The notes under the pieces were generated by a model. That model was given only the letters and a program-made list of their open reading frames with translations, was not told the origin of the DNA and did no database searches. The position numbers and the translations under genes were made by a program. Shown here one piece after another: positions 1 to 54,809 of a stretch of DNA of 54,809 bases (position 1 is the stretch's first letter; every line of letters starts with the position of its first letter). Source of the DNA: Candidatus Zixiibacteriota bacterium (lineage in GTDB: Bacteria; Zixibacteria; MSB-5A5; UBA10806); the NCBI GenBank assembly GCA_020344055.1, contig CP070813.1, forward strand, positions 708,678-763,486, read 5' to 3'.

Positions 1-215
1 TTGCCGTCTTCGGTTTGCAGGGCATGGGTATGGCCGAAATTCCGGCATTCCGCCCGGGCCCCCTCCTCGTTTTTAAGGGTGCACGCCAGACAGACGAGTT
101 TGCCTTCAAAGGAGGCGTGTTTATCTTCGGCTTTGACCTGGCGGGTATCGGCAATGATCAACGCCCCGAATACAACTGATATTATTATCAAGATTCCTAT
201 TATTCTCGTAATCAT
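1..215 (-). CDS. small exported Cys-rich protein, 5' end only
   Basis: The reading frame runs off the left edge and only the first 71 codons are present. The ATG at 215-213 is preceded on the minus strand by GGGAG at a good distance. Residues 1-20 form a hydrophobic signal-like segment (MITRIIGILIIISVVFGALI), after which the chain reads as a soluble exported protein with the motif KLVCLACTLK, then an AECRNFGHTHAL segment. The Cys-x-x-Cys and His residues suggest metal or haem binding or a disulfide, but this is inference. I recall similar uncharacterised proteins with a CLxC...FGHxHAL pattern but no named function. It is divergent from the gene at 400. Confidence 0.7.
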   Translation of the reverse strand, partial: MITRIIGILIIISVVFGALIIADTRQVKAEDKHASFEGKLVCLACTLKNEEGARAECRNFGHTHALQTEDG

Positions 216-399
216 CGCTACTCCCGAACGTTTTCGCTATTGAATATCATAATCAATAATATAAACGATTGAATTCTCATAAAGGTTCCGGAGCAATTTT
301 GCCATTAATGTCGCTTTCTATCTACGATAGACAACACCATTATGGGACTTCGCCGGATGCATCGATTTAATTCCATGCAATTCTGACGATAACTGTAAT

Positions 400-1614
400 A
401 TGGCTCAAAAAAAGCTTTTTACGCGGGATGTATACGCCGAGGGGCACCTGGTCGATTCGGGCGTGATGTCGACCATCCTGGACCTGATAATCCGGTCCGG
501 CGGGCAGTTCAATATCAAATCGTTCGAGATGGGCCATACCAACATCGATAAAACCCGGACCACCATTGAGGTTTCAACGTCTACCCCGATGCTGCTCGAT
601 CATATTATTTCCCAGCTCCATCTTCACGGATGCGTGATAAAAGAGGACGTCGCGGTTTCATTGAAACCGGCACCGAAAGACTCGGTGGCTCCGGACGACT
701 TTTATTCCACCACCAACCATACAACCGAAATCAGGCTGAACGGCAAATGGTGCCGGGTAGGGGATCAACGTATGGATGCGGTGATAATCTTGGATAACGG
801 AAAACCGCAATGTGCCAAGATAAGAAGTCTGAAAAAGGGGATGCCGGTGGTGACAGGCCTATCGGGTATAAGGGTAATACCGGAGTTCAAGGAGCGGAAG
901 AGGTCGGTTTTTGAATTCATGACAGGCGATGTATCGTCTGAGAAGAAGGTCGAATTGGCAGTGGGCGAGGTTGCCTCGATGCTGCAATCGGAAAAATATC
1001 GAACCATTGTGGTAGCCGGGCCGGTGGTGGTCCATACCGGCGGGTCAGAGTCGTTGTGTTCATTGATAGAGGGAGGATACGTGCAGGGGCTTCTTTCAGG
1101 TAACGCCCTGGCCGTCCATGACATCGAGCAGGCGCTGTTCGGTACATCGCTCGGAGTGGATACGAAAACCGGAAAGCCGGTGGAAGAAGGACATAAAAAT
1201 CATATGCGGGCCATTAACGAGGTTTTTAAGCACGGCAATATTAAAAGGATGATCGAGAGAAAGGCTCTTACAAGCGGAATAATGTATACTCTTTACCGGA
1301 CTAAAACGCCCTTTGTCCTGGCCGGGTCTTTGCGCGACGACGGGCCTTTACCTGAAACTATCAATGATATGGTAGAAGCGCAGGCCGCGTATGCGAAGAT
1401 GCTGAAGAAAGCCGATCTGGTTATCATGCTTTCCACCATGCTTCATTCCATCGCCACCGGCAATATGCTTCCCTCCAGGGTGCGGACTATCTGCGTGGAT
1501 ATTAATCCATCGGTAGTAACCAAATTGGCGGATCGCGGTTCGGCGCAAGCGGTGGGGATTGTTACCGACGTCGGTTTATTTTTAAATCTACTGGCGAGAA
1601 AACTAAAAAAATAG
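400..1614 (+). CDS. ornithine cyclodeaminase, archaeal type (TIGR00300 / LOR-SDH family)
   Basis: 404 residues, matching the full length of the TIGR00300 family. The N-terminal ~100 residues are the LOR/SDH domain (EGHLVDSGVMSTILDLI, then GGQFNIKSFEMG), a fold shared with lysine-oxoglutarate reductase/saccharopine dehydrogenase. The rest is the NAD-binding region (VVVHTGGSESLCSLIEGGYV, LLSGNALAVHDIEQALFGTSLG). Characterised relatives in methanogens, and the C-terminal half of cyanobacterial AgrE/ArgZ, convert L-ornithine to L-proline with release of ammonia. I infer the same here, which would link arginine/ornithine breakdown to proline. No clear Shine-Dalgarno precedes the ATG (TAACTGTAAT), but the N-terminus aligns with the family start. 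It stands alone with no arginine genes nearby. It is unrelated to the mu-crystallin-type cyclodeaminase. Confidence 0.85.
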   Translation: MAQKKLFTRDVYAEGHLVDSGVMSTILDLIIRSGGQFNIKSFEMGHTNIDKTRTTIEVSTSTPMLLDHIISQLHLHGCVIKEDVAVSLKPAPKDSVAPDDFYSTTNHTTEIRLNGKWCRVGDQRMDAVIILDNGKPQCAKIRSLKKGMPVVTGLSGIRVIPEFKERKRSVFEFMTGDVSSEKKVELAVGEVASMLQSEKYRTIVVAGPVVVHTGGSESLCSLIEGGYVQGLLSGNALAVHDIEQALFGTSLGVDTKTGKPVEEGHKNHMRAINEVFKHGNIKRMIERKALTSGIMYTLYRTKTPFVLAGSLRDDGPLPETINDMVEAQAAYAKMLKKADLVIMLSTMLHSIATGNMLPSRVRTICVDINPSVVTKLADRGSAQAVGIVTDVGLFLNLLARKLKK

Positions 1615-1635
1615 AATGGCTGATAGAAAAAAGAT

Positions 1636-1866
1636 GTTTCATTTTGAAATGCTCATTGTCTTTAGGTTGATTTAATTTTGAGCATGACTTCGTCAACCAG
1701 GTTCCTTCTTTATAACTTAAAAATTTTGAAGAGGTTAGAGGACCGATCGGGAAATTCAGATGAATTACGGCGGCGATTTGGAGAATAGGGCGGCTTTGAT
1801 GCCATATTTTTTATCAGATCCGTTGATTTTCGACGAAATTCGGGGGTCTATCGGTCGGCTCTAATT
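1636..1866 (+). ncRNA. candidate structured RNA in a 348-base intergenic region
   Basis: The gap between 1614 and 1963 holds no credible ORF but has ordered complementarity. ATGCTCA (1649-1655) pairs with TGAGCAT (1679-1685). GGTTGA (1665-1670), inside that loop, can pair with TCAACC (1693-1698), giving an H-type pseudoknot arrangement. Downstream, TTAGAGGACCGAT (1735-1747) pairs along its whole length with ATCGGTC-GG-CTCTAA (1850-1864), leaving a 2-base GG bulge and closing a ~100-base domain that includes hairpin AATTC-AGAT-GAATT (1753-1766). There is no U-tract terminator. It could be a leader of the PorV-SPOR gene, a 3' UTR of the cyclodeaminase, or an independent RNA. It matches no class that I recognise. 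Confidence 0.3.
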
Positions 1867-1962
1867 AATTGTAATACAGTTAGTTGAAAGATTGAAACAA
1901 GATTCGGGCAAGAGGCACGCCGTTTGCCTTATTGAAAAACAAAAAAACGTCCTGGAGGAATA

Positions 1963-3270
1963 ATGAGAGTCTTAACGGCAATACTCGGTATTTTCACTCT
2001 ATTTTACGCAACGGCTGACGGTCTGGCCCAGGGGACTGGATCGGCGGCGATGGAATTTCTAAACATCGGGGTAAGCGCGAAGTCCTCGGCCACGGGAGGG
2101 GCATTTTCAGCCATAGCCGACGGGCCGGTATCATCGTTCTATAATCCGGCGGGGCTCGCGTCTATTGAAAATTACCAGGTAGCCGGGATGCATACCGAAT
2201 GGTATCAGGATTTAAAATATGAATATCTCGGATGCGGAATCCCTGTCGGCAGGTCCGGGGGATTCGGAGTGTCCTTCTCATATCTCAGTTACGGTTCCAT
2301 AAAAAGCTATTCTGAGACCGGAGTTCCTACAGGCGATATACAAGCCTACGACATGGCGCTGAATCTGTCGTACGGTCACAGAATCAAGGACAGGCTACTT
2401 ATGGGATTTGGAATTAAGGGCGTCGCCGAAAAGCTGGCGGATATAAGCGTAAAAGGATTCGCCGCCGATTTCGGCATGCAATATAAAGCCTACAAATACA
2501 TGCTCGGGTTTTCGGTCATGAACTTCGGGCCCAATTTAAAGTATGAAACGGTTTCGTCGCCCCTGCCGACGACCATTAACGCCGGCGCGTCATACAAACC
2601 ATTCGGGCCGGAGTTTTCATTAATGATGGGCGGTTCTATGCCATTTCACGGGGATTTTTCGTTCAAAACGGGAATCGAATATTCATATAACGATATATTC
2701 ATGCTGAGAGGCGGTTACGATACAAGAAAAGATTATGACGGCAAAAGCGGAATCGCTCTGGGGGCCGGAATCAACGTATCCAATCACAATCTCGATTATG
2801 CTTATAACATAAACGATATAATGGGCGGAACGCATCAGATATCGTTTGTTTTTAAATTCGGGAATTCTCGCAAATCGGGGGATAAAGTGGATCCGATGCC
2901 GATAAAGCTGAATAGTATGCCGGTACAGGAAACCTATACCGGATTAAGCAATGATATATCAAAACAGGGATTAGATTCCACAGATGGGAATGATATATCG
3001 GTACAGGAAACCTACACCGAATCATCGGAGAATGAATCCGGTAACAATGCGAAGAAGTATCAAATCTGCGCGGCCAGGTATCAGAATGAGGAGTCTGCCA
3101 GAAAGCATATCAGTACATTGAAGAAATTCGGAGTGAACTCCTGGCTATTCTACGACGGATCAAAGGAATACAGGGTTGTCCTGGGCGAGACCGACAAGTT
3201 ATCCAAGGCTGAAAAAATGAAATCGAAATTTGATAAAGAAGGGGTATTCTGCTTTATTCAGGAAATGTAG
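1963..3270 (+). CDS. PorV/PorQ-family outer-membrane protein with C-terminal SPOR domain
   Basis: 435 residues, started at an ATG with GGAGG five bases upstream. Residues 1-22 are a signal peptide ending in LAQG. Residues ~25-305 are a PorV/PorQ-type (FadL-like) beta-barrel: it opens with AAMEFLNIGVSAKSSATGGA and SSFYNPAGLAS, followed by alternating strands and a terminal barrel strand ISFVFKFG. A hydrophilic linker (~306-362) with an internal duplication leads to a SPOR domain at ~363-435 (KKYQICAARYQNEESARKHI...), which in other proteins binds denuded septal glycan. The family acts in the outer membrane, some members as T9SS shuttle proteins. The fusion suggests an outer-membrane protein that also contacts peptidoglycan. 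It is followed by a good intrinsic terminator. Confidence 0.85.
   Translation: MRVLTAILGIFTLFYATADGLAQGTGSAAMEFLNIGVSAKSSATGGAFSAIADGPVSSFYNPAGLASIENYQVAGMHTEWYQDLKYEYLGCGIPVGRSGGFGVSFSYLSYGSIKSYSETGVPTGDIQAYDMALNLSYGHRIKDRLLMGFGIKGVAEKLADISVKGFAADFGMQYKAYKYMLGFSVMNFGPNLKYETVSSPLPTTINAGASYKPFGPEFSLMMGGSMPFHGDFSFKTGIEYSYNDIFMLRGGYDTRKDYDGKSGIALGAGINVSNHNLDYAYNINDIMGGTHQISFVFKFGNSRKSGDKVDPMPIKLNSMPVQETYTGLSNDISKQGLDSTDGNDISVQETYTESSENESGNNAKKYQICAARYQNEESARKHISTLKKFGVNSWLFYDGSKEYRVVLGETDKLSKAEKMKSKFDKEGVFCFIQEM
2921..3019 (+). repeat. 78-base imperfect direct repeat in the linker of the PorV-SPOR gene
   Basis: CGGTACAGGAAACCTATACCG (2921-2941) recurs as a one-mismatch copy at 2999-3019, 78 bases away, so the period is exactly 26 codons. 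AATGATATATC also recurs (2950-2960 and 2990-3000). In the protein this gives VQETYT and NDIS twice. The duplication lies between the barrel and the SPOR domain, so it changes only linker length. Confidence 0.75.
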
Positions 3271-3300
3271 TGGCTTCCTCCTTGTCTTAATATGGCTGTA

Positions 3301-3331
3301 AAATGCCTCGTTGGGATACGGGGCATTTTTT
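3301..3331 (+). terminator. intrinsic terminator of the PorV-SPOR gene
   Basis: A 10-bp stem (3301-3310 with 3319-3328, one G-U pair) with an 8-base loop is followed by a T run, 30 bases after the stop codon. Confidence 0.85.
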
Positions 3332-3354
3332 ATTGGTATTTTATAATTTTTTCC

Positions 3355-3383
3355 TTGACAGGATATTAGGAGAAAATTATTTT
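3355..3383 (+). promoter_or_regulatory. candidate sigma70-type promoter of an intergenic transcript
   Basis: A perfect TTGACA (3355-3360) and TATTTT (3378-3383) are separated by 17 bases, just after the terminator of the upstream gene. No ORF follows on this strand; the next plus-strand signal is the terminator at 3489-3522. Confidence 0.45.
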
Positions 3384-3407
3384 AAATAAGGATGGTTTAC
3401 GTTAGAA

Positions 3408-3429
3408 GATTGTGAAAATTATCACAATC
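3408..3429. promoter_or_regulatory. Rex/CRP-like palindrome
   Basis: GATTGTGA-AAATTA-TCACAATC is an 8+8 perfect inverted repeat. Its core TGTGA-N6-TCACA is the CRP consensus. The 18-base TTGTGAAAATTATCACAA differs at one position from the Rex-type TTGTGAA-N4-TTCACAA. It lies about 20-40 bases downstream of the predicted start of the 3390 transcript, where a bound regulator would block elongation. It could instead be a simple RNA hairpin. Confidence 0.45.
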
Positions 3430-3488
3430 CATAACAAAACCAGACATGGTGTGGTAGGTGGTGATTGGGTTTCTGATGTACTGGTCGA

Positions 3489-3522
3489 CCCCTCCCGCGT
3501 AAGCGGGGGGGGTTAGTTTTTT
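3489..3522 (+). terminator. orphan intrinsic terminator
   Basis: A 10-bp G+C-rich stem (3489-3498 with 3503-3512, one G-U pair) is capped by a GTAA loop (GNRA type) and followed by TTAGTTTTTT. There is no T-tract on the other strand, so it serves plus-strand transcription. The gene upstream already has its own terminator at 3301. Confidence 0.75.
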
Positions 3523-3575
3523 AACCGGTTTTGGGCGCTCTCTATTTTATACGCTTTTGTTTATCAAAAATTCTA

Positions 3576-5237
3576 TTATTTTCTTTTTCTCAAAATAAGA
3601 GACCTATCGGGATCGCGGGTTTCCCCGGCGGATGTAACATATATGGCGGCCTTTCCGGAAACCGGGCAGGCGTATTCGCAGGCGGCACACCCCGTACATT
3701 TATCGATATCAACATGGGGCAGCCGTATGTTTATTATATTTCCCTCCCTGCCGACCGTCTCGGTATCCTCCAACCAGATGGCCTTGGGCGATGTGGGGCA
3801 CCACTCCTCGCAAACGATGCATGTTGTTCCGAATGCCCATGGCAGGCATCTTCCTTTATCGAAAAACGCCGTGCCGATTTTAACGGGCGGCGGCCCCGTC
3901 TGACCGAATTTCTCGTCTGATTTCAGTTTTAGTATTGCCCCCGTCGGGCAGATCTCACCGCATAGCGTGCAATAATGCTCGCAGTATCCTATCCTGGCCA
4001 TAAGGAGGGGACTGAAAATTCCCTCCCATCCGGTTTCGAGTAACGCCGGTTGTAAGGCATTGGTCGGGCAGATTTTCATACACTGGCCGCAACGTATACA
4101 TTGTTTAAGAAAATCCTCTTCAATCAGGGCTCCGGGCGGCCGGATGAAAGTAACTTCGTTAACAAATTTATCTCCGCTTCGGATCACCGGAAACGCGGCA
4201 AGGCCGGCGATACCGGCCAGAATTGTTCGTCGGGTTGTCAGGTCCGGTTTGGGATTATACTGTTTAAAGTAAGGCTGAAATCTGAAGAACAGAGCATTTT
4301 CGGCGCACGCCGCTTTACAGTTCAAGCATAGGTGGCATTCCGCTCGTCTGTGCGGCAGGTCGCTATGCGGATCATCGCCGCCCTGACAGTGCATAAGGCA
4401 GAGGTTGCAATCGTTACATTTTTCCGGTTCTTTCTGCAATCCGAATATCGAATAACGACTCAGAATTCCCAGGAAAGCTCCCAGGGGACACAAACCCCTG
4501 CACCAGAACCGGGTAAAGATTCGATTGGCGACGAGGATTGAAAGAAATATCAGCGCCAGCCAGAAGATCCCGTGGAAATGTGGCTGTTTAAGATAAGTAA
4601 CAATTCCGGAGGAGATCTTGAAGATAGCCGCTCCGAGGAATCTGAAAATCGAATATGAAGAATCAGAAAGAGTCATGGCCAGGTCATTTACGGCGGTATT
4701 CAGCGCCGGTATAATAACCATTCCTATAGACCTTCCCGCGATCATGATAGGATCGAACAGCCCGATCTGAACCGAGCCGACTATGGCCAGCGCGATAATG
4801 CCGAAAAGGATATAATACTTCCAGGCCTGGTATCTGTGATACTTGTTTGATTCAATCAGCCTTTTGCCTTTCCTGCTTTTCCTTTCGGATTTAAAGCTCG
4901 ACATGGCCTGATTGAGGGTTCCCAGCGGGCATACCCACCCGCAGAAGAAGCGGCCGAAGAAGGCGGTGCCGGCTATGACAATTAATCCCAGAAGCAGAGT
5001 CGATAACAGAACCCAGGCGGATATGCCGGTAACGACGCCGGTAAGCGGATCGATATTGAAGAAAAGATTCAGCCATTGCGATGGCGGATTGATTTCTCCG
5101 GGTTTGCCGAAGGAGGTGAACGAAAACTCCGTAAGGTATAACAAAAAGATGAAAAGCAGCAAAAAGAAGAGTTGAGATAGCCTGCGGATATTTCTAATCC
5201 TTTTGATCTTGAGCGTGGGATCGTGCTTTTCGGCCAT
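3576..5237 (-). CDS. membrane polyferredoxin, NapH-NapG-like fusion
   Basis: 553 residues. The N-terminal half resembles NapH/MauN: about five membrane segments (~20-40, 73-95, 140-160, 170-190, 222-240) with the paired motifs FCGWVCPLG (~98) and WCRGLCPLG (~245), then two 4Fe-4S motifs (CNDCNLCLMHC at 274, CHLCLNCKAAC at 301). After an internal twin-arginine-like segment (TTRRTILAGIAGLAAFP, ~334) comes a NapG/MauM-like half with further Cys clusters: CIRCGQCMKIC (380), CEHYCTLCGEIC (419), CIVCEEWC (473) and CTGCAACEYAC (504). It probably passes electrons from the quinone pool across the membrane. The partner is the DUF362 gene five bases upstream. No Shine-Dalgarno is seen, so translation may be coupled. 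The electron acceptor is unknown. Confidence 0.85.
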   Translation of the reverse strand: MAEKHDPTLKIKRIRNIRRLSQLFFLLLFIFLLYLTEFSFTSFGKPGEINPPSQWLNLFFNIDPLTGVVTGISAWVLLSTLLLGLIVIAGTAFFGRFFCGWVCPLGTLNQAMSSFKSERKSRKGKRLIESNKYHRYQAWKYYILFGIIALAIVGSVQIGLFDPIMIAGRSIGMVIIPALNTAVNDLAMTLSDSSYSIFRFLGAAIFKISSGIVTYLKQPHFHGIFWLALIFLSILVANRIFTRFWCRGLCPLGAFLGILSRYSIFGLQKEPEKCNDCNLCLMHCQGGDDPHSDLPHRRAECHLCLNCKAACAENALFFRFQPYFKQYNPKPDLTTRRTILAGIAGLAAFPVIRSGDKFVNEVTFIRPPGALIEEDFLKQCIRCGQCMKICPTNALQPALLETGWEGIFSPLLMARIGYCEHYCTLCGEICPTGAILKLKSDEKFGQTGPPPVKIGTAFFDKGRCLPWAFGTTCIVCEEWCPTSPKAIWLEDTETVGREGNIINIRLPHVDIDKCTGCAACEYACPVSGKAAIYVTSAGETRDPDRSLILRKRK

Positions 5238-5242
5238 TTATC

Positions 5243-6208
5243 TTATATTTTCTCGATCAGCTTATAATCTTTGATTTTGCCCAATCTGCGCGATTCCGCC
5301 ATTTTCAGGAATCCGAGGGAAGCAGGTTCGAGATTCAAGAATCTACAGGAATATGAATCTGCGGCCACCTGGTCGGTGGCGAGCATAACGGTATGATGAG
5401 TTTCAACGTCCGATAACGACCCGCCGACCGGGCCATTCCGGAAAAGCACCCGGGTGGCATCCACGATAATCAGGGTGGGTCTGAAAAAGTTAGCGAGATC
5501 GGCGATAGAGGCGTCGATCTCCTGATGAAGCCGGTTCCTGGGCCCGCCAAGAACTCCATACCAGTTTTTCATCCCCGCCGTTATTTTTGTTAAATTATGA
5601 TGTTTGACCACAGGCATGTTGATAAGCTTGTCGGTTTCGAAAAACGGTCTTAAAACAGGCCATTTTCCAAGAACTTCGCCCCCCAGATCGACGTTTACAA
5701 AGCGACGTTGTTCCGGATAGATTATATCCAAGTCGATTTTTTTTGACAGGGCGCCTATGCCCGATCGAATGAAGGTACGGCGAAAGTCGTTGCAGGGAAC
5801 ATCGCTCAGAACCACTTTCGACGCTCCCGCATCGAGGCAGAGCCTCGCCACGGCCTCGATTAAAACGGGATTGGTATTGGCTCCCTGCTCGGCAGTTCGA
5901 TCCCAACCTATGTTCGGCTTTATGGTTACGATGTCTCCGCGGGAAACGAACCTGCTGATTCCTCCAATTAGTTCAACGCCCATGGCAACAGCCTCGCCAT
6001 AATCTTCAGATTTTATGCTCACGAGATCGGGATATTGGGGGTCCAAGGAAACGGACTTGTCGCAATCGACTATTACTGTAGCCTTTTCGGGCGGCTTGTA
6101 GACGTTCCTCGAAGTTAAATATCCTCCGCCGCCAAACACAACGGTCAGCAATGAGGCTTTCCCGGCTAACTTTATAAATTCCCGGCGCTTTAATTTGTCG
6201 TCATTCAT
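5243..6208 (-). CDS. Tat-exported DUF362 protein
   Basis: 321 residues; the ATG has GGAGG six bases upstream. The N-terminus KRREFIKLAGKASLLTVVFG is a twin-arginine signal, so the protein is folded, probably with a cofactor, before export. The DUF362 region covers most of the rest: VTIKPNIGWDRTAEQGANTNP, ARLCLDAGASKVVLSDVP, KLINMPVVKHHNLTKITAGMKNW (split here by commas only for reading is not intended; the last runs at ~205-227), and GGPRNRLHQEIDASIADLA. DUF362 proteins often neighbour or are fused to ferredoxins; their chemistry is not established. With the following polyferredoxin gene it forms a two-gene redox operon on the minus strand, divergent from valS. Confidence 0.85.
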   Translation of the reverse strand: MNDDKLKRREFIKLAGKASLLTVVFGGGGYLTSRNVYKPPEKATVIVDCDKSVSLDPQYPDLVSIKSEDYGEAVAMGVELIGGISRFVSRGDIVTIKPNIGWDRTAEQGANTNPVLIEAVARLCLDAGASKVVLSDVPCNDFRRTFIRSGIGALSKKIDLDIIYPEQRRFVNVDLGGEVLGKWPVLRPFFETDKLINMPVVKHHNLTKITAGMKNWYGVLGGPRNRLHQEIDASIADLANFFRPTLIIVDATRVLFRNGPVGGSLSDVETHHTVMLATDQVAADSYSCRFLNLEPASLGFLKMAESRRLGKIKDYKLIEKI

Positions 6209-6462
6209 GCTGGTCCTCCGATGCGTATTAATATTGCATCAGTTTTCATAATTTGCAAGGGAATGGTGAATTATTGAAAAAGGATCTAATATTTATGACG
6301 TAATTAATCCATTTTTTTTCAGAAATCGCTTGTTTTTGGATGTGGATTGAGTAAATTTATTTTTTTGAGGAAGCCGGATATCGCAGGGAGGTGTAAATAA
6401 GCCGGTTCATTGATCGATAGTATTTAATAAGGATCAACAATTTTTGATTAATTAGGTGGCGA

Positions 6463-6485
6463 GCGGGATTATCCCGTTTTTATTT
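6463..6485 (+). terminator. terminator-like hairpin in the valS leader
   Basis: CGGGA-TTA-TCCCG (6464-6476, plus a G-U closing pair) is followed by TTTTTATTTT, about 20 bases before the valS start. The upstream gene is divergent, so the only transcript it could stop is the valS leader; this makes it an attenuator candidate. The rest of the 297-base gap (6209-6505) is A+T-rich and shows no clear promoter or further fold. Confidence 0.45.
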
Positions 6486-6505
6486 TAGAACAGGTCGACA
6501 AATCA

Positions 6506-9175
6506 GTGGAAGTTATGACGAAAAAAATCCCAAAGGCTTATGAACCCAAAAAGGCGGAAGAAGTGTGGTATCCGCGCTGGGAACAATCGGGCATGTTTCA
6601 CGGGGACCCGGATTCCGAAAGGAAGCCTTTTTCCATAGTTATTCCTCCCCCGAACGTTACTGACATTTTACATCTCGGCCACGCCCTCAACAACACCCTT
6701 CAGGATATACTGATTCGGTGGAAACGTTCGATGGATTTTGAGGTAGAATGGATGCCCGGCGTGGATCACGCCGGCATAGCGACACAGGTTGTGGTGGAAA
6801 AAAACCTCACCAAAGAGGGGAAATCTCGCCAGGAGCTGGGTCGCGAGAAGTTCCTGAAAAAGGTGTGGGATTGGAAGGAAGAAAAATTCGATATGATCCT
6901 CAACCAGTTGAAAAGAATCGGATGCAGCTGCGACTGGGAGAGAAAGCGTTTCACCATGGACGAGGGTCTGTCCCGCGCCGTTAAAGAGGTGTTCATAAGG
7001 TTATATGAAAAAGGCCTGATTTATCGGGGGAATCGCCTTATAAACTGGTGTCCGCGTTGTTTGACCACATTATCCGACGATGAGCTCGAACGCGAGGATA
7101 TCGATACGCACCTGTGGTATATAAAATATAAGATTAAAGGATCGGACCGGTATATTACCGTTGCAACCACGCGCCCCGAAACCATGCTCGGCGATACCGG
7201 CGTGGCGGTCAATCCCAAAGATAAACGATTTAGGGATCTGGTAGGGAAATCTGCTATACTTCCAATTCTGGACCGCGAGCTTCCGATAATAACCGACGAC
7301 TACGTAGACACGGAGTTCGGCACCGGCGCCGTCAAGGTCACTCCCGCGCACGATCCCAACGATTTCGAAATAGGTGATCGTCATAATCTCGAGAAATTGA
7401 ACATCCTGAACGACGACGGCTCATTGAATGACAACGCCGGTAAGTTTTCGGGTATGGATCGATTCGCCGCCCGGAAAAAACTGGTCGAAGAGTTAAAAGA
7501 ACACGGCTACCTGGAGAAAATTGAAGATCACAAACTGGCGGTGGCGACCTGTTATCGCTGTGAAACGGTGGTGGAGCCGTATCTCTCGATCCAATGGTTT
7601 GTTAAGATGCAGCCGTTGGCGAAGCCGGCCGTCGACGCTCTGAAATCCGGGGAACTCAAGTTCCATCCTGCCCACTGGTCCAAGACCTACCTTTACTGGC
7701 TGGAAAATATCCGGGACTGGTGCATATCGCGGCAGCTCTGGTGGGGTCACAGGATACCGGCTTATTATTGTAAAGGTTGTGGGGAGATAATTGTTTCCGG
7801 AGATACTCCCAAGGAGTGCCCGAAATGCAAATCATCAAAAATCGAGCAGGATCCCGATGTTCTGGATACCTGGTTTTCATCCTGGCTCTGGCCTTTTTCG
7901 ACCTTCGGCTGGCCTGAAGATACGCCTGAAATCAGGAAGTTTTTCCCCACCAAGGCTCTTTTTACGGCATCGGAGATAATCTATCTGTGGGTAGCCCGGA
8001 TGATAATGGCATCTTACGAATTTACCGGGAAAATTCCTTTCAATGACGTTTATATACACGGCACCGTGCGGGATGAATTGGGAGAGAAAATGTCGAAATC
8101 CAAGGGCAACGGGATTGACCCGCTGGAAATAATAGATAAATTCGGCGCCGATGCCCTGCGGGTATCGATGATTCTGGCCACTCCCGAAGGGCAGGACCCG
8201 CTTATCAATGAGAAAAGCTTTGAGATCGGCAGAAATTACGCCAACAAAATCTGGAATGCGGCAAGATTCGTTATTACGAATTTAAACGGATTCGATCACA
8301 GAGCGGCATTGGATACCGATCCCAAAGAGCTCGAACTCCCCGATATCTGGATATTATCAAGACTGGCCAAGACAATCGGTCAGGTGAACAACTATCTTTC
8401 GGGGTACAGGTTCAATACCGCGGCCAGGACCGCCTATGATTTTATCTGGAAGGACTATTGCGATTGGTACCTGGAGATGATAAAACCCCGTCTCGCTAAA
8501 GACCGGCCCGAAGAGGTAAAAAATAGGGCCCGAATGATTTCCGGGTACGTGCTGGTGCAGATTTTACGGTTGCTGCATCCGTTTATGCCGTTTGTCACCG
8601 AAGAAATCTATCATATTTTGCCGGATGTAGGCGAGGACGAATTCCTCAATAGTCTGGGCTGGCCGGTACCGCCCTTGAAGTATATGAACGATGATCTCGA
8701 GAAGGATTTCGAACTGGTGCAGAATGTGATCGGGGCGATTCGCAATATCAGGGCGGAGATGGATGTGCCGCCCGGCAAAAAGGCGGATGTTTTAATAAAA
8801 ATCGCCGATAATAATATGATCGCCATTCTGGAAAATCAAAAAACCCAGCTGATCACGCTGGGCAAAATAGAGAATCTCACTATCGGTAAAGACGTCAGGA
8901 AACCGCCCCTGTCGGCTTCGGCGGTCATTTCGGCGGGTGAAATATATATTCCCCTGGAGGGCTTGATAGACCTGGAGAGCGAACGAGGCAGGCTTGAAAA
9001 GGAACTTCAAAAACAAAGGCAGTATCTCGAGAGAATCAAGAAGAAGCTTGCCAATGCGGATTTTCTGAACCGCGCTCCCTCGGAAGTAATAGAAGCGGAG
9101 AAAGAGAAAAAGACTATTGCCGAGGAAAGCATCAACCGCCTGAATAAAAACCTGGAATCTCTTGCCGGGTGGTAA
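6506..9175 (+). CDS. valS: valyl-tRNA synthetase
   Basis: Class I aminoacyl-tRNA synthetase charging tRNA-Val, about the usual bacterial length (889 codons). The HIGH region is PPPNVTDILHLGHAL (~50), with D in place of the common G after the T. The CP1 editing domain includes TTRPETMLGDTGVAV. The Trp-rich core is WGHRIPAYYCKGCGE with a CPKC zinc-type pair. The KMSKS loop is GEKMSKSKGN. The C-terminal ~60 residues are the typical coiled-coil arm (LEKELQKQRQYLERIKKKL). A GTG at 6506 (weak AGG upstream) and an ATG three codons later (6515, with TGGA upstream) are both possible starts; the ATG gives a more usual N-terminus. It is probably monocistronic. Confidence 0.97.
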   Translation: MEVMTKKIPKAYEPKKAEEVWYPRWEQSGMFHGDPDSERKPFSIVIPPPNVTDILHLGHALNNTLQDILIRWKRSMDFEVEWMPGVDHAGIATQVVVEKNLTKEGKSRQELGREKFLKKVWDWKEEKFDMILNQLKRIGCSCDWERKRFTMDEGLSRAVKEVFIRLYEKGLIYRGNRLINWCPRCLTTLSDDELEREDIDTHLWYIKYKIKGSDRYITVATTRPETMLGDTGVAVNPKDKRFRDLVGKSAILPILDRELPIITDDYVDTEFGTGAVKVTPAHDPNDFEIGDRHNLEKLNILNDDGSLNDNAGKFSGMDRFAARKKLVEELKEHGYLEKIEDHKLAVATCYRCETVVEPYLSIQWFVKMQPLAKPAVDALKSGELKFHPAHWSKTYLYWLENIRDWCISRQLWWGHRIPAYYCKGCGEIIVSGDTPKECPKCKSSKIEQDPDVLDTWFSSWLWPFSTFGWPEDTPEIRKFFPTKALFTASEIIYLWVARMIMASYEFTGKIPFNDVYIHGTVRDELGEKMSKSKGNGIDPLEIIDKFGADALRVSMILATPEGQDPLINEKSFEIGRNYANKIWNAARFVITNLNGFDHRAALDTDPKELELPDIWILSRLAKTIGQVNNYLSGYRFNTAARTAYDFIWKDYCDWYLEMIKPRLAKDRPEEVKNRARMISGYVLVQILRLLHPFMPFVTEEIYHILPDVGEDEFLNSLGWPVPPLKYMNDDLEKDFELVQNVIGAIRNIRAEMDVPPGKKADVLIKIADNNMIAILENQKTQLITLGKIENLTIGKDVRKPPLSASAVISAGEIYIPLEGLIDLESERGRLEKELQKQRQYLERIKKKLANADFLNRAPSEVIEAEKEKKTIAEESINRLNKNLESLAGW

Positions 9176-9266
9176 CAATATTATATTTGCCTGCAGGTAT
9201 TTAGGCATAGTCCCCAAAAATAACTTGCCCCATAAAAAAATATGCGATATGTTGGAATATGAAGTT

Positions 9267-9301
9267 GGTTGGAGCGTATATATATAGTAAACGCTCTAAC
9301 C
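9267..9301 (+). promoter_or_regulatory. 11-bp inverted repeat just upstream of the DUF4139 gene
   Basis: GGTTGGAGCGT (9267-9277) pairs with ACGCTCTAACC (9291-9301) with one G-U pair. The 13-base spacer ATATATATAGTAA resembles a -10 box. The right arm abuts the Shine-Dalgarno (GGAGG). It may be an operator around the -10 region or a leader hairpin that controls access to the ribosome site. Confidence 0.5.
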
Positions 9302-9312
9302 GGGAGGTAAAG

Positions 9313-10680
9313 ATGAAGAAATTTGCTCTGACGTTAACGGCAATTTCAATATTTTCCTGGCATGTCTATGCCGACGATGTTTCGCTGACAATCTACAACA
9401 ACAATCTGGGTCTGGTGAAACAAACCAGATCCCTGGAATTCGATAAGGGGATCGGTTTTGTCAGGTTCGATGAGGTGGCGGCCTTGATCGATCCCACATC
9501 CGTGCATATCAGCCCTGCAGCGTCGGGCATTGAGATTCTCGAGCAGAATTATCAGTATGATCTTGTTAACACCCAGAAATTGATGCAGAGATATCTCGGC
9601 AAGGAGATCAGTCTTCTAACCGAAAACGGAGATCTGCATCGAGGGAGTCTATTATCATTTGACGGAAAATATATCATGCTGAGAGGATCGTCCGGCGAGA
9701 TTACGGTTACCAACGCCGAGCAGGTGGTGGATTACCGGTTCGGTTCATTGCCCGAGGGATTGATCTTAAAGCCGACCCTCGTCTGGCTTGCGGAGTCGGA
9801 TAAAAAACAGAAGACCGGTTGCGAGGTCAGTTACCTGACCGACGGATTGAACTGGCATGCGGAGTATGTGGCGGTGGTGGACAAGGATGATAAGAATCTC
9901 GATCTCTCGGGATGGGTTTCTATCGACAATAGAAGCGGCGCCACCTATAAGGACGCTACCCTGAAACTGGTTGCGGGTGACGTTCATAGAGTTACCGAAC
10001 GACCAGTGGCCAGGGGACGGGCGGAAGCCCCTTATATGCTTGAGGCGAAAGCAGTGCCGCAATTCGAGGAGGAAGCTTTTTTCGAATATCATCTGTACTC
10101 GCTAACCCGGGCGGCGACGGTGGCGGATAATGAAACAAAACAGATATCGCTTTTCCCGGAGACGAAAACGACCGCGGAAAAAGTATATACGTTCGAAGGG
10201 CAAGTCTCCTACTGGAGATCCCGGCAGGGAAAATCAAAGATTAAGGTGAACCTGGAATTTGTAAACTCCGAAGAGCGAGGGCTGGGAATGCCTTTGCCGA
10301 AAGGCAAGTTAAGGGTCTACAAGGCCGACAGCAAAGGCCAGCTGCAGTTTATCGGCGAGGATCTTATCGATCATACCCCCAAAGACGAGAAGGTGAGGGT
10401 GTTTCTCGGCGAGGCGTTCGATATTACCGGCGAAAGGAAAAAGACTGACGTGGTTGATCTCGGTGAGTGGCATAGACGCGAAACTTACGAAATCAAGATT
10501 AAAAATCATAAAGACGAGGATATTGTCGTTACCGTAATAGAATCGACGCCGGGATGGTTCGAGTGGCATATCACCAGGTCGAACTATGAGTTTAAGAAAG
10601 TGAGCGCTTACAGGGTCGAATTTCAGGTGCCGGTCAAATCCGATAGCGAAGAGGTTTTAACTTACACTATAGAGTATTAA
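9313..10680 (+). CDS. exported DUF4139-family protein
   Basis: 455 residues from the ATG at 9313, which has GGGAGG six bases upstream; an upstream in-frame ATG at 9259 lies before the inverted repeat and is less likely. Residues 1-19 are a signal peptide (MKKFALTLTAISIFSWHVYA). The C-terminal half fits DUF4139, with the recurring pattern VSYLTDGLNWHAEYV, LDLSGWVSIDNRSGATYKDA and later ERKKTDVVDLG. The family is predicted to be beta-rich and periplasmic or surface-exposed, with no established function. Twelve bases separate it from the TPR lipoprotein, so the two probably share a transcript. Confidence 0.8.
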   Translation: MKKFALTLTAISIFSWHVYADDVSLTIYNNNLGLVKQTRSLEFDKGIGFVRFDEVAALIDPTSVHISPAASGIEILEQNYQYDLVNTQKLMQRYLGKEISLLTENGDLHRGSLLSFDGKYIMLRGSSGEITVTNAEQVVDYRFGSLPEGLILKPTLVWLAESDKKQKTGCEVSYLTDGLNWHAEYVAVVDKDDKNLDLSGWVSIDNRSGATYKDATLKLVAGDVHRVTERPVARGRAEAPYMLEAKAVPQFEEEAFFEYHLYSLTRAATVADNETKQISLFPETKTTAEKVYTFEGQVSYWRSRQGKSKIKVNLEFVNSEERGLGMPLPKGKLRVYKADSKGQLQFIGEDLIDHTPKDEKVRVFLGEAFDITGERKKTDVVDLGEWHRRETYEIKIKNHKDEDIVVTVIESTPGWFEWHITRSNYEFKKVSAYRVEFQVPVKSDSEEVLTYTIEY

Positions 10681-10692
10681 GATGGAGGAACA

Positions 10693-11712
10693 ATGAGGAG
10701 AGGATGGCTTAACGCAGCCGTGATTTTGATGTTTATTGCGTTCGCTCTTTCCGGCTGCGCCAACAAATGGGTAACGTCGGGAAAGATTGCAATGAACGGG
10801 AAGAACTATGATAAAGCTATTTCCGATTTCAAGAAAGCGCTGGAAGAGAACCCGGATAACGGCGAAGCCCACTATTATCTTGCCGTCTGTTACGAGGAGA
10901 GGGAAGATTACGAAGAGATGCTGAGGCATCTGGAATTGGCGGAAACGCTGTATCCCAAAAAAGCCGGCGATATGAAGGATTTGCGACAGGAGGGATGGAC
11001 AAAGCTCTTTGAGTCCGGCAGAGGAAAGGCCGAGGAAGAAAAGTGGGAAGAGTCCCGCGAAGATTTTTTGCTGGGTTCAAGAATATTGCCGTCAAGATAC
11101 GAAGCATTCAGCAATTTAGGTTTTGTCTGGCAGCATCTGGATAATAACGATTCCGCGTTTTTTTATTATTCCAGAGCCTATGAGATTGCGCCGGATGAAA
11201 TGCTGGTCCTGGAAAATTTCGCCAATCTTTGTTACAATGCCGGCAGATACGATCGCGCGCATGACTTGTACAAGGAGATACTTGAAAAAGATCCCGGCCA
11301 CGCGGGAGCCATGGCCAGGCTCGGCGATATCTACGGAGAGAAAAAGGAATTCCAAACGGCGATCGGTTATTACAACCAGGCCCTCGATATAGAGCAGGAT
11401 AACTGCAATCTCTGGTTCAGATTGGGAGTTCTCTATTTTCAAGAGATAAAAGACAACGATAGCGCCATAAACGCTTTTGGCCGGGCCGTGGAGCTCTGCC
11501 CCGAAGATAAGGATGCTTTTATAAACCTTTCCATAGCGTTGATAATGGGCGGGCGTTTTGACGAAGCGGTGGAAAAACTTTCGGGATACGTGGTGGATAA
11601 TCCGGACGATTGCACGGGATGGGATCTCTATAGCCAGGCTCTCCTTCGCAAGGGTATGAAAGAAGAGGCGCTGGAAGCAGATAAAAAATATAAAGAGTGC
11701 ACGGGGAAGTAA
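10693..11712 (+). CDS. TPR-repeat lipoprotein
   Basis: 339 residues. A type II signal peptide ends in the lipobox LSGC, with the lipidated Cys at 22. Tetratricopeptide repeats follow, seen as repeated A-x-x-x-x-x-A/Y-x-P units: DKAISDFKKALEENPDNGEA, DSAFFYYSRAYEIAPDEM, DRAHDLYKEILEKDPGHA, QTAIGYYNQALDIEQDN and DSAINAFGRAVELCPEDKDA. It is probably a periplasmic or outer-membrane-anchored scaffold; the partner is unknown, but its operon neighbour is the exported DUF4139 protein. GGAGG stands upstream of the ATG. A terminator follows. Confidence 0.88.
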   Translation: MRRGWLNAAVILMFIAFALSGCANKWVTSGKIAMNGKNYDKAISDFKKALEENPDNGEAHYYLAVCYEEREDYEEMLRHLELAETLYPKKAGDMKDLRQEGWTKLFESGRGKAEEEKWEESREDFLLGSRILPSRYEAFSNLGFVWQHLDNNDSAFFYYSRAYEIAPDEMLVLENFANLCYNAGRYDRAHDLYKEILEKDPGHAGAMARLGDIYGEKKEFQTAIGYYNQALDIEQDNCNLWFRLGVLYFQEIKDNDSAINAFGRAVELCPEDKDAFINLSIALIMGGRFDEAVEKLSGYVVDNPDDCTGWDLYSQALLRKGMKEEALEADKKYKECTGK

Positions 11713-11739
11713 CCTGGTTCTTAACAAATAATGAATAAC

Positions 11740-11778
11740 GGCAGCCCGTGCTTTTCAACCGTATGGGCTGCCTTTGAT
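11740..11778 (+). terminator. intrinsic terminator after the TPR lipoprotein
   Basis: GGCAGCCC (11740-11747) pairs perfectly with GGGCTGCC (11765-11772), extendable by three weaker pairs. The tail TTTGATTT is a poor T-tract. The hairpin overlaps an in-frame TTG (11774) of the next gene, which argues for the later ATG there. Confidence 0.6.
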
Positions 11779-11800
11779 TTCTGAGTTAGTTTTGAGATTT

Positions 11801-14242
11801 ATGTACGCTAAAGTCGCGTTCCCCCTACCCTACGTGGAACATTTCACCTATAAGGTCGATCCCGGAATGGCCGAATCCGCTAATCCGGGGATGCTGATCC
11901 TCGCTCCCTTCCGGAATCAATCCGCGGTCGGCGTGATTCTGGAGATCAGCGAAAAATCGGATTTACCGGACAAAGAATTCAGGGAAATAAGCGGGTTTGG
12001 CGATCCCAACCTGACGATAGCCTCCGATGTAACGGCTCTGGTGCGGCTTGCGGCCAAGCGATACGGTACCACCCCTGGTATAGTCTTGAAAACCGCCCTG
12101 CCCCCGGGTTCTCTTCAGATGCGAAAAGCGTATTTCTATCCCGGCCCCGTAGAATCGGAGAAGGAATTATCAGCAAAAGAGAGAGAATTTTTAGATTTTG
12201 TGAAATCGAATCAGGGCAAAGTATCTTATGGAGATTTAAGAAGTTTTGATGGAATAAATCGCCCGGCGGTTGACGGGATGGTCAGAAAAGGCGTTTTGTC
12301 GCTTTCGCGTTTCACGTTTTCTAAACGGAGCCTGATGAAAGGAAAAGAAAAATGGGTAAAGGCGGCCGAGGTAAAGACTACGGATTTTACGGGCCTGAGC
12401 GGCAAATCGAAAAAGCTGCTGGAATTCCTTGCCGGCCGCGAGGGTGGAATAAAATTCTCGGAGTTAAAGAGCTCGGGTTTTTCGCCGTCGTCAGCGAACA
12501 CTCTTTACCGCAAGAAGTTAATTGATTTCGAATTTAAAGACAGGGATCTGCCGGCGGCGGGCGGTCTGGACTCCCTTGTAGAAGAGAAGGTAGTGGAATT
12601 GACCTTGTGGCAGAGATCGGCGCTGGAAAAGATCGAAACCGCTTTGCGGGCGAATATATATTCCGGCTTTCTGCTTTACGGCGTAACGTCATCAGGGAAA
12701 ACCCAGGTATATCTCGAAGCGGCTCAAAGCGCATTGAGCCGGGGCAGGTCGGTTCTGGTGCTGGTGCCGGAGATCTCGCTGACCCCGCAGATAGTCGAAC
12801 GGTTCGAAAGGTTCCTGAAGCTGAAACCGCTGGTCTGGCATTCCGGCCTTACGCCGTCGGAGAAGTATTTGATTTACAGGACCGCCCGGACGGGCAAATC
12901 CCGGCTTTTAATCGGGGCGAGATCGGCTGTTTTTAGTCCTCTTCGAGATCTGGGGCTGATCGTGGTTGATGAGGAGCAGGATAATTCTTACAAGCAGGAC
13001 GATCCGGCGCCGAGGTACAATGCTCGCGATCTGGCTCTTGAACGGGGCAAAATCAATAACGCCGTGGTGATTCTGGGTTCCGCCACTCCATCCTGTGAGT
13101 CCTATTTTGCCGCTCGTGAAGGGGTCCTTGAATTGTTGACTTTACCCCAGCGGATAACCGGCGGTCCGAAACCCGAGGTGCGAGTCATATCCACGAGGAT
13201 CGATTCTGAGAAGGGGCAAACTTCGGTATTCCCGAAGGGATTCTGGCCGATCTCAGTCCCTTTGTATGAAGAGCTTTCAATCAGGCTGAAGCATCGCGAG
13301 CAGGTTATTTTGCTTTTAAACCGACGCGGATACTCATCTGCGGTGATCTGTTTCGAGTGCGGGTGGGTTGGGAAATGTCCCGATTGCGATATAGGGTGGA
13401 CATACCATAAAACCGGCAACAAGCTGGTCTGTCACTTTTGCGGAAAAGAGAAGAGAGGGTTGACCGTCTGCGGTCATTGTGAATCAACAAGATTGAGCTA
13501 CAGGGGGGCGGGAACTCAACGCCTCGAAGAGACTTTAAATAATTTATTTCCAAAGATAAGGATGGAAAGGCTCGATTCGGATGTTGCCTCAAAACGGCGC
13601 CAGTCACAGAATGTCCTGGAAAGTTTCGGCAGGGGAGATTTCCAGGTGTTGCTCGGTACTCAGATGGTGGCTAAGGGCCACCATTTCCCCGGGGTCGGAT
13701 TGTCGGCAGTAATAGGGGCGGATATCGGAATTTCTCTTCCGGATTTCAGGGCTTCCGAGAAGGTCCTGCAGCTTCTTATCCAGGCCGCCGGGAGGGCTGG
13801 AAGATCAGCAATCAAAAAAGATCCAGGGCTTGTTATGGCGCAAACGTTTTCACCTGACAACCCGATTTTTGAATATCTAAAGGACGAGGATTATACCGGG
13901 TTTCTGGAAAGCGAATTAAAAATCAGGGAAGAACTGGCATACCCCCCCTTCAATAGAATCGTACTGGTTATTGTTTCCTCAAAAGATAAGATGAAGGCGA
14001 AAAACGGTGCTTCGGGATTGAAAAATCAAATGGCGGAGATTATTGCCGAAAAAGAAATAAGAGCCCTGGGACCGGCGGAGGCCCCCATATTTAGAAGGGG
14101 AAATATGTACCGTTATCAATTACTGCTCAAAACGGATATCCTTATGGAACCCGGCATCGTATTAAAAAGTATTAATAGATTCGCGAAGGAAACAAAGGGG
14201 ATAACGGTGACTATCGATGTCGATCCCATGAACTTTCTTTGA
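11801..14242 (+). CDS. priA: primosomal protein N' (PriA replication-restart helicase)
   Basis: 813 residues from the ATG at 11801 (MYAKVAFPLPYVEHFTYKV is the normal PriA start; the longer TTG frame at 11774 overlaps a terminator). It restarts stalled replication forks. The order is: 3'-DNA-binding domain, winged helix, helicase lobe 1 with Walker A GVTSSGKT (residues 294-301), VPEISLTPQIV, HSGLT, the Walker B box, then an eight-Cys zinc region (CFECGWVGKCPDC ... CHFCGKEKRGLTVCGHC), helicase lobe 2 with GTQMVAKGHHFPGV and QAAGRAGR. The Walker B box reads DEEQ (390-393) instead of the near-invariant DEEH. Otherwise it looks intact. Confidence 0.95.
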   Translation: MYAKVAFPLPYVEHFTYKVDPGMAESANPGMLILAPFRNQSAVGVILEISEKSDLPDKEFREISGFGDPNLTIASDVTALVRLAAKRYGTTPGIVLKTALPPGSLQMRKAYFYPGPVESEKELSAKEREFLDFVKSNQGKVSYGDLRSFDGINRPAVDGMVRKGVLSLSRFTFSKRSLMKGKEKWVKAAEVKTTDFTGLSGKSKKLLEFLAGREGGIKFSELKSSGFSPSSANTLYRKKLIDFEFKDRDLPAAGGLDSLVEEKVVELTLWQRSALEKIETALRANIYSGFLLYGVTSSGKTQVYLEAAQSALSRGRSVLVLVPEISLTPQIVERFERFLKLKPLVWHSGLTPSEKYLIYRTARTGKSRLLIGARSAVFSPLRDLGLIVVDEEQDNSYKQDDPAPRYNARDLALERGKINNAVVILGSATPSCESYFAAREGVLELLTLPQRITGGPKPEVRVISTRIDSEKGQTSVFPKGFWPISVPLYEELSIRLKHREQVILLLNRRGYSSAVICFECGWVGKCPDCDIGWTYHKTGNKLVCHFCGKEKRGLTVCGHCESTRLSYRGAGTQRLEETLNNLFPKIRMERLDSDVASKRRQSQNVLESFGRGDFQVLLGTQMVAKGHHFPGVGLSAVIGADIGISLPDFRASEKVLQLLIQAAGRAGRSAIKKDPGLVMAQTFSPDNPIFEYLKDEDYTGFLESELKIREELAYPPFNRIVLVIVSSKDKMKAKNGASGLKNQMAEIIAEKEIRALGPAEAPIFRRGNMYRYQLLLKTDILMEPGIVLKSINRFAKETKGITVTIDVDPMNFL

Positions 14243-14285
14243 TTCTTGACTGCGAAATCACAAACAAATAGATTGGGTTTTTAAA

Positions 14286-14966
14286 ATGGGAATCGCGAGA
14301 CAAAAGATGATTACGATAGATGACGTGAAGAAGAATCCCTCCGTAACGGCGCTGGTGGAGAAAGCTGATAGCGTCCTGGGCGAGATAGGGTATACCGAGC
14401 ATGGGAAAAGGCATAGCTCCCTGGCCGCCAGGATCGCTTATAACATAATGATTCGGCTGGGCAAGGGTGAAAGGAAGGCCCAGCTGGCGGCCATAGCGGG
14501 CTATATGCACGATATCGGCAACCTCATCAACAGGGATTATCATGCCCAGACCGCGTCGGTTATGGCTTTTTCCATTCTCAAGGATATGGGAATGGATATG
14601 GCGGACATATCCGAGGTGATAGCTGCCATCGGGAATCACGATGAAAGGGACGGTTTTCCGGTATCCGATATCTCCGCCGCGGTGGTGCTGGCGGATAAAT
14701 CCGATGTTCATCGTTCTCGAGTCCGCAATACCGACCAGATAAAAGTCGATATTCACGACAGGGTCAATTACGCGGCCGAATCTTCTTTTCTCAAGATCGA
14801 GGAAAAGGACAAGATCGCCAGGCTGGAGTTGAAAATCGATACTTCGATCTCCCAGGTAATGGAGTATTTTGAAATATTTTTATCCCGTATGCTGGTATGC
14901 AAAAGAGCTGCCGAGTATCTCGGTTTGAAATTTGAGCTTGTAATAAACGACAATAAGCTTTTATAA
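14286..14966 (+). CDS. HD-domain phosphohydrolase-like protein
   Basis: 226 residues with an HD superfamily signature: H in RHSSLAARIAYNIM, then YMHDIGNLINRDYHAQTAS, a further NHDERDGFP, and a distal Asp in VVLADKSDVHRSRVRN. Such proteins are metal-dependent phosphohydrolases of nucleotides or phosphoesters; the substrate cannot be told from sequence. No strong Shine-Dalgarno is seen at 14286, and an ATG at 14307 is an alternative. It lies 43 bases after priA and 7 before purM, consistent with one operon. Confidence 0.8.
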   Translation: MGIARQKMITIDDVKKNPSVTALVEKADSVLGEIGYTEHGKRHSSLAARIAYNIMIRLGKGERKAQLAAIAGYMHDIGNLINRDYHAQTASVMAFSILKDMGMDMADISEVIAAIGNHDERDGFPVSDISAAVVLADKSDVHRSRVRNTDQIKVDIHDRVNYAAESSFLKIEEKDKIARLELKIDTSISQVMEYFEIFLSRMLVCKRAAEYLGLKFELVINDNKLL

Positions 14967-14973
14967 TACCGAA

Positions 14974-16014
14974 ATGAAAGAAGCGGAACGTTACAGGGAG
15001 GCCGGTGTCGATCTGGAATCCGCTGATAGAGCCAAATCGCGCCTCGGCGAACTGGTGCGTCGGACATTTACGAAGGAAATAGCCGGGGATTTCGGTGATT
15101 TCGGCTCGGCGTTTTCTCTAAAGGGTTACGGTGGAAAAGAGAAATACCTGGTTTCCTCCGTTGATGGAGCCGGCACCAAACTGAAAATTGCCTTTATGTC
15201 GGGACGCCATGATACGGTAGGGCGTGATCTTGTCAATCATCTGGTTAACGATATACTCTGCCTGGGCGCCAGGCCGCTTTTTTTCATGGATTATATCGGC
15301 CTGGGCAAGATGAACGAGGATATTGTTTTCGATATAGTTAAAGGAATGACCGAGGGCTGTAAGGAAAATGGCTGCGCGCTACTGGGGGGTGAAACCGCGG
15401 AGATGCCCGGTTTCTACGCCGATGGCGAGTATGATATCGCCGGATTTATCGCCGGTATGGCTGATAAAGACGCTATACCGGGAAAGAGCGCCCTGAAAGC
15501 GGGGGATTTAATAATCGGATTTTCCTCCAATGGGCTTCATACCAACGGATATACCCTCGCGAGAAAAGCGTTTTTCGATATCGGAAAAATGAAACTCGAT
15601 GACCTTATCCCCGAAACCGGTACCAGGCTCGGCGAGGAGCTTTTGAAAATCCATTTTTCGTATTTTAATACCATTTATCCTTTAATGAAAAAGAGACTGA
15701 TCAAGGCCGCCGCGCACATTACCGGGGGCGGTTTCGAGGGCAATATCTCGAGGATATTATCGTCAAAGGTGGACGCGGTCATAAATACCTATCACTGGTT
15801 CCCGCCCGGCATTTTCAAGGCCATAATGAGGCTGGCAAATGTCGGGGTCGAGGAGATGTACAGGGTATTCAATATGGGCATCGGTTTTGTTACCGTGGTT
15901 GGCGAAAGTGAGATCCCGAAACTCAGAAAATACCTGGACGCCGCGAATTGCGAAGTTGTTCCTATCGGCATGTTGAGAAAAGGCACCGGGAAAGTTATTC
16001 TCCAGTATGAATAA
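14974..16014 (+). CDS. purM: phosphoribosylformylglycinamidine cyclo-ligase
   Basis: 346 residues, normal length. It catalyses the ATP-dependent ring closure of FGAM to AIR in purine synthesis. Diagnostic segments are YREAGVDLESADRAKSRL at the start, SVDGAGTKLKIAF, HLVNDILCLGARPLFFMDYI, LLGGETAEMPGFY, GLHTNGYTLARKA and HITGGGFEGNISRIL. No other pur gene is in the window. Its last 8 bases overlap gpmI, so the two are probably translationally coupled. Confidence 0.97.
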   Translation: MKEAERYREAGVDLESADRAKSRLGELVRRTFTKEIAGDFGDFGSAFSLKGYGGKEKYLVSSVDGAGTKLKIAFMSGRHDTVGRDLVNHLVNDILCLGARPLFFMDYIGLGKMNEDIVFDIVKGMTEGCKENGCALLGGETAEMPGFYADGEYDIAGFIAGMADKDAIPGKSALKAGDLIIGFSSNGLHTNGYTLARKAFFDIGKMKLDDLIPETGTRLGEELLKIHFSYFNTIYPLMKKRLIKAAAHITGGGFEGNISRILSSKVDAVINTYHWFPPGIFKAIMRLANVGVEEMYRVFNMGIGFVTVVGESEIPKLRKYLDAANCEVVPIGMLRKGTGKVILQYE

Positions 16015-17545
16015 AAAAATCCCTCGACCGCTGACGCTTATAATCATGGATGGTTTCGGGCTGAATTCCGATAAACGGGGCAATGCCGTTTATGCCGCGA
16101 ATAAGCCGAACTATAACCGCCTTATCTCCAGATACCCGCATACCACTATGGGAGCATCGGGCCTGGACGTGGGTTTGCCGGAGGGTCAGATGGGTAATTC
16201 CGAAGTGGGACATCTGAATTTTGGCGCCGGACGGGTGGTCTACCAGGAGGTTACAAGGATAGACAAATCTATCAAAGAGGGAGAATTTTTTAAAAATAAC
16301 GTACTTAACGATCATATTGACAGCGTAAAGAATAGATCCAGCAAGCTTCACCTTCTGGGGCTTGCCTCCGACGGCCTGGTTCACTCGTCTTTAGAACATC
16401 TCTACGCTTTACTGGAGCTATGCAAACGGCGGGGGCTCAAAGACGTAATCATACATGCCTTTCTTGACGGCAGAGATACCTCGCCGACCGCTGGGGCGAA
16501 ATATATCGATCAAATAATGAATAAATGTGAGGAGATCGGCCTTGGAAAAATCGGCACCATAATAGGCAGATATTACGCCATGGACCGGGACAAAAGATGG
16601 GAGCGCGTGAAAAAGGCGTATGATCTGGTGGTGAAGGGAATCGGGCCCCGATCCGGAGATCCCGTAGGCAGTATCAAGGGCAATTATAAAAAAGGTATCA
16701 CCGATGAGTTTATGGAGCCGATTTCGGTGGAGGGCTTTGATCATGCTTTCTCGGATGATGACGGCGCCATATTTTTCAATTTCAGGGCCGACAGGGCCCG
16801 GGAGTTAAGCCATGCCGTCGCCGATAAAGAATTCGCGCATTTCGATAGAAACGGTTGTCCTGTTATTCCTCTTGTGAGTATGACGTTACATGATAAAGAT
16901 CTCAATTCGAAAGTGGCCTTTCCCCAGGTGGCTCTAAACAAAATTCTGGGAGAGATCATCGCCGAACACGGATTGAAACAGCTTCGAACCGCAGAAACTG
17001 AAAAATACCCTCACGTCACCTTCTTTTTCAATGGAGGCGTTGAAAAGCGCCATGACGGAGAAGACTGGCTCCTTATCCATTCGCCCAAGGTGGCGACTTA
17101 TGATTTGAAGCCGGAAATGTCCGCCTTTGAAGTAACCGATTCAGCGGTCAGCAAAATCAAGCAGAATTCGTACGATCTGATTATCCTTAATTACGCCAAT
17201 TGCGATATGGTGGGGCATACCGGCATATTTGAAGCAGCCAAAAAGGCGGTTGAGGTTGTGGATGAGTGCGTCGGGAGAGTAGTCGAAGCGGTACATGATG
17301 CCGGTGGGGTGTCGCTGGTAACCGCGGACCACGGAAATGCCGAGAAGATGGTCGATACCGACGGCAGCCCTTTTACCGCTCATACGACGTTTCCGGTACC
17401 ATTTGTGGTGGTGGACGATAATTTCGAGGGCGAATTGCGTCAGGGCGGGATATTGGCTGACGTCGCCCCAACTATTCTCGATTATTTAAATCTGCCCAAA
17501 CCGGACGATATGACCGGAGAAAGCCTTATTGCGAAAGGCTCTTGA
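16007..17545 (+). CDS. gpmI: 2,3-bisphosphoglycerate-independent phosphoglycerate mutase
   Basis: 512 residues. It interconverts 3- and 2-phosphoglycerate in glycolysis/gluconeogenesis using two Mn ions. Family motifs are LIIMDGFGLN (first metal Asp), MGNSEVGHLNFGAGRVVYQ (phosphoserine nucleophile), HAFLDGRDTSPTAG, GRYYAMDRDKRWERVKKAYD, NYANCDMVGHTG and TADHGNAEKM with a distal AHTTFPVPFV. The phosphatase and transferase halves are both complete. The start overlaps purM by 8 bases. Confidence 0.97.
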   Translation: MNKKIPRPLTLIIMDGFGLNSDKRGNAVYAANKPNYNRLISRYPHTTMGASGLDVGLPEGQMGNSEVGHLNFGAGRVVYQEVTRIDKSIKEGEFFKNNVLNDHIDSVKNRSSKLHLLGLASDGLVHSSLEHLYALLELCKRRGLKDVIIHAFLDGRDTSPTAGAKYIDQIMNKCEEIGLGKIGTIIGRYYAMDRDKRWERVKKAYDLVVKGIGPRSGDPVGSIKGNYKKGITDEFMEPISVEGFDHAFSDDDGAIFFNFRADRARELSHAVADKEFAHFDRNGCPVIPLVSMTLHDKDLNSKVAFPQVALNKILGEIIAEHGLKQLRTAETEKYPHVTFFFNGGVEKRHDGEDWLLIHSPKVATYDLKPEMSAFEVTDSAVSKIKQNSYDLIILNYANCDMVGHTGIFEAAKKAVEVVDECVGRVVEAVHDAGGVSLVTADHGNAEKMVDTDGSPFTAHTTFPVPFVVVDDNFEGELRQGGILADVAPTILDYLNLPKPDDMTGESLIAKGS

Positions 17546-17585
17546 TGTTTCAGTTAACCTGCAATATTAATGTTATAAACATATA

Positions 17586-19097
17586 ATGGAAAAAGCCCGG
17601 CCTTATCTGGTATTCTTCTCCGCTGTGATTTCAGTTTTTTGTTTTCCCCCGTTTAAGTTCGGTCCTATGATTTTTATAACTCTGGTGCCTTTATTTTTCG
17701 CCATAGAAGATCTTTCGCCGTCGAAAGCGTTTAAATACGGTTTCATCTGGGGATTTTTATTTTACCTGGGGTACATTTACTATATCGCCTGGGTGACCGT
17801 TCCGGGGATGCTCGCGGCTGTGCTGATTCTATCTCTGGTGCCGGCGACCGCGTTCTGGATTTATGTTCGTCTTCTGTCCAGTAGCCCCGGCATGGCCCTG
17901 GTATTTTTGCCTTCGTATTTTATCGCCTGGAACTGGCTTTTTACCATGTCGGACTTCAACTATCCCTGGATGGATATCGGCTACGCGCTCGGGTATTACG
18001 TGCCTTTTATTCAGGCCGCCGAGATCGGAGGAGTATATTTGATCTCCCTGGTAATTCTGGTCGTTAATACCTGTCTTTACGTCTCGATTTCCGGGAAATT
18101 TAAGCTCGGCCCGGGCAATAGGTCGTCGCTTCGCGTATTTTCGGTAGTTTTAATTGGCTTATTATATCTGTATGGTTCCTGGCGTCTGGATAGCGCATCC
18201 CGGCAACACGAGAATGACGGGCTTTTGGTCGGTTTGCTTCAAGGAAATATGACCCGTGACGTCAAGTGGAAGCCGGAATATTTGCAGGAGAATTTTGAGA
18301 GATATTTCCATCTTTCAAGAATGGTCGCCGCCGCCGGCGCCGAACTGGTTATCTGGCCGGAAACGGCGACCCCGACATATCTTGTGCAATATCGAAATCA
18401 ATTCAATCGATTCAGAGATTTCGTGGATTCCCTTGGCATTCCGATCCTGACCGGGACGCCCTATTATGAATCCGTAGGTCCGGGCGAGTACATTTATTTT
18501 AATTCCGCCATCCTGGTTGAGCCGGGTAGGGAAGGGTATGAAATCTATAAAAAGATTCATCTTGTCCCCATGAGCGAGAAAATACCGCTTTCCGGGCGTT
18601 TTAAGGTTTTAAAAGAGATCAGGCTCGGCCAGGCGGACTGGTCCTCGGGAACCGAGCGAACAATTTTCGATCTGGATGGGTATAAATTTGCGACGGTGAT
18701 CTGTATCGAATCGGTTTATCCCGGATACTGTCGCGAATTTGCGCAAGAGGGAGCAGAATTTCTGGTGGTGATCACGAACGACATGTGGTTCGGTAGGACA
18801 TCGCTTCTGGAACAACATGCCATGATGTCCGTGTTCAGAGCGGTAGAGAACCGTATTCCCGTGGTCAGGTCGGCCAACACCGGGATATCTATGGCGATAG
18901 ATAAGTGGGGAAGAATAATGGAAAAGTCGGGCATATTCACGGTCGAATACCTGATCGCGAGGATTTATCCCGAGAAATCGGACAGCATTTACCGCAATTC
19001 AGGAGATATAATACCCAGGGCATTGCTGGTGTTGGTGTTAGTCTCGTTAATAATTGCCTTTGTAAAGCGAAAACAGTATAATATGGGATCATGTTGA
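17586..19097 (+). CDS. lnt: apolipoprotein N-acyltransferase
   Basis: 503 residues. It adds the third acyl chain to lipoproteins in the inner membrane, implying a diderm cell. The N-terminal ~200 residues are hydrophobic, with about six to seven membrane segments. The nitrilase-like domain follows, with catalytic Glu in WPETATPTYL, Lys in YKKIHLVPMSEKIPL (usually VPFGE; here MSE), and Cys in VICIESVYP. A last membrane segment is at the C-terminus (LLVLVLVSLIIAFV). The final 7 bases overlap the start of the propeller gene. Confidence 0.95.
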   Translation: MEKARPYLVFFSAVISVFCFPPFKFGPMIFITLVPLFFAIEDLSPSKAFKYGFIWGFLFYLGYIYYIAWVTVPGMLAAVLILSLVPATAFWIYVRLLSSSPGMALVFLPSYFIAWNWLFTMSDFNYPWMDIGYALGYYVPFIQAAEIGGVYLISLVILVVNTCLYVSISGKFKLGPGNRSSLRVFSVVLIGLLYLYGSWRLDSASRQHENDGLLVGLLQGNMTRDVKWKPEYLQENFERYFHLSRMVAAAGAELVIWPETATPTYLVQYRNQFNRFRDFVDSLGIPILTGTPYYESVGPGEYIYFNSAILVEPGREGYEIYKKIHLVPMSEKIPLSGRFKVLKEIRLGQADWSSGTERTIFDLDGYKFATVICIESVYPGYCREFAQEGAEFLVVITNDMWFGRTSLLEQHAMMSVFRAVENRIPVVRSANTGISMAIDKWGRIMEKSGIFTVEYLIARIYPEKSDSIYRNSGDIIPRALLVLVLVSLIIAFVKRKQYNMGSC

Positions 19098-21283
19098 TTA
19101 GAGCGTTTTTTCTGATTCAGTTTTTTATAGTGATGTTGTTCTCCGGCGCCGGCTCTCAGGACTGGTCCAGTTATACGAATTCAAACAACATTCGCCAGAT
19201 TTTACATAAATCCGGCGTGGTTTGGGGGGCGACCTCGGGAGGAGTAATCAATTATTCTATATCCACGTCGGAGATAAACAAGCTAACGAATACCGACGGA
19301 TTGGGCGGGATCGATTATTACTGCGCCGAGGTTGATTCTGCCGGAGTCTTGTGGTTCGGATCCATGGATGGATGGTTGAGCAAAATTCTGTCGGATGGAT
19401 ACATCGTTAATTATCCGATAGAGGAAAATGAGGGTGGATATTTCGTCAGGAGATTTACCATATACGATCTACATGCTGATGATGATATATTGTGGATAGC
19501 CACCGATAAGGGAGTCAGCAAATTTACAATTTATATTCATGGTGGGGAGATTAAAGATACGGCCAAGAGATTGGGTGACCTTGAGGATGAGGAAGATATT
19601 AAAGTAGTAACCGTGATAGGCGATTACTTATGGGCCGGTTGCGATCGCGGACTGGCGTTTACTGAAAAAACCAATCTGAACATCCAGGATCCAAACTCGT
19701 GGCGTTCATTTGACCAGAGCGACTTTTCCATGGGCAGGGCCAGCGTAAAAAGTATTGCGGCCTATTATGATACGGTTGTGGTGGGGGTCGATAGCGGCCT
19801 GTTTAAACTTCAGACCGTTCCCGATACAAGCTGGGTGGAAATGGGTAATTTTTCCAACCTCCGTGTAAGGGAGGTTTTATTTTACGAGGGCAACCTGTAT
19901 GTTTCAACGAACGCCGGAGTCAGGGTTTACGATGGACTGACATGGACGAGTATTACCAATAACGGATTGACGTCGGGGATAGGCGATATAACTTTCGACG
20001 ATGCCGATAACCTCTGGGCCGGCACACTGGGATCGGGCCTCGCGGAGTTCGAGGACACTCTTTGGGTTTTGCATTCTATTCCGGGTCCGGCGTCGAATTT
20101 CATAAACAGAATGGCCATCGATTCCACCGGGGCTCTTTGGATGACGCATGACGCAAGAGGTTTGAGCGAGTTTGACGGCGACGAATGGAATATTTATAAC
20201 AGCCTGAATTCCGGCCTCGAGGATAACGGGTTGCATAGCATTGACGTCGCGGGAGACAGTTCGATATGGACGGGTTCCTGGGGGGGCGGGTTATATAGAT
20301 ATTACGAGGGTCAATGGTATCACTGGACGGCCGGAAACTGCCCTATGTTCGGGGTTCCCGCCAATCCTAATTATTGGGCGGCGGCGGCGGTTGAGATAGA
20401 TCAGTCCGGAGTTGTCTGGGTTTCGTCCATTGACGCCGATTCTGGTTTGGTTATGGGCGCTTTCGATCCAGTCGATTCCATCTGGCATGTATATTACGAA
20501 AGTCCGATTACCATTCAGGAGAATACGGTGGGGGTCATACTCGCGCAGGGAAATTCGCTGTGGATCGGAACCACCCAGGGGCTGCACAAACTCAATCACA
20601 ACGGTACGCCTTTTGACGAGGGTGACGACTCCTGGTTGAATAATATTATCCGTGATTTTATTGTGGATGCGGGACTGGATCCATTCGATAATTTGTGGGT
20701 GGGGACGCCGACCGGTCTTTACTGCGTTGAGAGCCCGACAAATGCCGTTCGGCAGGTCGAGTTGCCACTGGAGATCTCCGGCAGCGTGCAGGCGGTGGCA
20801 TCGGACGGGGTCGGGAATATCTGGGTCGGTACCGTTTCCGGGACGGGGGTGTTACGTCCGGATAAAGTTACCTGGAAAACGACATATACAACCGATAACA
20901 GCCCGCTTTTGAATAACGAGATTTCCGATATTGAAATCGATCTCGCGACCGGCATGATATACCTGGGCACGTCCGGGGGGCTTTCAATTTTCGATTCCGG
21001 GGTGGAGCAGCCATCGGAAGACCTATCGGATGTGGAGGCATTTCCCAATCCCGTCCTGGTACCGCAGGGACACAGTACCGTTTCATTCAAAAGAGTGCCC
21101 TCGGACGCCGTTATATCGATATATACGGTATTCGGGGATCTGGTAAGATCCTTCTCGCTGAGCCAAACGATGGAATGGGATCTCAGGAATTCGGATGGCG
21201 AACCGGTGGCGGGGGGAATCTATTTTTTCATAGTCGATTACCAGGGAAAATCCGGCACGGGGAAATTTGCGATTATCAAGTAA
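19091..21283 (+). CDS. secreted beta-propeller protein with type IX-like C-terminal sorting domain
   Basis: 730 residues with a signal peptide (1-22). Most of the chain is a repeat of ~45-60 residues with the core D-x-x-G-x-x-W-x-G-T/S (VDSAGVLWFGS, DDADNLWAGTLGSGL, IDSTGALWMTHDARGL, LDPFDNLWVGTPTGL, VASDGVGNIWVGTVSGTG). This is the two-component-regulator or ligand-binding sensor type of propeller, perhaps two domains. The last ~80 residues (FPNPVLVPQGHSTVSF ... GGIYFFIVDYQGKSGTGKFAIIK) form an FlgD-like/type A sorting domain. It is probably exported by a type IX-like system. No histidine-kinase part is present, so a signalling role is not supported. Its start overlaps lnt (7 bases) and its end overlaps the next gene (17 bases). 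Confidence 0.8.
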   Translation: MLIRAFFLIQFFIVMLFSGAGSQDWSSYTNSNNIRQILHKSGVVWGATSGGVINYSISTSEINKLTNTDGLGGIDYYCAEVDSAGVLWFGSMDGWLSKILSDGYIVNYPIEENEGGYFVRRFTIYDLHADDDILWIATDKGVSKFTIYIHGGEIKDTAKRLGDLEDEEDIKVVTVIGDYLWAGCDRGLAFTEKTNLNIQDPNSWRSFDQSDFSMGRASVKSIAAYYDTVVVGVDSGLFKLQTVPDTSWVEMGNFSNLRVREVLFYEGNLYVSTNAGVRVYDGLTWTSITNNGLTSGIGDITFDDADNLWAGTLGSGLAEFEDTLWVLHSIPGPASNFINRMAIDSTGALWMTHDARGLSEFDGDEWNIYNSLNSGLEDNGLHSIDVAGDSSIWTGSWGGGLYRYYEGQWYHWTAGNCPMFGVPANPNYWAAAAVEIDQSGVVWVSSIDADSGLVMGAFDPVDSIWHVYYESPITIQENTVGVILAQGNSLWIGTTQGLHKLNHNGTPFDEGDDSWLNNIIRDFIVDAGLDPFDNLWVGTPTGLYCVESPTNAVRQVELPLEISGSVQAVASDGVGNIWVGTVSGTGVLRPDKVTWKTTYTTDNSPLLNNEISDIEIDLATGMIYLGTSGGLSIFDSGVEQPSEDLSDVEAFPNPVLVPQGHSTVSFKRVPSDAVISIYTVFGDLVRSFSLSQTMEWDLRNSDGEPVAGGIYFFIVDYQGKSGTGKFAIIK

Positions 21284-22217
21284 AATAGCATTTACCGAAG
21301 CCGTTCCCGAGGACAGTCAACTTTCATCTATATGGGGCGGCGTTTTTTTTCATCCATCATTTGTCAAAAACGGAGCGAAATACCTGGGACTGGAAGGAAG
21401 CGCCAGGACAATTGAGTATGACGGTAATATAGTCGGTATTTCGAATGTGCTGTCCCGGAAAAGAGTCGGGATAAGGGCGGCGACCATACCGCTCCTTTTC
21501 CAGTATTTCGGACCGGTTTTTTATGATCCTGCCTTCGAGGAAAATTTCTTCAAGCGGGTGGTGGATTATTATGAAGAAACTTGCGATTTTATTTACCTTT
21601 CTCTTACCCCCGAATTCAATTCGATCGCCCAGTTCAGCAACGATTGGACCATCAGCAAATCGACGACTCTGGCAGTAACGGAGAAGGAATTTGGCGGATG
21701 GGGAAATTATTTCCGCGATGATGTCAAAAATAAAATAAACAAAGCTAATCGCGAAAAGGTCCGGATTGTGCAATCCGACTCTTTTAATGGACGGCTCTGG
21801 GAGCTATCGTTTATCCGCAAAGGGAAAAGACCGCCTATAAAACCGCAGGATCTGAATAAATGGTGTTCGGACCTTCTGGATATTTCGATCCTTAAGATTT
21901 ATTCGGCCTTTATGGATAATGTGGAAGTGGCGTTCAGGGGGCAGCTGGTTTCCGGACAATTCGCCTATGACTGGATAGCGGGATCGGATCCCGATTATCA
22001 TCATCACGGGACCAATCAATTATTGATGGCCGAGATTGGCTCGGAGTTGAAGAATAAAGGGATAACCGTATGGGACCTTGTGGACGGCAGTATAAAGGGA
22101 ATAGCCGATTTCAAAAAATCGTTCGGCGCCGTGGAGTATCATCACTGGCATGCCTGTAAGGCTCCGGGGATTAAGGGAAAAATATTCGCGGCGCTGCGAA
22201 GAATAAAGAATGCCTGA
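21267..22217 (+). CDS. FemAB/BioF2-like GNAT-fold acyltransferase
   Basis: 316 residues. It begins with TTG, preceded by CACGGGG, inside the end of the propeller gene; no ATG lies in the first third. The C-terminal half fits the Acetyltransf_6 (BioF2-like) family: LVSGQFAYDWIAGSDPDYH, HHGTNQLLMAEIGSELKNKG and WDLVDGSIKGIADFKKSFGA. Relatives in glycan gene clusters transfer aminoacyl or acyl groups to sugars or peptidoglycan precursors; the substrate here is unknown. It overlaps the deacetylase by 8 bases and belongs to the glycan operon. Confidence 0.75.
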   Translation: MRLSSKIAFTEAVPEDSQLSSIWGGVFFHPSFVKNGAKYLGLEGSARTIEYDGNIVGISNVLSRKRVGIRAATIPLLFQYFGPVFYDPAFEENFFKRVVDYYEETCDFIYLSLTPEFNSIAQFSNDWTISKSTTLAVTEKEFGGWGNYFRDDVKNKINKANREKVRIVQSDSFNGRLWELSFIRKGKRPPIKPQDLNKWCSDLLDISILKIYSAFMDNVEVAFRGQLVSGQFAYDWIAGSDPDYHHHGTNQLLMAEIGSELKNKGITVWDLVDGSIKGIADFKKSFGAVEYHHWHACKAPGIKGKIFAALRRIKNA

Positions 22218-23523
22218 TAATTATATAATAAGATACCGCTATAATAACGAGAAATTAGGCAGGGCGGCGTCCGCTCATGTGTTCCGCTACCTGTCCGCTT
22301 TCTGCGGACATAAATTTGTCGAGGATAACGATACGCCGGTTATCTGGAGAGATACCAATCAAGAAATACCGGCATCGGTAAAGGTAATTCTTTCAAGCCC
22401 TGTGGATAATACGGAATCATCGGGAGCGCGCGAAGACGGGAATAAGGATTGCCTGTTTATTTCGCCGGACCCCATTGAGAGAATTTTCGAAAAGATATCG
22501 GTAAAAACGACTTTTGGCCCATATTCCGGTACGGAACATGTTCCGGTTAACGATCCGGATGAATCCTTGGGGCGGATTATAAAAGGCTTCTTCGGTCAAT
22601 TAATAGAGAACGATATTATTAAATTAAAAGCGGAAGATATATCGCTCTGGCCGGGGCGACACGGTTTTGCCCTGGCCGTTACACACGATGTCGATATAAT
22701 ACGGCGTTCGATTCGAGGAAGTATCAGGTTATTATTCAAAAGGGACGTACCCGGAGGCTTTAAGGGGCTGCTTGATTCTGTCAAATCCTTTCTGGGTTTG
22801 GCGGGCAATCCATATGACAGAATCGTTGATTGGATTGATTTCGAGAAAAGAAACGGGTTTAAATCGACGTTTTTTATTTTTCCGGGAAACAGGGAAGATA
22901 AAAACGATCCCAAGTATCAACTTAATCAATTAAAAAAATCGATTGAATATATTGAGGAAAACGGTCATGAGCTGGCGCTCCATTCCGGCATCGAATGTTT
23001 TAGAGGAGATAACATTAAGGAATCCAGAAAAATCTTAAGTCAGTCAACGGGGCTGTCCATTTTAGGAATAAGACCCCATTATCTGTCGGTTTCGTTGCCG
23101 GAGTACTGGCGGGCGGCGGCCGAAAGCGGTTTGGAGTATACGTCGTGCCTCGGTTTCGATGACCGGATAGGTTTTTACCGGGGCATTGATGTTCCCTTTA
23201 TCCCTTTCGATACAAACAACGATACTTCGTTGAATATCGTGGAGATACCGCTGGCGATCATGGATTGCGGCCTTATTGAACACCATGGCGCGAGTTACCC
23301 GGAATTGTTGGAGAATGCGAAAGAACTGATAAGCAGGATCAAAAACGTACGGGGGATTTTGGTGTTGGACTGGCACCAGAGAACCATGTATAATGCCGAC
23401 TATTCGGGTTGGGCCAAGATTTTTTCTGATCTGATCGATCATGCCCGGAATGAGGGAGCTTATTTTACCACCCTTGGTGAGACGGCGCGGCTTTTGAAGA
23501 ATAAAATGGCGGGCGGAGATTGA
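22210..23523 (+). CDS. polysaccharide deacetylase-family protein
   Basis: 437 residues. Residues ~150-430 show NodB/CE4-like features: FALAVTHDVDIIR (metal-binding Asp pair variant), FKSTFFIFPGN, NGHELALHSGIECF (metal His), GIRPHYLSVSLPEYW and GILVLDWHQRT at the end. The N-terminal ~150 residues are a separate unassigned domain common in this family. The classic second His of the HxxxH motif is not obvious, so activity needs care. By context it would de-N-acetylate a surface glycan made by the adjacent glycosyltransferases. It overlaps the next gene by 4 bases. Confidence 0.8.
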   Translation: MPDNYIIRYRYNNEKLGRAASAHVFRYLSAFCGHKFVEDNDTPVIWRDTNQEIPASVKVILSSPVDNTESSGAREDGNKDCLFISPDPIERIFEKISVKTTFGPYSGTEHVPVNDPDESLGRIIKGFFGQLIENDIIKLKAEDISLWPGRHGFALAVTHDVDIIRRSIRGSIRLLFKRDVPGGFKGLLDSVKSFLGLAGNPYDRIVDWIDFEKRNGFKSTFFIFPGNREDKNDPKYQLNQLKKSIEYIEENGHELALHSGIECFRGDNIKESRKILSQSTGLSILGIRPHYLSVSLPEYWRAAAESGLEYTSCLGFDDRIGFYRGIDVPFIPFDTNNDTSLNIVEIPLAIMDCGLIEHHGASYPELLENAKELISRIKNVRGILVLDWHQRTMYNADYSGWAKIFSDLIDHARNEGAYFTTLGETARLLKNKMAGGD

Positions 23524-24644
23524 AAGTAGTCTATTTGATTCTGAACAGTCTCGAATTCGATTCTCGGGCCAGGCTGGAGATCGATGTTATAGGCAGCATG
23601 GGGCATGACGTCGAGATAATCTGTACGGTGGGAGCGGAGCCGGATAATTACAACGGACATCCCATACACAGAATCAAGCAGTATACCTGGCCCACCAGAA
23701 AGATCAGGTTCGCGCAATTCAATCTATATGCCGGTAAAATCGGCGCCAGGCTTAAAGGCGACATATATCATGCCGTGGATCTCGATGTTTTATTAGGAGC
23801 TTACCGGGCGGCCAGGAAGACCGGCGGCAAGCTGATCTACGAAGCGCGGGAGCTATACACGGAGCTTGAGCCTCTGCAGGGACGTAATACGCTCAAAGCG
23901 ATCTGGCGAGGCCTGGAGAGGAGACTTATCGGAAAGGCGGATCGGGTTATTACCATAAACGAGTCGATAGCCGGGGAACTCCGCAAAAGATATGGAATTG
24001 ATAAACCGGCGATAATAAGAAATATGGCCATGCCGGTCGCCGATGTAAAGCCTGTCGATTTACGCAAGAAATTCAATGTACCGGATAATTTTAGAATTAT
24101 TTTGTATCAGGGTGTATTAAGAAGTGGACAGGGTTTGCTTTACCAGTTGGAAATAATGAAGTATCTTGATAAAGTCGCGATGTTATTTCTGGGCGCGGGG
24201 CCCATCGAGGACCATATCCGGAAAAAGTCAGTGGAATATGGTATGGAAGATAGGGTTATTCTCGCCGGGCGGGTCTCGCCTGATGAGCTTTTAAATTATA
24301 CCGCTTCCGCCGACGCGGGCCTGCTTTTGATGGAGGACACGGCTATGAACAACAGGCTGGCATTGCCGCAGAAGCTATTCCAGTACCTGGCGGCGGGTAT
24401 CCCGCAGATCGTCTCGCCCCTGCCGGAGATATCGCGGTTTGTGAAAAATGAAGATACCGGAATAGTGATTCCCCTGGGCCAGCCGCGAGAGGCGGCCGAA
24501 GGTATAGCGAAATTCCTTAATGATAGTTCTCGATATAACGAAGTCAGGGAAAACTGCCGGAAGTCCGCGAAGAAAAATAATTGGGAAAACGAATCCAGGA
24601 AGCTAATCGAGATTTATCGGGAATTGGGGACGCGCAATGATTAA
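23520..24644 (+). CDS. family 4 glycosyltransferase
   Basis: 374 residues, started at a TTG that overlaps the previous stop codon. GT-B fold: N-terminal domain with DIYHAVDLDVLLGAY and ADRVITINESIAGELRKRYG, C-terminal donor-binding domain with ILYQGVLRSGQGLLYQLEIM, ILAGRVSPDELLNYTASADAGLL and PQKLFQYLAAGIPQIVSPLPE. The donor is likely a nucleotide sugar; acceptor unknown. It is in the middle of a chain of overlapping genes for a surface glycan, with an 8-base overlap to the GT2 gene. Confidence 0.85.
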   Translation: MKVVYLILNSLEFDSRARLEIDVIGSMGHDVEIICTVGAEPDNYNGHPIHRIKQYTWPTRKIRFAQFNLYAGKIGARLKGDIYHAVDLDVLLGAYRAARKTGGKLIYEARELYTELEPLQGRNTLKAIWRGLERRLIGKADRVITINESIAGELRKRYGIDKPAIIRNMAMPVADVKPVDLRKKFNVPDNFRIILYQGVLRSGQGLLYQLEIMKYLDKVAMLFLGAGPIEDHIRKKSVEYGMEDRVILAGRVSPDELLNYTASADAGLLLMEDTAMNNRLALPQKLFQYLAAGIPQIVSPLPEISRFVKNEDTGIVIPLGQPREAAEGIAKFLNDSSRYNEVRENCRKSAKKNNWENESRKLIEIYRELGTRND

Positions 24645-25569
24645 GTATTCTATATTGATTATTACATACAATCAGAAAGAAATCCTCTCCAGGGCCTTGC
24701 GCAGGCTGGCGGCGCAGATAAAAAACCCGAAGATTTTCGAGATAGTTATCGCCGACGACTGCTCATCGGACGGGACCGACGATTTCGTTAAGAGGCAGAG
24801 GCTGCCGATATTCCTGAAATACATTAGATCAGAAAAGAATGTGGGGCGTTCGATTATTCGAAATATGGGGTTCGAAAAAACGTCCGGTCATCAGGTCCTT
24901 TTCCTGGACGGCGACATGGAACCGGCGCCCGGGATGATGGACGCTTATCTATCATTGTGGGAAAAGCATCCCGACGCGGTCATAGTCGGTTCATGGAAAA
25001 AGCCGCCCGATTTTATTTATGACAGGGTCATGAAATTTATCATGTCCAGGGGCCGTTTTTGCAGGAAAAGCGAAGGAGAGATTCCAGGAAGCTGGTTTAA
25101 CGGCGGGAATTTCTCGATAAGAAAAGAGGTATTTGACCGGTTGTCCGGCTTCGACCTCGATTTCGAAGGCTGGAAGGGCGAGGATACCGATTTCGGGCTT
25201 CGTCTGGAAAAGGAGTCCATCCCGATACTATATAATCCGGAAGCGATTTCATATCATTATCATTCGAAAACTCTCAAGGAAATGATATCCGAGTATGAAC
25301 GTTTCGGCCGGACCAGTTACAGGGTGCTGTTGAAAAAGCATAAGGCCTCGACTGTTTTCAAAAGAGGGTGGCTGCTGGGATTGCCCGACCCCGATGCCGG
25401 CATTTTTAAAAAAATGATTGGGGGGATGTTATCACCGCTCAGATCGAGGGCGGCCATAGCCCTTTTAAAATTACTGGCGAAAATGCAGGGCGGGAAATTC
25501 CAATTAAAATTCTTTTACGGTTGGTTGTTATACAGTTGTATGGTTCAGAGCTTTAAGAATTCAGAATAA
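24637..25569 (+). CDS. family 2 glycosyltransferase
   Basis: 310 residues. GT-A fold: YSILIITYNQKEILSRAL at the start, FEIVIADDCSSDGTDDFV (nucleotide-binding Asp), VLFLDGDMEPAPG (DxD metal motif as DGD) and a GT2/GT7 C-terminal part with FNGGNFSIRKEVFDRLSGFD, then GEDTDFGLRLEKE with the predicted catalytic Asp. Cytoplasmic, inverting mechanism expected. It overlaps the genes on both sides (8 bases and 1 base). Confidence 0.88.
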   Translation: MIKYSILIITYNQKEILSRALRRLAAQIKNPKIFEIVIADDCSSDGTDDFVKRQRLPIFLKYIRSEKNVGRSIIRNMGFEKTSGHQVLFLDGDMEPAPGMMDAYLSLWEKHPDAVIVGSWKKPPDFIYDRVMKFIMSRGRFCRKSEGEIPGSWFNGGNFSIRKEVFDRLSGFDLDFEGWKGEDTDFGLRLEKESIPILYNPEAISYHYHSKTLKEMISEYERFGRTSYRVLLKKHKASTVFKRGWLLGLPDPDAGIFKKMIGGMLSPLRSRAAIALLKLLAKMQGGKFQLKFFYGWLLYSCMVQSFKNSE

Positions 25570-27068
25570 TGGCAGACTATAAAAAATATATTTTATTAAT
25601 TGTTATATTGATCACCTCGGGTTTTTACTGCTTCTATTTTTTCAACGGTTATCTCGGTTTATCGGACGGCAACGATTACGCCGGTCTCGCCAGAAGCATA
25701 ATCAGGGGAGAGGGTTTCAGTCTCGGGCATCTGTATCCGCTGGCTTTTTCGTTCGGCTCCGACATCCCCCGGCCCAATAATCTCTGGCCTCCCGCTTACC
25801 CGGTTTACCTGGCGATTTGGTTTTTGCTATTCGGAATGAGCGATACGACGATTCTGGGCGCGATCGTTTTTTCCGTCTGGCTTTTTATTATGGCGGTGTA
25901 TTTCGTAATCAGGAAAATCGCCGGGGCGGATTGGGCCATATTGGGAGCGGCATTGATCGGCTTGAATCAGAGTATGCTCTCAACGGCGCTGGAGGGATCG
26001 CCGGAGCCGCTTACGGCGGCGCTGTTTCTGTTTTCTTTATATCCCCTCGTATCCGGGGCGACGATATCGAAAACGATGTTATCGGCATTTCTCTTTGGCC
26101 TGGCTGTATTGACCAGGTACCAGATGATCGCACTTGCCATTCCGGTCTTGATTTTTCTTGTCGACAGAAGGTCAAAAATGATGATCTCATGGGCTGCTGT
26201 GATGTTGTTGGTCCTGTCGCCATGGCTGATAAGGAATTACGTTGTTTTTGGAAATCCGATATTCACTCTGCAGGCCTACGGTGAATTTACAAAAAGCATG
26301 GGGCATCTCGGTTATTATTATTATACATACAGATCCTTTACTCCCATGTCCTTCGCCTATGCCGTAACTCATTTCCCGTTTTTCGTGTTTAAAAAATTTG
26401 TGGCCGGTATATTGTTTTTCTCCTGGTGGACAATAATCGTGCTTAATTTTTTCAGCGCGGTACCGTTTGTTTTTGCGGTTATATGGAGAAAATATCTTGG
26501 CAGTCTTCAAAAGAGATTTATCGGGTTCGGCGTGACATCTTTAATTCTTTTAATAGCGCTCTCATCATTCAACGGGATTCATCTGCGGCATCTGCTGAAT
26601 GTCCAGGGCGTTTTGGTTGTTCTGGTGGTTCTGGGATTAATCCGGTTCAGAGAAAATATGCCGGTCTTGAGGAAGAGATATTTATGGATCCTGGCGATTC
26701 TCTTTTTGCTGTTGCCGTTTCGTTTCCCCTTTCCTGAAATGGAGCTAAAGCGTTATGCCGACAGAATTGACAATAATAAGGAGGCCTATAAGGTAATAAT
26801 GGAAAAGACGGAGCCCGGGGCGGTGATCATATCTGACGCTTCCGACGCCGTATGGTGGTATTGCAACAGATCGTCCATATGGATTCCGGTCATCTACGGG
26901 GATTTGAAAACGCTGCTGGAGATACAGGATGCGGATTATATCTATTTTGAAAACAGTCCCGATTATCTGGGGCGACTTAAAAATGACGAGCTGCTCGATT
27001 TTATGAGAACGACGTCAATCGTTGAAGGAAACCCCCTGGGCTGGAGTTTGTATAAAATAAACCGATAG
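25569..27068 (+). CDS. GT39/ArnT-like integral membrane glycosyltransferase
   Basis: 499 residues with about ten or more membrane helices. The first luminal loop has the PMT-type signature GLSDGNDYAGLARSIIRGEG, where the Asp residues are the candidate catalytic ones, followed by LWPPAYPVYLAIWFLLFG. Family members use a lipid-linked sugar donor on the periplasmic side. A soluble C-terminal region of ~110 residues follows the last helix. The A of its ATG is the last base of the GT2 stop codon. By context it acts on the same glycan. Confidence 0.78.
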   Translation: MADYKKYILLIVILITSGFYCFYFFNGYLGLSDGNDYAGLARSIIRGEGFSLGHLYPLAFSFGSDIPRPNNLWPPAYPVYLAIWFLLFGMSDTTILGAIVFSVWLFIMAVYFVIRKIAGADWAILGAALIGLNQSMLSTALEGSPEPLTAALFLFSLYPLVSGATISKTMLSAFLFGLAVLTRYQMIALAIPVLIFLVDRRSKMMISWAAVMLLVLSPWLIRNYVVFGNPIFTLQAYGEFTKSMGHLGYYYYTYRSFTPMSFAYAVTHFPFFVFKKFVAGILFFSWWTIIVLNFFSAVPFVFAVIWRKYLGSLQKRFIGFGVTSLILLIALSSFNGIHLRHLLNVQGVLVVLVVLGLIRFRENMPVLRKRYLWILAILFLLLPFRFPFPEMELKRYADRIDNNKEAYKVIMEKTEPGAVIISDASDAVWWYCNRSSIWIPVIYGDLKTLLEIQDADYIYFENSPDYLGRLKNDELLDFMRTTSIVEGNPLGWSLYKINR

Positions 27069-27088
27069 AGTAGTATCGGGGATATGCG

Positions 27089-28264
27089 ATGAAAATCCTT
27101 GTCGTTACTACCAGTTTCCCGCTAAAATGCGGCGACAGCCTTTCGCCGTTTCTATGGGAATTCTGCAGGCGTCTAAAAGAACGAGGCTGGGATGTAACAG
27201 TTATTGTTCCTCATCATAAGGGTGTAAAGGAGGAAGACGACTGGGAGGGGATAGCGATCAAAAGATTCAGGTATTTGCCCGAATCAATGGAAAACTTCGC
27301 CTATTCCGGGGGCCTCTTACCGGGATTGAAGAGGAATCCTTTCAGAATTTTCGGCGTTTTATTATTCATAAACGCTATGTATCGAAAAGTCATAAAGACT
27401 ATAGATGAAGGAAATTTCGATATCGTAAATGTGCACTGGCTGTTTCCGGCGGCGTTCTGGGCCAACAGGCTTTACCGGAAAAGGAGTCCGGCGATTGTTT
27501 TTACCGGGCACGGTACCGACGTGCAGTTAACAAGAAAGTTCCCTTTTAATAAGTTCGCCGACAACGCCCTGGGCGCGGCTTCCGGACTTACGTTGAACAG
27601 CCGTTATATGCAGCGGATTCTGAGGGGGAGAGCGGTTCCGGAAAAGATCGAGATAATTCCGATGGGTACCGATACCGACAAATTCAGGCCGGCGGAAACA
27701 AAGCCGTCAAAATCAAAAAAGATTCTCTTTATCGGAAGGCTCATAAAGCAAAAAGGGGTCGATATGTTGATTGAGGCTTATAGCCTGGTGAAAAAATCGT
27801 ATCCGGATGCCGAGCTGGAGATAATCGGCTACGGCACCGAGAAAACGCGGCTTCTCGGAATTGTTAAATCTCTGGGTTTATGGCAAAACGTAACATTTTC
27901 CGATGCTGTCGAGTACGATAAGTTAACGGAAAAATATCGGGCCGCCAGGATACTGGCGTTTCCGTCGTTGATCGGTGAGGGATTCGGTATGACGGTCGCG
28001 GAGGCCGCGGCCTGCGGAATCCCGACCATCACCTTCGGCCTGGGCGGCACCGCGGAGCTTGTGGTTGATAACGAGACCGGTATGATCGTAAGCCCAAACG
28101 TCGGAAGCCTATCCGAAGGACTTAAAAGACTATACTCGGATGACACGCTGGTGGACGATATGGGTGAACGCGCCCGAAAACGGATCGAGGATCACTACAA
28201 TTGGGAAATAATCGGCGATAAATTCGATAGATTTTTCAAAGATATCTTGAGCAGGGAAAAATAA
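27089..28264 (+). CDS. family 4 glycosyltransferase, last gene of the glycan operon
   Basis: 391 residues. GT-B: start KILVVTTSFPLKCGDSLSPF, acceptor-side domain with FDIVNVHWLFPAAFWA and IVFTGHGTDVQLTRKFPF, donor-side domain with KKILFIGRLIKQKGVDMLIE, then FPSLIGEGFGMTVAEAAACG containing the E-x7-E motif that binds the nucleotide-sugar. It is 20 bases after the membrane transferase and followed by a strong terminator, so it closes the operon. Confidence 0.92.
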   Translation: MKILVVTTSFPLKCGDSLSPFLWEFCRRLKERGWDVTVIVPHHKGVKEEDDWEGIAIKRFRYLPESMENFAYSGGLLPGLKRNPFRIFGVLLFINAMYRKVIKTIDEGNFDIVNVHWLFPAAFWANRLYRKRSPAIVFTGHGTDVQLTRKFPFNKFADNALGAASGLTLNSRYMQRILRGRAVPEKIEIIPMGTDTDKFRPAETKPSKSKKILFIGRLIKQKGVDMLIEAYSLVKKSYPDAELEIIGYGTEKTRLLGIVKSLGLWQNVTFSDAVEYDKLTEKYRAARILAFPSLIGEGFGMTVAEAAACGIPTITFGLGGTAELVVDNETGMIVSPNVGSLSEGLKRLYSDDTLVDDMGERARKRIEDHYNWEIIGDKFDRFFKDILSREK

Positions 28265-28267
28265 TAA

Positions 28268-28309
28268 ATCCCGCCCCCTGCGGAATTTAGATAGGGGGCG
28301 GGATCTTTT
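28268..28309. terminator. bidirectional intrinsic terminator between convergent genes
   Basis: ATCCCGCCCCCT (28268-28279) pairs perfectly with AGGGGGCGGGAT (28293-28304) over a 13-base loop. CTTTTG follows on the plus strand. On the minus strand the hairpin is followed by TTATTATTTTT, so it can end both the glycan operon and the C25 peptidase transcript. Confidence 0.9.
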
Positions 28310-28320
28310 GAGGGATATAA

Positions 28321-30741
28321 TTACTTCAATAACGTCATCTGTTTTATTTCAACCTTATTTCCGGACGAGAATCTGAAAAGATAAATTCCGCTGGCGACCT
28401 TTTCATGATCTCCGTTGCTGCCGTCCCAGACGATACTGTACTCTCCCGCCGGGTAATGCTGCGAGGCCAATCTCTTAACAAGCCTTCCGCCGATATCGTA
28501 AATATCGAGATCGACAAAAGCGTCCCGCGGAAGCTCGAATTCTATGACGGTGGAGCTGTTGAAGGGGTTGGGATAATTCTGATAAATCCTGGCCGATTTC
28601 GGAATAATTATCTCGTCCTCCGCACCGGCAGGGGATCCTATTACCAGTTCGAGCTGCGCCGGGATGAAATTCTGCTTTGTGGCGGTGACGGTCGCGACGC
28701 CGTCGAACTCCGGTACGATCTGGAAACTAACCTCGCCATTTTCGTCGGCGATATCGATGTCAAAGGCATGCCCGGGAAGATAGAGACAAACCTTCGCCCC
28801 CGGAACCGGATCGGTGCCGATGTAAACGGAGTAAGTAACCTCTATCGGCTGGCCAAGTTGGAGCCTTCTGGGTCCCTCGATGGCGAGATCGCCCTGGACG
28901 GCGGTCCAGAGTCTCATTTCGGGATCTCCGAAGAGAGTATGGCCATAGCCGATATCCCGGTAATTCGGATAATCGATTTTCGAAAGAGCCTCGGCCTCGG
29001 ACATTCTGCTGGTCGAGTCGTTAAATATATGCTCGATGAATTTTCTTTCCATGATATAGGACGATGACACCCAACCCCAGCGGGAATTTCCGAGAAACGC
29101 GACTCCGCCGCCCGGTTCGAAAAGATATGCCTCGGCGTATGTAAATGTGGTGGCATACGGATTCGGAGAAAGTATTCCTTTGTCGAAATCGTATGCCCCG
29201 AGATCGCAGCTGATAGAGTAATGTACAGCGGGTTGATCATAGGCTGTGAGCTGTATCAGACCGCCGCAGCGGTTCCAGTCCGGGACAATGGTTCCCCATA
29301 CGCCCGACCAACCGTAACGATTATAATTATTGGACTTTGAAGCATACCATTCAGGACTTCCGTGGTTCAGATTCGATATGAAGCCCCATCCTTCGTTCAT
29401 TATATTGATGACCTCATCGCCAAAGGGACCGGTGGGGGAAGGGGCCCCGCCACTGGGCATCTCCTCCAACCTGTTGACATCGTAAGTGAAATTGCCGGGC
29501 AATAAACCTGCCAGCACGTAATGCTGTTCGTAGTCTCTCATCTGGTCGGCGGCGATGAACAAAGCCTTTGTCAGGTAAGAGGCATCGCCGTTGCCGGGAT
29601 TTTTCTCATATTTTATGGCCTTGGCGCCCCAGATCTGCGCCTGCTCCCGGTTTCTGACAGGAACCCGGCCTACATATAATTCCGGATAAATATCGGGAGA
29701 ATCGTGGTAGGATTCGCCCCATACGCCGTCGCCGTCAACATCCCACTCCCCGGTCAAATCGGAAAAATACATATCGGAAAGTTGCTGAAGTCCCAGTTCC
29801 GGAATATAACCGGTAACGTTTCCGGGATACAGATACCTGATCGGAACGACATCCTCATCGCCGCCCAGAAGAACCCACCGAACTCCATCATTATATGCCT
29901 GTATAAGGTAATTCCTGAGCTGCTCCGCGGGGTCCGATCCCGCGAAGATCGCCAAAATGTCTTCTATCAACATCAGGTCAGTCGGCATACCTTTCTGATT
30001 TTTCCATTCCAGAAATGGATAGAATCCGGGGGCGATGGCGCCTGAGGTAATGATTAAATATTCGGGCGAGGGTATTCCGGATGTAACCTTTGGCAGTCCG
30101 ACTACCGGGGGCGAACCGGCAACCGCCAGCAAATCCATTTTGTTATGAACCATCCTGCCGAGAGTTTTGAAGGCGATTCTGTCATTCCTCGAACGCAGAT
30201 AAGGATTGGGCAAAAAAGGCTCCAAATGGAATTTAATCGTGATTTCCGGGAACAGCAATACCTCTTTGGATAGAGGCTTATACCCGACGGGATAGACGGC
30301 AAGGGTGATCAGATTAATCTCTCCCCAATTCCCTTTATCCAGTATCTCGATCCTTTTTTCAGGGTAGATTTTATCGGACGCGAAGATTTCGGGGTCAGGA
30401 GCATCGGCAATTTCATCCGGGTAAAAGCCGGTTTTTATATCGCCTTTTATGTAATCGAGATGGGCGGTTCCGATGACAATCGGATTTTCCGTTTCAATCG
30501 AAAAATCGGAAATTTCCTTTCCCGGCGGTAATACAAGCTTTACTATCTTGTAATCGATTCTGGGCGCACCCGGAATCATAATCTCAAATCCCTCATCGAT
30601 ATTGACCGCGGCGCCGTCTATTTCGATTGAATTCGGGTCGGTCCTGTCTATATAGATATATTCATCATCAGCCCAACCATTGCCAACAATGGATATAGTC
30701 AATAGAATGGCCGTAAACAGGGTGATATTTTTTCCGAACAT
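28321..30741 (-). CDS. secreted C25 (gingipain-like) cysteine peptidase with type IX-like sorting domain
   Basis: 806 residues from the ATG at 30741, which has GGGAGG six bases upstream; a TTG five codons earlier lies within that ribosome site. A signal peptide (1-24) is followed by a propeptide-like region to ~220. The C25 catalytic domain spans ~225-600, with His460 in NLNHGSPEW and Cys512 in HYSISCDLGAYDF, the two catalytic positions of gingipains. An Ig-like domain (~640-725) and a FlgD-like/type A sorting domain (~735-806, IYQNYPNPFNSSTVIEFELP ... VASGIYLFRFSSG) complete it. It is probably secreted to the cell surface. The gene is single and convergent with the glycan operon. Confidence 0.9.
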   Translation of the reverse strand: MFGKNITLFTAILLTISIVGNGWADDEYIYIDRTDPNSIEIDGAAVNIDEGFEIMIPGAPRIDYKIVKLVLPPGKEISDFSIETENPIVIGTAHLDYIKGDIKTGFYPDEIADAPDPEIFASDKIYPEKRIEILDKGNWGEINLITLAVYPVGYKPLSKEVLLFPEITIKFHLEPFLPNPYLRSRNDRIAFKTLGRMVHNKMDLLAVAGSPPVVGLPKVTSGIPSPEYLIITSGAIAPGFYPFLEWKNQKGMPTDLMLIEDILAIFAGSDPAEQLRNYLIQAYNDGVRWVLLGGDEDVVPIRYLYPGNVTGYIPELGLQQLSDMYFSDLTGEWDVDGDGVWGESYHDSPDIYPELYVGRVPVRNREQAQIWGAKAIKYEKNPGNGDASYLTKALFIAADQMRDYEQHYVLAGLLPGNFTYDVNRLEEMPSGGAPSPTGPFGDEVINIMNEGWGFISNLNHGSPEWYASKSNNYNRYGWSGVWGTIVPDWNRCGGLIQLTAYDQPAVHYSISCDLGAYDFDKGILSPNPYATTFTYAEAYLFEPGGGVAFLGNSRWGWVSSSYIMERKFIEHIFNDSTSRMSEAEALSKIDYPNYRDIGYGHTLFGDPEMRLWTAVQGDLAIEGPRRLQLGQPIEVTYSVYIGTDPVPGAKVCLYLPGHAFDIDIADENGEVSFQIVPEFDGVATVTATKQNFIPAQLELVIGSPAGAEDEIIIPKSARIYQNYPNPFNSSTVIEFELPRDAFVDLDIYDIGGRLVKRLASQHYPAGEYSIVWDGSNGDHEKVASGIYLFRFSSGNKVEIKQMTLLK

Positions 30742-31045
30742 ATTAACCTCCCTCAAAAGTTTATTTAAAATTCCGATTGTTAAGATGCAATGACGGTGCC
30801 ATTAAGACAGGATGATGGAACATTTGAAACAGGCCTATAACCTATTGTTTGATAATAGAATATGTCTTATAACTGTCTGAGATAATTCCAACCGGAAGAC
30901 GATTTCTCTATTGGGGCTATGGGAACATTCCCATACTCTTTGCCTGGGAGCAAGTTTCAGGCAAATCGGTATATCCGTACGTGCGAATCCTCTATGAACG
31001 CAGAATAAAAAAATGCTTTGTACGAATACGTTAATTTATAAGGAG

Positions 31046-31081
31046 TTACAGCCTCAATAGAGGTGTAATCTATAATTTTTT
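31046..31081 (+). terminator. orphan terminator-like hairpin upstream of mraZ
   Basis: TTACA-G-CCTC (31046-31055) pairs with GAGG-TGTAA (31060-31068), with one bulged G and an AATA loop. After 7 bases comes TTTTTT (31076-31081). It lies between divergent genes, so it would end an upstream intergenic transcript. Confidence 0.45.
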
Positions 31082-31189
31082 CACTCCAAATAGGCTGGAA
31101 ATTTAGCATCGATTAAAAATCGTCTCCCTATCGTTTTGTGTATAAAAGGAATAGGGCTATTGACAATTTTTTACTTGACTCCCGTGGGT

Positions 31190-31195
31190 TATAAT
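31190..31195 (+). promoter_or_regulatory. -10 box of the dcw cluster promoter
   Basis: A consensus TATAAT stands 36 bases before the mraZ ATG. The -35 at 17 bases is only TTTTTT; a perfect TTGACA (31160-31165) lies 24 bases upstream, too far for a normal spacing, so an activator or a different start may be involved. Transcription would begin near 31202, just before the MraZ repeats. Confidence 0.5.
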
Positions 31196-31205
31196 GCCAA
31201 AATTG

Positions 31206-31229
31206 TGGGAGAAAGTGGGAGAAATGGGT
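31206..31229 (+). promoter_or_regulatory. MraZ-binding repeats (TGGGA boxes)
   Basis: TGGGA at 31206 and 31216 (10-base period, within two copies of GTGGGAGAAA) and TGGGT at 31225 (9 bases later) match the TGGG[A/T]-N5 direct repeats bound by MraZ in E. coli and mycoplasmas. They overlap the probable transcription start and the Shine-Dalgarno GGGAG of mraZ, so binding would repress the whole dcw operon. The third box is one base out of phase. Confidence 0.75.
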
Positions 31230-31231
31230 AA

Positions 31232-31675
31232 ATGGTAGCATTTAAAGGTACATATTTTCATTCTATTGATCATAAGAACAGGCTTAATATACCGGCCAAA
31301 TTCAGAGGCAATCCCGAGTCTCCCGAAAGCGAGCATTATGTTATCGTGCGCGGATTTGAAGGCTGTCTTTATGTTTACCCGCACAGTTCGTGGCTTATAA
31401 TCGAAGAGAAACTTTCCGGATTGAAAACGCTTTCCGATCCCAGGGCCAGGTATTTCGTGAGGATGATGTTGTCGAACGCCGCCGACGCCAAAATCGACAA
31501 ACAGGGCAGGATCGCCATCCCGCAGAATCTCCTCGACCTGTCGGGGATTTCTAAGGAAGTCACTATCAGGGGGGTATTTGATAAGATTGAATTATGGGAT
31601 CCGGGCAGGCTGAAGGCTTATGAATCGGGTCAGCCGGATTCCTATGAAGATGTAGCGGGTCAGTTATTAATTTGA
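31232..31675 (+). CDS. mraZ: transcriptional regulator MraZ
   Basis: 147 residues, normal length. Two AbrB-like swapped-hairpin halves each carry the D-x-x-x-R pattern: FHSIDHKNRLNIPAKFRG and AKIDKQGRIAIPQNLLDLSG. MraZ is a ring-forming DNA-binding repressor of its own dcw operon. It is the first gene of the cluster, directly downstream of matching TGGGA repeats, which supports autoregulation. One base separates its stop from rsmH. Confidence 0.97.
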   Translation: MVAFKGTYFHSIDHKNRLNIPAKFRGNPESPESEHYVIVRGFEGCLYVYPHSSWLIIEEKLSGLKTLSDPRARYFVRMMLSNAADAKIDKQGRIAIPQNLLDLSGISKEVTIRGVFDKIELWDPGRLKAYESGQPDSYEDVAGQLLI

Positions 31676-31676
31676 T

Positions 31677-32576
31677 ATGGGTCATTTACCGGTAATGGTA
31701 AAGGAGATCGTATCGGTTTTCACTGACGTACCTGAGGGGATTTTTATTGACGCTACAATCGGGCTCGGAGGGCATGCGCTGGCGGTAAACAGGAATTTGC
31801 CGGGCAAATTTTCCTTTTTCGGCTTCGATCGCGACGGAGAGATGATTGAACTGGCGAGAGAGAATCTACCCCGTGATTTTCGCCTGCGCAAAATGACATA
31901 CTCTAAAATACCCTCGGCGCTTGAAAGTGAGAGTATCGGTCCTGTAACCGGGGCGCTGTTCGATCTGGGATTGAATTCATTGCAGCTGGAAAACGGAGGC
32001 AGGGGGTTTTCCTACCGGGAGAGATCGCTCCTGGATCTCAGGTTTGATAGAACATCGGGAAAACCGCTGCATAAGATGGTCGATAAGTTCAACCTGTCGG
32101 AGTTGGTCGATATTCTAAAAACCTATGGACAGGAAAAGAATTCCCGTGCCATAGCGAGGGCTATTATCGATAAACGCCCGAAGACAACCGACGAGCTGGC
32201 AGAGATCGTGCGGAAAATTGCCGGTTCCCGAAATTTCAATAAGTCGGCCTCCAGAGTATTTCAGGCGTTAAGAATTTATTTAAACGACGAGCTCGATGAA
32301 TTTGAGAAAGCCCTGAAGGGGATTGTTCCGCTGATCTCGAAGGGAGGGAGAATAGCGGTAATCTCCTATCATTCGCTCGAGGACGGTATTGTCAAGAGGA
32401 TCTTTAGATTGTATTCGGGGAAGTGCCAGTGCGGCCCGGGAAAAGGTATTTGTGAATGCGGAGCCAGGAAGATTATTGACATAAAAACCAAAAAACCTGT
32501 TCGGCCGGGCGAAGCGGAAGTCATGAATAATCCGAGGGCACGCTCCGCGAGATTAAGGTATGCCGAAAAAATATAG
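31677..32576 (+). CDS. rsmH: 16S rRNA (cytosine1402-N4)-methyltransferase
   Basis: 299 residues. SAM-dependent enzyme modifying C1402 in the ribosomal P site. Seen: HLPVMVKEIV start, GIFIDATIGLGGHALAV SAM motif, FGFDRDGEMIELA, GALFDLGLNSLQLENGGRGF, RVFQALRIYLNDELDE and the C-terminal ISYHSLEDGIVKRIFR. A Cys group (CQCGPGKGICECG) sits near the C-terminus as in many homologues. It overlaps ftsL by 17 bases. Confidence 0.97.
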   Translation: MGHLPVMVKEIVSVFTDVPEGIFIDATIGLGGHALAVNRNLPGKFSFFGFDRDGEMIELARENLPRDFRLRKMTYSKIPSALESESIGPVTGALFDLGLNSLQLENGGRGFSYRERSLLDLRFDRTSGKPLHKMVDKFNLSELVDILKTYGQEKNSRAIARAIIDKRPKTTDELAEIVRKIAGSRNFNKSASRVFQALRIYLNDELDEFEKALKGIVPLISKGGRIAVISYHSLEDGIVKRIFRLYSGKCQCGPGKGICECGARKIIDIKTKKPVRPGEAEVMNNPRARSARLRYAEKI

Positions 32577-32997
32577 GAACAGATCGAAATCCGGGAAAAT
32601 GCCGGTATTGAAGCCGGGCATTCTTATTATTCTGGTTTTTTCACTGGGGCTTTTGATGATCTGGAAATCGAATAAGGTCAAGGATTACTACTCGGAAACC
32701 AGGGATCTTGAAAAATTGAAGGGCGAATTGATTTCGGAAATTTCAGGGTACAGGGCGGAACTGATGGATCTGAAATCCATAACCCGGGTAGGCGAGGCGG
32801 CGAAAAGGTACGGTTTGACCCAGAATGTATCGGAGAGATTGAAGATAGAAATTCCGGCCTTTGAGAAGGATGAGGATAACAGGAGGCTATTCGTGAACGC
32901 GGATGCTTTTGCGGAATGGCTCGAAGACGCGGTATTCAGGTCGGGGAAAATTAACGCACAGGATCGCGACGAGAATTTATCGGAATCGGAAAAATAG
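32560..32997 (+). CDS. ftsL: FtsL-like septum formation protein
   Basis: 145 residues: a basic cytoplasmic tail, one membrane helix (~18-38, ILIILVFSLGLLMIW), then a leucine-rich coiled coil (~45-80, LEKLKGELISEISGYRAELMDL). The topology and the place between rsmH and ftsI identify FtsL, which bridges FtsQ/DivIB with FtsW-FtsI in the divisome. The sequence itself is poorly conserved, as usual. A ~60-residue acidic C-terminal extension is longer than in E. coli FtsL. Overlaps rsmH; 2 bases before ftsI. Confidence 0.85.
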   Translation: MPKKYRNRSKSGKMPVLKPGILIILVFSLGLLMIWKSNKVKDYYSETRDLEKLKGELISEISGYRAELMDLKSITRVGEAAKRYGLTQNVSERLKIEIPAFEKDEDNRRLFVNADAFAEWLEDAVFRSGKINAQDRDENLSESEK

Positions 32998-32999
32998 AG

Positions 33000-34961
33000 A
33001 TGACTGAACTTAAGAATGTAAGAAGACGGGGCAGGCTGATCAGCTTCATATTTATAATACTCGGAATAATTTTCTTAGCGAGGACCGTCGAACTGCAGAT
33101 TCTCAAACACGGCGCATTCAGAGAATACGCCGATTCGCAGCAGAAATCATCGATGCTTTTGAAATCGAAGCGCGGCTCCATACTCGATTGCCGGGGCAGG
33201 CTTCTGGCTTACGATATGGAAGTGAGATCCTATTCAGTCAATCCCAGATATATGAGGAATCCCGATAAAGAAGCATTGAAACTTTCAAGGATTACAGGCA
33301 AATCAAAATCATACTGGAAAAGGCAATTTAGGGATTATCCCGGTTTTTTATATGTCGCCCGCAGGGTCACGCAGAAAAATCAATCAAAGTATGAAAAAGC
33401 CGAAATACAGACATTGAAATCCCGCGTGGAAACGGTACGGGTATATCCCTACAAGGATCTGGCATCGGAGGTGATAGGGCGAACCGATATCGATAATTTC
33501 GGAGTATCGGGACTTGAAACCTATTATGAGGATATCCTGGCCGGGAAAGACGGCCGCTCGATTTATCTCCGGGACGCTTATGGGAACGAGATAACCAACT
33601 GGGAGCATACCATAGTGGAACCCGTTGACGGTTCGGATATCTGGCTGACCCTGGATCTGGATTTTCAACAGATAGTGGAGGAGGAACTCCGCCGGATGCT
33701 GGATTCCTGCGGGGCCCTTTACGGCTCGGCGGTTTTTATGGACCTGGGAACCGGGGGTGTAACCGCCTGCGCCGCCGTAGAGAGGGGCGCCGTTTCTTTT
33801 CAGAGGTGCCGCAGTATTGTCGATAGAAACGAACCCGGTTCCACCGCCAAAATAATTCCCCTGGCGGCCGTCTTCCAGGAGGGGATATTCGAACCAAATG
33901 ATATCATAAACGTAGAAGGAGGCAGGTTTAGTCTCGGGCGGCATGTAATAAGAGACGATCATCCTTACGATACGCTTCGCTGTGATGAGATAGGCATCTA
34001 CTCGTCAAATATCGGGGTCAGCAAAATGGGACTGGCGGCCGGTTCCGAACTGATATACAAGACGCTGTTGCGGTTCGGCTTCGGTGAAAAAACCGGAGTG
34101 GATTTTCCCGGAGAGGTTTCTGGTCTTGTTTATAAGCCGGAGAAATGGACCGAGCATTTCCTCGCCAACATCTGCTTCGGTTACGGGATTTCGGTTTCGG
34201 GTATTCAAATCGCTCGGGCTTATGCGGCCGTAGCCAATGGCGGCGAATTATTAAAACCATTTTTTGCCCAAAAGATGATCTCGCCTGAAGGGAATAAAAA
34301 AACATTAAATGCAAAAACGGTGGAAAGAAGGATTCTGGATAAAAAGACCCGCGATATTCTAAATGATATTTTCTGCGGCGTTGTAAACGAAGGGACTGCC
34401 AGGAAGGCTAACGATCGTCTCTGCGCTATAGCCGGCAAGACCGGTACCGCCCTGAGGATAAAAAAGGAAGGGCGGGGCTACGATCCTCGAAAATCGCTGG
34501 CATCGTTCGTCGGTTATTTCCCCGCCGATAATCCTCGCTATGCCGGTATCGTAATGTTTGACGAGCCCGAAATCAGCATTTACGGGGGGGAGGTTTCCGC
34601 CCCGGTATTCAGGAATATCGCCAGGAGGTTTGTCAGTCTTCCGCGAAACAATGCGCTTGTCAAAAGCGGAGATGAAAAGGAACGGGATGAACGGGAGCTT
34701 GCACGCGTTTCAGCCGGGGATTCAGAAGCTTCTCCAAAAGCCGGAATCTTGCATGCCAGCGTTAAAGAGATTTTCGCAGGTAATAATCCTGAAAAAATGC
34801 TGCCCGATTTCCGGGGCAAGACTATCCGGGACGCTTATCAAGCGGCGAGGTCGCTGGGGTTGAAATGCGAGATTTTCGGAAGCGGCGTGGTTGAGTATCA
34901 GAAACCGGCCCCCGGTATCATTATTGACGGCGTGGACGAGCTGTTTTTATACGGAAACTGA
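33000..34961 (+). CDS. ftsI: septal peptidoglycan transpeptidase FtsI (PBP3 type) with PASTA domain
   Basis: 653 residues. One N-terminal membrane helix (~13-30), a PBP dimerisation domain (KRGSILDCRGRLLAYD), and a transpeptidase domain with active-site S281-T-A-K284 (EPGSTAKI), S335-S-N337 (IYSSNIGVSK) and K480-T-G482 (IAGKTGTALRI). A single PASTA domain at ~597-653 (MLPDFRGKTIRDAYQAARSL) follows an acidic/basic linker. It cross-links septal peptidoglycan together with FtsW, also in this operon. Confidence 0.96.
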   Translation: MTELKNVRRRGRLISFIFIILGIIFLARTVELQILKHGAFREYADSQQKSSMLLKSKRGSILDCRGRLLAYDMEVRSYSVNPRYMRNPDKEALKLSRITGKSKSYWKRQFRDYPGFLYVARRVTQKNQSKYEKAEIQTLKSRVETVRVYPYKDLASEVIGRTDIDNFGVSGLETYYEDILAGKDGRSIYLRDAYGNEITNWEHTIVEPVDGSDIWLTLDLDFQQIVEEELRRMLDSCGALYGSAVFMDLGTGGVTACAAVERGAVSFQRCRSIVDRNEPGSTAKIIPLAAVFQEGIFEPNDIINVEGGRFSLGRHVIRDDHPYDTLRCDEIGIYSSNIGVSKMGLAAGSELIYKTLLRFGFGEKTGVDFPGEVSGLVYKPEKWTEHFLANICFGYGISVSGIQIARAYAAVANGGELLKPFFAQKMISPEGNKKTLNAKTVERRILDKKTRDILNDIFCGVVNEGTARKANDRLCAIAGKTGTALRIKKEGRGYDPRKSLASFVGYFPADNPRYAGIVMFDEPEISIYGGEVSAPVFRNIARRFVSLPRNNALVKSGDEKERDERELARVSAGDSEASPKAGILHASVKEIFAGNNPEKMLPDFRGKTIRDAYQAARSLGLKCEIFGSGVVEYQKPAPGIIIDGVDELFLYGN

Positions 34962-34965
34962 GGCT

Positions 34966-36477
34966 ATGAACTTTGCGATAATGAGCGATAATGAAAGAAT
35001 CTACAGGTCGATGAATTTATCGGGCCTGTTCGAAGGATTGAGTGTCCGTTTACCCGGGGAAAGCGGGAAACTGGAAATTAATGGTATCACGGTCGATTCC
35101 CGTACGGTTCAACCCGGGAATTTATTTATAGCTATTCCCGGCCATTCGCAGGATGGAAGACAGTACATATCCGAAGCCGTGTCCTTGGGAGCCTCCGCAG
35201 TGCTCACCGCCTCTAAAAAAGAAATAATAGCGGGCGTTCCGATAATTCTAACCGATGATTTAAAAAATATTATATCCGCAATCGCGAATCGTTATTATGA
35301 CCTTCCATCGGAAAAAATTAAGGTTTCCGGCGTAACCGGGACAAACGGAAAAACCACCACAACCTACTTGATCGCGGGCATCTTTGATTCGGTCGGGGAA
35401 AAGTGGGGGAAAATAGGTACCGTCGGTTATGATACAGGTTCGAGAATCGTACCGGCGCAGAACACCACTCCGGGACCGGTGGAGATTCAAAAATTGCTGG
35501 CCGAGATGGCGGACAACGGGCTGGACGGCTGCGCCATGGAGGTATCATCGCATGCCCTTGATCAGGGCCGGGCCGATGGAATCAGGTTCCATTCCGCAAC
35601 CTTCACGAATTTAACTCAGGACCATCTTGATTATCACGAGAATATGGAAAAGTACTTTTTGGCAAAGGCCGGATTATTCGAAAATGCCGCTTGTTCGGTT
35701 GTTAATATTGATGATGATTATGGAAAGAAACTTCTAAATCTAATAAAGGGCGATATTGTTACTTACGGATTTAAACAGGGCGCTGATCTGGAATGCAAGG
35801 CCTTAAATACCGCTATCGATTCCTCTCTGTTGGAATTCAAATATAAAGATCGCGTATCACAATTCAGATTTCCTTTGCCGGGTATGTTCAATCATCTCAA
35901 CGCCGCTGCTGCTGCGGCCACGGCGCTGGCGTATGGTCTTTCGCTTGATAGCGCATGCGAAGGTCTCTCCAAGGCCACAATGGTGCCGGGAAGGATGGAG
36001 GCCATAACTCTGGGACAGCCTTTCGGTGTATATGTAGACTATGCGCACACTCCCGGCGCCCTGGAAAATCTTCTTAATAGTATAAAATACTTCAAACCGG
36101 ATCATATGCATGTCGTATTCGGTTGCGGCGGGGATAGGGACGTCACAAAACGCCCGTTAATGGCCGAGGCGGTATCCAGGTACGCGGACTACGTTTATCT
36201 CACCTCGGACAATCCCAGGACCGAAGATCCCGAAAAGATTATTAAAGACGCGCTGCCGGGGATATCGGATAAAAAAAGATGTAAGGTAATCGAGGATAGA
36301 GCATTGGCCATCAAGGCCGCCATAACATCGGCCCAAAAGGGCGATGTTGTGGTTATCGCGGGCAAAGGTCACGAGGAATATCAGATCATCGGCGGCGTAA
36401 AGAAATATTTTTCAGATGTTGAAGCGGCGAAATCCGAGCTGAGAAAGCTGGGCTATGAAAACAATGATCGAAAATAA
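34966..36477 (+). CDS. murE: UDP-MurNAc-tripeptide synthetase (meso-DAP adding)
   Basis: 503 residues from the ATG at 34966, just after ftsI; a longer frame starting inside ftsI (34891) is not needed. It adds the third stem-peptide residue. Seen: GITVDSRTVQPGNLFIAIPG, P-loop VTGTNGKTTTTYL, the central TNLTQDHLDYHENMEKYFLAK with the carbamylated Lys position, and DNPRTEDPE from Asp415. DNPR is the signature of meso-diaminopimelate specificity, so the wall is probably DAP-type. It overlaps murF by 23 bases. Confidence 0.95.
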   Translation: MNFAIMSDNERIYRSMNLSGLFEGLSVRLPGESGKLEINGITVDSRTVQPGNLFIAIPGHSQDGRQYISEAVSLGASAVLTASKKEIIAGVPIILTDDLKNIISAIANRYYDLPSEKIKVSGVTGTNGKTTTTYLIAGIFDSVGEKWGKIGTVGYDTGSRIVPAQNTTPGPVEIQKLLAEMADNGLDGCAMEVSSHALDQGRADGIRFHSATFTNLTQDHLDYHENMEKYFLAKAGLFENAACSVVNIDDDYGKKLLNLIKGDIVTYGFKQGADLECKALNTAIDSSLLEFKYKDRVSQFRFPLPGMFNHLNAAAAAATALAYGLSLDSACEGLSKATMVPGRMEAITLGQPFGVYVDYAHTPGALENLLNSIKYFKPDHMHVVFGCGGDRDVTKRPLMAEAVSRYADYVYLTSDNPRTEDPEKIIKDALPGISDKKRCKVIEDRALAIKAAITSAQKGDVVVIAGKGHEEYQIIGGVKKYFSDVEAAKSELRKLGYENNDRK

Positions 36478-37843
36478 AGATATTATATTTACGGCCGGAG
36501 AAATCGGCGAGATTCTGGGGGCGAATACGGAGGGGGCCCCCGAATTTCGCCGGATTCCGATAACAGGGGTAAAGATCGACAGCAGGTTGGTTGGAAAGGG
36601 GGATCTGTTTATGGCTATCAGGGGGGAGAATCACGACGGCCACGACTACGTTAATTCCGCCTTTGCCAATGGAGCGGTTGCCGCGGTGGTCTCCAGCGAA
36701 ATAGCCACAAGTAAGGATATAAAGGGCCATAACATTTTTATGGTCGAAGATACCGTTTACGCCCTGGGCGAGATCGCCAGATATTATAGAAATAAAATGC
36801 CGGCGAAGGTAATAGCCGTTACCGGCTCCAATGGCAAAACCACGGTGAAAAATCTGGTTTATGAAATTATATCCCGCAAGGCGTTATCAATAAAGTCTCA
36901 GCGTAATTATAACAATTTCTTCGGTCTGCCTCTTTCCATATTTAATCTTAAAGATAAAACCGATTACGCCGTTTTTGAGCTCGGCATGAGCCGCAGGGGA
37001 GAGATCTCGCGGCTGGGGGAGATAGCCTCGCCGGAATTGGCTGTTATAACCAACGTGGGGCCGGTGCATCTTGAATTCTTTAACAGTCTGGAGGAGATAG
37101 CCTCGGCGAAACTGGAGATTGTCGATAAGGTGAAATCCGGCGGTACTTTGATCGTTAATGGAGACGATGAACTATTGCAAGGAGTTAAAACGGACCGCGA
37201 TATCAAAATATTTAAATTTGGACTATCGCATAAAAATGATATCTATCCTGCCGATCTGGAGTTCGACGAAAACCAGCTGGCCGGATTCAAAATAGAAGGC
37301 GTCGATTTCAGGCTAAAAGCTCCTGGTATCCACAATGTTTATAATGCCGTTGCGGCATATAGCGTCGCCGTTGTCGAGGGCGTCGATCCGATTGCCGCGG
37401 CGGACGCGATCTGCGATTTTCAGCCGGACGGTATGCGATCACAGATATTCCACAGGTCCGGCATATCGTTTTTCATAGATTGTTACAACGCCAACCCGGT
37501 ATCGATGAAATATGCTATTGATTCTCTGGCGCTGATGAAATGTAGCGGCAGGAGAATTGCGGTACTCGGAGATATGCTTGAACTGGGAGAAAGTTCCGAG
37601 CGATATCACAGGGAAATCGGTAAATACGCAAAAAAGGCCGGAATCGATTATGTGATGGCGTTTGGAAAATTCTCGCGACTCCTGATAGATGAATTCGGGA
37701 AGGGCGGGGAACACTTCGACGATAAGATGATATTACTTTCGAGCTTAAAAAAGCTGTTGAAAAAGGGCGACCTGGTACTCTTCAAGGGATCCAGGGGCAT
37801 GGCCTTGGAAGAGGTATCCGACAGGATTATGGAAGCGGTTTAA
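36455..37843 (+). CDS. murF: UDP-MurNAc-pentapeptide synthetase
   Basis: 462 residues. It joins D-Ala-D-Ala to the UDP-MurNAc-tripeptide. Motifs: GVKIDSRLVGKGDLFMAIRG, P-loop VTGSNGKTTVKNLV, ELGMSRRGEISRL, NVGPVHLEFF, DCYNANPVSMKYAIDSL and GDMLELGESSERYH. A second ATG at 36464 is possible. The start lies within the end of murE and the stop is one base before mraY. No ddl gene for its D-Ala-D-Ala substrate lies in the window. Confidence 0.97.
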   Translation: MKTMIENKDIIFTAGEIGEILGANTEGAPEFRRIPITGVKIDSRLVGKGDLFMAIRGENHDGHDYVNSAFANGAVAAVVSSEIATSKDIKGHNIFMVEDTVYALGEIARYYRNKMPAKVIAVTGSNGKTTVKNLVYEIISRKALSIKSQRNYNNFFGLPLSIFNLKDKTDYAVFELGMSRRGEISRLGEIASPELAVITNVGPVHLEFFNSLEEIASAKLEIVDKVKSGGTLIVNGDDELLQGVKTDRDIKIFKFGLSHKNDIYPADLEFDENQLAGFKIEGVDFRLKAPGIHNVYNAVAAYSVAVVEGVDPIAAADAICDFQPDGMRSQIFHRSGISFFIDCYNANPVSMKYAIDSLALMKCSGRRIAVLGDMLELGESSERYHREIGKYAKKAGIDYVMAFGKFSRLLIDEFGKGGEHFDDKMILLSSLKKLLKKGDLVLFKGSRGMALEEVSDRIMEAV

Positions 37844-37844
37844 A

Positions 37845-38930
37845 ATGCTCTATCATTTATTGTACCCTCTCAGCGAATATATTTCAGGTTTCAACCTCTT
37901 CAAGTACATAACCTTCAGGACCGCGTACGCGACGGTCACGGCCATGCTTATCAGTTTTATTTTCGGAGCGGTTTTTATAAAACTTCTGCAGAAATACCAG
38001 ATGAAGGAGAGCATCAGGGGCGATGGCCCGCAAACGCATCTGGTAAAAGAAGGAACCCCCACTATGGGAGGACTCCTGGTTTTATTGTCTATACTATTGC
38101 CGACATTTTTATGGGCCGATATATCAAACCGCTATATTCTAATAATTCTGTTTGTCACGGTCTGGATGGGCGGCCTCGGTTTCATGGACGATTATCTAAA
38201 GGCCAAACTGAAACAAAGAAAGGGTATGGTGGCCCGCAAGAAATTCGTGGGGCAGGTTGCCCTGGGAGTAATTCTCGGTTTGTATCTTTACTGGTATCCA
38301 CCGGATCCCAATTTCGGAACCAGCACCGACCTGCCGTTTATCAAGGATATTTATCTTGAATTCGGCCTGTTCTATATTCCTTTTGTTATAATCGTTCTTA
38401 CGGGATCGTCAAACGCCGTAAACCTGACGGACGGCCTGGATGGACTTGCAATCGGACTGGTGGGAATCTGCGCCATTACTTTCGCGGGATTATGTTATGT
38501 GACGGGCCGAGTCGATTTTTCGAGATATCTTGACATACGATACCTGAGCAGTGCCGGGGAACTCACCGTATATTGCGGTGCGCTGCTCGGGGCATGCCTG
38601 GGGTTCTTATGGTTTAATTCGAATCCGGCCAAGGTATTTATGGGCGATACCGGCGCTCTTGCGTTGGGGGGAGCGCTGGGCGCCCTCGCGCTTTTGATAA
38701 AGAAGGAATTTTTGCTCGTTATAATGGGAGGCGTTTTCGTGCTGGAGGCAGCCTCGGTCATAGTTCAAGTCATGTACTTTAAGGCTACCGGTGTTCGGGT
38801 ATTTAAGATGGCGCCTTTGCATCATCATTTCGAGCTGGTGGGCTGGAAGGAACAGCAGGTGGTGGTCCGGTTCTGGATAATCGGGATAATTTTCGCGCTG
38901 ATAGCGTTAAGCACATTGAAGATAAGATGA
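37845..38930 (+). CDS. mraY: phospho-MurNAc-pentapeptide translocase
   Basis: 361 residues, ten predicted membrane helices. It transfers phospho-MurNAc-pentapeptide to undecaprenyl phosphate, making lipid I. Seen: GTPTMGGLLVLL, the Mg-binding Asp pair in GGLGFMDDYLKA, NLTDGLDGLAIG, NPAKVFMGDTGALALGGALG and MAPLHHHFELVGW. Overlaps murD by 4 bases. Confidence 0.98.
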   Translation: MLYHLLYPLSEYISGFNLFKYITFRTAYATVTAMLISFIFGAVFIKLLQKYQMKESIRGDGPQTHLVKEGTPTMGGLLVLLSILLPTFLWADISNRYILIILFVTVWMGGLGFMDDYLKAKLKQRKGMVARKKFVGQVALGVILGLYLYWYPPDPNFGTSTDLPFIKDIYLEFGLFYIPFVIIVLTGSSNAVNLTDGLDGLAIGLVGICAITFAGLCYVTGRVDFSRYLDIRYLSSAGELTVYCGALLGACLGFLWFNSNPAKVFMGDTGALALGGALGALALLIKKEFLLVIMGGVFVLEAASVIVQVMYFKATGVRVFKMAPLHHHFELVGWKEQQVVVRFWIIGIIFALIALSTLKIR

Positions 38931-40261
38931 TGTTCAATCTAAAAAATAAACGGATTTCAATTCTGGGCGCCGGAAAGACAGGAATCGCGGCCGCGGAAAA
39001 GGTAAGAGCCCTTTACGGAATCCCTTTTGTAAGCGATTCCGGGGATATCGAAGAAAACGCTCTTGATTGGCTTAAGGAGCATAAGATTAAATTTGAGACC
39101 GGCGGTCATAGCGACGCCGTTTTAGAGTGCAATCTGATGATATTGAGTCCCGGCGTGCTTCCGAATTCCCCTGTGGTAACGAAAGCAAAATCGTCCGGCC
39201 TGACGATCTGGCCGGAAGTTGAACTGGCTTGCAGAATATGCAACGGCAAAATAATCGGCGTTACCGGATCGAATGGTAAAACCACGACCACCGCCCTGAT
39301 CGGTGAAATATTGAAAAACTCCGGGATGCCCTCATTCGTCTGCGGCAACATCGGAAGCCCCTTTATAAAGGTCGCCGATGAAATCCCGGCAAATGGATAC
39401 GCGGTGGTGGAACTATCCAGTTTCCAGCTGGAGACCATAGATGAGTTTAAGGCCGATGCGGCTGTTATATTGAATATTACCCCGGACCATCTGGACCGGC
39501 ACGGCGATTTCGAAAGGTACGCTTCCGCGAAGCTCCGCATATTCGAGAACCAGGGGAAAGATGATTTCTCTATCGTAAACTATGACGATAATTACCTGAG
39601 AAATAGATGCGGTAACCTCATATCAAAGACTATCTGGTTTTCGGTTGAATCGAAGGAGACCGCGATTCACGCGGAACCCGGCGGCAAATTATATATGGAT
39701 AATATAGAACTGATGAATTCCAACGATATCCGACTTAAGGGAGTCCACAATCTTTCGAACGTTTGCGCTGCTGCAGCGGTGGCCAAATCAATAGACATCA
39801 GTAATGATATAATAATTGATACGTTAAAAACATTCGCCGGCGTGGAGCATCGCCTGGAATTTGTGCGGCTTATCGGAGGGGTAAGCTTCATCAATGATTC
39901 CAAAGGCACCAATGTCGATTCCGTGTTCTGGGCTTTGAAGGCGATTTCCACGCCGGTGATCCTGATAGCGGGCGGCCGCGATAAAGCCGGAGATTTCAAC
40001 CAGCTTAACGGCCAGGTCAAAGAAAAAGTGAAAGAAGTCCTGCTTATCGGGGAAGCGGCGGATAAAATCGAGACAGCCTGGAAGCATATAACCGAATGCA
40101 AGCGCGCGAATGATATGAAGGAAGCGGTGAGTATGGCATTCAAGGATGCCGGGGATGGCGATACGGTGCTGCTCTCGCCGGGCTGCGCGTCGTTCGATAT
40201 GTACAAAAATTTCGAGGAGAGGGGAAAAGATTTCAAAAAGGCCGTTTTGGCCTTGAATTGA
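38927..40261 (+). CDS. murD: UDP-MurNAc-L-alanine:D-glutamate ligase
   Basis: 444 residues. It adds D-Glu to UDP-MurNAc-L-Ala. N-terminal Rossmann domain (ISILGAGKTGIAAAEKVRAL), P-loop VTGSNGKTTTTALIG, ELSSFQLETIDEF, LNITPDHLDRHGDFERYASAK, then FINDSKGTNVDSVFWAL and LLSPGCASFDMYKNFEERGK, which is diagnostic for MurD. Overlaps mraY and lies directly before ftsW. Confidence 0.97.
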   Translation: MMFNLKNKRISILGAGKTGIAAAEKVRALYGIPFVSDSGDIEENALDWLKEHKIKFETGGHSDAVLECNLMILSPGVLPNSPVVTKAKSSGLTIWPEVELACRICNGKIIGVTGSNGKTTTTALIGEILKNSGMPSFVCGNIGSPFIKVADEIPANGYAVVELSSFQLETIDEFKADAAVILNITPDHLDRHGDFERYASAKLRIFENQGKDDFSIVNYDDNYLRNRCGNLISKTIWFSVESKETAIHAEPGGKLYMDNIELMNSNDIRLKGVHNLSNVCAAAAVAKSIDISNDIIIDTLKTFAGVEHRLEFVRLIGGVSFINDSKGTNVDSVFWALKAISTPVILIAGGRDKAGDFNQLNGQVKEKVKEVLLIGEAADKIETAWKHITECKRANDMKEAVSMAFKDAGDGDTVLLSPGCASFDMYKNFEERGKDFKKAVLALN

Positions 40262-40278
40262 GGCATATTTTGGGAAAT

Positions 40279-41397
40279 ATGGTTAAAAGTCGTGGAGATA
40301 TGGTGATAATCTCGGTGTCCGTCGCCCTTATATTGATCGGGATATTGTTTATATATTCGTCTTCAGGTCCTTTCTGCAAGTTCATGAACCCTCCCAGGCC
40401 AACATGGTATTTTTTGATTAAGCAGTTGTTCTGGTCGCTGATAGCGATTTCATTGATGTTTTTCATGTATCGACTGGATTATGAATTTATGGTAAAAATA
40501 TCTCCCGGGCTTATTATTGTATCAATTATAACGCTGGCGATAATTTTCCCGTTGTCCGGTGCGCATATAAAACGCTGGATATCGCTGGGTGGCATATCCT
40601 TTCAGCCCAGCGAGTTTTTTAAGATAGCCCTGGTGGTATTTCTGGCGCGGATCGCGGGGAAAAGCGAATGGCGGGATGGTTATAAGAGATTTATGCCGGC
40701 TCTCATCCTGGCGTTACTGGGGACATTATTGGTGTTGCTGGAACCGGACCTCGGCACGACGGCGCTGCTATTGACTGTAACGGGGGTAATCCTGTATTTA
40801 TCGGGATTCAAAAAAAGGCATCTGCTGGTAATTCCGGTAATCGGGGCGGCGGCTGTTACAATCATGGTTTTCGGTATCGGTTATGAAAGAGACCGTATCG
40901 ATTCTTATGTAACAACGCTCAAAGATCCGTTTCACGAGGAGGCAAACTATCAAACGAGGCAGTCGCTGGTAAGTCTGGGATCGGGTGGAGTGGTCGGTAA
41001 AGGTTTGGCGAACGGGGGACAGAAACATCTCTTTCTCCCCGAGCGGCATACGGATTTCATTCTGTCGGCGGCTGCGGAGGAGGGTGGATTTTTGCTGGTC
41101 GCGTCTATATTTATATTGTTTGGAATATTCGGATTCGCCGCCTATAAAATCGCCTTCAACGCCGTAAACATCGAGGGAGTGATACTGGTCTGGGGCATTT
41201 CGACATTTATATTGCTGCAGGCGTCCATCAATATCGGGGTGGCGCTGGGGCTTTTGCCGGTTACAGGCATGACCCTGCCTTTCGTCAGCTACGGCGGCTC
41301 GTCGTTGATATCCTGCTCTATCGGCGCCGGAATGATAGCGTCGGTCGCCAGAAGAAGCAGGTCGCCGAGAAAATATTTCAAAAGATCGAGAGTATGA
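40279..41397 (+). CDS. ftsW: peptidoglycan glycosyltransferase FtsW (SEDS)
   Basis: 372 residues from the ATG at 40279 (GGGA upstream); a TTG at 40258 overlapping the murD stop is the alternative. Ten membrane helices. SEDS hallmarks: LFIYSSSGP, RWISLGGISFQPSEFFKIAL, LLEPDLGTTALLL, YQTRQSLVSLGSGGVVGKGL, RHTDFILSAAAEEGGFL and the C-terminal LPFVSYGGSSL. It polymerises septal glycan from lipid II with FtsI. The stop overlaps the murG start. Confidence 0.95.
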   Translation: MVKSRGDMVIISVSVALILIGILFIYSSSGPFCKFMNPPRPTWYFLIKQLFWSLIAISLMFFMYRLDYEFMVKISPGLIIVSIITLAIIFPLSGAHIKRWISLGGISFQPSEFFKIALVVFLARIAGKSEWRDGYKRFMPALILALLGTLLVLLEPDLGTTALLLTVTGVILYLSGFKKRHLLVIPVIGAAAVTIMVFGIGYERDRIDSYVTTLKDPFHEEANYQTRQSLVSLGSGGVVGKGLANGGQKHLFLPERHTDFILSAAAEEGGFLLVASIFILFGIFGFAAYKIAFNAVNIEGVILVWGISTFILLQASINIGVALGLLPVTGMTLPFVSYGGSSLISCSIGAGMIASVARRSRSPRKYFKRSRV

Positions 41398-42503
41398 AAA
41401 GTGAAAAAAATCGAAAGCGAGTCTTATTCGCGGGAGGAGGGACGGCAGGGCATTTGATGCCGGCTATCAATATTGCGCGCGAAATGGTGATCTTGAATAA
41501 CGAGATCGTGCCGCATTTTGTCGGGAAGAAAAACGGTATGGAAAGCAGGATAGTTAAAAATAACGGTTTTGAAATTGATGAAATCGATGTAATCGGCATG
41601 AGGCGGACAATTTCGGGAATAATTAAATTCGCCGTTAAATGGTTCAGCGGTTACAGGCAGGCTAAAAATATAATAAATGATACATCTCCGGTGGCTGTCG
41701 TGGGTACGGGAGGGTATATATCGGCCCCGGTGGTAAAGGCGGCCTACAGAAAAGGAATACCGATATTTCTTCAAGAACAAAACAGCCTGCCCGGCCTGGC
41801 CTCGAGGACTCTCAGCAGATACGCCCTGGTTATATTTACAGCCTATGAATCGGCGGCGAAATATCTCAATCGGGCGAAATGTGTGATGATCGGGAATCCC
41901 GTAAGAACCGATATTACCTCGGGGGATAGAATTAGATCATTACAAATATTTGATCTTGATTCTCAGATGAATACTCTCCTGGTATTGGGCGGGAGTTCCG
42001 GCGCCAGGGCGATAAACCTGGCCGTCTTAAATTTTATCAAGGGAGACCGCCTTCCCGATGACTGGCAAATCCTCTGGCAGACAGGCGAAAACGATTACCA
42101 ATTTATAAGATCATCAGTATCACCGGATGAAAACAGGATAAAGATACTGGCGTTTATCGATGATATGCCCGCGGCCTATTCGGCTTCAGACCTGGTTATT
42201 TCACGGGCGGGGGCCATGGCTTTATCGGAGATCACGGCGGTGGGTTTGCCGTCGGTCCTTATACCATTTCCTTATGCCACCGGCGATCATCAGACACTGA
42301 ACGCGAAGGCTCTCGAGGAATCGGGGGCGGCTGTCATAATCCCGGAAAAAGAAATGAATAAAAAACTTGAAGATATCGTCCGCGATCTTTTTAATAACGC
42401 GTCAAAAAGACGGTCAATGTCCGAAAACGCCCGCCACCTGGGAAAGCCGGGGGCGGCGAAGGCCATTGCGAAAACCATACTGGAAAAGATCGATGAAATT
42501 TAA
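41394..42503 (+). CDS. murG: UDP-GlcNAc:undecaprenyl-PP-MurNAc-pentapeptide GlcNAc transferase
   Basis: 369 residues, GT28 family. It makes lipid II from lipid I at the inner face of the membrane. Seen: FAGGGTAGHLMPAINIA, VGTGGYISAPVVKAAYRKG, LQEQNSLPGLASR, LLVLGGSSGARAIN, SDLVISRAGAMALSEI and PFPYATGDHQTLNAKALEE. The start overlaps ftsW by 4 bases; the end overlaps murC by 11 bases. Confidence 0.97.
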   Translation: MKSEKNRKRVLFAGGGTAGHLMPAINIAREMVILNNEIVPHFVGKKNGMESRIVKNNGFEIDEIDVIGMRRTISGIIKFAVKWFSGYRQAKNIINDTSPVAVVGTGGYISAPVVKAAYRKGIPIFLQEQNSLPGLASRTLSRYALVIFTAYESAAKYLNRAKCVMIGNPVRTDITSGDRIRSLQIFDLDSQMNTLLVLGGSSGARAINLAVLNFIKGDRLPDDWQILWQTGENDYQFIRSSVSPDENRIKILAFIDDMPAAYSASDLVISRAGAMALSEITAVGLPSVLIPFPYATGDHQTLNAKALEESGAAVIIPEKEMNKKLEDIVRDLFNNASKRRSMSENARHLGKPGAAKAIAKTILEKIDEI

Positions 42504-43866
42504 AAGGATAAGAAAACTGCACTTTGTAGGAATTGGCGGTGCAGGAATGAGCGGTATCGCCGAAATCCTGCATAACTCCGGCTACGAGATAACCGGTTCC
42601 GATTTGAAAGCCAGCGATACCACCGCCCATTTGAAAGATCTGGGAATAACGATTTATCTGTCACATAATCCGGAAAATATCGCGGGTAGCGACGTCGTGG
42701 TAACATCCTCGGCCGTAACCGACGATAACCCTGAGGTTATAGAAGCGCACTCCCGGAAAATACCGGTTATAAAACGGGCGGAGATGCTTTCCGAGCTTAT
42801 GAGGATGAAGTTTTCCATTGCGGTCGCCGGTACTCATGGGAAAACCACGACCTCATCGCTGATAGGATATGTGCTGACCAAAGGGGGACTAGATCCCACG
42901 GTAATTGTAGGAGGAAGGGTTCTGGAACCGGGATCGAACGCCTATCTGGGTAAAAGCGATTATCTTGTCGCCGAAGCGGATGAGTTCGACCGTTCCATTG
43001 CCAGGTTCTCGCCCAATATAGCGGTCATAACCAGCCTCGAGCCGGAGCATATGGAATGCTACGTTGATTACAGCGATCTGGAGGATTGTTTCGTTGATTT
43101 CGCCAACCGGGTTCCCTTCTACGGCAGCGTAATTTTATGCCTCGACGATCCGGGAGTCGCCCGACTCCAGCAATATGTGAAAAGACCGGTTTTATCTTAT
43201 GGGATATCGAGAGACCGCAACTTCGGCGCGGATGATATTGAATTTGACGAACGCGGCACCACCTTCTCATTGTTTCACGAGGGGAATTATCTTACCAGGG
43301 TATCTTCGCGGCTATACGGAAAACATAATGTCAGAAATCTGCTGGCAGCCATAACAGTGGCATACGACCTGGAAGTGCCTCTGGAAACGATTATCCCTGA
43401 AATCGCAAATTTCACAGGCGTAAACAGGAGAATGGAATTCGCGGGAGAGGCCGGGGGAGTCGCGTTTTATGATGATTACGGGCATCATCCCACCGAAATT
43501 AAAACTACTATTGAGGGCTTGAAGGCAGCTTTCGACGGCAGGGTCGTGGCGGTTTTTCAACCACATTTATACAGCAGGACCAAAAGGTTTTATAAGGAGT
43601 TCGGAGAATCGTTCTCGGATGCGGATAAGGTTGTGGTTCTCGACGTATATCCCGCCAGGGAAAAACCATTAAACGGAGTTTCCGGAGAGATGATAGTGAA
43701 AGCCGCCCGCGAGTCCGGGCACCGGGATATTACTTTTCTCAAGGACAAAGAGGAACTACCCTCGCATATGAAACGGATTTTGAAAAAGGGAGACCGTGTA
43801 ATTTTATTCGGGGCCGGGGATATTGTTAAATATACGCCCAGAATTATCGCGGATATAAAGGAATAA
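42493..43866 (+). CDS. murC: UDP-MurNAc:L-alanine ligase
   Basis: 457 residues from the ATG at 42493; the open frame extends to 42367 inside murG but that part is not MurC-like. It adds L-Ala to UDP-MurNAc, the first stem-peptide step. Seen: LHFVGIGGAGMSGIAEIL, P-loop VAGTHGKTTTSSLIG, YLVAEADEFDRSIARF, EPEHMECYVDYSDLED, YDDYGHHPTEIKTTIEG and FQPHLYSRTKRF. It ends one base into ftsQ (TAATG). murB, often next to or fused with murC, is absent here. Confidence 0.97.
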   Translation: MKFKRIRKLHFVGIGGAGMSGIAEILHNSGYEITGSDLKASDTTAHLKDLGITIYLSHNPENIAGSDVVVTSSAVTDDNPEVIEAHSRKIPVIKRAEMLSELMRMKFSIAVAGTHGKTTTSSLIGYVLTKGGLDPTVIVGGRVLEPGSNAYLGKSDYLVAEADEFDRSIARFSPNIAVITSLEPEHMECYVDYSDLEDCFVDFANRVPFYGSVILCLDDPGVARLQQYVKRPVLSYGISRDRNFGADDIEFDERGTTFSLFHEGNYLTRVSSRLYGKHNVRNLLAAITVAYDLEVPLETIIPEIANFTGVNRRMEFAGEAGGVAFYDDYGHHPTEIKTTIEGLKAAFDGRVVAVFQPHLYSRTKRFYKEFGESFSDADKVVVLDVYPAREKPLNGVSGEMIVKAARESGHRDITFLKDKEELPSHMKRILKKGDRVILFGAGDIVKYTPRIIADIKE

Positions 43867-44591
43867 TGTTGAGATTTTTCGTGAGATTGGTACTATTGAT
43901 CGCCGCTGTTGCCGCGGGACGTTTCGCTTTCGAAAAAGCGGCGAATCTGCAGATGTTCGCTTTGAAGGATGTCGTGATAAGCACCAACGGATATTTCGAT
44001 CCCGATACCCTTGTTGTTCTGAGCGGGCTTGAGAAAGGCAAATCGATTTTCAAGCAGGATATCACATTCGCCGCCGATATGATCTCCCGGCAAAAAGGTG
44101 TCGTTTCCTGCTCGGTCGATAGGGGGATTTTATCGGATATAAATGTGGACGTGGAATTCGCCGAACCGAGTTTATTGATAAATGCCAACAGTGTTTTCGG
44201 TCTTTCAAAAGAAGGTATAGTCTTGCCGGTAAACGAACTGACTCCCGACCTGCCTTTGGTTACAGGGCGAAAGTTCAAGGGAGCCCGACGTTATGAGCAG
44301 ATCGAGGATCCGGATATCGCCTATGCCCTGGATTTGTACAATACCCTGAATTCCCGGTCGCCGGAATTATGCAAACGGCTTTCCGAGATAAACTTTAAAG
44401 AGAAGAAACTGATTATAATATACCTTTCGCCCGACGGTACCGCCGTCGTGCTTAATAAATGCTACAGCGAGAGCGATATTTACAGACTTGACACCCTGAT
44501 GAATTCGGGAATACTGAAGGGGAACAGGATATTTGACTTGCGATTCGGCGACGTTATTGTAGAATCATCTAAGAAGAGAGGGACGCTTTAA
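43866..44591 (+). CDS. ftsQ: FtsQ/DivIB-type cell division protein
   Basis: 241 residues: short cytoplasmic start, one membrane helix (~5-22), then a POTRA-like region (FALKDVVISTNGYFDPDTLV ... CSVDRGILSDINVDVEFAEP) and a beta domain. Sequence similarity is low, as is normal for FtsQ; the call rests on topology, the POTRA pattern and its place between murC and ftsA. It would link FtsL and the FtsW-FtsI pair in the divisome. One base separates it from ftsA. Confidence 0.85.
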   Translation: MLRFFVRLVLLIAAVAAGRFAFEKAANLQMFALKDVVISTNGYFDPDTLVVLSGLEKGKSIFKQDITFAADMISRQKGVVSCSVDRGILSDINVDVEFAEPSLLINANSVFGLSKEGIVLPVNELTPDLPLVTGRKFKGARRYEQIEDPDIAYALDLYNTLNSRSPELCKRLSEINFKEKKLIIIYLSPDGTAVVLNKCYSESDIYRLDTLMNSGILKGNRIFDLRFGDVIVESSKKRGTL

Positions 44592-44592
44592 A

Positions 44593-45822
44593 TTGAGCGA
44601 TGGCACGATAATAACCGGTCTTGATATCGGCACCACCAAGGTGGGAGTGATAATAGGAGAACCTGCCGAATCGGGCAGTTTTAGAATCCTGGGCGTGGGG
44701 ACCGCTCCCAGCGAAGGCTTGAAAAAGGGAGTGGTGGTTAATCTGGAAAAGGCGGTCGATTCGGTGAAATCCGCTATCGACGACGCCGAACTGGTAACCG
44801 GGAAGAAAATCGAGAACGTATATGCCAGCATCAGCGGCGACCATATAAAAAGCATCAACAGCAGGGGCGTGATCGCCATAGGTAAAACCGGGTCCGAAAT
44901 CGCGTTATCCGACGTGGAGCGGGCGATTGAAGCGGCCAAGACGGTTGCCATTCCCTCGGATCGTGAAATAATCCATGTCCTTCCGCAGGAATACAAGGTT
45001 GATGATCAGGACGGAATAAGAGATCCCATAGGTTTTTCGGGAGTGCGTCTCGAGGTCGACGTTCATATAGTAACCGGTTCGGTTTCGGCGGCGCAAAATG
45101 TACTGAGGTGTATCGAGAAATCCGGTATCGGCGTCGAGGAGCTTGTACTGCAATCTCTGGCATCGAGCTACGCGGTTCTGACAAAAGATGAAATGGAGCT
45201 TGGCTGCATGGCGATTGACATGGGGGGAGGCACAACCGATCTGGCGGTTTTCCACGAGGGTTCGGTCAAGCACACGGCGGTTATCGGCATCGGCGGCAAA
45301 AACGTTACCGGCGACCTCGCCATAGGTTTGAGAACCCCGCTGGAGCAGGCGGAGCAGCTTAAATGCAACTATGGTTCGGCGCTGTCCTCGTCAGTGGATG
45401 CGTCGGAGATGGTTATTGTCCCGGGGGTCGCCGGCCGTGAATCCAAAGAAGTATCCCGATCGGTGCTGGCATCCATTATAGAACCGCGCATGGAGGAGAT
45501 ATTTTCGCTGGTGGCCCGGGAACTCAAAAAGAGTCATTTTACGGAAATGCTGGCCGCGGGAGTCGTATTGACAGGAGGCGCGGCGCAACTCGACGGAGTC
45601 CTGGAGTTGGCCGAACAGATCTTCGATCTGCCGGCGAAACTGGGGACTCCTCTGCAATACGATAACAATACGGAAATTACGCCGGGGCCGGCCTTCTCCA
45701 CAGGCATCGGCGCCATACACTACGCCCTTTCCCGGTCGGAAAAGATCGCCATCAGGTCGAGGCCTCGGGGACTGGCGAAGACTATTGATAAAATGAAAAA
45801 ATGGTTTGATGAATATTTCTAA
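44593..45822 (+). CDS. ftsA: cell division protein FtsA
   Basis: 409 residues, started at TTG with GAGAGGGA upstream. Actin-like ATPase that anchors FtsZ to the membrane. Phosphate 1 motif [19 protein letters not shown]2-containing 1C domain (~85-165, [31 protein letters not shown]), connect 1 and phosphate 2 [17 protein letters not shown], adenosine motif [17 protein letters not shown]. The C-terminal amphipathic membrane-targeting helix is MKKWFDEYF after a basic linker. Confidence 0.96.
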
Positions 45823-45844
45823 TAAATCCTCTGGAGGGGATAGA

Positions 45845-45874
45845 ATGGAGGGTGTTCATGCTCTTCGAATATGA
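45845..45874 (+). CDS. possible 9-codon upstream ORF overlapping the ftsZ start
   Basis: ATG at 45845 is preceded by GGAGGGG at a good distance and encodes MEGVHALRI then TGA at 45872-45874. It overlaps the ftsZ ATG (45858) in another frame. Its first codons also make up the ftsZ Shine-Dalgarno (GGAGGG, 45847-45852). Ribosomes starting here would compete with ftsZ initiation. It may be chance. Confidence 0.25.
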
Positions 45875-47003
45875 TTTTGATGACGGCCCGCGGTCAAAAA
45901 TAAAGGTCGTTGGTATCGGCGGCGCCGGTGGAAATGCCGTCAACAGGATGATCTCATCGGGATTTTCCAGCGTCGAATTTATATCGATAAATACCGACGC
46001 CCAGGCCCTCGAAAATTCCCGGGCAGACCTGAAAATCCAGATCGGGAAAAAACTGACCCGGGGCCTGGGGGCCGGAGCCGATCCCGAAATCGGCAGGAAA
46101 GCGTTCGAGGAAGATCCCGAGACCACCAAGGAAGCCCTGGAAGGGGCCAACATAGTCTTTATAACCTGCGGAATGGGGGGCGGTACCGGCACCGGCGCGT
46201 CTCCACTGATCGCGAAAACTGCGAAAGATCTGGGAGCGCTTACCGTGGGGATTGTGACCAAACCGTTCTTGTTCGAGGGGAATCTGAGAATCTCAAGGGC
46301 AAATTCCGGCATCCATCAGATCAAGGATTACGTGGATACGTTGATAGTAATTCCAAACCAGAGACTATTCGCGCTGGTTGATAAATCGACGCCGATAAAC
46401 GACGCCTTTATGAAGGCTGACGAGGTTTTGCTTTCGGCCACCAGGGGGATCTCTGACCTGATCATGGAACCGGGCCTAGTCAATCTCGATTTTGCCGATG
46501 TGAGGGCCGTGATGGTTAACGCCGGCGAGGCGATTATGGGGACAGGTGTGGCCGAGGGTCATGAGCGGGGCGAAATAGCCGCTCGAATGGCGCTGCAATC
46601 GCCGCTGCTCGACGATCTATCCATCGAGGGGGCCAGGGGAATAATAGTCAACATCACAGGGGGCCCGGATTTAAGCCTTGACGACATACGTCTGGCAAAT
46701 GAAACCGTATACGAGGCGGCCGGCACTACGGGCAATATTATATTCGGCGCCGTAATCGATGAAAGAATGAACGGAAAATTATTCGTCACCGTTATCGCAA
46801 CCGGGTTCGGGAAGAAAGAGAAATTTGACGAACCCGGGGAGGAGATCGATCTTTTCGGATTCGAACCGGAAAAGAAAAACGTGAGATCACGAAGAGCAAA
46901 ACCGGCGAGAAAAATCTACGAAAAGATCACCTCGTCCGATTATGAGGTCGAAGATCTGGAAGTGCCGACTTTTTTAAGAAATCAAAAAAATTCGCTGAAT
47001 TAG
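45858..47003 (+). CDS. ftsZ: cell division protein FtsZ
   Basis: 381 residues from the ATG at 45858, which has GGAGGG five bases upstream; a GTG two codons earlier is less likely. Tubulin-like GTPase forming the Z-ring. Seen: [23 protein letters not shown], tubulin signature [16 protein letters not shown], the T7 loop [11 protein letters not shown] and GPDLSLDDI. The C-terminal peptide [12 protein letters not shown] binds FtsA and other partners, after a ~50-residue charged linker. It ends the dcw cluster with a strong terminator 20 bases after the stop. Confidence 0.98.
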
Positions 47004-47022
47004 GTAACACGCGGAGCCGATT

Positions 47023-47062
47023 GGCGCGATCTTGTGTTTGCGGGATCGCGCCTTTCTTTTTA
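47023..47062 (+). terminator. intrinsic terminator of the dcw cluster
   Basis: GGCGCGATC (47023-47031) pairs perfectly with GATCGCGCC (47044-47052), followed by TTTCTTTTTT. The T-tract contains the stop codon of the convergent mltG (47060-47062). On the minus strand no T-tract follows the hairpin, so mltG has no obvious terminator of its own. Confidence 0.9.
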
Positions 47063-48070
47063 ACCGCTTCTATTTTGTCTTTTAATTTTGTTTTTGGCGT
47101 TTATATGCTCGCGCAGCGAGCGCGTGAAAACATGGCTTCCATCCCCTCGAGCCACGAAAAACATATATTCTGTTTTTGCCGGGCTTACCGCCGCCTCCAG
47201 CGATCTGATTCCGGGATTGGAAATGGGCCCCGGAGGAAGCCCGAAATACCTGTAGGTATTGTAAGGGGAGTCATATTTGAGGTCCTTTCTATAAAGCGGT
47301 CGATCCAGGCCGCCCAGGGCATAAATAACCGTGGGATCGCATTCCAGCCGCCATCTCTTTTTAAGCCGGTTTAAATAAACCGCCGCTATGATGGACCTCT
47401 CGGAATCGATCATGGCCTCCGCCTCCACCATGGAAGCCAGCGTCACCGCCTCGTGGAAAGTCAATCCCAGTCCGTTGGCTTTTATTTCGAAGGAATCCGG
47501 AAGCGAACTGAAAAAATTATCCGTCATTTTGGCCACCACGCTCCGGGGAGGTTCCTCGTAGAAAAAGTTGTAGGTGGAGGGTGCCAGGTAACCCTCCAGA
47601 TTGCCGGCCTCGATGCCCAGGGAATCCAGAAGATCGGGATCGGACAGCAGCTTTTTAAAACCGTTGATATCCATATCGATCGTGGAATGGAGAAGCGAAG
47701 CTATCTCGGCCATGGTGTAGCCTTCAGGAATGGTCACGTTAAAGGGAGTGGCGTATCCCCGGACGATAATGTCGATTATATCGGCTATAGAGTCGTCGGG
47801 TCGGATAGCGTAGCGCCCGGTTTTCATCCGGGTGGTTTTGCCCAGCAGTTTCGAATAGAATATAAATTTCGATTTTGACGATATCGCCCCCATTTTTTCG
47901 AGATTGGCTGCGATATCGGACAGCGATTGACCGCGCCTTACGATCAGGTAGCGGGTGCCTTCCTTGAAATCAGCGGCCGGATGGGAAATATGGAATGTCG
48001 CGAAATAGAAGATCCACACCGCCACAAATAAAGTTAGCGCAACGCTCAGATATTTTTTCCATTTGCTCAT
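47060..48070 (-). CDS. mltG: endolytic transglycosylase MltG
   Basis: 336 residues. One N-terminal membrane helix (~8-26), a LysM-like region (YLIVRRGQSLSDIAANLEKM), and the YceG catalytic domain with TIPEGYTMAEIASLL, GYLAPSTYNFFYEEPP, the catalytic Glu segment TLASMVEAEAMIDSERSIIA, then VYLNRLKKRWRLECDPTVIY and YDSPYNTYRYFGLPPGPISN. It cleaves nascent glycan strands, releasing them from the synthase, so it fits functionally with the convergent dcw cluster. Last gene of the minus-strand operon. Confidence 0.95.
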   Translation of the reverse strand: MSKWKKYLSVALTLFVAVWIFYFATFHISHPAADFKEGTRYLIVRRGQSLSDIAANLEKMGAISSKSKFIFYSKLLGKTTRMKTGRYAIRPDDSIADIIDIIVRGYATPFNVTIPEGYTMAEIASLLHSTIDMDINGFKKLLSDPDLLDSLGIEAGNLEGYLAPSTYNFFYEEPPRSVVAKMTDNFFSSLPDSFEIKANGLGLTFHEAVTLASMVEAEAMIDSERSIIAAVYLNRLKKRWRLECDPTVIYALGGLDRPLYRKDLKYDSPYNTYRYFGLPPGPISNPGIRSLEAAVSPAKTEYMFFVARGDGSHVFTRSLREHINAKNKIKRQNRSG

Positions 48071-48079
48071 CTAAAACCG

Positions 48080-48502
48080 TCAAATTCTATCGAGATAAGA
48101 CTGCAGAATTATTGCTGCCGACAGCATATCTATCTTTTCTTTCGATTTCCCGACCTTCTTTTCGGCCTGATGAATCTGCCTTATAGCCTGCTCCGTCGTC
48201 AGTCTTTCATCCTCAAATTCGACCTTCAAATTCAGATCCCTTTTTATCAATTCGGCCAGACTTCTGGAAAAGTTAGCGGATTCCCCTTCCGTGCCATCCA
48301 TATTTTTGGGAAGGCCGATTACCACAAGATCGATCTGCTCGTCAGTTATAATATCTCTAATGGCGCTGGTAAAATTCTTTTTACCCCTGTATTCGAGGGT
48401 CCTGTATCCGGTCGCGACTTTAAGACGGCTGTCGCCTATGGCCAGACCGATCCTTTTTTTCCCGGGATCGATTCCGAGAATTCTGACAGGCTTATCAGTC
48501 AT
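48080..48502 (-). CDS. ruvX: RuvX/YqgF-type Holliday-junction resolvase-like protein
   Basis: 140 residues, RNase H-like fold. Seen: ILGIDPGKKRIGLAIGD, VVIGLPKNMDGTEGESANF, FEDERLTTEQA and IDMLSAAIILQSYLDRI. Acidic residues for a two-metal site are present. YqgF proteins act in pre-16S rRNA 5' processing and have been proposed as resolvases. It overlaps the NUDIX gene by 8 bases; ruvX-mltG adjacency is common in bacteria. Confidence 0.93.
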   Translation of the reverse strand: MTDKPVRILGIDPGKKRIGLAIGDSRLKVATGYRTLEYRGKKNFTSAIRDIITDEQIDLVVIGLPKNMDGTEGESANFSRSLAELIKRDLNLKVEFEDERLTTEQAIRQIHQAEKKVGKSKEKIDMLSAAIILQSYLDRI

Positions 48503-49055
48503 CGCGATAAGGAAGGCTGCCTGTTTGAAGATATATCTTTAAATCCTTGATGGCCTTTCTGTGGGCGCTGAAAGCGATATTGGAAGGTAAATTCTCCAGA
48601 TCGAAATACCCGGTTTCCATGGCATCATCGCCAGGCTTGAGATTACCGTCAACAACCGTAGCCAGATAAAGAATTAATACCACCACGGATCTGGGATCAT
48701 CTCCTCCCTTGTAGTTCCAGAACAGCTTCTCGATTTTGATATCGAGGCCGGTTTCCTCTTTTACCTCCCTGATACAGCATTTTACCGCCGATTCATCGTA
48801 TTCCATAAAACCTGCAGGGATACACCAGTCGCCGACCCCGGGCGGGTATTTCCTTTTAACCAGTAGAAGTCTGTTATCACTTACAATAATGGCTCCAGCG
48901 GCCGGAATCGGATTTTTATACCATATATATTCACAGGCCGTACAGGCCGGCCTCATTTTACCATCCAGAAGCCGGTTTTCCAGGGGGGACGCACACCAGG
49001 GGCAATATTTAAAATCCCTGGCCTCGACTAACTTATGTTCGTCCGGTATGCTCAT
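48495..49055 (-). CDS. NUDIX hydrolase with N-terminal zinc ribbon
   Basis: 186 residues. A rubredoxin-like zinc ribbon at ~17-43 (CPWCASPLENRL, then CTACEYIWYKNP) precedes the NUDIX domain with box GFMEYDESAVKCCIREVKEE-TGL. Similar proteins hydrolyse ADP-ribose or other nucleoside diphosphate derivatives; this one lacks the features needed to choose a substrate. NudC has a similar ribbon but is longer. It overlaps the M16 gene by 4 bases and ruvX by 8. Confidence 0.88.
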   Translation of the reverse strand: MSIPDEHKLVEARDFKYCPWCASPLENRLLDGKMRPACTACEYIWYKNPIPAAGAIIVSDNRLLLVKRKYPPGVGDWCIPAGFMEYDESAVKCCIREVKEETGLDIKIEKLFWNYKGGDDPRSVVVLILYLATVVDGNLKPGDDAMETGYFDLENLPSNIAFSAHRKAIKDLKIYLQTGSLPYRDD

Positions 49056-50506
49056 TCCACAATCGGTTCCTTCAATTCGATGTAGGTTGCGCTTCCGAAT
49101 TCCGAAAGGTCGCTCCCCAGCTCGGTGGTATCGACAACGAGCATAACCGACATCGAATCGGGATGCAGATATTTCAGCGCCACTCGTTGAATATCCTCGG
49201 GGGTAACGGATTTTATATTATCCAGGTAGGTCCGATAATAATCTTCGGGATAATCGTCGTACTCCAGCGCCATCAGCCTGTTAACTATTTCCGCGGGGGA
49301 ATCGAACTGGAAGATAAAATTATTCAGATATGATTCTCTGGCCGACTCCAATTCCTCTTCAGAGGGTAGAGAATTTACGACATTTTCAAATTCCTCGAAA
49401 AACAGCTCCAGGGCCCTTTTTGCGGTGGCTGTCTTGGTCTGAGTGTAAGCCATGAAAGTTCCGTAATCCCGGCTTCCGGTGGAGAACGAAGATCTTACCG
49501 AATAAGCGAGGCCCTCGTCGGATCTTACCCTCGATGTTAGCCGGGAGGTAAAGCTACCGCCGCCCAGTATATAATTCATCAGCGAAATCGCCCACCTGTC
49601 GGGGTTGTCCCGTTTTATCCCCAGATGCCCGACCCGGACGTTGGCCTGAGTTATATCTTTGTCGATTATGTATACGCCCGGCTTAAATGAGTATTCCACC
49701 TCCGGGATTTCCGGAAAGTCGATTTTGTGACGTTTCCATTTTCCGAATACCTTTTTTACTTTTTTGATCATTTCTTCGATCTTGAAATCACCGGAAAAGG
49801 CGATCATAATATTATTGGGATGGAAGTATTTATTATAATAGGCCATTAGATCGTCCCCGGAAATATCCTTAACTTCGCTCCATTCGATGATGCTCCCGTA
49901 GGGATGATCTCCGTAAAGAAGGTGATAAAATTCCCGCGATATTATTGATCCCGGATTGTCATTTCGCCTTCTTATCGACTCTTTTATCTGCGATTTTTGA
50001 AGTTCGATTTTCGAGGAGTCAAAAGCCGGATATCGAAGCACCTCATAGAACAGTTCCAGTCCCAGATCGATATCTTTCGACATCACCGACAGGCTCGCCG
50101 ATCCGGACTCATTCCCGATTCCGCACTCAATATGCCCGGCGATAAATTCCAGAATCGCGTTTAATGAGTCCGGAGAATAAGATCTGGTACCCCCGGTCCG
50201 CATAACGGTTCCGGTAATCCCGGCGAGGGCCTGGTCTTCTTTGGAATCATATATGGAACCGGATCTGACCAGGGCATGGGCGGAAATCAACGGCAGTTCC
50301 CGATCTTCCATCAAGAACAGGATCATACCGTTATCCAGCACAGTCCTGGTGACCTCTTTTCCGATTACCGGAACGTCCCATTTCAATTCGGGGAAATTCA
50401 TATTCTCAATTATCCTGGACCCCGGAGACTTTTTCTCCTGGGCGATAAGAGACGAAACCATAAATAAAATCAGAAACGCCGATAAGATAATCCTGTAACT
50501 TTTCAT
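49052..50506 (-). CDS. M16-family protein lacking the zinc-binding motif
   Basis: 484 residues with a signal peptide (1-22). Two M16 halves are visible (PVIGKEVTRTVLDNGMILFL; HPYGSIIEWSEVKDISGDDL; NIMIAFSGDFKIEEMIKKV; YILGGGSFTSRLTSRVRSDE-GLAYSV). Where active members have HxxEH, this one reads AGITGTVM, so it cannot bind zinc in that way. It keeps the R/Y-type binding segment (RVRSDEGLAYSV) needed by the inactive partner of M16B heterodimers. It overlaps the active M16 gene by 4 bases, consistent with equimolar synthesis. Periplasmic. Confidence 0.88.
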   Translation of the reverse strand: MKSYRIILSAFLILFMVSSLIAQEKKSPGSRIIENMNFPELKWDVPVIGKEVTRTVLDNGMILFLMEDRELPLISAHALVRSGSIYDSKEDQALAGITGTVMRTGGTRSYSPDSLNAILEFIAGHIECGIGNESGSASLSVMSKDIDLGLELFYEVLRYPAFDSSKIELQKSQIKESIRRRNDNPGSIISREFYHLLYGDHPYGSIIEWSEVKDISGDDLMAYYNKYFHPNNIMIAFSGDFKIEEMIKKVKKVFGKWKRHKIDFPEIPEVEYSFKPGVYIIDKDITQANVRVGHLGIKRDNPDRWAISLMNYILGGGSFTSRLTSRVRSDEGLAYSVRSSFSTGSRDYGTFMAYTQTKTATAKRALELFFEEFENVVNSLPSEEELESARESYLNNFIFQFDSPAEIVNRLMALEYDDYPEDYYRTYLDNIKSVTPEDIQRVALKYLHPDSMSVMLVVDTTELGSDLSEFGSATYIELKEPIVE

Positions 50507-52056
50507 TTCGCCACCGCCTGATGTTTAATGGTTTTCCGCGTTTTAGCCGATTCTCCAGGTGACTCCTTGTCGGGTTTTACGAGATAAGCAACGGTGCGAT
50601 TGTCTTCGGTAAAGTATTCCGCCAGGACTCTTTTTATATCATCGGCGTTTACCGCCTGCCTTTTTTCTTTCAGATTCAGAAGGTAACTCCAATCGCCGAC
50701 CTTGGCCTGCATATCGCTGAGACTGCGGGCAAGGCCCCGGTTGGATCGCAGACCCCGGATATAATCGGCCTCCAGTTGATTCCCTACCTTTTCCATCTCC
50801 CAATCAGAGGGCCCCTCTATTCTAAGCCGGTCGATTTCTGAATAAACTGCGTTTTCGACCTCTTCTATGGTATGCCCGCCTTTTGGAATGGCCACAATGG
50901 TGAAAATATCCGGGTATCTCGTAAACGCGCTTATGGCCCTTATGGAAGAAACTATCTGTTTTTCTTCCACCAGGCTTTTGTATAGCCTGCTGGTACGGCC
51001 GCGGGTCAATAGACTGGATAATATATCGAAGACCTCCTGGTCGACACCGCCGCCGGCCGGCATATGCCATCCTACGGCCACCCGCGGTTCGGCGTCATAA
51101 ACCACCGCCACCCTCCGTTCGCCTTCCTGTTCCGGCTCCATTGTAGTTACAGCCGGCACCGGTTTCTCAGATGGGGGAATATGACCGAAGTACTTTTCAA
51201 TCAATTTCACGACTTCATCGAATTTCACATCCCCGACTATGGCGATCACGATATTGTTCGGGGAATAATACTGATAAAAGAACTCCTCGACCTCCTCTCT
51301 CAGCACCGTTTCCAGGTCCGACGCCCAGCCGAGTACCGGCCAGTTATAGGAGCTTGCGGCAAAAGCGGCGGCATTAAACTGTTCCCAGAGTTTGCCGGAA
51401 GGCGAGTTGTCGATTCTTAGCCTGCGTTCTTCGTATACTACATCCCGTTCCGAATAAAATTCACGCAGTATGGGATTCGCGAGACGGTCGGATTCCAGGT
51501 AAGCCCATAACTCGAGTTTATTCGAGGGCAGCGAAACGTAGTACTGCGTCCCGTCGTTACCGGTTGACGCGTTCAATCCCGAGCCCCCGTGCCGGAGATA
51601 TGTTTCCCAGAGTTCATCTTTTATGACGTATTGTTTTTGCTTTTTTTGAAGCTCTGCAATAAGAGCCCTTAAAGAATCGATTTTTTCCGACCCTCCCCGG
51701 TATAACGGATTCCGCGATTCGTTGATGGCGTCGTTTAACTGGTGGGCAAGTACATCGATTTTTGCCATGATGGGGAGTTCCGCTTCATAATCGACTGTAC
51801 CCATATTCCTGGTCCCTTTAAAAAGCATATGTTCCAGCAGGTGGGCGGTGCCGGTGATGCCAGGTTTTTCGTCGGCCGAACCGACTTTGAATCTGACTCT
51901 TGCCGAAAAAGTGGGTGAAAAGTGTCTTTCGACGACCAATAGCTCCAATCCGTTTGTGAACGTATGCTGCTCAACGTCAAGCTGGATATCGTCTTTTCCG
52001 GCGTTGACCGCTAAAGGGAATAGGGCTAAAAAGACCAAAAGCGGGATTTTTTTCAT
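50503..52056 (-). CDS. M16-family zinc metallopeptidase (active subunit)
   Basis: 517 residues; GGAGG six bases before the ATG; signal peptide 1-19. The inverted zinc motif is GTAHLLEHMLFKGT (HLLEH at ~72), with the downstream Glu ligand expected in the LELWAYLESDRL region. Between them lies a ~55-residue charged insertion (IDVLAHQLNDAINESRN ... LQKKQKQYVIKDELWETYLR) found in one M16 subgroup. The C-terminal half has GWHMPAGGGVDQEVFDILSS and TRGRTSRLYKSLVEEKQIVS. It probably degrades peptides in the periplasm together with the inactive subunit. First gene of the minus-strand operon. Confidence 0.93.
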   Translation of the reverse strand: MKKIPLLVFLALFPLAVNAGKDDIQLDVEQHTFTNGLELLVVERHFSPTFSARVRFKVGSADEKPGITGTAHLLEHMLFKGTRNMGTVDYEAELPIMAKIDVLAHQLNDAINESRNPLYRGGSEKIDSLRALIAELQKKQKQYVIKDELWETYLRHGGSGLNASTGNDGTQYYVSLPSNKLELWAYLESDRLANPILREFYSERDVVYEERRLRIDNSPSGKLWEQFNAAAFAASSYNWPVLGWASDLETVLREEVEEFFYQYYSPNNIVIAIVGDVKFDEVVKLIEKYFGHIPPSEKPVPAVTTMEPEQEGERRVAVVYDAEPRVAVGWHMPAGGGVDQEVFDILSSLLTRGRTSRLYKSLVEEKQIVSSIRAISAFTRYPDIFTIVAIPKGGHTIEEVENAVYSEIDRLRIEGPSDWEMEKVGNQLEADYIRGLRSNRGLARSLSDMQAKVGDWSYLLNLKEKRQAVNADDIKRVLAEYFTEDNRTVAYLVKPDKESPGESAKTRKTIKHQAVAK

Positions 52057-52206
52057 ATTAATCCTCCATTTTCCAGTTTTTCATAAACTTTTATATATAA
52101 CTGATAGTTTTTTCATATTCAACCATAACCTGATATTAATTGTATTCCGCTTTTCCCGAATTGTTCATCTTGACTTATTCTGACAATTCGATTTCTTGAG
52201 GGCTTA

Positions 52207-53550
52207 ATGGATCTTGTGAACAATGAAAACCTGACGCCTAAACAGATGAGGCGGGTTATTTACGCCCTGGCGTTTCCGATAGTGGGCACAAATCTGCTTC
52301 TGAGAGGTGTGGGCATAGTCGATACCGCCATGGTCGGGCATATCTCCGCCCAGACTCAGGCAGCAGTGGGGATGTCACAGTGGATGATAGGACTGATGAT
52401 GGCTCTTCTCTGGGGCGCGGCAGTGGGCGGGACAATATCGGTGGCGAATTTCACCGGCGCGCGCGATGATAAGAACCGTATTTCCTCGGCGGATACCGTA
52501 TTCTGGATGGGGTTAGGGGCATCGGTTCTGGTAACGATTATGGCCCTCATTTTCGTGCGGCCGCTCTCCTATATTATGGGAGCCGACGAGACCTTATCGA
52601 GGTCAGTCAGCTCATATATGTTCGTAATCTCCCTTTTCTTCGCCAGCAAAGGGGCTCTCATGGTTGTCGGGGGTATATTTCAGGGGTTTGGCGATACCAG
52701 GACGCCTTTCCGGGTCAACGTGGGAGTTAATATTATTCATATTCTAATCGCCTACCCGCTAACGTTCGGAGTTTGGGGATTTCCGAGATTGGAAATTTTG
52801 GGGGTGGCTCTGGCTACCGTGACCTCGGAAACCCTGGGCGCGGCGTTTCTTGCGTATCTCGCCTACCGAAAAGATCTGTTGAAATTTAAACACTTTTCAT
52901 TTGCCAGGATGAAAAGCATCATGAGCCTCGGTCTTCCCGTTTTCGGCGAACGCATCATGACATTTACCTCTCAGATAATCTATACGCGGTTTGTGCTGCT
53001 AATCTCTTTAAGCGCGTATGCCGCCCATTCGGTCGGTTTGATGATAGAGGCGGTGGCGTTCTTGCCTGGAATCGGTTTCGCGCAGGCGGCGACGACCCTG
53101 GTCGGTCAGAACCTGGGCGCGAGACTGCCGCATATGGCCAAAAAATTCAGCAATCAGGCGCTAATTATCGGCCTGACGATCATGGGATTTTTAGGGATAA
53201 CATACTGGGTTTTTCCCGAGATCTGGATGAAAATCTTCTCCAATGATCCTGAAGTTATAGCTTACGGGGTACTGTTCTGTAAATTCGCCGCGGTTTTGCA
53301 GATTCCTCTGGCGGCCACCATGATCCTCGCCGGATCTCTGCGGGGGGCGGGGCAGACAAGATGGGTAATGTATGTCACTATTGTAGGAACTTGGTTTGTC
53401 AGAGTTCCGGTGGCCTATTTCTTCGGTAGTTATCTGGGTTACGGCATATTCTTTATTTGGTTGGCGATGCCGGTCGACTGGGCGGTCAGGGCGATTCTAA
53501 TGCTGGTGAAGTTTTACAGGCATAAATGGAGTAGCGATTTTATTAAATAG
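52207..53550 (+). CDS. MATE-family efflux transporter
   Basis: 447 residues, twelve predicted membrane helices in two repeated halves (first half begins RVIYALAFPIVGTNLLLRG, second MKSIMSLGLPVFGERIM). MatE features: GVGIVDTAMVGHISAQTQAA, FQGFGDTRTPFRVN, FAQAATTLVGQNLGARLP and LRGAGQTRWVMYV. It exports cationic drugs or metabolites with Na+ or H+; substrate unknown. It is divergent from the M16 operon and followed by a separate response regulator gene. Confidence 0.92.
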   Translation: MDLVNNENLTPKQMRRVIYALAFPIVGTNLLLRGVGIVDTAMVGHISAQTQAAVGMSQWMIGLMMALLWGAAVGGTISVANFTGARDDKNRISSADTVFWMGLGASVLVTIMALIFVRPLSYIMGADETLSRSVSSYMFVISLFFASKGALMVVGGIFQGFGDTRTPFRVNVGVNIIHILIAYPLTFGVWGFPRLEILGVALATVTSETLGAAFLAYLAYRKDLLKFKHFSFARMKSIMSLGLPVFGERIMTFTSQIIYTRFVLLISLSAYAAHSVGLMIEAVAFLPGIGFAQAATTLVGQNLGARLPHMAKKFSNQALIIGLTIMGFLGITYWVFPEIWMKIFSNDPEVIAYGVLFCKFAAVLQIPLAATMILAGSLRGAGQTRWVMYVTIVGTWFVRVPVAYFFGSYLGYGIFFIWLAMPVDWAVRAILMLVKFYRHKWSSDFIK

Positions 53551-53618
53551 AATCCCCTGGCGCCGATCAGACTAAATATATCCATTATTGATGCCGATAA
53601 GTTTATGGGAGGACGGAT

Positions 53619-53990
53619 ATGAGCACCCGAAAAATCCTTATTGTTGACGATAATCCCAATATGTCAACCCTGCTTTCCGATATTCTGGAAATCTTCGAAT
53701 ATAAGGGATTTCATGCCGAAGACGGGACCGATGCTCTGGAGAGACTTCGCAAGGATAAATATGACCTGGTATTTACAGATTTGAGGATGCCCCGCATGGA
53801 CGGTTATGACCTCCTGCAGGCCATAAAAAACGAGCATCCCAAAATCCCGGTAGTGGTCGTTACCGGTTACACGGTCGAGGAAGGCCAGGATCTCATGCTT
53901 TCCCAGAAGGCCGACGGTTTTCTGCACAAGCCGTTCAAGGTTAATGAGATCGAAAAGATTCTTACCAACCTCCTCGGTCATTCCAAATAA
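53619..53990 (+). CDS. single-domain response regulator
   Basis: 123 residues, a receiver domain only. Acidic pair DD (10-11), phosphoacceptor Asp54 in VFTDLRMPRMDGYDLL, Thr82 in VVVVTGYT and Lys104 in FLHKPFKVNEIEKIL are all present. There is no output domain and no kinase nearby, so it is a CheY-like relay or protein-protein switch. GGGAGGA precedes the ATG. Confidence 0.93.
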   Translation: MSTRKILIVDDNPNMSTLLSDILEIFEYKGFHAEDGTDALERLRKDKYDLVFTDLRMPRMDGYDLLQAIKNEHPKIPVVVVTGYTVEEGQDLMLSQKADGFLHKPFKVNEIEKILTNLLGHSK

Positions 53991-54015
53991 AGAACCCCTC
54001 GTTTATATAAAATGA

Positions 54016-54044
54016 TTGCTTGAACTCAATGGTTTATATATAAT
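54016..54044 (+). promoter_or_regulatory. promoter of yggS
   Basis: TTGCTT (54016-54021), 17-base spacer, perfect TATAAT (54039-54044). Transcription would begin at about 54051, only ~3 bases before the yggS ATG. Confidence 0.5.
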
Positions 54045-54053
54045 TACCGGTTA

Positions 54054-54743
54054 ATGGAAAGGGGCTTGATTGCCGGAAATCTGGAGAAACTCCTGGCCGG
54101 GATCGAGAAAAAATGCGTTGCAGCCGGGAGAAATTTCGAACAGATTAGAATCGTGGGCGTAAGTAAAACAATCTCTGCGCGGTTTGTCCGGGAAGCCGTT
54201 CTGGCGGGCTTGAAGGAATGCGGCGAGAACAGGGTACAGGAAGGAATTGAAAAGATTAAGACTGTTTCGCCTCGACCGATATGGCATTTCGTCGGACATC
54301 TGCAGCGAAACAAGGCCAGAAAAGCTACCGAATATTTCGATGTCATCCAGACGGTCGACAGCATGGAACTGGCGGAGATAATTTCCAAACGAGTCCTGGA
54401 GCTGGGAAAAGAGATGGAGATTTATCTTCAACTGAATTCAACCGGCGAATCTCAAAAAAGCGGGTTTCTACCCACAGAGATTCTTGATAACGCCGATAAA
54501 ATTAATAAATTGCCGGGCTTGAAGGTAACCGGCCTGATGACAATAGGACCCTTTACCGAGGATAAATCCTTAATAAAAAGGAGCTTTTCGTTAACGGAAG
54601 AGGTTTTTAATAAATTGAAACAAAAAATCGGTGAGCGGTTCGAATGGTTATCCATGGGGATGTCCGGCGATTATGAGATCGCCCTCGAATACGGGTCGAA
54701 CGTCCTAAGGATCGGAACCGCGATTTTTGGAGCAAGAAATTAA
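54054..54743 (+). CDS. yggS: YggS/PLPBP-family pyridoxal-phosphate homeostasis protein
   Basis: 229 residues, normal length. It binds PLP through the Lys in RIVGVSKTISARFV and is a single TIM-barrel domain similar to the N-terminal half of alanine racemase. Seen: LKECGENRVQEGIEKI, WHFVGHLQRNKARKA, VDSMELAEII and the phosphate-binding SMGMSGDYEIALEYGSNVLR with a final RIGTAIFG. It has no known enzymatic activity. No Shine-Dalgarno is seen, and the promoter is so close that the mRNA may be leaderless. It is 19 bases before divIVA, a common pairing. Confidence 0.95.
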   Translation: MERGLIAGNLEKLLAGIEKKCVAAGRNFEQIRIVGVSKTISARFVREAVLAGLKECGENRVQEGIEKIKTVSPRPIWHFVGHLQRNKARKATEYFDVIQTVDSMELAEIISKRVLELGKEMEIYLQLNSTGESQKSGFLPTEILDNADKINKLPGLKVTGLMTIGPFTEDKSLIKRSFSLTEEVFNKLKQKIGERFEWLSMGMSGDYEIALEYGSNVLRIGTAIFGARN

Positions 54744-54762
54744 TCTTAAAGGAGGGGGAATT

Positions 54763-54809
54763 ATGAAAATAACTCCTCTCGACATTAAAAAGCAGGAATT
54801 CGGCAAAAA
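54763..54809 (+). CDS. DivIVA-family protein, 5' end only
   Basis: Only 15 codons are present before the right edge. MKITPLDIKKQEFGK matches the DivIVA N-terminus, which binds curved membranes and is followed in the family by a coiled coil. A strong GGAGGGGG lies upstream. Probably cotranscribed with yggS. Confidence 0.8.
   Translation, partial: MKITPLDIKKQEFGK

Follow-up and report, generated by a model that had tools for sequence, protein, structure and literature searches.

A predicted Rex-repressed small RNA gene in a convergent intergenic gap of a Candidatus Zixiibacteriota genome

We examined a stretch of 54,809 nucleotides (hereafter the window; contig CP070813.1, positions 708,678 to 763,486 of the forward strand) from a Candidatus Zixiibacteriota bacterium, with a focus on the gap between two convergent genes at window positions 3271–3575. 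A promoter, a dyad and a terminator all lie inside this gap and line up within 170 bases (3355–3522), as a preliminary description of the locus had stated. The features of the locus, including their state in the four genomes that carry the unit (G000 to G003), are the following:

1963–3270, plus strand: gene of a PorV/PorQ-family outer membrane protein (NF033709), the upstream convergent flank
3355–3360, plus strand: -35 element TTGACA, identical in 4/4 genomes
3378–3383, plus strand: -10 element TATTTT after a 17-bp spacer; TATTAT, TATTTT or TATATT with a spacing of 16–17 in the relatives
3390, plus strand: probable transcription start (± 2), placed 7 nt past the -10 element from promoter geometry
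3394–3441, plus strand: predicted 5' hairpin of the RNA, with an outer helix GGTTTACGTTA/TAACAAAACC round the transcribed operator dyad
3410–3427, plus strand: predicted Rex operator TTGTGAAAATTATCACAA, at about +21 to +38; no change in TTGTGA or TCACAA among the four genomes
3457–3472, plus strand: conserved G-rich block GGTGGTGATTGGGTTT, with the core GTGGTGATTGGG in 4/4 genomes; presumed target-pairing region
3487–3522, plus strand: intrinsic terminator with a 12-bp stem, GTAA loop and T-run; stem kept in the relatives with other sequence and tetraloop
3576–5237, minus strand: gene of a fused NapH/NapG-like 4Fe-4S membrane ferredoxin, the downstream neighbour, near the unit in 4/4 genomes
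5243–6208, minus strand: gene of a DUF362 protein (PF04015), partner of the ferredoxin gene

The promoter TTGACA-N17-TATTTT was present as described (3355–3383) with 10/12 promoter matches, a score that alone is not above chance (2 found vs 3.3 ± 2.0 in shuffles), and we accepted the unit as real because of its conservation and not because of the promoter match alone. The strong terminator with a GNRA loop was likewise recovered, with its stem at 3487–3514, the loop GTAA and the tail AGTTTTTT; the G001 copy has a poor T-run after the terminator. Folding of the RNA from 3389 to 3522 gave z = -5.0, much of which was contributed by the terminator. A separate hairpin with an A-run and a T-run follows the PorV gene at 3300–3329 and is possibly a bidirectional terminator.

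The redox gene pair reported next to the unit corresponds to the NapGH-like ferredoxin and DUF362 genes. G000 and G001 have the unit directly beside the ferredoxin gene; in G002 and G003 a short extra gene stands between the two. These extra genes are small and lipoprotein-like (L004 934–1449 and L032 1096–1626), and the one of G002 had no match in an NCBIfam search. In all four genomes the operator is left without a protein gene to serve, the downstream flanking gene converging on it. Terminator prediction on the minus strand of window positions 3390–3576 gave no intrinsic terminator after the ferredoxin gene; its transcript may therefore run antisense to the small RNA. Further upstream in the window (400–1614) we observed a gene for an ArgZ-like/LOR-SDH protein with arginine dihydrolase-type C-terminal domains.

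The promoter, the operator, the G-rich block GUGGUGAUUGGG and the terminator were also found in three relatives of the same GTDB family within Candidatus Zixiibacteriota, which answers the question of conservation raised in the preliminary description. The copies thus come to four genomes of three genera, all in the same family and the same gene neighbourhood. The segment aligned at 81% identity with the same-genus genome and over a 76-bp core with a genome of another genus, and the fourth copy, from the third genus, was found by a covariance model. A pattern scan for operator plus G-block across 84,980 species genomes returned only three relatives, all of them Candidatus Zixiibacteriota (CP070742.1, JAHEDG010000024.1 and MEWP01000006.1). 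The covariance model rebuilt from the four sequences recovered, among 132 genomes of the phylum, the known copies and one weak match, judged to be another palindrome; the unit was not found in other families among these 132 genomes. Matches of the covariance model outside the family (G049, G024, G053, G088 and others) either had no G-block or were other palindromes or terminator hairpins, and were rejected. One of these genomes, G053, which belongs to a different family of the class, has a pair of exact or near Rex-like palindromes about 70 bp apart (L012 1501–1620). G004, the fifth member of the family, is 69% complete; it encodes Rex, but no copy of the small RNA was detected in it.

Conservation was distributed in blocks. 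Against G002, from another genus, the -35 and -10 elements were 100% identical, the operator 94% and the G-block 89%, vs 29% for the promoter spacer, 38% for the linker and 13% for the part downstream. All four copies combine TTGACA, a 16–17 bp spacer, TAT[AT][AT]T and a palindrome that starts 24–26 bp past the -10 element. To judge from these alignments, such block-wise conservation is the trace expected of a functional transcription unit.

The perfect 8+8 palindrome was confirmed as the dyad GATTGTGA-AAATTA-TCACAATC at 3408–3429, with an 18-bp core at 3410–3427. Rex is a sensor of the NADH/NAD+ balance, and one Rex is encoded in the genome (NF003995/NF003993 above cut-off), as well as in G001 to G004. 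The published Rex operator consensus is the 18-bp palindrome TTGTGAANNNNTTCACAA (PMC6391272); the operator in the window matches it at 13/14 fixed positions, with A for T at position 12, and the G003 operator, TTGTGAA-GCAT-TTCACAA, matches all of them.

We also searched the genome for the same palindrome upstream of redox genes, as had been proposed, and found it there. Exact TTGTGA-N6-TCACAA sites numbered three in the 3.83 Mb genome (0.26 expected): the first in the small RNA gene and the others upstream of rex and of the alanine dehydrogenase gene (ald), respectively. The rex site lies 48 bp ahead of the point where the Rex domain match begins; a matching site is present upstream of rex in each genome with the small RNA, 6 bp past the rex -10 element in G000 to G002. 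Sites with one mismatch precede nuoA, vorB, hdrA, qmoC/sat and hdrC, and those at rex, ald, nuoA, vorB, hdrA and qmoC/sat recur in G001. The total of 12 sites with at most one mismatch (9.5 expected by composition; 1 for a reversed control pattern) is not by itself enrichment, and it is the position and conservation of the sites that carry the argument. The genes that carry the motif here include Rex-typical targets, namely rex, nuo, sat and oxidoreductases. Since rex is preceded by a perfect site, the predicted regulon is Rex-typical and the substitutions are Rex-like, we assign the operator to Rex; there is good comparative evidence for this prediction.

The preliminary description had left the regulator as Rex or a CRP/FNR-type protein and had suggested looking for homologues of both. 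Both kinds are present, as the genome encodes two clear CRP/FNR homologues besides Rex, the gene of one lying about 2.3 kb from rex. TGTGA-N6-TCACA is the CRP consensus as well, so that the operator could belong to a CRP/FNR-family regulator to which the small RNA would answer; the site of the small RNA, taken alone, fits that consensus. At ald, vorB and qmoC (L035, L038, L042, L053, L057, L059) the site ends at a fixed distance of about 6 bp before a TTGNCN-17-TATNNT promoter and is centred near -51, upstream of the -35 element as an activator site might lie, but a centre near -51 is not among the usual CRP activating positions, as applies at ald and qmoC. This placement is unusual for a simple repressor and may reflect a different mode of action of the regulator, even activation. 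In the small RNA and rex genes, by contrast, the site follows the -10 element, a repressor position, and one perfect site precedes rex itself, both of which argue against CRP/FNR. The half-sites themselves point the same way: TTGTTA, in which a CRP half-site would lose its key G, is tolerated at qmoC/sat and hdrA, and these conserved half-sites mean that the G is not intact across the regulon. The same substitution occurs in published Rex sites, which include TTGTKA and TTGTGAAAAAATTAACAA (PMC6018154). We therefore retain Rex from the original pair of candidates and keep CRP/FNR control as the main rival, although an unlikely one.

A further reading takes the palindrome as only a stem of a structured RNA, which would be constitutive or otherwise regulated, with the Rex match a coincidence. 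When the 5' part was folded alone, the dyad formed the hairpin tip in 4/4 RNAs, and one hairpin pair was changed on both sides in G002. Covariation among the four sequences was nevertheless not above that of shuffles (134/500), the twelve operator bases are invariant in the four genomes while flanking helix positions vary, and the sequence is found again before rex, ald and further redox genes. In this comparison the operator appears constrained as a binding site for a protein would be, and we consider a stem-only palindrome very unlikely; the operator may have a second role in RNA structure. We discarded a hairpin/G-block switch, which the minimum-energy fold of the window copy had suggested, as neither G001 nor G003 keeps it.

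The one claim that did not hold was that the segment contains no ORF, as a GTG-started frame of 34 codons spans 3412–3516 and overlaps the operator and the G-block. That this open frame encodes a small protein is hardly credible and was rejected: the GTG, being part of the palindrome, stands in the same place in the relatives, but the frame is broken by an indel in the same-genus relative and is therefore unlikely to be a gene, its predicted products are unrelated beyond the G-block, and by eye no ribosome-binding site lies at a proper distance. The preliminary description was right on the unit and nearly right on its control.

The best explanation of the locus, and in our assessment a probable one, is that a sigma-70-type promoter drives a trans-acting small RNA of about 130 nt, whose gene would be repressed by Rex and induced by NADH. 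The segment has its own promoter and terminator, is a conserved unit and contains no conserved ORF. The promoter, operator, terminator and conservation, together with Rex and its predicted regulon, are supported by sequence and comparison. From these we infer transcription, repression and base pairing with mRNA, as follows. At high NAD+, the operator (about +21 to +38) would be occupied by Rex, which would block RNA polymerase. With rising NADH, Rex would leave and transcription would run to the RNA's own terminator. The RNA would consist of a 5' hairpin (the transcribed operator), the conserved G-rich block and the terminator hairpin. The G-rich block would most likely pair with C-rich stretches of mRNAs, thereby adjusting energy metabolism.

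The G-block is a natural candidate for pairing with mRNA. Its predicted accessibility is moderate only, with a mean unpaired value of 0.26–0.59. When three to four genomes were searched by pattern for its complement, with 1/12 and 2/14 mismatches allowed, no site close to a start codon was shared between orthologues. By eye, GGUGAU is partly complementary to the 16S 3' end (AUCACC). Hfq was not detected in this genome, which is 90% complete.

Small RNAs under redox control are well known from both enterobacteria (FNR/Arc) and Firmicutes (Rex, RoxS). The FnrS/ArcZ-type RNAs of enterobacteria are oxygen-responsive and use FNR/ArcA and Hfq. The predicted RNA resembles them as a stand-alone small RNA under a redox regulator, and differs in that the regulator would be Rex, no Hfq was detected and no Rfam match was above threshold. 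No Rfam family scored above its gathering score, and the sub-threshold matches (PyrR site, STnc230 and frnS) were judged to be due to chance. We consider the unit a putative new, lineage-restricted small RNA family, of a kind, the Rex-controlled small RNA, that is already known.

With the Rex regulons of Gram-positives and Desulfovibrio, the predicted regulon shares the operator consensus TTGTGAANNNNTTCACAA (PMC6391272, PMC6018154) and a site upstream of rex, and differs in that some sites lie upstream of the -35 element. According to work cited in PMC6018154, sat is a Rex target in Desulfovibrio vulgaris, which is similar to the site that precedes qmoC/sat here.

In the literature we found, a small RNA is described as a member of a Rex regulon only for RoxS/RsaE of Firmicutes. 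In RoxS of B. subtilis the Rex site lies immediately downstream of the start and the RNA is repressed by Rex (PMC5419742), and the layout described here therefore has experimental precedent. Like RoxS/RsaE of Bacillus and Staphylococcus (PMC5419742), the unit is a putative small intergenic RNA gene with its own promoter and terminator and NADH-linked control, here predicted, and it has a predicted Rex site just past the start, 24–26 bp past the -10 element in the four genomes, with the start placed from the promoter. The RNA is unrelated to RoxS/RsaE in sequence and belongs to another phylum; the Rfam RsaE model was not among the matches up to E = 1 in window positions 3200–3700. RoxS pairs by C-rich motifs, whereas the conserved block here is G-rich. 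We lean slightly towards a Rex-repressed small RNA that evolved independently outside Firmicutes, in a lineage without detected Hfq, in which the transcribed operator doubles as the 5' hairpin and a G-rich, not a C-rich, block is active. If this is true, control of a small RNA by an NADH sensor would be a recurrent design and not a peculiarity of RoxS/RsaE. An uncultured phylum would gain a concrete regulon and small RNA family, in genomes with sulfate adenylyltransferase and qmoC. A Rex-controlled small RNA in Candidatus Zixiibacteriota, with unrelated sequence and the operator in the same place as in RoxS, would suggest that NADH status has been coupled to RNA regulation by convergence.
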